Positions 1 through 33,665 of a stretch of 33,665 nt of DNA are shown in pieces (within the stretch, counting starts at the first letter, position 1; every line of letters starts with the position of its first letter). Below the pieces are notes generated by a model. It saw only the letters and a program-made list of their open reading frames with translations, made no database searches and had not been told where the DNA came from. The DNA lies in assembly GCA_029287375.1 (NCBI GenBank), contig JARFRG010000156.1:1-33665 (forward strand), written 5' to 3'. The stretch comes from Boseongicola sp. Its GTDB lineage: Bacteria > Pseudomonadota > Alphaproteobacteria > Rhodobacterales > Rhodobacteraceae. The position numbers and the translations under genes are program-made.

Positions 1-427
1 TCGCCGCCCCCGACGAAATGTTCAAAATCGAGCCACCGCCCCGCGCAATCATCCCCGGCAGAACCGCCCGCATCCCGTAGAAAACGCCCTTGAGGTTAAC
101 ATCAATCACCCGATCCCAGTCCGCCGGATCAATCGCCGCCAAATGCGCAACGGGTTCGATCATGCCCGCGTTGTTCACCAACACATCGACCCGACCAAAG
201 GCCGCCTCTGCCGCTGCAACAGCCGCCTCAACCGACGCGAAATCGCTCACATCACAAGGCACCGCCAAGGCGGAACCCCCAATCGACGCCGCCAATTCCG
301 CAATGGCATCGCTGCTGCGTGCCACCAAAACAACGTTCGCACCCGCTTCAGCGAAGACCGCCGCCGCCGATGCACCGATCCCGCGACTTGCTCCCGTGAT
401 CATCACGGTTTTGCCATTAACAGACAT
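1..427 (-). CDS. SDR family NAD(P)-dependent oxidoreductase (3' end outside window)
   Basis: This minus-strand frame is missing from the ORF track because it runs off the left edge; I translated it by hand. It starts at ATG (427-425) behind a GAGGTCTGAG ribosome site and gives about 142 residues: the N-terminal half of a classical short-chain dehydrogenase/reductase. Visible motifs are the cofactor loop TGASRGIG near residue 11, the CDVSD acidic segment, the structural motif VNNAG near residue 87, and NISSG at the very edge, which leads into the catalytic Ser-Tyr-Lys part that lies outside the window. The family reduces or oxidises alcohols and ketones with NAD(P)(H) in the cytoplasm. The substrate cannot be told from this half. 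It is divergent from the DUF2125 gene. Confidence 0.9.
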   Translation of the reverse strand, partial: MSVNGKTVMITGASRGIGASAAAVFAEAGANVVLVARSSDAIAELAASIGGSALAVPCDVSDFASVEAAVAAAEAAFGRVDVLVNNAGMIEPVAHLAAIDPADWDRVIDVNLKGVFYGMRAVLPGMIARGGGSILNISSGAA

Positions 428-569
428 CTCAGACCTCATTTGTGCCATACTGCGTGTTACCAAGGCCACGCTTACCCCAGTCCTCATCCGGGCAACACCC
501 TTGCCTTGACGCCCCTCGACCCACAACGGATTGTGCTGCTACCCCCGAATTTTGGACCGGATCGATATT

Positions 570-2069
570 ATGCCATTCTTTCGCACCCTGACACTCACCT
601 CTGTTCTCGCTCTTTCCGCTGGTCCGGCCCTTGCCGATCTGACCCCGACCCAGGTCTGGGACGACTGGCAATCGCTCCTTGCGAACTACGGCTCCGAGTT
701 GTCGTTTGAACGCACCAGCAACGACGGAAATTCAATTTCGATCATCGGTCTGACTGCCACCTTCCCTGTGGTCGACGGCTCGTCAGTCATGGAACTTGGC
801 ACACTTACATTTGCCGACAACGGCGACGGCAGCGTCACAATCGAGATGGAAGACGACATTCCGATTTCTGTCGAAGTCAATGGCCCTGATGGCGCAGAAG
901 GTGCGGTCAGCATGACGATCAACCAACCCGGCGCACAGCTCGTCGCCTCTGGCACACCCGACAAACTGCACTACGATTTCAATTATCCGGTCGTCGGGAT
1001 GACTGACTTCACGATCGAAGGGCCTGATGTACCAGAAGGCATTCCCCTCACATTCGAGTTCGCATTCTCGGCACTCGAAGGATTCGTCGCATTAGAAGGC
1101 GCGGGCGTTCGCAGCTATAGCAGCGATTCAACTATCGGACTTCTGTCCATGATCATGGATTTTCAGGGCGAAACCGACGAAGAAGGCTCAGGCACGTTCA
1201 ACCTGATGATGAAGAACCTGACGCAGACCGCGAAAGGCACCATCGGAACCGTCAGCGCAGACATGTCCCTTTCAGAACTGATCCAGAACGGCACGTCACA
1301 AACCGGCACCGGATCCCACGGTGAGGTCACATACGAACTCAACGTCGTAACCCCCGACGGAAGTTTCGAGATGGCAGCCGCCGCCACATCGGGCGAAATC
1401 TACGGGAACCTCTCGGAAACAGGCATCGCCTACGGCGGCGTCACCAACGATGTCACCATGTCCATTGGCGGCTCTTCGATTCCGCTTCCGCCACTGACCT
1501 TCCGCATGGCGCAAACCGGCGGAGATTTTGCGATCCCGCTCATTCCGGGCGAAGACCCACAGACTTTCGCAATGACATTCAGCCTTGTTGGCCTCGAAAT
1601 AGACAACATGCTTTGGGGTATGATCGACCCGGCAGGCGCGCTTCCACGCGACCCGATCACCTTCATGCTTGATACCAGCGGCAAGGTCATCGTGACCGAA
1701 GATTTCACCGCTCCCGAATATGCGGAAAGCGGCACACCATCCGTTCCCGGCAGTATCGAAGAACTGAACGTCAACACATTGAAACTTTCCATCGCGGGCG
1801 CTGAACTCATCGGCGACGGGGCCTTCACTTTCGACAATTCCATGGGCATGCCCGCTCCGGTCGGTGTCGCCAACCTGATGCTTACGGGGGGCAACGGCCT
1901 CCTCGACACCCTCGTTGGAATGGGCCTTGTGCCGGAAGAGCAAGCCATGGGCGCACGCATGATGCTCGGCCTCTTCGCCCGCCCGGGAGAAGGCGAAGAC
2001 ACACTGGAATCGACCATCGAGTTTAACGAAGACGGCTCAATCCTCGCCAACGGCCAGCGCATCCGCTGA
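570..2069 (+). CDS. DUF2125 domain-containing secreted protein
   Basis: The ORF track opens at 531, but the ATG at 570 is the better start because it begins a clean signal peptide: MPFFRT, then a hydrophobic stretch, then a cleavage-like ALADLTP near residue 22. The mature protein is about 477 residues, acidic, rich in Thr, Gly and beta-type segments, with no cysteine clusters and no enzyme motif. The VWDDWQSLL segment directly after the signal peptide and the overall length fit the DUF2125 family that I know from Rhodobacteraceae, which has no established function. The protein is probably periplasmic or envelope-associated. It seems to be a single-gene unit: a divergent gene lies upstream and a hairpin terminator follows. 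Confidence in the gene is high; confidence in the family name is moderate to good. Confidence 0.85.
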   Translation: MPFFRTLTLTSVLALSAGPALADLTPTQVWDDWQSLLANYGSELSFERTSNDGNSISIIGLTATFPVVDGSSVMELGTLTFADNGDGSVTIEMEDDIPISVEVNGPDGAEGAVSMTINQPGAQLVASGTPDKLHYDFNYPVVGMTDFTIEGPDVPEGIPLTFEFAFSALEGFVALEGAGVRSYSSDSTIGLLSMIMDFQGETDEEGSGTFNLMMKNLTQTAKGTIGTVSADMSLSELIQNGTSQTGTGSHGEVTYELNVVTPDGSFEMAAAATSGEIYGNLSETGIAYGGVTNDVTMSIGGSSIPLPPLTFRMAQTGGDFAIPLIPGEDPQTFAMTFSLVGLEIDNMLWGMIDPAGALPRDPITFMLDTSGKVIVTEDFTAPEYAESGTPSVPGSIEELNVNTLKLSIAGAELIGDGAFTFDNSMGMPAPVGVANLMLTGGNGLLDTLVGMGLVPEEQAMGARMMLGLFARPGEGEDTLESTIEFNEDGSILANGQRIR

Positions 2070-2091
2070 CACAGACCAGATCCCTCGACCC

Positions 2092-2122
2092 AAGCGGCGT
2101 CCCACCCCAGGGCGCCGCTTTT
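2092..2122 (+). terminator. Rho-independent-type terminator after the DUF2125 gene
   Basis: An 8-bp perfect inverted repeat (AAGCGGCG ... CGCCGCTT) with a 13-nt loop lies 22 nt after the stop codon and ends in a short T run (CTTTTG). The position and shape fit an intrinsic terminator, though the T tract is short. Confidence 0.6.
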
Positions 2123-2199
2123 GCATTTGGCTCACCCCAGACCTTGCGACGTCGCGCGTCGCGGACTACCTCCTGAGCAACCCCGCCAAAGGATGCCGC

Positions 2200-3543
2200 A
2201 TGACCGACCTCGCCAAGCTGACCGACGCCCTTCTGAGTGCCGCAAAGAAGGCGGGTGCAGACACTGCAGACGCCATCGCAACCCACGGCACCTCTGTCAC
2301 AATCAATGTGCTGAACGGCGCCCTCGAACAAGCCGAGCGCGCCGAAGGCACCGACATCGGTCTGCGCGTCCTCATCGGCAAACGCCAAGCCTGTGTCTCC
2401 GCCTCTGACACCTCCCCCGACACCATCGCAACAATGGCCGAACGCGCCGTCGCCATGGCCCGCCTCGCGCCCGAAGACCCGCACATCGGCCTCGCCGACC
2501 CCGACCAGATCGCCAGGGCCTGGGATACCAACGCCCTCGACCTGGCCGAAGACGCCCCTGAACCCTCTGCCGCGCATTTCGAACAGGCAGCCCTCACCGC
2601 CGAGGCCGCCGCTCTTTCGCACAAAGGCATCACACAGGCCGACAGTGTTGCTGCAGGCTATAGCCGCAATGCCATCCATCTTGCCGCCACGAATGGCTTT
2701 TCCGGAGGATATGCCCGCACATCGCATGGATTGTCCTGTGTCGCCATCACTGGCACAGGCGCCGACATGGAGCGCGACTATTTCGGCGACAGCCGCATCT
2801 ATGCCGCCGATCTCATGTCCCCCGAAGAGATCGGCCACATCGCCGCCGAACGCACGTTGCAACGCGCCGGGGCCACTAAACCGCCCACCGGCACCTTTCC
2901 CGTCCTTTACGACGAACGCATTTCGACCGGCCTCATCGGCCACCTCATTCAAGCCGCTAATGGGGCCGCCATCGCACGCGGCGGCTCATGGCTGCGCGAC
3001 CGCCTTGGCGAACAGGTTTTGCCAAAAGGCCTCACCCTCGCCGAAAACCCCCATCGCGCCCGGATTGGCGGCTCCAAGCCCTTCGACGCCGAAGGCCTCG
3101 CCACCAAAGCGCGCAACATCGTCGAAGACGGCATCCTCATGGGCTGGACCCTTGATCTTGCAACGGCCCGAAAACTCGGCCTTCAAAGCACCGCCTCGGC
3201 CGCGCGCGGGACTGGCGGCCCGCCAAGCCCATCCAACGGCAACGTCGCCCTAACCCAAGGCTCACAAAGCCGAAAAGACCTGATCCGCGATATGGGTACA
3301 GGTCTCCTTGTGACATCCCTCATCGGCTCCACTATCAACCCGACCACTGGCGACTACTCGCGCGGAGCAAGCGGCTTCTGGATCGAAAACGGCGAAATCA
3401 ACTACCCCGTTGCCGAATGCACGATCGCCGGCAACCTCCACCAGATGCTCGCATCACTCATTCCCGCCAACGACGCCCGTGCGCACCTGTCACGCGTCGT
3501 CCCCTCGCTCCTCGTCGAAAGCATGACGATTGCTGGCGCCTGA
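2200..3543 (+). CDS. pmbA: TldD/PmbA family protein, PmbA-like
   Basis: A 447-residue protein that matches the PmbA (TldE) half of the TldD/TldE metalloprotease pair. The start ATG follows AAAGGATGCCGC, a good ribosome site. Recognisable blocks are the mid-protein segment YDERISTGLIGHLIQ with the following GGSWLRDRLG, and the C-terminal block GTGLLVTSLIGSTINPTTG leading to FWIENGEI and AGNLHQML. I do not see the HExxxH zinc motif that TldD carries, as expected for the PmbA partner. In E. coli the TldD-TldE complex processes microcin B17 precursor and degrades CcdA antitoxin. No tldD is in this window, so the partner must be elsewhere. The next gene overlaps its end by 14 nt, so the two are probably co-translated. 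Confidence 0.9.
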   Translation: MTDLAKLTDALLSAAKKAGADTADAIATHGTSVTINVLNGALEQAERAEGTDIGLRVLIGKRQACVSASDTSPDTIATMAERAVAMARLAPEDPHIGLADPDQIARAWDTNALDLAEDAPEPSAAHFEQAALTAEAAALSHKGITQADSVAAGYSRNAIHLAATNGFSGGYARTSHGLSCVAITGTGADMERDYFGDSRIYAADLMSPEEIGHIAAERTLQRAGATKPPTGTFPVLYDERISTGLIGHLIQAANGAAIARGGSWLRDRLGEQVLPKGLTLAENPHRARIGGSKPFDAEGLATKARNIVEDGILMGWTLDLATARKLGLQSTASAARGTGGPPSPSNGNVALTQGSQSRKDLIRDMGTGLLVTSLIGSTINPTTGDYSRGASGFWIENGEINYPVAECTIAGNLHQMLASLIPANDARAHLSRVVPSLLVESMTIAGA

Positions 3544-4300
3544 CCTCGCCCTCCTGAAAACCGCTGCCGTCGAGGCCGGTGAAATCGCCCGAAAATACTG
3601 GCGCGAAGACCCGCAGGTCTGGGACAAAGGCGGCGACGATCCGGTCTCCGAGGCCGACTTCGCCGTTGATACCCACCTGAAAACCACTCTCCTCGCCGCG
3701 CGTCCGGACTATGGCTGGGTCAGCGAAGAAACCGTAGACGACCCTGCCCGCTTCCAAGCCTCCCGCGTCTTCGTCATCGACCCAATCGACGGCACAAGGG
3801 CGTTTGTCGCAGGCGAAAAAACCTGGGCTCACTCTCTCGCCATCGTCGAAAACGGCGCGCCCATCGCCGCCTGTGTCTACCTTCCCGTGCGCGATAAACT
3901 CTACCTCGCAACGAAAGGCGGCGGCGCGACGCTCAACGACACACCCATCACCGCCGCGGCATCGAAACTCACCGACAAAACCACTCTTCTCACTCCCAAA
4001 GTCACGCTTAAACCCGACTTCTGGAAAGCCACGCCTCCGACCTTCGAGCGCCACTTCCGACCCTCCATTGCCTACCGCCTCGCCCTCGTTGCAGAAGGCC
4101 GTTTCGACGGCATGCTGACACTTCGTCCAAGCTGGGAATGGGACATTGCTGCAGGCGCTCTCCTTGTCACCGAAGCAGGCGGCCAGGCCACTGATCGCCG
4201 GGGCAATGCCCTCACATTCAACACCCCAAGTCGTCAATCGGCGGGGGTGGTGGCGGCGGGCGATAACGTGCATGCGGCTGTAATCGATCAACTGGCGTGA
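3530..4300 (+). CDS. cysQ: Inositol-monophosphatase-family phosphatase, CysQ-like (3'(2'),5'-bisphosphate nucleotidase)
   Basis: A 256-residue protein with the Mg-dependent, lithium-sensitive phosphatase signature: an acidic pair (SEE) near residue 65, the DPIDGTRAF motif near residue 85, and WEWDIAAGALLV with EAGG near residue 200. CysQ-type enzymes remove the 3'-phosphate from PAP formed in sulfate assimilation; close relatives act on inositol phosphates, so the substrate is an inference. The only plausible start is TTG at 3530, which overlaps the end of pmbA by 14 nt; no ATG or GTG occurs before conserved sequence begins (DLALLKTAAVEAG), so TTG initiation with translational coupling is likely. 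About 108 nt follow before the next gene. Confidence 0.87.
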   Translation: MLAPDLALLKTAAVEAGEIARKYWREDPQVWDKGGDDPVSEADFAVDTHLKTTLLAARPDYGWVSEETVDDPARFQASRVFVIDPIDGTRAFVAGEKTWAHSLAIVENGAPIAACVYLPVRDKLYLATKGGGATLNDTPITAAASKLTDKTTLLTPKVTLKPDFWKATPPTFERHFRPSIAYRLALVAEGRFDGMLTLRPSWEWDIAAGALLVTEAGGQATDRRGNALTFNTPSRQSAGVVAAGDNVHAAVIDQLA

Positions 4301-4408
4301 TGAGCCTGCGCTTGCCCCACCCGCAGCGGCGGGTCTCACCGTTTACTGGTAACTCGCACTGAGATGGCGCAATGTAAGCCTTCCTCGTGCAGTCACGGAA
4401 ATTTCTGA

Positions 4409-4879
4409 ATGACGAATGTTTCAGGCCACAAAGAACGGCCCCTTTTGGTGATCGGCTGGCATGAATGTATCAGCTTGCCCGAATTGGGCCTGCTGGATTT
4501 TGCCGTAAAGGTCGACACAGGCGCGAAAACGACAGCCCTTCACGCGGACAACATCGAATTGTTCAAACGAGATGGCGACAAATGGGTCCGCTTTACTGCA
4601 CCTTCCATTCTCGGCACGCCCGCGCAAACCTGCGAATTTCCGGTCTTCACCAAACGCGACATCACCAACACCAGTGGGTCGCCAGAAAACCGGATCGTGA
4701 TCCGCACACCGATGGTCCTTGCTGGGCGTCGCTGGAAAATCGACGTCTCTCTCACAGACCGTGGAAGCATGCAGTTTCCGCTGATCCTGGGGCGACGCGC
4801 CCTTCGCCGCCGCAACATCGCCGTTCACCCTGGAAAATCCTACCTGGTAAGCGCCAAGCCCAACCTAAAAGGTCTATAA
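4409..4879 (+). CDS. rimB: RimB-type retropepsin-like protease (ATP-dependent zinc protease / PF05618-like family)
   Basis: A 156-residue single-domain protein with the hallmark [12 protein letters not shown] at residues 35-46. The DTGA triad is the aspartic-protease (retropepsin) signature; older annotations call this family 'ATP-dependent zinc protease'. [21 protein letters not shown] near the C-terminus is the other typical block. No signal peptide is seen, so it is cytoplasmic. It sits 2 nt upstream of a RimK-type ligase. In Pseudomonas, RimB works with RimK in adding and removing glutamates on ribosomal protein S6, which is the basis for the symbol. A role on some other ATP-grasp product is possible. 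First gene of a three-gene operon. Confidence 0.87.
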
Positions 4880-4881
4880 CT

Positions 4882-5787
4882 ATGAAAATCGCAATGCTCG
4901 CTCGCAATGCCGAGCTTTACTCGCATCGGCGTCTGAAAGAAGCGGCCGAACAACGCGGGCACGAGCTTAATATCATCAACACTCTGCGGTGCTATATGAA
5001 CATCGCATCGCGCAGACCCGAGGTTTACTACAACGGCGAAAAACTGGTCGGTTATGACGCCGTGATCCCGCGCATCGGAGCTTCGATCACATTTTACGGA
5101 ATGGCCGTCTTGCGCCAGTTTGAAATGCAAGGCGTATACCCCTTGAACGAAAGCGTCGGAATCGGCCGCTCACGGGACAAACTGCGCTCAATGCAACTCT
5201 TGGCGCGCGATGGCATTGGGTTGCCAGTGACGACGTTTGCCCATGACCCCAAACAGACCGACGAAGTTCTTGAACTTGCGGGCGGCGCACCGGTTGTGAT
5301 CAAGCTTTTGGAAGGCACGCAAGGAATCGGTGTGGTGCTGGCCGATACAAAACGGTCCGCGAAATCCGTCGTCGAGGCCTTTCGCGGCGCTGGTGTAAAT
5401 ATCTTGCTGCAGGAATTCATCAAAGAAGCAGGCGGCACAGACATCCGCGCCATTGTGGTCGGCGGCAAAGTCGTCGCGGCAATGAAACGCACCGGAGCAG
5501 AAGGCGATTTCCGCTCGAACCTGCATCGCGGCGGGTCCGCCGAGTTGATCAAGCTTTCACCCGAAGAGCGCTCCACGGCCATCCGATCAGCCAAGGCGAT
5601 GGGCCTCAATGTTTGCGGCGTCGACATGTTACGCGCCAATCATGGCCCGGTGGTGATGGAAGTAAACTCCTCTCCTGGTCTGGAAGGCGTCGAAAAGGCA
5701 ACTGGTCTCGACATCGCGGGCAAGATCATCGAATACATCGAAAAACATGCGAAACCCAACGCAACAAAGACCAAAGGCAAGGGATGA
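4882..5787 (+). CDS. rimK: RimK-type ATP-grasp ligase (ribosomal protein S6 glutamate ligase family)
   Basis: The ORF track merges this frame with upstream sequence from 4465; the ATG at 4882, 2 nt after the rimB stop, gives the normal 301-residue RimK length. The N-terminal domain begins [18 protein letters not shown]; the middle has [12 protein letters not shown]; the ATP-grasp domain shows [18 protein letters not shown] near residue 145 and the metal-binding end [18 protein letters not shown] near residue 260. E. coli RimK adds glutamates to the C-terminus of ribosomal protein S6 and can make poly-glutamate. The C-terminal tail is lysine-rich ([10 protein letters not shown]). Its stop overlaps the next start as ATGA, so the cassette is translationally coupled. 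Confidence 0.93.
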
Positions 5788-6824
5788 AAAAGCGTTCTGG
5801 TTTCGAAATCTCCGGTGTCGTTGTCGAGGCTGGCACCCGCAAAACCATCGAAATCCCTGTCAGCATGCTGTCAGATCACACCCCGGTCACTCTCTCTGCC
5901 CATGTCATCCACGGGCGCAACGATGGCCCTACGGTTTTCGTGAGTGCGGGCATCCACGGAGACGAAGTGATCGGGGTCGAAATCGTGCGTCGATTGCTGC
6001 GGTCCAATCTGAAATCTTTACATGGCACCCTGATTGTCGTGCCGATTGTGAACACCTTCGGATTTCTGAATCACTCGCGCTATCTGCCTGACCGCCGGGA
6101 TCTTAATCGCTGTTTTCCAGGTTCACCGAACGGGTCTCTTGGCTCTCGGCTTGCGCATATCTTTCTCCACGAGATCGTATCGCGCTGTTCGCTTGGCATT
6201 GATCTGCATTCAGCGGCGATCAATCGGATGAACCTCCCACAAGTCCGCGTATCCGCCAACAACCGCGAAACATTGCGGCTTGCAAAAACCTTTGGCGCAC
6301 CTGTCATTCTGACCAGCGCATTGCGCGACGGAAGCTTGCGGCAAGAAGCCAAGAAGATCGGCGTCAATGTCCTTCTCTACGAGGCCGGTGAAGGCATGCG
6401 ATTTGATGAAATGTCCGTCCGCGCAGGTGTGGCCGGGATTTTGCGCATTTTGAAAGAGATCAAAATGTTGCCCAAAGCAGGTATCGCAAAGCCAAAGGCA
6501 GAACCGCTGTTATGTTCGGACAGCAATTGGCTTCGCGCTCCGGCGGGCGGCCTTTTGCGGATGTTCAAAGCCGAAGGCGACGTCGTCTCGCAGGGTGACA
6601 TCGTTGCCGCAATTTCCGATCCTTTCGGGGAAGGCGAAGTTGAGGTCAAAACGCGTTATGCGGGCATTATCGTCGGACGCGCCGTCATGCCTATTGCCCA
6701 CGAAGGCGACGCGCTTTTTCACATCGCAGCGGTGAAATCAGGCGACATAGCAGAAGCCGCCGTGGATGATCTGGCGACGCAGCTGGAAGAGGCCCCTTTG
6801 TTTGACGAAGACGAGATCATATAA
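5784..6824 (+). CDS. Succinylglutamate desuccinylase/aspartoacylase family metallohydrolase
   Basis: The track starts this frame at 5613 inside rimK; the true start is the ATG at 5784, overlapping the rimK stop by 4 nt, giving 346 residues. Zinc ligands of the M14-like AstE/AspA fold are visible: GIHGDE (H58, E61) and LHSA (H142), plus DLNRCFPG at 106-113. The last ~80 residues look like the lipoyl/biotinyl-like domain found in many prokaryotic members ([21 protein letters not shown]). The family hydrolyses amide bonds of N-acyl amino acids such as succinylglutamate or acetylaspartate. No other arginine-succinyltransferase genes are near, so it is probably not classical AstE; the link with rimB-rimK suggests action on a glutamylated or amino-acid-conjugated product. 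That role is inference. Confidence 0.88.
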
Positions 6825-6926
6825 AGCCCAACATACCGCCCAGGATGCAGAACCAAAGTACGCGAAATGACCCTTCGCAAGCTCGCTCATACCCCTTACC
6901 CAATCCCTAAACCACCGAACGGGCGC

Positions 6927-6970
6927 ACCGACGCAATACCGACGTAATACCGACGCGTTACCGACAAGCC
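6927..6970. repeat. Four tandem imperfect 11-bp repeats (ACCGACGYAAT-type)
   Basis: Four units in direct succession: ACCGACGCAAT, ACCGACGTAAT, ACCGACGCGTT, ACCGACAAGCC. The first six bases (ACCGAC) are kept in all four. The 11-bp step is close to one helical turn, so all copies face the same side of the DNA. The array lies in the 223-bp gap between the rimBK cassette and the DUF4170 gene, upstream of a candidate promoter. An operator-like binding array is possible; slippage-generated filler is the alternative. Confidence 0.8.
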
Positions 6971-6994
6971 AAAATCGCCCAAATCCACGATACC

Positions 6995-7022
6995 TTGACC
7001 CCACGCAGCAGGCGTTTACCCT
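6995..7022 (+). promoter_or_regulatory. Candidate sigma-70-like promoter for the DUF4170-waaA-lpxK unit
   Basis: TTGACC (6995-7000) and TACCCT (7017-7022) are separated by 16 bp and lie 25 bp before the ATG of the DUF4170 gene. The -35 is good, the -10 is weak. It is downstream of the 11-bp repeat array, which would place that array just upstream of RNA polymerase. Assigned by eye only. Confidence 0.35.
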
Positions 7023-7047
7023 AGCCCTTGAAACACCGGAGACACCC

Positions 7048-7293
7048 ATGACCCAACGCCTGCATCTCGTCTTTGGCGGAGAACTCACAGACCCCTCCAC
7101 CAACATTTTCCGCGATGTCGATGACATTCATGTCGTCGGGATTTTTCCCGACTACGCAACGGCTTACAATGCTTGGAAATCCGAAGCCCAGCGCACCGTC
7201 GACAACGCTCACATGCGCTATTTCATCGCTCATCTGCACCGTTTGCGCGACGAAGAGGCCCCGGCGTCTTCCACCGAGGAGCTGGGCAACTGA
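7048..7293 (+). CDS. DUF4170 domain-containing small protein
   Basis: An 81-residue cytoplasmic protein without signal peptide or membrane segment. The text RLHLVFGGEL, VVGIFPDYATAYNAWKS and RYFIAHLHRL fits the DUF4170 family, which is common upstream of Kdo transferase and lpxK genes in Alphaproteobacteria and has no established function that I know of. Its 3' end contains the ribosome site (GAGGAG) for the next gene and its stop codon overlaps that gene's likely CTG start, so the two are tightly coupled. The context suggests a link with lipid A or lipopolysaccharide assembly, which is inference. Confidence 0.9.
   Translation: MTQRLHLVFGGELTDPSTNIFRDVDDIHVVGIFPDYATAYNAWKSEAQRTVDNAHMRYFIAHLHRLRDEEAPASSTEELGN
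7276..7292 (+). promoter_or_regulatory. Ribosome binding site and CTG start codon for the waaA-like gene
   Basis: GAGGAG at 7276-7281 is followed by 8 nt and then CTG at 7290-7292, which overlaps the DUF4170 stop as CTGA. In this frame no ATG, GTG or TTG occurs between the ATG at 7173, which lies deep inside the DUF4170 gene, and conserved sequence. This spacing is what decides the CTG start. Confidence 0.6.
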
Positions 7294-8558
7294 CATCGCC
7301 CAGACCCCGCCTTGTCTCACGGCTCTTTTACGCTGCCACGCGCCTGGCAGACCGCACACTCCACCGCGAAAACCCCGCCCCCCCCGAGCGCGCACCCGAG
7401 CGTTTGGGGCATCCGACAGTGGCGCGCCCGCGGGGATGCCTGTTGTGGCTTCACGTCAACAATCCTGCTGACGCTGGTTGCATAGCGGCGCTCACGGCAG
7501 AGCTTTCCTCACTGCGCGACGAGCCCATCTTTGGGCTTGTCACGTCTTCGGAAAACGCCGCAACCTTCAGTGCGGTCAAGGACGCTGCAATCCATCAACT
7601 TGTGCCAGGCGACACGAAAGGATCAGTGCGGCGTTTCCTGGATCATTGGCAGCCTGATGTGGCCATCTTTGCCGGGACACCCGAGCGCCCCGTCCTTCTG
7701 GCCGAAACCAAGACAAGCAAAATCCCGATTTTCCTGGCCGCCTCAAGCGATTCACCGCTGTTTCCGGCCAGCAAAGTCACCATACCTCCGGTGCCAATTT
7801 CTGATACATTCAATGCTGTTCTGGCCAGCAATGTATTGGAAAAGCAGGCGCTTTTACATGCAGGCGTAGACCCCTCGCGCATCGCAGTCGCGGGCGCTAT
7901 TCGTGACACCGCGCTGGCACCACCCTGCCAAGACGATCAGGTTGCGGACCTCTCTGCCATTCTCGGAGGCCGTCCGGTCTGGCTCGCGGCAGATGTCTCT
8001 GCCTCGGAAATTCCCACCTTGGAAGCCGCGCAAAGACGCACCATCCGCGCGGCCCACCGGTTACTTTTGATCATTGTGCCAAAAGACATGGACGACGGCA
8101 CCGCAATCGCAGGCTCGCTTGAGACTCATGGCTGGCGCACGGCTCTTCGCTCGTCCGGCGGAATACCCGACGAGAATGTGCAGGTCTATATTGCCGACAC
8201 AGGCGATAGCATGGGGCTTTGGTACCGGCTTTCTCCAATCACATATCTCGGGGGGTCGTTCGACCCTGATCTGCCGACCTCAGACCCCTTTGCACCCGCG
8301 TCGCTTGGCTCGGCTATTCTGCACGGCCCAGAAGTCAGCGGCGCCGTACCCCGCATTCAAAGACTCCAGGCGTCTGGCGCAAGCCTTGTGGTCAAGAAAA
8401 CCGAAGAACTTGGCGATGCCGTCTTCAGCCTGCTGTCACCAGACAAAGCCGCGTTACTTGCACACGCCGGCTGGGCCATCACGTCCGAGGGCGCGCCCGC
8501 TGTCGAGGCCCTGGTCAACATGATCAGCCGCACCCTTGATGGCGAGGAACCGATTTGA
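7290..8558 (+). CDS. waaA: Divergent 3-deoxy-D-manno-octulosonic acid transferase-like protein (WaaA/KdtA family)
   Basis: With the CTG start at 7290 the protein has 422 residues, the normal length for WaaA/KdtA; the track's ATG at 7173 would add 39 residues read out of frame from the DUF4170 gene. The two-lobed glycosyltransferase layout is recognisable: an LLWLHV strand near residue 53, a PDVAIFAGT strand near residue 130, and a C-terminal ITYLGGSFDPDLP block leading to ILHGPEVSG. WaaA moves Kdo from CMP-Kdo to lipid A at the inner membrane. However, the usual HxxSxGE catalytic block reads HVNNPADAG here, and the usual ESELWPN block reads AGTPERPV, so activity is doubtful. The neighbours (DUF4170, lpxK) support a lipid A role. 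The symbol is family-level only. Confidence 0.75.
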   Translation: MTSPRPRLVSRLFYAATRLADRTLHRENPAPPERAPERLGHPTVARPRGCLLWLHVNNPADAGCIAALTAELSSLRDEPIFGLVTSSENAATFSAVKDAAIHQLVPGDTKGSVRRFLDHWQPDVAIFAGTPERPVLLAETKTSKIPIFLAASSDSPLFPASKVTIPPVPISDTFNAVLASNVLEKQALLHAGVDPSRIAVAGAIRDTALAPPCQDDQVADLSAILGGRPVWLAADVSASEIPTLEAAQRRTIRAAHRLLLIIVPKDMDDGTAIAGSLETHGWRTALRSSGGIPDENVQVYIADTGDSMGLWYRLSPITYLGGSFDPDLPTSDPFAPASLGSAILHGPEVSGAVPRIQRLQASGASLVVKKTEELGDAVFSLLSPDKAALLAHAGWAITSEGAPAVEALVNMISRTLDGEEPI

Positions 8559-9547
8559 TGCGCGCGCCCGGATTTTGGCAGAACACCCCGACCCAACCGG
8601 GATGGCAGGCACGCCTTCTTGCGCCATTAAGTGCGCTCTATGCCTACGGAACGGCGCGTCGCCTACGCCAGCAAGCAGCCATTTCGCCCGATTGTCCGAC
8701 AATCTGTGTTGGAAATCTGAACGTAGGCGGGACCGGAAAGACGCCAACTGTCATTGCTTTGATCGACCTTTTGCAGCAACGCCGTGTTCATGTGGTCTCA
8801 CGCGGCTATGGCGGTCGCGAGACAGGCCCGCTTCAAGTCAACGAACGCACCCACAAGGCCGCGGACGTCGGCGACGAACCCCTTCTCATCTCAGCTTTCG
8901 CCCCAACGTGGGTTGCGCAAGATCGCGCAGCCGGGGTCCGCGCAGCACAAGCCGCTGGTGCCGACATTATCCTTCTTGATGATGGCTTTCAAAACCCGTC
9001 CGTTGCGAAAACACTCAGCATCATTGTGGTCGATGCATCCCTTGGGTTTGGAAATGGCCGCGTCCTTCCGGGCGGGCCACTCCGCGAACCAGTGAAGACT
9101 GGCCTGAAACGCGCCGATTTCGTTCTCAGTATCGGCGACCCAGCGGCACAAGACACCTTTCGCAAGGCATGGGGACCATCGATCACCATCCCCCATTTGA
9201 CTGCGCAGCTTGAACCCTTGGAAACCGGGATGGATTGGCGCGGACAACGCGTAATGGCCTTTGCCGGGATCGGTCACCCTGAAAAGTTTTTCGCCACTCT
9301 GCGCGGCCTTGGCGCCGATCTTATCCGCGCCGAAGCGCTAAGCGATCATCAGCCGTTGACCGACGCCCTCATGAAACGGCTCGAAATTGAGGCGATGGCC
9401 CTCTCTGCTCAATTGGTAACAACCGAAAAAGACGCCGTACGCCTTCCGACGAGCTTTCGCCAAAAGGTTCTGACTCTTCCGGTTCGGCTCCGATTTGACG
9501 ACGAACAGGCGCTCAAGACAGCCTTTTCGCACCTTACTCTTCCGTAA
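8558..9547 (+). CDS. lpxK: Tetraacyldisaccharide 4'-kinase
   Basis: LpxK phosphorylates the 4' position of the tetraacyldisaccharide lipid A precursor at the inner membrane. The protein has 329 residues from the ATG at 8558, which overlaps the previous stop as TGATG; the track's TTG three bases earlier is less likely. The P-loop is GNLNVGGTGKTP at residues 52-63, followed by HVVSRGYGG, VGDEPLLIS, LDDGFQNPSV and the RVLPGGPLREP block, all classical for LpxK, and a TTEKDAVRL segment near the end. A hydrophobic N-terminal helix (LLAPLSALYAYG) fits the membrane anchor. Its last 14 bases overlap, tail to tail, the end of the convergent CoA-transferase gene. Confidence 0.95.
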   Translation: MRAPGFWQNTPTQPGWQARLLAPLSALYAYGTARRLRQQAAISPDCPTICVGNLNVGGTGKTPTVIALIDLLQQRRVHVVSRGYGGRETGPLQVNERTHKAADVGDEPLLISAFAPTWVAQDRAAGVRAAQAAGADIILLDDGFQNPSVAKTLSIIVVDASLGFGNGRVLPGGPLREPVKTGLKRADFVLSIGDPAAQDTFRKAWGPSITIPHLTAQLEPLETGMDWRGQRVMAFAGIGHPEKFFATLRGLGADLIRAEALSDHQPLTDALMKRLEIEAMALSAQLVTTEKDAVRLPTSFRQKVLTLPVRLRFDDEQALKTAFSHLTLP

Positions 9548-10661
9548 AGCGGCCTGTGCCGGACCCAAGCGTCGGGGCTGCGCGACTTGGCGCAAGTTCC
9601 GCGTCGGAAAACACGATTGGCGTGCGCACACCCGGCACGCCGTCGTCTTCAACCTTCATGCCACGCGCGACGACCTGTGGGTCAGCAAACACTTCGGCCA
9701 TATCGTTAATCGGCCCGGCAGGAACCCCCGCCCCTTCGCAGGCCGCAAGCAGATCCGCCTTGGACCAGCCCCGCGTCATGGCCGTCAAAGTCGCCGTTAA
9801 CGTATCCCGATGCGCTATACGATTGGCATTGGTCGCATAATCCGGCGCATCGGCCAAACCATCGGCGCCCAGCACCTTACAAAAACGATGAAACTGTCCG
9901 TCGTTGCCAATCGCGACAATGATCCATCCGTCCTCACAATCAAAAACCTGATAGGGCATCAAGTTGGGATGCGCATTGCCCAGACGGCCCGGAGGCACGC
10001 CCGTCACAAGATAATTCAACGCCTGATTTGACGTGATCGCGACCGCGGTATCAAAGAGGGCCATATCAATATGCTGGCCACGTCCGGTAAATTCGCGCTG
10101 CCGCAAAGCCGCCTGCACCGCAATCACCGCATAAAGGCCTGTAAACAGGTCGGTGATCGCCACTCCAGACTTCATCGGCTGGCCGTCGGGCGCGCCCGTG
10201 AACGACATCAGCCCCGACATGCCTTGAATGATGTAGTCATACCCGGCGCGATGTGCATAAGGCCCCGTCTGGCCAAATCCTGTGATCGAACAATACACCA
10301 ACCGGGGGTTTAGGGCCGCAAGGCTGTCATAGTCCAACCCATATTTCGCCAGCCCGCCGGTCTTGAAGTTCTCGATCAAAACGTCCGCGTCAGCGACCAG
10401 CTTGCGCACCAAAGCCCGACCCTCTTCGGTGCGAAAGTCGGCGGCTACAGACGTCTTTCCGCGATTGCACGAATGAAAATATGCCGCCGACCGTTCCCCA
10501 TCATGTTCGACGAACGGAGGTCCCCATCCCCGTGTGTCATCACCGCTGGGGCTTTCGATTTTGACAACTTCCGCACCAAGGTCAGCAAGCGTCTGACCGG
10601 CCCAGGGGCCAGCCAGAACACGCGCAAGTTCAACAACCTTGAGACCTTGAAGCGGCGACAT
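9534..10661 (-). CDS. CaiB/BaiF family (class III) CoA-transferase
   Basis: A 375-residue cytoplasmic enzyme that moves CoA between acyl groups. Family features are the start PLQGLKVVELARVLAGPWAG, the DLGAEVVKIE block, the RGKTSVAADFRTEEGR segment, NFKTGGLAKYGLDY, and AITDLFTGLYA near residue 170, whose Asp is the expected catalytic residue that forms the acyl-anhydride. The C-terminus has GVPAGPINDMAEVFADPQV. The specific acyl-CoA (formyl/oxalyl, carnitine, succinyl or other) cannot be told, and no acyl-CoA dehydrogenase or dehydratase is adjacent. Its ATG overlaps the stop of the upstream dsbA-like gene by one base (TAATG), suggesting coupling, and its 3' end overlaps lpxK by 14 bp on the other strand. 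Confidence 0.93.
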   Translation of the reverse strand: MSPLQGLKVVELARVLAGPWAGQTLADLGAEVVKIESPSGDDTRGWGPPFVEHDGERSAAYFHSCNRGKTSVAADFRTEEGRALVRKLVADADVLIENFKTGGLAKYGLDYDSLAALNPRLVYCSITGFGQTGPYAHRAGYDYIIQGMSGLMSFTGAPDGQPMKSGVAITDLFTGLYAVIAVQAALRQREFTGRGQHIDMALFDTAVAITSNQALNYLVTGVPPGRLGNAHPNLMPYQVFDCEDGWIIVAIGNDGQFHRFCKVLGADGLADAPDYATNANRIAHRDTLTATLTAMTRGWSKADLLAACEGAGVPAGPINDMAEVFADPQVVARGMKVEDDGVPGVRTPIVFSDAELAPSRAAPTLGSGTGRFTEE

Positions 10662-11302
10662 TACTCACCGATAGCCGCACGAATAATGTCCGACATCTCA
10701 TCGTAGGGCATGTTTGTATAAAGCGTGCCATCAATGATGAATGTCGGCGTTGATGTCACACCATCTTCTTCAGACTGCTGGAGATAGCGTGCATAAAGTT
10801 TCTGCGCGGTGTCCGCGTCGGAAAAGCACTGATCAAGTTGCGCATCCGTCAGCCCGGCAGTTTTGCCAAACCGACGCAGGCTTTCGACAATATCCTGAGG
10901 GCTCTCCTGGCGCGCCCAGCCGCGCTGATTTTCGTAAATCATATCCGCGATGCCGAAATAGCGATTCTCTGCTCCGTCACCGCAGCGCGCCACGATCGCG
11001 GCCCATAGTCCCTGGCGGTCAAAATAAACTTCGCGATAGATGAACTTGATTTTGCCTGTATCGATAAAATCTTTCTTCAGATCCTTGAAAGCACCGGCGT
11101 GAAAAGACGCGCAATGCGGGCAGGTAAACGACGCATACTCGATCACTGTGACTTCGGCATCGGGATTACCCAGGACCATTTCAGGGATGTCAGATGTATC
11201 AATATCCGCAGCATCCTGAGCCAAAACAGGCTGGCTCGCCAAAAACAACGCTGCAATCATGGCAAAAAGTGTGGCCGAAAAGGCCGTGACGGTTCGGTTC
11301 AT
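10661..11302 (-). CDS. DsbA family thiol-disulfide oxidoreductase (periplasmic)
   Basis: The track extends this frame to 11479 through the dciA region; the ATG at 11302, behind AAAGG, gives a 213-residue protein with a clear signal peptide (hydrophobic ATLFAMIAALFLASQ, cleavage near ALAQD at residue 29). The thioredoxin active site is FTCPHCASF (C61, C64) and the cis-proline loop is TSTPTFIIDG near the end, as in the DsbA/BdbD-like group, sometimes labelled 27-kDa outer-membrane-type oxidoreductases. It probably forms or exchanges disulfides in periplasmic proteins. It lies 13 bp after dciA and runs into the CoA-transferase gene with a one-base overlap. Confidence 0.93.
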   Translation of the reverse strand: MNRTVTAFSATLFAMIAALFLASQPVLAQDAADIDTSDIPEMVLGNPDAEVTVIEYASFTCPHCASFHAGAFKDLKKDFIDTGKIKFIYREVYFDRQGLWAAIVARCGDGAENRYFGIADMIYENQRGWARQESPQDIVESLRRFGKTAGLTDAQLDQCFSDADTAQKLYARYLQQSEEDGVTSTPTFIIDGTLYTNMPYDEMSDIIRAAIGE

Positions 11303-11315
11303 AACAAGAATACCT

Positions 11316-11825
11316 TTATTTCTGTTTTGACTGAGATAGGACATTCGCACCCAGACGTTCAAGGGCCGAGCGAAGCGACGTATCGCCCACAATTTCAACT
11401 GTTTGTGCCGCTTTTTGCCAATCCGCAGGCGAGATGTCATGCCGCGCTTTTGGCTCAAAAGCAGCCTGTGGTTCCGCAAAGCCGCGCGGCGCGGTTTGTG
11501 TCAGACGAATTCTGTTGATCGCAGAGTAGCCATAGCAAGCATTGACGCGTTCGCGAATGCTCTCTTTTTGCATCTCAACCATCGGGGCCTCGGCACCTTT
11601 GACCAGCAACGTCAAAGTCGCTCCAAGGCTCTTTCCGTAAGTGACTTCAATGGGGCGCGCCATGCCCGACAAATCTGCCCCAACGATATCATCCCAATGG
11701 GTCAAAAGCCTTGATACGGCAAAGCCACGGGTCTCGCCCGCCGCGCGGACGCGGCTCGCAACAAGACTGGACGCGCGCTCAAAACCGCGCTTGCGGCGAA
11801 ATTGCTTCAAAGCCTTGCCTTCCAT
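11316..11825 (-). CDS. dciA: DciA family protein (DUF721), likely replicative helicase loader
   Basis: A 169-residue protein with the DUF721 layout: a basic N-terminus (KALKQFRRKRGF), a central segment VSRLLTHWDDIVGADLSGMARP near residues 58-80, and GATLTLLVKGAEAPMVEMQ, followed by a helix containing INRIRLTQT. DciA proteins interact with and help load the replicative helicase DnaB in bacteria without DnaC. The C-terminal ~60 residues are low-conservation. It is divergent from mutY across a 69-bp gap and precedes the dsbA-like gene, an arrangement I associate with Rhodobacteraceae. The start ATG has GAGG eight bases upstream. Confidence 0.87.
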   Translation of the reverse strand: MEGKALKQFRRKRGFERASSLVASRVRAAGETRGFAVSRLLTHWDDIVGADLSGMARPIEVTYGKSLGATLTLLVKGAEAPMVEMQKESIRERVNACYGYSAINRIRLTQTAPRGFAEPQAAFEPKARHDISPADWQKAAQTVEIVGDTSLRSALERLGANVLSQSKQK

Positions 11826-11894
11826 AACCCTTCCCTCATCTTAATGCGGCACGAGGCATGCGCCACTCTAAAGCAGCTAACAGGGACATAAACA

Positions 11895-12956
11895 TTGTGT
11901 GAGACCCCACAAGCGACGGACCTGTTGGCTTGGTACGACACCAACGCGCGCGACATGCCATGGCGGACCAGTCCCGCTGATCGCAAAGCAGGCGTGCGAC
12001 CCGACCCTTATCGCATTTGGATGTCGGAAATTATGCTCCAACAAACCACGGTCGCAGCCGTTCGCAGTTATTTCCTCAGGTTTACAGCGCTTTGGCCCAC
12101 CGTCAACGATCTTGCTCAGGCCGACGACGCCGCAGTTATGGGCGAGTGGGCCGGCCTCGGATACTACGCCCGCGCCCGCAACCTTTTGAAGTGCGCAAGA
12201 ACAATCGCGCAGGACCACGATGGCGTATTCCCTGACACTCACGCCGAACTGCTTAAGCTACCCGGAATTGGCCCCTACACCGCTTCTGCCATCGCCTCTA
12301 TTGCCTATGACCACCCCGAAACCGTGGTAGACGGCAACGTCGAACGCGTCATGAGCCGCCTTTTCGCTGTTCAAACGCCACTCCCGGCCGCCAAGCCTGA
12401 ACTGACCGCACTTGCCGCCGATCTGACACCTCAACACCGCCCCGGAGACTATGCCCAAGCCGTCATGGATCTCGGTGCCACGATCTGCACGCCCCGAAAT
12501 CCTGCCTGTGGTATCTGCCCGTGGATCAGCGCCTGCAAGGCCCGCGCCGAAGGGATCGCGTCAGACCTCCCCCGCAAATCGCCAAAGAAAGCAAAACCAA
12601 TCCGCACAGGCATTGCCTATATTGCACGGCGCGAAGACGGCGCATGGCTACTGGAAACGCGACCCGACAAAGGCCTGCTTGGTGGCATGCTAGGTTGGCC
12701 CGGCACCGAATGGTCGGAACACGCCGTCGACGAAACACCCCCCATTGATGGCAACTGGCGCAACCCGGGCGCAGAAGTCCGCCACACCTTTACCCATTTC
12801 CATCTTATACTCTCGGTGCGCGTGGCGACGCTCCCGACAGACACGACCATATCTCATGGCCGCTTCGTCCCACACGCAGACTTTCGGCCCTCGGACCTGC
12901 CGACAGTGATGCGCAAAGCATTTGACCTTGCGTCCCCCGTTCTCGCATCGGATTGA
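11895..12956 (+). CDS. mutY: A/G-specific adenine glycosylase
   Basis: MutY removes adenine mispaired with 8-oxoguanine. The 353-residue protein has the catalytic Glu in SEIMLQQTTV (E45), the helix-hairpin-helix LPGIGPYTA (122-130), the catalytic Asp in VVDGNVERV (D146), and the iron-sulfur loop with Cys 198, 205, 208 and 214 in C-x6-C-x2-C-x5-C spacing. The C-terminal NUDIX-like domain that reads 8-oxoG is present, with HTFTHFHL near residue 297. The start is TTG at 11895: an in-frame TAA lies two codons upstream and no ATG or GTG occurs before the conserved helix, while AGGGA lies about 10 nt upstream. Confidence 0.95.
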   Translation: MCETPQATDLLAWYDTNARDMPWRTSPADRKAGVRPDPYRIWMSEIMLQQTTVAAVRSYFLRFTALWPTVNDLAQADDAAVMGEWAGLGYYARARNLLKCARTIAQDHDGVFPDTHAELLKLPGIGPYTASAIASIAYDHPETVVDGNVERVMSRLFAVQTPLPAAKPELTALAADLTPQHRPGDYAQAVMDLGATICTPRNPACGICPWISACKARAEGIASDLPRKSPKKAKPIRTGIAYIARREDGAWLLETRPDKGLLGGMLGWPGTEWSEHAVDETPPIDGNWRNPGAEVRHTFTHFHLILSVRVATLPTDTTISHGRFVPHADFRPSDLPTVMRKAFDLASPVLASD

Positions 12957-13007
12957 GGACATCGCAGGTGCCTGTATAGTCCACACGTCCCCAATGTGAT
13001 CCGAGTC

Positions 13008-14140
13008 ATGGCCGAAACCACCTACGCAAATCACATCCGACCAGCCCTCCCATTCTGGGTGTCTCTGACGCTTGTCCCAGTCGCTTGGATCGGCGCAATT
13101 TATGGCGGATGGACGTTGGCGCTTTTGCCCATATACGCATGGGGCGCGTTCTCGGTTCTCGATAAAGTCATCGGAATCGATCCGCGAAACCCGGATATCG
13201 AAACCCCCGAGACTGACATACGCTGGCACCAATTGATCACTACGATCTGGCCTTTCGTTCAATTCGCCACGACCTTTGGCCTTCTTGCCTATGCCACCAG
13301 CGCCGATCACCTATCCTCCACGGAACGGGTCGCTCTGTTCTTTGGCGTCGGCCTGATGAACGGCACCATCGGCCTCGTCTATGCCCACGAACTGATCCAT
13401 CGGTCGTCCCGCTTAGGTCGTTTCCTCGGAGACATGCAGCTTGCGATGGTCCTGTACGGCCACTACCGCTCCGAACACCTTCTCGTTCACCACAGATACG
13501 TCGCAACACCTCGCGATCCTGTGTCGGCACGGTTCCGTGAACACTTCTGGAAGTTCTATCCACGCGTGCTTGTCCAGAGCCTGCTGTCGTCTTTCAACGC
13601 GGAAAAAGCCATACTCGCCCGGCGCGAAAGGCCGGTATGGCACTGTAGCAATCCATTCTGGCGCTACGTCAGCGGTGCGGTCGCGTTCCTTTGCCTTGCC
13701 TACGCAATCGGCGGCCAAAGTGGCGTCATTCTATTCATGATCTCCGCCGGCTTCGCGATTTTCCAGCTCGAGTTGGTGAACTACATCGAACACTATGGCC
13801 TGACACGTAGACATCTTGGCGATGGGCGCTACGAGTCGCAAAAACCGCATCACAGCTGGAATTCGGCCCATGCCGCAACGTCGGCCCTACTGATCAACGT
13901 CACGCGACATTCCGATCACCACACCAGCCCGGCTCGGCCCTATGCCTTGCTGCAAACCCCACCCGAAAGCGACGCCCCGCACCTGCCTCGCGGGTACGCC
14001 GTGATGACGACAATGGCGCTGATCCCGCCGCTCTGGATGCGCACCATGAACCCGCGCGGCGCGCATGGCGCCGTCAGTTCTACCCCGACATCACCGATTG
14101 GAGCGCCTACGACCAAGCGAAAAACCCGCCCCCGTCGTGA
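13008..14140 (+). CDS. alkB: Alkane 1-monooxygenase, frameshifted near its C-terminus
   Basis: AlkB is a membrane di-iron enzyme that hydroxylates the end carbon of alkanes. The histidine motifs are all present: HELIHR near residue 129, EHLLVHHRYVATPRDP near 159, NYIEHYGLTRR near 261, and RHSDHH near 304. Several hydrophobic helices flank them. Up to MNPR (14046-14057) the frame is 0; from about 14060 the typical family ending RRQFYPDITDWSAYDQAKNP reads in another frame and stops at 14138-14140. One base is missing at about 14058-14059 (the expected codon is G?G). Restored, the protein is 377 residues. Without repair the open frame runs to 14507, antisense to the next gene, as in the ORF track. 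Either a real C-terminal mutation or a sequence error; the catalytic core is intact. Confidence 0.85.
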
Positions 14141-14150
14141 TCCAAAACCT

Positions 14151-16649
14151 CTAACCGTCCTTGCGGATCGTTTCGTTTTTGGGATCATACGGGCTGTCTT
14201 CGGTCACGACCGCATTCCAAAGTCGGTTTTGCATTTTCACCTGAAGCTTGGTCCCCGGCGCCGCCTTGTCGACTGGCACATACCCCATGCCGATAGATTT
14301 GCCGAACGCCACCGAATAGCCGCCCGACGTCAAGCGCCCGACGCGCGTCTCTCCATCATAAAGCGCCTCACGCCCCCAGGGATCCGCATCATCAGGCCCG
14401 TCAATCAAAAGCGTCACGCACATCGACCGAACGCCGGTCTCGACCATCCGGTCCTTACCGAAATAATCCTTCTCCAGATCAACAAACCGACTAAGCCCCG
14501 CCTCTAATGGTGTTGCATCCCGACCAAGCTCGGTCCCGAACGCGCGATAGGATTTCTCCTGTCGCAGCCAGTTCTGCGCACGCGCCCCAACCAGCTTCAG
14601 ACCGTGCGTCTCGCCCGCTGCCATCAATTGGTCGAACAGGTAATTCTGCATCTCCATCGGATGATGCAACTCCCAGCCCAACTCGCCCGTATAGGCCACG
14701 CGGATCGCATTCGTCGGACACATCCCAAGCTCGATCCGCCGCGCGCTCAGCCACGGGAACCGCTTGTTCGACAGGGCCGTTTCCGGGTCCGCATCAACAA
14801 TCAGGCCCTTCAGCACATTGCGTGACTTTGGCCCCGCAATTGCGAAAACACCGTGTTGTCCCGTGCAGTCATCCAGCCACATCGGACCAAAGCGCCCAAC
14901 ATTCTCGTTGATCGCCTGCGCAAGATAGTCGCTGTCATAGGCCTGCCACGCACCGGCGCTCACCAGGTAATATGTATCCTCAGACAGCCGCACGATCGTA
15001 TATTCCGTGCGCGTCGTTCCATGCGATGTCAGCGCATAGGTCAGATTGATCCGGCCAACCTTAGGCAATTTGTTGCAGGTGAACCAATCCAGAAACGCCG
15101 TCGCGCCCGGCCCGCGTAACTTGTGCTTTGTGAACGCCGTGGCGTCGACCATTCCGACACCTGACCGGACCGCCGTGGCTTCCTCGACGGCGTATTGCCA
15201 CCAACCACCGCGCCGGAATGACCGTGCATCATGATCAAAACTATCAGACGCATCCAATGGGCCAAAATAGTTCGGCCGCTCCCAGCCATTCACCTGACCA
15301 AATTGCGCACCACGCGCTTTCATCCGATCATAGGACGGAGCCGTCTTCAGCGGTCGGCAAGCCGCACGCTCCTCGTCCGGGTGATGCACCACATAGACAT
15401 GCGCGTAACATTCCTCGTTCTTGCGTGCCGCATATTCGGTCGTCATCCAATTGCCGTACCGCTTGGGATCAAGGCTCGCCATGTCGATTTCGGCTTCGCC
15501 CTCGACCATCATCTGCGCAAGATAATACCCCGTACCGCCCGCAGCCGTGATCCCAAAACTAAAGCCCTCAGCCAGCCACATATTGCGCCGCCCGGGCGCC
15601 GGGCCAACAAGAGGGTTACCATCCGGTGTGTAACAAATCGGACCGTTAAAATCGTCCTTCAGCCCGCAGTCTTCACAGGACGGGATACGATGGATCATTG
15701 CAGTGTATTGCTCTTCGATCCGCTCCAGATCCAACTGGAATAAATCCGCCCGGAAACTATCCGGCACACCGTGTTCAAACCGCGCAGGCGCCCCGTTCTC
15801 ATAAACACCCAGAATCCAGCCCCCGCGTTCTTCACGGACATAAGACTGCGCATCCGCGTCCCGGATCACAGGATGCTCGGGGTTGGTCTTGCGCCACTCC
15901 ACCAAAGCCGGATCCTGATCCATCACGATGAACTGGTGTTCAACAGGAATTGCCGGGATCTTGATGCCCAGCAGTCCGGCGGTTCGCTGCGCATGGTTGC
16001 CCGTCGCCGTCACGACGTGTTCGGCATGAATGACGACCTGCTCATCCGTTGCCACCAGATTGCCGCCCTTTTCGGCCATCTTCATGCAGGTCACATCCCA
16101 ATGATCACCCGTCCAGTGATACCCGTCGACCTGCCATTTTCGCTCAATCAGCACACCCCGCTGTCGCGCCCCCTTGGCCATCGCCATGGTGACGTCGGCC
16201 GGATTGATATACCCGTCTGTCGGATGATAAATCGCACCCTCAAGGTCTTCCGTGCGGATCAACGGCCAACGCTCTTTGATGGCGGTGGGGGACATCCACT
16301 CATACGGTACGTCGCAGGTTTCCGCCGTGGCGGCATAGAGCATATACTCGTCCATGCGGTCTTTCGTCTGCGCCATCCGCAAGTTACCTACGACTGAAAA
16401 CCCCGCGTTCAATCCCGTCTCGGCCTCCAACTGCTTGTAGAAATCAACCGAGTATTTGTGGATATGTGTGGTCGCATAGGACATATTAAACAGCGGCAAC
16501 AATCCTGCGGCATGCCAGGTCGATCCCGACGTCAACTCGTCGCGCTCCAGCAACATCACATCGTCCCAACCCGCTTTCGCAAGGTGATAGGCAACCGACG
16601 TCCCGACAGCACCGCCACCAACAACAAGCGCTTTGACATGGGTCTTCAT
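14151..16649 (-). CDS. FAD-dependent dehydrogenase with GcvT domain (dimethylglycine/sarcosine dehydrogenase-like)
   Basis: An 832-residue two-part enzyme. Residues ~5-370 form the DAO-type FAD domain with VVGGGAVGTSVAYHLAKAG at 9-27; STWHAAGLL follows, and H46 matches the histidine that carries covalent FAD in dimethylglycine dehydrogenase. After a central linker domain (~375-430) come a GcvT tetrahydrofolate-binding domain (~460-710; GELGWELHHP near 655) and a GcvT C-terminal barrel (to ~830). Such enzymes oxidatively demethylate dimethylglycine, sarcosine or related methylated amines and pass the carbon to folate. Start: ATG at 16649 behind GGAGGATTCGTCTT. It stands alone and is convergent with alkB (10 bp apart). 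Its exact methylated substrate cannot be read from the sequence. Confidence 0.9.
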   Translation of the reverse strand: MKTHVKALVVGGGAVGTSVAYHLAKAGWDDVMLLERDELTSGSTWHAAGLLPLFNMSYATTHIHKYSVDFYKQLEAETGLNAGFSVVGNLRMAQTKDRMDEYMLYAATAETCDVPYEWMSPTAIKERWPLIRTEDLEGAIYHPTDGYINPADVTMAMAKGARQRGVLIERKWQVDGYHWTGDHWDVTCMKMAEKGGNLVATDEQVVIHAEHVVTATGNHAQRTAGLLGIKIPAIPVEHQFIVMDQDPALVEWRKTNPEHPVIRDADAQSYVREERGGWILGVYENGAPARFEHGVPDSFRADLFQLDLERIEEQYTAMIHRIPSCEDCGLKDDFNGPICYTPDGNPLVGPAPGRRNMWLAEGFSFGITAAGGTGYYLAQMMVEGEAEIDMASLDPKRYGNWMTTEYAARKNEECYAHVYVVHHPDEERAACRPLKTAPSYDRMKARGAQFGQVNGWERPNYFGPLDASDSFDHDARSFRRGGWWQYAVEEATAVRSGVGMVDATAFTKHKLRGPGATAFLDWFTCNKLPKVGRINLTYALTSHGTTRTEYTIVRLSEDTYYLVSAGAWQAYDSDYLAQAINENVGRFGPMWLDDCTGQHGVFAIAGPKSRNVLKGLIVDADPETALSNKRFPWLSARRIELGMCPTNAIRVAYTGELGWELHHPMEMQNYLFDQLMAAGETHGLKLVGARAQNWLRQEKSYRAFGTELGRDATPLEAGLSRFVDLEKDYFGKDRMVETGVRSMCVTLLIDGPDDADPWGREALYDGETRVGRLTSGGYSVAFGKSIGMGYVPVDKAAPGTKLQVKMQNRLWNAVVTEDSPYDPKNETIRKDG

Positions 16650-16770
16650 AAGACGAATCCTCCGTGTGTTCGCAGGGATTTAAACCCATAAAGCGTGGCC
16701 GCGTCAGGTCCATCCGACATCGCATCGCATAAAACCGACAACCGCCCAAGACACCGGGGCCAAGACCTTC

Positions 16771-16829
16771 ACCTTTTCCAAAATACCTCGGGGTGAGGCG
16801 CACATGCGCCGAGGGGCAGCGCCCCTCTC
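16771..16829 (-). repeat. Copy B of an intergenic repeat with a GC-rich hairpin
   Basis: Read on the minus strand this stretch gives GAGGGGCGCTGCCCCTCGG, a spacer, then CTCACCCCGAGGTATTTTGG. It contains a perfect 7-bp hairpin (GAGGGGC-AGC-GCCCCTC, 16811-16827). It aligns with copy A at 25951-25999 in the opposite orientation (shared GAGGGGC-CTGCC-CTCGG and CCC-G-GTATTTT blocks). It lies between two divergent genes in a 258-bp gap, so simple terminator function does not explain it. Confidence 0.65.
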
Positions 16830-16907
16830 CCGTCACTGCCCCAAATATAAACCATCGACATCTGGGTTCCGTCCACCGCACACTCAGCAACAAACGGGGG
16901 ATAGAAT

Positions 16908-17384
16908 ATGCTGCGAACACTTTCGATCTTTGTTGCCGGCGCCATTGTTGGCGCACCTGCGGGGGCCTTCCTTTGGTATGCCTTCTCGCCGCTTTTCTTC
17001 GACGAGGTTGTGGTCGAAACGCTGGCCGAGGCACAAATCATCTCCACCGGCAGTTTTCGCGACGCAGACCGCGCGCACCAGGGCTCTGGCGTTGCCACAC
17101 TTGTGTCTCTGCCCGGCGGCACATTGGAAATCCAGCTCTCGGAATTCCAGGTCACAAACGGACCCGATCTCGAAGTCTGGCTCTCCGCGCACCCCGATCC
17201 GGCTCAATCGTCAGATGTCTCAGACAATCCATGGGTCGCGCTTGGACAGCTGAAAGGCAATGTCGGCGACCAAGCCTATGCAGTCCCAACAGAGATCGAC
17301 GTCTCATCCTTCCAATCCGTTGTGATCTGGTGCGAACAATTCGGTGTCTTGTTCTCACCGGCGGCCCTGTCACCGCCGTCGTGA
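16908..17384 (+). CDS. DM13 domain-containing envelope protein
   Basis: A 158-residue protein with an N-terminal hydrophobic segment (residues 5-25), probably an anchor or uncleaved signal, and a single DM13 domain over residues ~45-155. Diagnostic pieces are GSFRDADRAHQGSG, TNGPDLEVWLS, LGQLKGNVGDQAYAVP and VVIWCEQFGVLFSPAAL with the conserved cysteine. DM13 domains have been proposed to take part in electron transfer or cytochrome-like redox reactions; the actual role is not established. The start ATG follows GGGGGATAGAAT. The stop is 46 nt before the MscS-type channel gene, so the two may share a transcript. Confidence 0.88.
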   Translation: MLRTLSIFVAGAIVGAPAGAFLWYAFSPLFFDEVVVETLAEAQIISTGSFRDADRAHQGSGVATLVSLPGGTLEIQLSEFQVTNGPDLEVWLSAHPDPAQSSDVSDNPWVALGQLKGNVGDQAYAVPTEIDVSSFQSVVIWCEQFGVLFSPAALSPPS

Positions 17385-17430
17385 GACGACACGCCTTGCT
17401 GCCCGGCGCTGCAATGTGCATCCTGTTGTA

Positions 17431-18750
17431 ATGGAGCAATTCGAGACCCTTACGGTGCAAATCAACAACCTGTGGCAACAGGCCATGTCGCAGGGCGCGC
17501 TTTTGTTGCTGCCGTCGCGTCTTTGGCAGATCGGCATCCTCGCGCTCTGCATCGTTCTGGCATGGACCCTGAACCGTTGGCTCAAACCACGCTTTCACGA
17601 ATGGCTGCGCACCCTCGAAGGCCGCCCAAAGTGGCAACTACGCGTCCTCGTCGTCCTACATCGCCGCCTTGGCTTGCTCATTTTCACCGCGCTTATCTGG
17701 ATCGCGGCGACCATTGTGGCGGAAATCACCCCCTTCCTGTCGCGCCGCTTCCTGCTCGAACTTGTCGGCACGATCACACTGGCAATTCTGCTGGTAGGAT
17801 TTGCCGCCCGCCTCGTACACAATAGTTTCCTGCGCCGGATCGTGACATGGTTTCTGTGGATTTATGTCACCCTCTACTACCTCGGTATTATCGACGAAAT
17901 TACGCAATTTCTGGACAGTCTCGCACTGTCGTTTGGCACAATGCGGATTTCAGTGCTGATTATCCTGCAGGGTTTGGTCGCCATCGGCGTGCTTTTCACG
18001 CTTGCGCGCCTCGCGACCTCGACTGCCACGTCCCGCATTCAGACTAACGACGAAATTTCACCGTCGATGAAGGTTCTCGCGGTCAAATTTTTGCAGGTCT
18101 TGTTGTTTGGCTCGGCCTTTTTTCTCGGCCTCAAAATCGTTGGCGTCGACCTCACAGGCCTCGCAGTGTTGTCGGGTGCTATCGGCGTCGGTCTCGGCTT
18201 TGGCCTTCAAAAGGTCGTTTCGAACCTTGTGTCAGGCATCATCATTCTTCTCGATAAATCGATCAAACCCGGCGATGTGATTTCCATTGGGGACACCTTT
18301 GGCTGGATCAACGCGCTTGGCGCGCGCTACGTGTCGATCACCACGCGCGATGGCCGTGAATACCTCATTCCAAACGAAGATCTAATCACCGGGCAGGTCG
18401 TAAACTGGTCCCACTCCAATGACTTCGTGCGCCTCGATATCCATTTCGGCACGGCCTATGGTGATGATCCACATGTGGTACGAAGGCTCGCCATAAAAGC
18501 GGCGCAGGGCGTGGAACGGGTGTTGGCAACCAAGGCCCCGGTTTGCCACATCACCGGCTTTGGGGACAGTTCAGTCGACTACATCCTGCGTTTCTGGATC
18601 ACCGATCCGACCGGAGGGCTCACCAACATTCGCGGAAACGTCTATTTGGCCCTCTGGGACATCTTTCAGGAGAACAACATCTCCATTCCTTTCCCCCAAC
18701 GCGAGGTCCGGATGCTGGGCGATGGTCACGTTGCGGCGACTTCCGACTGA
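17431..18750 (+). CDS. Mechanosensitive ion channel, MscS family
   Basis: A 439-residue inner-membrane protein. The track opens at 17344 inside the DM13 gene; the ATG at 17431 (MEQFETLTVQINNLW) is the sensible start. About six hydrophobic segments lie in the first 280 residues, the last being the pore helix, followed by the MscS signature GLGFGLQKVVSNLVSGIIILL near residues 265-285 and KPGDVISIGD. The beta domain has YLIPNEDLITGQVVNWS, and the cytoplasmic alpha-beta part continues to the end (NNISIPFPQREVRML). Such channels release solutes on hypo-osmotic shock. The extra N-terminal helices make it longer than the three-helix E. coli MscS, closer to the mid-size YbdG/MscM-like forms. Confidence 0.93.
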   Translation: MEQFETLTVQINNLWQQAMSQGALLLLPSRLWQIGILALCIVLAWTLNRWLKPRFHEWLRTLEGRPKWQLRVLVVLHRRLGLLIFTALIWIAATIVAEITPFLSRRFLLELVGTITLAILLVGFAARLVHNSFLRRIVTWFLWIYVTLYYLGIIDEITQFLDSLALSFGTMRISVLIILQGLVAIGVLFTLARLATSTATSRIQTNDEISPSMKVLAVKFLQVLLFGSAFFLGLKIVGVDLTGLAVLSGAIGVGLGFGLQKVVSNLVSGIIILLDKSIKPGDVISIGDTFGWINALGARYVSITTRDGREYLIPNEDLITGQVVNWSHSNDFVRLDIHFGTAYGDDPHVVRRLAIKAAQGVERVLATKAPVCHITGFGDSSVDYILRFWITDPTGGLTNIRGNVYLALWDIFQENNISIPFPQREVRMLGDGHVAATSD

Positions 18751-18813
18751 ACCCCTGTTCTTTGCTGATCGATGCCTATATTCCAATAAGCTTGAGTGTT
18801 TGGGGGTTTGATC

Positions 18814-20610
18814 GTGCAACCTTGGTTTCGAATAAGATCGCTTGCCATCGTGTGCCTGCTGGCATCGACTTTAGCAGCAGCAGCCGAGACGAAAATCACG
18901 GCCGTATTCTCGGCCTCAAGCCAAGATCTGAAAAGCAATCTCATCGCGACGTCTCTTGTTTTGCAGGCCGAACGCGACGGAACGACCGATACGCAGGAAT
19001 TGCTGGCCGCCGCACGCGCTGACTACCAGCGCCTTCTTGCGGTTCTCTATGATGCGGGCCGGTTTGGGGCGGTAATTTCCATCACAATTGATGGCCGCGA
19101 AGCGGCGGACATCCTGCCACTGAACGCGCCCGATGAGATCAAGGAGATCAGCCTCAGGATCGACATGGGTCCGGTTTATCGCTTCTCCGAAGCCAATATC
19201 GGCCCACTCGCCGCGCTTACAGAAATACCCGAAGACTTTAGCCGTGGCAGTATTGCCGGCACGGGACACATTCGGGACGCTGCCCGCGCCGCCATCACAG
19301 GCTGGCGCGAAAATGGAAATGCCCTTGCCGAAATCTCGCAGCAACAAATCATCGCACGCCACGACCAAGACCAGATCGCGGCAAACCTGATCGTCGCCCC
19401 AGGCCCTGTCTTGTCGTTCGGGGACATCGGTATTGCCGGGAATACAGACGTCCGCACCAGTCGCATCAATACCATCGCAGGCCTTGAACCAGGCGCACGC
19501 TTTGATCCCGATGAAATCGCGCGCGCCGAACGTCGCCTCCGGCGGACCGGCAGCTTTCGCTCTGTGGTCATCACCGAAGCAGACACCGCAACCCCGGATG
19601 CGACTTTGCCTCTGACAATCGAAGTGTCCGAACAAACGCCGCGCCGATTTGGCTTTGGGGGCGAATACAGCACCATCGACGGCGTCCGGTTGACGGGCTT
19701 CTGGCTCCACCGCAATTTCCTCGGCGGCGCAGAGCGATTTCGCATCGACAGCGAAATAGCCGGGATCGCAGGCGAAACCGGCGGCATCGATTACGGCGTG
19801 GACCTGCGCTACGAACGCCCCGCCACTCCCCGCGCCGACGTGGATCTCTTTGCGGAAATAGGCTTCGAGCGTCTCGACGAACCCGATTTCAAATCTAAAA
19901 CCGGCGAATTCACACTGGGCTTCACGCGCTATGCCACTGACGAATTGATTGTGACATTCGGCCTTGGCTATCTGTATTCAGAAGTGCAGGACGACTTTGG
20001 CGACGAGACGTATTCTCTGATCACGCTCCCGCTCAGCGCGACGCTTGATCGGCGGGACGATATCCTTGATCCGACCAAAGGCATCTACCTCAAAGCGGAA
20101 GCCACACCGTTCTATGGCCTTGGCAACACGGAAAGCGGTGCGCAATTCAAACTGGATGCGCGTGGCTTTCGCACCTTCGGCAACACCGTTCCAGTCACCG
20201 CGGCACTGCGGTTTCAGCTTGGCTCGCTTGTTGGCCCCGGTCTCACCGAAAGCCCTCCGTTTTACCGATTTTACTCAGGAGGCGGCGGAACCGTGCGCGG
20301 GCAAGATTACCAGTCTCTTGCGGTCGATGTTGGCGGCGACAGAACCGGAGGCCGCAGCTTTGTGGGTATTTCCGCCGAATCCCGGGTCCGTATGAGCGAC
20401 GCCATCACAGCCGTTGCGTTTTACGACTGGGGTTTTATCGCAGCCGAAAGTTTTGCAGATGGCGGTGGCGATACACACTCTGGTGCCGGGCTTGGGCTGC
20501 GTTACAACACCGGCATCGGGCCGATCCGGTTAGACCTTGCCACGCCCGTCAGCGGCGAAGCAGATGCCTCGGATTTTTACATCTATGTTGGAATCGGGCA
20601 GGCATTTTGA
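18814..20610 (+). CDS. tamA: TamA, Omp85-family outer-membrane assembly factor
   Basis: About 598 residues: signal peptide (RSLAIVCLLASTLAAAAE), POTRA domains over residues ~25-260 (GDIGIAGNTDVRTSRI and GARFDPDEIARAERRLRRTGSF are typical POTRA turns), then a 16-strand Omp85 barrel ending in the outer-membrane pattern FYIYVGIGQAF with terminal Phe. The barrel has the family's GGGGTVRGQDYQSL block. I prefer GTG at 18814, 7 nt after GGGGG, over the track's GTG at 18796; both keep the signal peptide. TamA works with TamB to insert proteins or move lipids to the outer membrane. The stop overlaps the tamB start (TGATG), so the pair is co-translated. A TATATT -10-like element lies at 18777-18782, but I see no good -35. 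Confidence 0.93.
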   Translation: MQPWFRIRSLAIVCLLASTLAAAAETKITAVFSASSQDLKSNLIATSLVLQAERDGTTDTQELLAAARADYQRLLAVLYDAGRFGAVISITIDGREAADILPLNAPDEIKEISLRIDMGPVYRFSEANIGPLAALTEIPEDFSRGSIAGTGHIRDAARAAITGWRENGNALAEISQQQIIARHDQDQIAANLIVAPGPVLSFGDIGIAGNTDVRTSRINTIAGLEPGARFDPDEIARAERRLRRTGSFRSVVITEADTATPDATLPLTIEVSEQTPRRFGFGGEYSTIDGVRLTGFWLHRNFLGGAERFRIDSEIAGIAGETGGIDYGVDLRYERPATPRADVDLFAEIGFERLDEPDFKSKTGEFTLGFTRYATDELIVTFGLGYLYSEVQDDFGDETYSLITLPLSATLDRRDDILDPTKGIYLKAEATPFYGLGNTESGAQFKLDARGFRTFGNTVPVTAALRFQLGSLVGPGLTESPPFYRFYSGGGGTVRGQDYQSLAVDVGGDRTGGRSFVGISAESRVRMSDAITAVAFYDWGFIAAESFADGGGDTHSGAGLGLRYNTGIGPIRLDLATPVSGEADASDFYIYVGIGQAF

Positions 20611-23600
20611 TGAAACCTCTCGCCCTTACCCTTGCTGCGGCAACCCTTGCCGTCACACCGCTCGCTGCACAGGAAGCCCCCGGCCTGTTTGACCGCATCT
20701 TTGGCGGATCCGACACCGAAGACGCCACCGAAGACCCCGGCGGCTTTCTCGAACGGCTGATCGAGGACAATCTCTCCGGTGAAGGCCGCGACGTAGAAAT
20801 CACCGGGTTTTCCGGCGCGCTTGGCGGGCGTGGTACAATTGAGACATTCACCATTTCGGACCCGGACGGCGTCTGGCTGACACTCACAGACGTCGTCATC
20901 GACTGGAACCGGGGCGCGTTGTTGCGCGGCCGCATCGAAGTCGCCGAATTGTCTGCACAAAGCATTGCGCTCCCGCGCCTGCCCACCCCGGCCGAAGACA
21001 CAGCACCCGCACCAGAAGCCTCCGGTTTCCAGCTCCCCGAACTGCCCGTTTCTGTTTCGATCGCGGGAATAGACATCACGCGCATCGACATCGGCGCGCC
21101 GGTTTTCGGGGTTGAAACGGCGGCCTCTCTATCCGGTGCCTTCAAACTGGATGGTGGCGACGGATCCGCGCAACTCGACATCCAACGCCTGAAAGGCGAC
21201 GGCGCCCTTATCTTCGACGCAGGCTACAGCAACGCCACCGACATCCTCGCCCTTGATCTGTCGCTGACCGAGGCGTCCGACGGGATCGTCGCAAATCTGA
21301 TCAACCTGCCGGGTAAGCCCCCCCTGACCTTTGCAATCAAAGGCGAAGCACCTCTATCCGACTATGCGGCCGACATCCAACTTGCGACCGACGGTCAAGA
21401 CCGTCTCACGGGGCGCATCTCGACCTCAACCACCAACCTTGATGCAGGCGAAACACGCCAGACCCGCGCCACGCTTCAGGGTGACATCGCGCCGCTTTTC
21501 GATACTGCCTATCAGCCGTTTTTTGGACCCGACGTGGCGCTCTCGGCCATAGTTACCAATTTCGACGATGGACGCACCGACATTTCGGACCTCGCGGTCA
21601 CCGCCGATAGCCTCACACTCGCCGGACGCATCTCACTGGCTCAAGGTGGACTTCCCCGCGAAATCAATGTCTCGGGGCAAGTCGCCAGCCGTACGGACGA
21701 AGCCGTCCTGCTGCCTCTTGCCGGACCCGAAACGCGCGTGGACACCGTTAACCTCGATGTCTCTTTTGACGCTGCAAGAGATGACCTCTGGACCGGACGC
21801 TTTGAAATCGCAGGCCTCGATCGACCGGGATTCTCAGCGGAATTTCTCACTCTGGACGGCAGCGGCCAGATCGTTGCAACTGCGCCCCAGAACGTGACAG
21901 CAGCATTGCGTTTTGACGCAACCGCGCTTGATCTCGGCAACCCGGATGCAGAACAGGCTCTGGGTGAACGCGTCACAGGCAGCCTCGACATCGACTGGAC
22001 AAGCGGCGCACCCCTTCGGTTCACTGCGCTCGATGTGCGCGGCGAAAGCTACGGTCTCAACGGGAATGCCACCGTAAACTTCACCGAAAATGGCCCGAAA
22101 ATCGCCGGACGCGCCGTCACGCAAGCCACGGATCTGTCCGCGTTTTCGGGCATTGCAGCGCGCCGCCTTGGCGGTGCCGCTGAACTCACCACAGAATTCG
22201 CCGTCGAACCACTTGCCGGATTTTTCGACGTCACAGCAAGCGGCGAAACCCGCGATCTTATTGTAAGCCAGCCACAGGCGGACGCGATTCTCGAAGGCGC
22301 CGTAGAACTGGCGATCCGTGCGCGGCGAAACACCAATGGCACCTTTCTCAACATCGAAAGGCTGACATCTCCCAGTGCCGAAATAACCGGGCAGGCCTCC
22401 TTGCGCACGGGCGCCTCCACCGTTGACATCGACGCGCGCCTTGCCGATGCCGCACTGGTCTTGCCCGAAGTCACCGGCCCGGTGCGAGTCGTGGCCAACG
22501 CTGCCGAAGCCGATGGACGCTGGGAATGGACCTTCGACAGCAGCTTTGATCGCACAATTCTCACCGCCAACGGCACCGCGGTTGATATATTCGGCACACC
22601 GGTCATTGCCGCCACAGGCCGCCTTGCTGCGGATGAACTTGCAGACTTTTCCGATCTTGCACGCCGCCCTCTTGCCGGGTCCATCGACACCGCCTTCACC
22701 ACGGAAATTGTTGCGGATCTCAGTCGTGTGACCCTGAATCTTGACGGCACAGCCTCTGATCTAACTGTCGGGCAACCGCAGGCCGACGCCCTGCTGACCG
22801 GAGATCTCAAACTGTTGATCGACGCCGCCATCGCTGGCGATGTCCTGACCTTGCGCCAATCCTCCATTGATGGCCCCGCCGCCACCATCACGGCTGACGG
22901 CACCCTCTCGACCAGCACTGGCGCTATGCGCGCCGCAGGTCGTATCACAGACCTGTCCACCATCCTTGTGGGCGCCCCCAATGCCCCGCTGACGTTTGAC
23001 ACCACGACCGAACGCGTCGGCGACGACTGGCGCTTTGACATCGTATCCAACAGTCCCGCAATCAATTTGACCACCAGCGGACTGCTGCGCGACCCAACGG
23101 GCGCGTCCCCCTCGTTGGAAGGTTCCATCGACGGCGCTCTTGCGGATCTCTCAATCTTTTCAAGCCTCGCCCAACGCCCATTGGAAGGCGCGATCAACAT
23201 AGCCGCGACAGGACGGTCCAGCTTTGATTTGTCCAGCTTTGACGTGACGACAGCCCTGACCGGAACGAACGTGGCGACAGGGATTGCGGAACTCGACACG
23301 ATCCTTGCAGGCAGCCTATCAGCCGATATCAAAGCAGCCCGCGACGGCGACGCGATCAACATTGAAACCGCGAATATCACCACCAATCAGCTCACCGCGT
23401 CCGCGTCCGGCGCGCTTGGCACTGTCGGAAGCGCAATCGACATCGACGCGCGCCTCGCAAATGTTGCGCCCTTTGTTCCCGGCTTCTCCGGCGCGGCCAG
23501 CGTTGCGGGCAGACTCACTCAAGCCGAAAACAATCGAATCGCCGTGGCTCTTTCCGCCGCTGGTCCGGGCGGCGCGCGCGCCACAATCGACGGCAACACT

Positions 23601-24911
23601 GCCATCGACGCCTCCGACCTTGATCTCTCAATTGACGGCGCCGCCCCCCTTGGCCTCCTCAACCGCTTTTTAGAGCCTCGCTCTCTTGCGGGGGATGTGG
23701 CCTTCGCGCTTCGCCTGACGGGTGCGCCTGCGCTTGATAACTTGTCGGGTCGCGTCACAAGCAGCAACGCGCGTCTTGTAGCCCCCGCCGTAGGGATCAC
23801 CCTGGACAACACAACCCTCAACCTGACACTCGCCGACGCGCGCGCGACACTTTCAGCGGCAACAAACGTCTCTAGCGGCGGACGCATAGGTGCCGAGGGC
23901 GGGCTGTCTCTTCTCGGTGACTTCGATGCCGATCTTGATATCCGTCTGAATGACGTCGTACTCTCAGATCCAAGGCTCTACGAAACACAGATCAACGGCA
24001 CGGTTTCGGTCAACGGACCGCTTGCGGGTGGCGCACGCATTTCAGGCGACCTGGCTCTGGACGAAACAAATGTGCGCATCCCCTCATCAGGCTTCGGAGG
24101 CGCAGGTGCGATCCCCGAAATCATCCACATAAACGAACCTCCCCCTGTGCGTCGCACCAGAGACCGCGCCGGTTTACTTGAAAAAGAAGCCGACGCAGGA
24201 TCCAAAGCTGGCCCGGTCTTTCCCCTCGACATCGCCATTGCCGCTCCCAACCGATTGTTCGTTCGCGGACGCGGTCTTGATAGTGAATTTGGCGGAAGTC
24301 TCCGAATTGGAGGGACGACTGCCAACGTCATTCCACAAGGCGCGTTTAATCTGATCCGTGGTCGACTGGATATCCTGGGCCAGCGCCTCGCGCTTGAAGA
24401 AGCAACCGTCACAATTCAGGGCTCATTCATCCCGGTTTTGCGCATCAGAGCCACAACAGACGCCGACGACGTCAGTGTCGCCGTGATTGTCGCAGGGCCT
24501 GCAGACAACCCTGAGATCACGTTCACATCAGATCCAGATCTGCCACAGGAAGAGGTCCTTGCAAGGTTACTTTTTGGCCGCGAACTCGAAAGCCTGTCGC
24601 CCATCCAGGCCGGTCGCCTGGCTCTTGCGGTACGTACACTCGCAGGTCAGGGCGGCGAAGGCATCATTTCAAACGTACGGGACGGAGCGGGTCTGGCGGA
24701 CTTTGACGTGACAAGCGACGAAGACGGCAACGCAGCCGTGCGCGCCGGGGCGTACTTGGGCGAAGACATTTATACCGACGTGACAGTCAACGCGACGGGT
24801 GAAACCGAAGTTAACCTGAACCTCGATCTGACCGATTCTGTCACCCTCAAGGGATCCACAGCCACCGACGGCGACACAAGCGTCGGTGTGTTTTTCGAGC
24901 GCGACTACTAA
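20610..24911 (+). CDS. tamB: TamB, translocation and assembly module inner-membrane protein
   Basis: A 1433-residue AsmA-like envelope-spanning protein. The N-terminus (MKPLALTLAAATLAVTPLAAQ) is a signal anchor or signal peptide; most of the protein is repetitive beta-strand sequence expected to form a long hydrophobic groove; the last ~330 residues are the conserved TamB (DUF490) domain, ending in the usual VGVFFERDY. The block EVLARLLFGRELESLSPIQAG near residue 1315 is diagnostic. TamB partners with TamA, whose gene overlaps it directly upstream, and is now linked in other bacteria with phospholipid transport to the outer membrane. ATG at 20610 is preferred over the track's TTG at 20607. 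Residues ~508-1013 hold a ~168-residue internal repeat. Confidence 0.94.
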   Translation: MKPLALTLAAATLAVTPLAAQEAPGLFDRIFGGSDTEDATEDPGGFLERLIEDNLSGEGRDVEITGFSGALGGRGTIETFTISDPDGVWLTLTDVVIDWNRGALLRGRIEVAELSAQSIALPRLPTPAEDTAPAPEASGFQLPELPVSVSIAGIDITRIDIGAPVFGVETAASLSGAFKLDGGDGSAQLDIQRLKGDGALIFDAGYSNATDILALDLSLTEASDGIVANLINLPGKPPLTFAIKGEAPLSDYAADIQLATDGQDRLTGRISTSTTNLDAGETRQTRATLQGDIAPLFDTAYQPFFGPDVALSAIVTNFDDGRTDISDLAVTADSLTLAGRISLAQGGLPREINVSGQVASRTDEAVLLPLAGPETRVDTVNLDVSFDAARDDLWTGRFEIAGLDRPGFSAEFLTLDGSGQIVATAPQNVTAALRFDATALDLGNPDAEQALGERVTGSLDIDWTSGAPLRFTALDVRGESYGLNGNATVNFTENGPKIAGRAVTQATDLSAFSGIAARRLGGAAELTTEFAVEPLAGFFDVTASGETRDLIVSQPQADAILEGAVELAIRARRNTNGTFLNIERLTSPSAEITGQASLRTGASTVDIDARLADAALVLPEVTGPVRVVANAAEADGRWEWTFDSSFDRTILTANGTAVDIFGTPVIAATGRLAADELADFSDLARRPLAGSIDTAFTTEIVADLSRVTLNLDGTASDLTVGQPQADALLTGDLKLLIDAAIAGDVLTLRQSSIDGPAATITADGTLSTSTGAMRAAGRITDLSTILVGAPNAPLTFDTTTERVGDDWRFDIVSNSPAINLTTSGLLRDPTGASPSLEGSIDGALADLSIFSSLAQRPLEGAINIAATGRSSFDLSSFDVTTALTGTNVATGIAELDTILAGSLSADIKAARDGDAINIETANITTNQLTASASGALGTVGSAIDIDARLANVAPFVPGFSGAASVAGRLTQAENNRIAVALSAAGPGGARATIDGNTAIDASDLDLSIDGAAPLGLLNRFLEPRSLAGDVAFALRLTGAPALDNLSGRVTSSNARLVAPAVGITLDNTTLNLTLADARATLSAATNVSSGGRIGAEGGLSLLGDFDADLDIRLNDVVLSDPRLYETQINGTVSVNGPLAGGARISGDLALDETNVRIPSSGFGGAGAIPEIIHINEPPPVRRTRDRAGLLEKEADAGSKAGPVFPLDIAIAAPNRLFVRGRGLDSEFGGSLRIGGTTANVIPQGAFNLIRGRLDILGQRLALEEATVTIQGSFIPVLRIRATTDADDVSVAVIVAGPADNPEITFTSDPDLPQEEVLARLLFGRELESLSPIQAGRLALAVRTLAGQGGEGIISNVRDGAGLADFDVTSDEDGNAAVRAGAYLGEDIYTDVTVNATGETEVNLNLDLTDSVTLKGSTATDGDTSVGVFFERDY
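22131..23650 (+). repeat. Internal ~168-residue repeats within TamB (three units plus a fourth anchor)
   Basis: The anchor D/E-L-x-x-F-S-x-[IL]-A-x-R-x-L occurs at residues 508 (DLSAFSGIAARRL), 676 (ELADFSDLARRPL) and 846 (DLSIFSSLAQRPL), with a degenerate fourth at about 1013 (LGLLNRFLEPRSLAG). Steps are 168, 170 and 167 residues. Secondary anchors repeat too: QPQADAIL/QPQADALL, and DIDARLAD/DIDARLAN. The divergence shows old duplication. Confidence 0.75.
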
Positions 24912-24929
24912 GAGAATTCAGCGACTTTC

Positions 24930-24958
24930 TTGGAATTGGCTTTCGGCGGTGTTATATT
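24930..24958 (+). promoter_or_regulatory. Sigma-70-like promoter upstream of rsfS
   Basis: TTGGAA (24930-24935) and TATATT (24953-24958) are separated by exactly 17 bp, 19 bp after the tamB stop. Transcription would start near 24965 and leave a leader of about 105 nt before rsfS. The leader opens with a small hairpin (TGGGCG-TCTTTTTT-CGCCCA, 24965-24984) and contains the short frame at 25011. Found by eye. Confidence 0.5.
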
Positions 24959-25010
24959 TGACGTATGGGCGTCTTTTTTCGCCCAAGCTAGGCGACATTC
25001 AAGGAGGGCT

Positions 25011-25073
25011 ATGTCCTGTCACACGTCCACGACGCGGTCCGTGAACCGACCGCAAGCGGAAGCGGTTGCATGA
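25011..25073 (+). CDS. Possible 20-codon upstream reading frame overlapping rsfS
   Basis: Too short for the ORF track. ATG at 25011 follows a near-perfect anti-anti-Shine-Dalgarno AAGGAGG (25001-25007), though only 3 nt separate them, which is closer than usual. It reads MSCHTSTTRSVNRPQAEAVA and stops at TGA 25071-25073, overlapping the rsfS ATG as ATGA. If translated, it would couple ribosome traffic to rsfS. It could also be chance, with the strong ribosome site serving an alternative start; rsfS has its own weaker GGAAG site. Confidence 0.35.
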   Translation: MSCHTSTTRSVNRPQAEAVA

Positions 25074-25441
25074 CGACCGCAGACACCGCACCACTGACGA
25101 GCAAGGCTTTGCTCGGCGAAATTCTCATATCTTTGGAAGACGACAAGGCGGAAGACATCGTCAAAATCGACCTGCAGGGAAAATCCGAGATGGCCGACTA
25201 TATGGTTGTCGCCTCGGGCCGCTCGTCACGTCAGGTCGCGGCAATCGCGGATCATCTCGTCGATACGCTGAAGCAGGACCACGGTCGATTGTCCAAAGTT
25301 GAGGGCAAAGAAACCGGGGACTGGGTGCTGATCGACGCGGGCGATGTGATTGTCCACATTTTCCGACCAGAAGTGCGCGAGTTTTATCAGCTTGAAAAGA
25401 TGTGGCTGACACCAGGCGGCCCTGCCTCTGAGCCAGCCTAA
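25070..25441 (+). CDS. rsfS: Ribosome silencing factor RsfS
   Basis: RsfS binds ribosomal protein uL14 and blocks joining of the subunits when nutrients are short. The 123-residue protein shows the family core: LEDDKAEDIVKIDLQGKSEMADYMVVASG at residues ~23-51 (kept here as shorter motifs KAEDIV and MADYMVVASG), SSRQVAAIADHL, then GDWVLIDAGDVIVHIF and REFYQLEKMW at the end. Length and motifs are normal. It begins at ATG 25070 with GGAAG 7 nt upstream, overlaps the stop of a short upstream frame, and is followed after 11 nt by rlmH, the usual partner gene in many bacteria. Confidence 0.95.
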   Translation: MTTADTAPLTSKALLGEILISLEDDKAEDIVKIDLQGKSEMADYMVVASGRSSRQVAAIADHLVDTLKQDHGRLSKVEGKETGDWVLIDAGDVIVHIFRPEVREFYQLEKMWLTPGGPASEPA

Positions 25442-25452
25442 GGCACAGCACC

Positions 25453-25920
25453 GTGAAGCTAAAGATCGCAGCAGTGGGCCGGTTACGTGCTGGCCCCGAA
25501 GCTGACCTCGTAAATGACTATTTGGACCGGTTCGACAAGGCTGGCCGCAACTTGGGCCTTGGCCCGATTACTGGTCACGAAGTTGACGGCAAAAAGGGCG
25601 GGATGGCCGCCGAGGCAACTCTACTAGAAAAAGCCATCGGGAACTCTGGCCCGGTCTGCACACTCGACGAGCGCGGCAAGGTGATGTCATCACCAGAATT
25701 CGCGAATCTACTCGCAAAATGGCGCGATCAGGGTGCGTCCGAGCCGGTTTTCGTCATCGGCGGCGCAGACGGTCTTGATCCCGCCCTGCGCGCCCGTGCC
25801 GATGTCAGCCTCAGTTTTGGCAAGATGGTTTGGCCACATATGATGGTTCGTGTGATGCTTGCAGAACAACTCTATCGCGCCGGATCCATACTCGCAGGTA
25901 GCCCATACCACAGGGTTTAA
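25453..25920 (+). CDS. rlmH: 23S rRNA (pseudouridine1915-N3)-methyltransferase
   Basis: RlmH is a SPOUT-fold methyltransferase that methylates pseudouridine 1915 in helix 69 of 23S rRNA using S-adenosylmethionine. The 155-residue protein starts at GTG 25453 (MKLKIAAVGRL when initiated). The SAM-binding knot shows VFVIGGADGLDP near residue 100 and the conserved C-terminus is MLAEQLYRAGSILAGSPYHR. Full length. It forms a two-gene unit with rsfS and is convergent with pgm; repeat copy A lies between them. Confidence 0.96.
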   Translation: MKLKIAAVGRLRAGPEADLVNDYLDRFDKAGRNLGLGPITGHEVDGKKGGMAAEATLLEKAIGNSGPVCTLDERGKVMSSPEFANLLAKWRDQGASEPVFVIGGADGLDPALRARADVSLSFGKMVWPHMMVRVMLAEQLYRAGSILAGSPYHRV

Positions 25921-25950
25921 TCCGCAGTGGATGCAGCTTTTTATCCTAAC

Positions 25951-25999
25951 GAGGGGCTCTGCCTCTCGGGCTCCCCGGAGTATTTTCGCCAAGAAGAAT
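25951..25999 (+). repeat. Copy A of an intergenic repeat with a GC-rich hairpin
   Basis: GAGGGGC-TCT-GCCTCTC (25951-25967) forms a 7-bp hairpin with one G-U pair, followed by GGGCTCCCCGGAGTATTTT and CGCCAAGAAGAA. It begins 30 nt after the rlmH stop in the convergent gap with pgm, so it could also end rlmH transcription. It aligns with copy B at 16771-16829 on the other strand. I recall similar GAGGGGCTCTGCCCCTC / CCCCGGAGTATTTTT stretches as common between genes in Rhodobacteraceae. Confidence 0.65.
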
Positions 26000-26089
26000 T
26001 ACAACGTGCGTGCGGATTTTCCATCGGCGGAAATATCGCTGATGAGACGAGAAAGGTTGGGGTCCAATTGCAAGGTCAATTCTTGCAGA

Positions 26090-29812
<3,723 letters not shown>

Positions 29813-29816
<4 letters not shown>

Positions 29817-31240
29817 GCGCTATCCGTCAAACGATCATAAAGCGCTGCATATTCCGCCGCCGATGCTTCCCAGCCCACACTTTGCCGCATCGCGTTGGAT
29901 TGCAGCATCGCCCAGGCATCGACGTCCTTGAACATATCGATCAATTGCATCAGCGCGCTCGCCAAGGCGTGTGCCGTCAACGGCGACACCTGAATGCCCG
30001 TCGCGACACCAGATCGCATCGCCATTGGGCTGGCATGAATAACCGTGTCAGCAAGACCACCCGTTGCGGCAACCAAAGGGATCGTCCCGTAGCGCAAACC
30101 ATAAAGCTGCGTCAAACCACAGGGTTCAAAGCGGGACGGCACCAAAATCGCATCCGCTCCGGCCATCATCCGATGGCTCAGCGCCTCGTCATATCCAATG
30201 CGCACCGCGACATTGGCATGCTGTGCCGCAGCTTTCACGAATGCGGCCTCCATCGCCTTGTCACCGGAGCCCAGAAGAGCCAACTGCCCACCCCGATCAA
30301 CGAAGGCAGGCAAGGCCTCAAGAAGCAAATCCAAACCTTTTTGATGACTAAGCCGCGACACCACAATTGCCAAAGGACCATCTGCATCCGGTAGTCCGAA
30401 CTCCTTGCGCAACCGCGCCTTCGCACGGCCTTTGCCGCGCGCTGTCTTGTAGGTCACAATCGCCGGATCGGTCTTGGGATCCCAAACCTCAAGATCAATC
30501 CCGTTCAAAATCCCCGTCAGGTCCGCGGCCCTTGTCCGCAACACACCATCAAGACCCATGCCAAATTCCGGCGTGGTCAATTCGCGCGCATAAGTCGGAC
30601 TGACCGTCGTAAGCGCCGTCGCAAACTGCAACCCCGCCTTAAGCGCCCCAATCTGTCCCCAATATTCAAAACCCTGTTCGCCGAAATCTGCCGGATCAAG
30701 ACGCAACGATGTCAGTCGGTCACCCGGCGCAAGCCCATGAAACGCAATATTGTGTATCGTCAGAACAGACGGCACATCCACACCATTTGTCTTCAGGTAA
30801 TACGGAGCAAATCCAGCCTGCCAGTCATGGGCATGCACCAACTCGGGCATCCAACCATCCGCGCCGTCCCGCGCAATCTGCATAGCCACCCAGGACAGGG
30901 CTGCAAATCGTTCGGGATTGTCAGGAAAATCGCTCCCATTTATGTCAAGATAAGGCGTTCCGGCGCGATCAAACAAATGCGGCGCGTCCAAGATGAACAA
31001 CGCCAACCCGCCAAGCTTTGTCGAAAGCACCCGCGCCGGTCCCCCAAAGAGGTCGTCATCTTCAACCACAACCTTTGGCTTCTTGAGCGCCTTCATCACC
31101 GATGGATACCCCGGCAACAAGGTCCGCATCTCGTGACCCAGAGGCGCCAAAGCCCCCGGCAATGCGCCCGCCACATCTGCAAGCCCGCCGGTCTTCACCA
31201 ACGGCACACATTCAGACGTGACGGACAGAATACGCGTCAT
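29813..31240 (-). CDS. glgA: Glycogen synthase (ADP-glucose type)
   Basis: GlgA (GT5 family, GT-B fold) adds glucose from ADP-glucose to the growing alpha-1,4 glucan. The 475-residue protein has the ADP-glucose binding motif KTGGLADV at residues 16-23, the HAHDWQAGF block near residue 134, and the C-terminal catalytic block [17 protein letters not shown] near residue 377 followed by ATGGLADTV. Full length. Both ends overlap their neighbours by 4 bases (ATGA with glgC upstream and glgX downstream), indicating a tightly coupled operon. Confidence 0.97.
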
Positions 31241-32505
31241 TTCTTCGCGGCCCTCACGTCCAACATCGATTGCGTAATCAGCGTGATACCCGTTTCAGTA
31301 ACCCGGAACCACTTTGCATCCTCTTTGGGATCCTCACCTACGACCAGTCCTTCGGGAATATGCACTCCGCGATCAACGACACAGTTTCGCAGCCGCGCTG
31401 ACCTTGCAACATTCACATATGGCAAGGCCACGACCTGATCGAGTGAGGCATAAGAATTCGTATGCACCTGAGTGAACAAAAGCGACTTTCGAATTTCAGT
31501 ACCCGAAACAATGCACCCACCCGACACCAGCGATGATACCGCTGATCCGCGACGTTCATCTTGATCGTGGATAAATTTCGCAGGAGGCACGCTTTCCGAA
31601 TACGTCCAGATCGGCCAATTCGTGTCCCAAAGATCAAGGTCCGGGGTGAAATCCGTCAGGTCGATATTCGCCTTCCAGAACGCATCCACTGTCCCCACGT
31701 CCCGCCAATAGGCCGGGGCGTCCTTCGCATGCCGCACACAGGAACTCGAAAATCTGTGCGCCTGAGCCTTCCCGTTCTTCACGATCTCAGGGATCAGATC
31801 TCCCCCGAAATCATGAGTAGAATGCGGGTTCGCAGCGTCGACCAAAAGCAATTCACGCAAGAACGACCATTTGAACACATAGATGCCCATCGACGCCAAA
31901 GCATGGTCCGGATCACCCGGAATAGCAGGCGGATTGGCGGGCTTTTCAAGAAACTGCGTGATCCGATCTGTCTCATCGACATGCATCACACCGAATGCAG
32001 TTGCCTCTTCACGCGGCACGGTCAGACATCCAACGGTTACGTCTGCATTGGTGTCCACATGCTGCCTAAGCATGATCTCGTAATCCATCTTGTAGATATG
32101 ATCACCGGCCAAAATCAGTATGTATTCAATATCATAGCTATCAACGATATCGATGTTCTGGGTTACCGCATCCGCAGTTCCGACATACCACTTGTTCTCC
32201 TCGACCCGCTGAGACGCCGGAAGGATATCAAGGTACTCGTTCCGCTCGGCGCGAAAAAAGTTCCAACCGCGCTGACAGTGCCGGATCAAACTGTGGGCCT
32301 TGTACTGGGTTGCGACTGACATTTTGCGTATGCCTGAATTCAGGGCGTTCGACAGCGCAAAGTCGATAATCCGAGCTTTACCGCCAAAGAAAACCGCAGG
32401 CTTCACCCGGTTGTCCGTCAACTCTTTCAGGCGCGAACCACGCCCCCCCGCAAGCACAAATGCCATTGAACGCGCCGACAGGCGATTGTTTTGATTAGGC
32501 GTCAT
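31237..32505 (-). CDS. glgC: Glucose-1-phosphate adenylyltransferase (ADP-glucose pyrophosphorylase)
   Basis: GlgC makes ADP-glucose from glucose-1-phosphate and ATP, the committed and usually allosterically controlled step of glycogen synthesis. The 422-residue protein shows the nucleotide loop [13 protein letters not shown] at residues 18-30, [15 protein letters not shown], the substrate loop [12 protein letters not shown] near residue 142, and FLEKPANPP near residue 197; the C-terminal left-handed beta-helix domain is present with VSGGCIVSG. The start ATG has a strong GGGGAGGATCAA site, consistent with independent ribosome loading 38 bp after glgB. Confidence 0.97.
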
Positions 32506-32543
32506 TTGATCCTCCCCTTTTCTTCTTATGGTTTTTTTATCGT

Positions 32544-33665
32544 TCAGCTTCCCTCGAACGTCAAAATCAACGTACTCAGCGGCGGCACAGTCACTCTCGC
32601 CGAAGCCGGCTGGTTATGCCATCCGTCTTCCACGGCCGTGACTTCTCCCATGTTCCCGCGATCCGCTCCGCCATAGAGGCTTGCATCTGTATTCAACGCT
32701 TCGCGCCAGCGACCTGCATGCGGCAGACCGCATTGCCACTCAGTGCGCTCGATCGGAGTGAAATTCGAAATGATGACAACGGGACGATTATTTTCGCCAC
32801 CACGTCGGATCCAGGCATAGGTGCTTGCATCGGAATCATTGGACTCAATCCATTGAAACCCATCCGGCTCGCAATCCTTCACGTGCAGTGCAGGCTCATT
32901 CGCATAAATCCGGTTCAGATCACGCACCAACCTCTGCATTCCAGCATGCCGCTCGTCCGCAAGACAGGCCCAGTCGAGCGATATATTGTGGTTCCATTCC
33001 GCAGCCTGGGCAAACTCCTGCCCCATAAACAAGAGCTTCTTGCCCGGATGCCCCCACATAAACCCGTAGTAGGCCCGAAGATTGGCGAACTTTTCCCACA
33101 GGTTGCCGGGCATCTTTTCCAGCATCGAACCTTTCCCATGCACCACTTCGTCATGGCTGATCGGCAGGATGAAATTCTCTGAAAACGCATAGTTCAGACC
33201 AAAGGTCATCTGGTGATGATGATGCTTGCGATAGATAGGGTCTTTCTTCACGTATTCCAACGTGTCGTTCATCCACCCCATATTCCACTTATAGCCAAAC
33301 CCAAGACCACCGCCGTCAACGGGGCGCGACACGCCGGGAAAACTGGTCGATTCTTCCGCCACAGTCATCACGCCCTCGACTTTTCCATAGGTCGTCACGT
33401 TCATATTCTGCAGCATGGCAATCGCTTCGTAGTTCTCACGCCCGCCGTCTTTGTTGGGAACCCATTCGCCATCCTTGCGGCTGTAATCACGGTAGAGCAT
33501 CGACGCCACCGCATCCACACGCAACCCGTCGATGTGGTATTCTTCCAGCCAATACAATGCGTTAGATATAAGATAATTCGCAACTTCGCGCCGACCATAG
33601 TTAAAGATGTATGTGTTCCAGTCCTGATGAAACCCCTCGCGCGGATCGGCATGCTCGTACAAAGC
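32544..33665 (-). CDS. glgB: 1,4-alpha-glucan branching enzyme (5' part outside window)
   Basis: Only the C-terminal 373 residues are in the window; the frame runs open through the right edge ([16 protein letters not shown]). GlgB cuts alpha-1,4 chains and rejoins them by alpha-1,6 bonds. Visible GH13 residues are the nucleophile in [18 protein letters not shown] (residue ~50 of the visible part), the acid/base Glu in MTVAEEST, and the stabilising Asp in [12 protein letters not shown]. The protein ends in the usual C-terminal beta domain ([11 protein letters not shown]). It is the first visible gene of the glgB-C-A-X-pgm operon; the promoter must lie outside the window. Confidence 0.96.

Follow-up and report, generated by a model that had tools for sequence, protein, structure and literature searches.

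A one-base frameshift in the 3'-terminal region of an AlkB-like gene from a draft Boseongicola genome, within a subfamily mostly lacking rubredoxin

Rubredoxin is the usual electron donor of AlkB, the membrane diiron alkane monooxygenase. The described enzyme with which we compared the present gene is FtAlkB of Fontimonas thermophila (PDB 8f6t, 8sbb), which is ordered up to residue 387 and in which Arg169 is among the positively charged residues of the face where rubredoxin docks (PMC10113152); a long C-terminal stretch that includes short helices contributes to enclosing its diiron site (PMC10110569). On the physiological side, strain O3.65 has alkB without a rubredoxin reductase and failed to grow on alkanes, while a relative of it, also without the reductase, does grow on them (PMC5064897). 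Closer in sequence is an AlkB-like subfamily from the same bacterial family as the present gene, exemplified by locus L002 of the MAG Boseongicola sp. Site_C11, whose members from the same genus or the nearest named record show 70-76% identity to it. L002 is an intact gene of 376 residues, and the gene described here is broken at the motif MNPR.

We analyzed a stretch of 33,665 nucleotides of Boseongicola sp. (GCA_029287375.1, contig JARFRG010000156.1, positions 1 to 33,665), henceforth the window. The features relevant to the argument are the following:

11895 to 12956, + strand: intact upstream gene, which from its sequence we take to be MutY-like; a same-genus copy is 79% identical over its full length
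13008 to 14057, + strand: in-frame body of the AlkB-like membrane diiron oxygenase, 350 codons from the ATG at 13008, with an alternative GTG start at 12996
14052 to 14064, + strand: G+C-only run of 13 bases with the frame break
14058 to 14507, + strand: spurious unshifted continuation, antisense to the neighboring gene from 14151
14060 to 14140, + strand: displaced family tail in the -1 frame, 26 codons and TGA
14151 to 16649, - strand: intact convergent gene for an FAD oxidoreductase with an aminomethyltransferase fold (Pfam DAO, FAO_M, GCV_T, GCV_T_C)

The open reading frame at 12996-14507 codes for 503 amino acids from the GTG, or 499 from the ATG at 13008. Its AlkB-like portion, which carries all four histidine motifs, ends with RTMNPR at 14057; this body matches the Pfam FA_desaturase domain (7.9e-28) and, in a PDB sequence search, FtAlkB 8f6t (3.3e-61). 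The frame at 14060-14140 reads RAWRRQFYPDITDWSAYDQAKNPPPS followed by a stop, the tail characteristic of the family beginning with RAWRRQFYPDITDWSAYDQ; the peptide QFYPDITDWSAYDQAK is part of this displaced tail, to which the tail of a same-genus copy could be matched by tblastn (E ~1e-7). The tail's stop ends at 14140 and the stop codon of the convergent gene starts at 14151 (+ strand numbering), leaving a gap of 10 bp. At the junction, relatives read continuously as MNPx-V-x-x-W-R with a full valine codon (GTG, GTC or GTT), in contrast to the window, which has just GG at 14058-14059. As this site lies inside the 13-base G+C-only run, the missing base cannot be placed at a single position. 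No other damage was found in the gene. Hence, the AlkB-like gene is almost certainly short of one base relative to its family. The sequence-only reading had proposed such a frameshift near the 3' end of alkB, with the missing base around 14058-14059, the histidine motifs in one frame up to MNPR and the tail in another frame stopping 10 bp before the neighbor; translation and the comparison with relatives bear this out, and every coordinate it gave is correct.

The name alkB that it used stands in part. The nine histidine ligands and the one glutamate of the diiron site, compared as named in PMC10113152, fall in four motifs and occupy invariant columns of an 18-sequence alignment; these histidines, the adjacent glutamate (NYIEHYG), the length and the fold are shared with FtAlkB. 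The fold was assessed on a structure model of the intact relative L002: 8f6t and 8sbb were its sole matches with E <= 0.001, with a TM-score of 0.76-0.79 by query length and an identity of 32-34%. Unlike FtAlkB, which has EHNRGHH as its second motif, the window's gene has EHLLVHH; further, its C-terminus is frameshifted and no rubredoxin was found in its genome. Identity between the subfamily and canonical AlkB amounts to about 31-38%. Thus, motifs and fold are of the AlkB type, but with this level of identity, and with genomes that mostly lack rubredoxin, 'AlkB-like' is the better name, and the sequence comparisons place the window's gene in a subfamily distinct from canonical AlkB.

We then compared the break site across relatives, sampled at one genome per species. 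Twenty loci from relatives, which represent 19 distinct tails since L002 does not differ from L035 there, show a single frame from ATG AAC via the valine codon to TGG; a further locus, L051, was left out of this reading, as the script found no MNP motif in it. What is the displaced tail in the window is thus the same tail in frame in its relatives, and the two same-genus copies, 75-76% identical to the window's gene, show no break and face the same convergent neighbor. A sample of 200 genomes of the family gave approximately 150 listed orthologue rows, in which the match extends to query residue 366-376, except for the row of the window's own genome, where it stops at residue 350. A C-terminal extension shared by relatives would have spoken against a mutation; none of them has it, and all readable tails are in frame. 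Judged from these sequences, the break is particular to the window's genome among the genomes searched, its frame being disrupted relative to intact orthologues in the manner of a frameshift mutant or pseudogene.

Given this break, one might ask whether the gene is nevertheless functional in one of its two readable forms. The unshifted frame overlaps the convergent gene at 14151-14507, i.e., over 119 codons including the stop, in keeping with the roughly 120 codons of antisense read-through over the dehydrogenase gene noted earlier. A case for the 499-residue form as a genuine adaptive extension of the C-terminus, overprinting the dehydrogenase gene, could be made from the openness of the frame and from a tblastn match, at 40% identity, to an antisense stretch in the same-genus genome G004. 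However, the convergent gene is itself 92% identical to its G004 copy over its whole length, so that what tblastn matched is a conserved gene's antisense shadow, and in G004 this stretch is separate from alkB, whose frame ends after the usual tail. Moreover, the antisense frame stays open to 14507 or further in about 30% of synonymous re-samplings of the convergent gene, for which reason we regard the read-through as unremarkable and its length as no more than chance gives; in the structure model of the frameshifted protein, confidence is below 50 from residue 354 onward and pLDDT is mostly <50 across the extension. We accordingly consider an adaptive extension very improbable, and the overlap is best read as a chance antisense shadow. 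Even less credible is programmed ribosomal or transcriptional slippage that restores the frame and leaves the gene functional as it stands. A -1 slip after MNPR would indeed yield a product of exactly the family length (MNPR-R-R-AWRRQ...), but the region 14046-14064 has neither an X_XXY_YYZ heptamer nor a homopolymer, Rfam yielded no RNA element at 13900-14600, and the gene lies in one frame in every relative read, which leaves no conserved slippage system.

This leaves the question of whether the base is missing from the organism or from the draft. We lean slightly toward a real mutation or strain variant, as far as a draft assembly allows: the lineage, or the strain dominating the assembled sample, would be missing a base, lost in the recent past, toward the 3' end of its AlkB-like gene. 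Against the two same-genus copies, the tail has a pN/pS of 0.25-0.30 and the body of 0.22-0.23, the former being a rough value from 24-25 codons with near-saturated synonymous sites; at this resolution it suggests little decay since the loss of the frame. Such normal coding constraint on a displaced tail implies that the loss is either recent or not real, and it is also what one would see under the alternative of an undamaged gene in the organism, from whose sequence the draft dropped one base in the G+C-only run, an explanation to which we give somewhat less than even credence. The assembly comprises 294 contigs at 87% completeness, constraint is normal on both sides of the break, the gene is undamaged beyond the single base, as an error would also leave it, and a run of G and C alone is a place where an error could plausibly arise. 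Homopolymers, however, are a common site of indel errors, and none was found at 14046-14064. A screen for frameshifts covering ~605 kb of the 2.9 Mb genome against ~1.3 Mb of G004, with 162 gene matches at >=60% identity, is also pertinent: apart from alkB, a clear frameshift in the window's genome was encountered in a transposase copy alone. The idea of a genome-wide excess of frameshifts as a sign of poor assembly was thus rejected, since the lack of a second clear case outside the transposase among approximately 160 genes indicates that the assembly is not ridden with indels; yet one frameshift in ~160 kb of compared coding sequence also fits a low residual error rate. The sequence-only reading had left recent loss, error and polymorphism open, and as far as the data reach this position is supported.

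The screen returned four candidates among the 162 matches, namely alkB, the transposase with a stop as well, a frame difference assigned by eye to the G004 side, and an over-extended reference ORF. Run in reverse, the screen produced eight split matches; two of them involve the contigs of alkB and of the transposase, and another is the same G004-side gene. The transposase copy (L083 590-1290, contig C40) is interrupted by an internal stop and shifts frame close to its end, and in L123 10486-11487, compared with ~114937-116025 of G004 contig C35, the frames differ after about residue 228, seemingly by a shift in G004. Within the window's genome (87% complete) we found no second AlkB copy that might compensate. 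Nor were close plasmid-borne copies found; two distant matches of this kind lie mostly in the dehydrogenase-antisense region, outside the AlkB body.

Were the frameshifted gene translated, the protein would lose its last 26-30 conserved residues and gain about 150 unrelated ones. The C-terminal cytoplasmic segment is present in the DNA, out of frame after MNPR, and the lost residues would correspond to part of the segment that in FtAlkB contributes to enclosing the diiron site. In the L002 model, residues 340-358 form a helix with pLDDT of about 81-88, and the position of the frameshift lies within it. Taking this helix together with the role of the FtAlkB C-terminus, we posit that loss of the tail would probably render the enzyme unstable or inactive, if the break is real.

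The frameshift itself is an ordinary event, and matters mainly for annotation, where a pipeline would give an inflated protein or a pseudogene; the rubredoxin-less subfamily is the better lead. The second motif is EHLLVHH in 17 of the 21 subfamily members read (window 13008-14057; L002, L003, L034-L052), as against EHNKGHH in 30 of the 32 AlkB sequences read from outside the subfamily, and 18 of the 21 have leucine at the position of FtAlkB Arg169. At a cut-off of our choice (matches stronger than 1e-100), the subfamily occurs in about 171 of the 200 sampled genomes of the family, and rubredoxin (PF00301) was detected in 25, so that the oxygenase seemingly occurs without its usual donor in at least approximately 148. 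PF00301 had no match in the window's genome (87% complete), which thus departs from the canonical AlkBGT arrangement with a genome-encoded rubredoxin donor, or in four genomes of the same genus, of which just one is near complete (99%). From these distributions we tentatively propose, with rather less than even confidence, that this subfamily, near-universal in its family, may work without rubredoxin, using another donor and perhaps another substrate, and that the frameshift would then be a lineage's loss of that function and not of alkane use. The window's gene offers no basis for inferring alkane degradation, and a widespread AlkB-like gene mostly unaccompanied by rubredoxin implies that 'alkane 1-monooxygenase' annotations in the family may mislead. 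The case of O3.65 agrees with this, and its growing reductase-less relative tempers it (PMC5064897).
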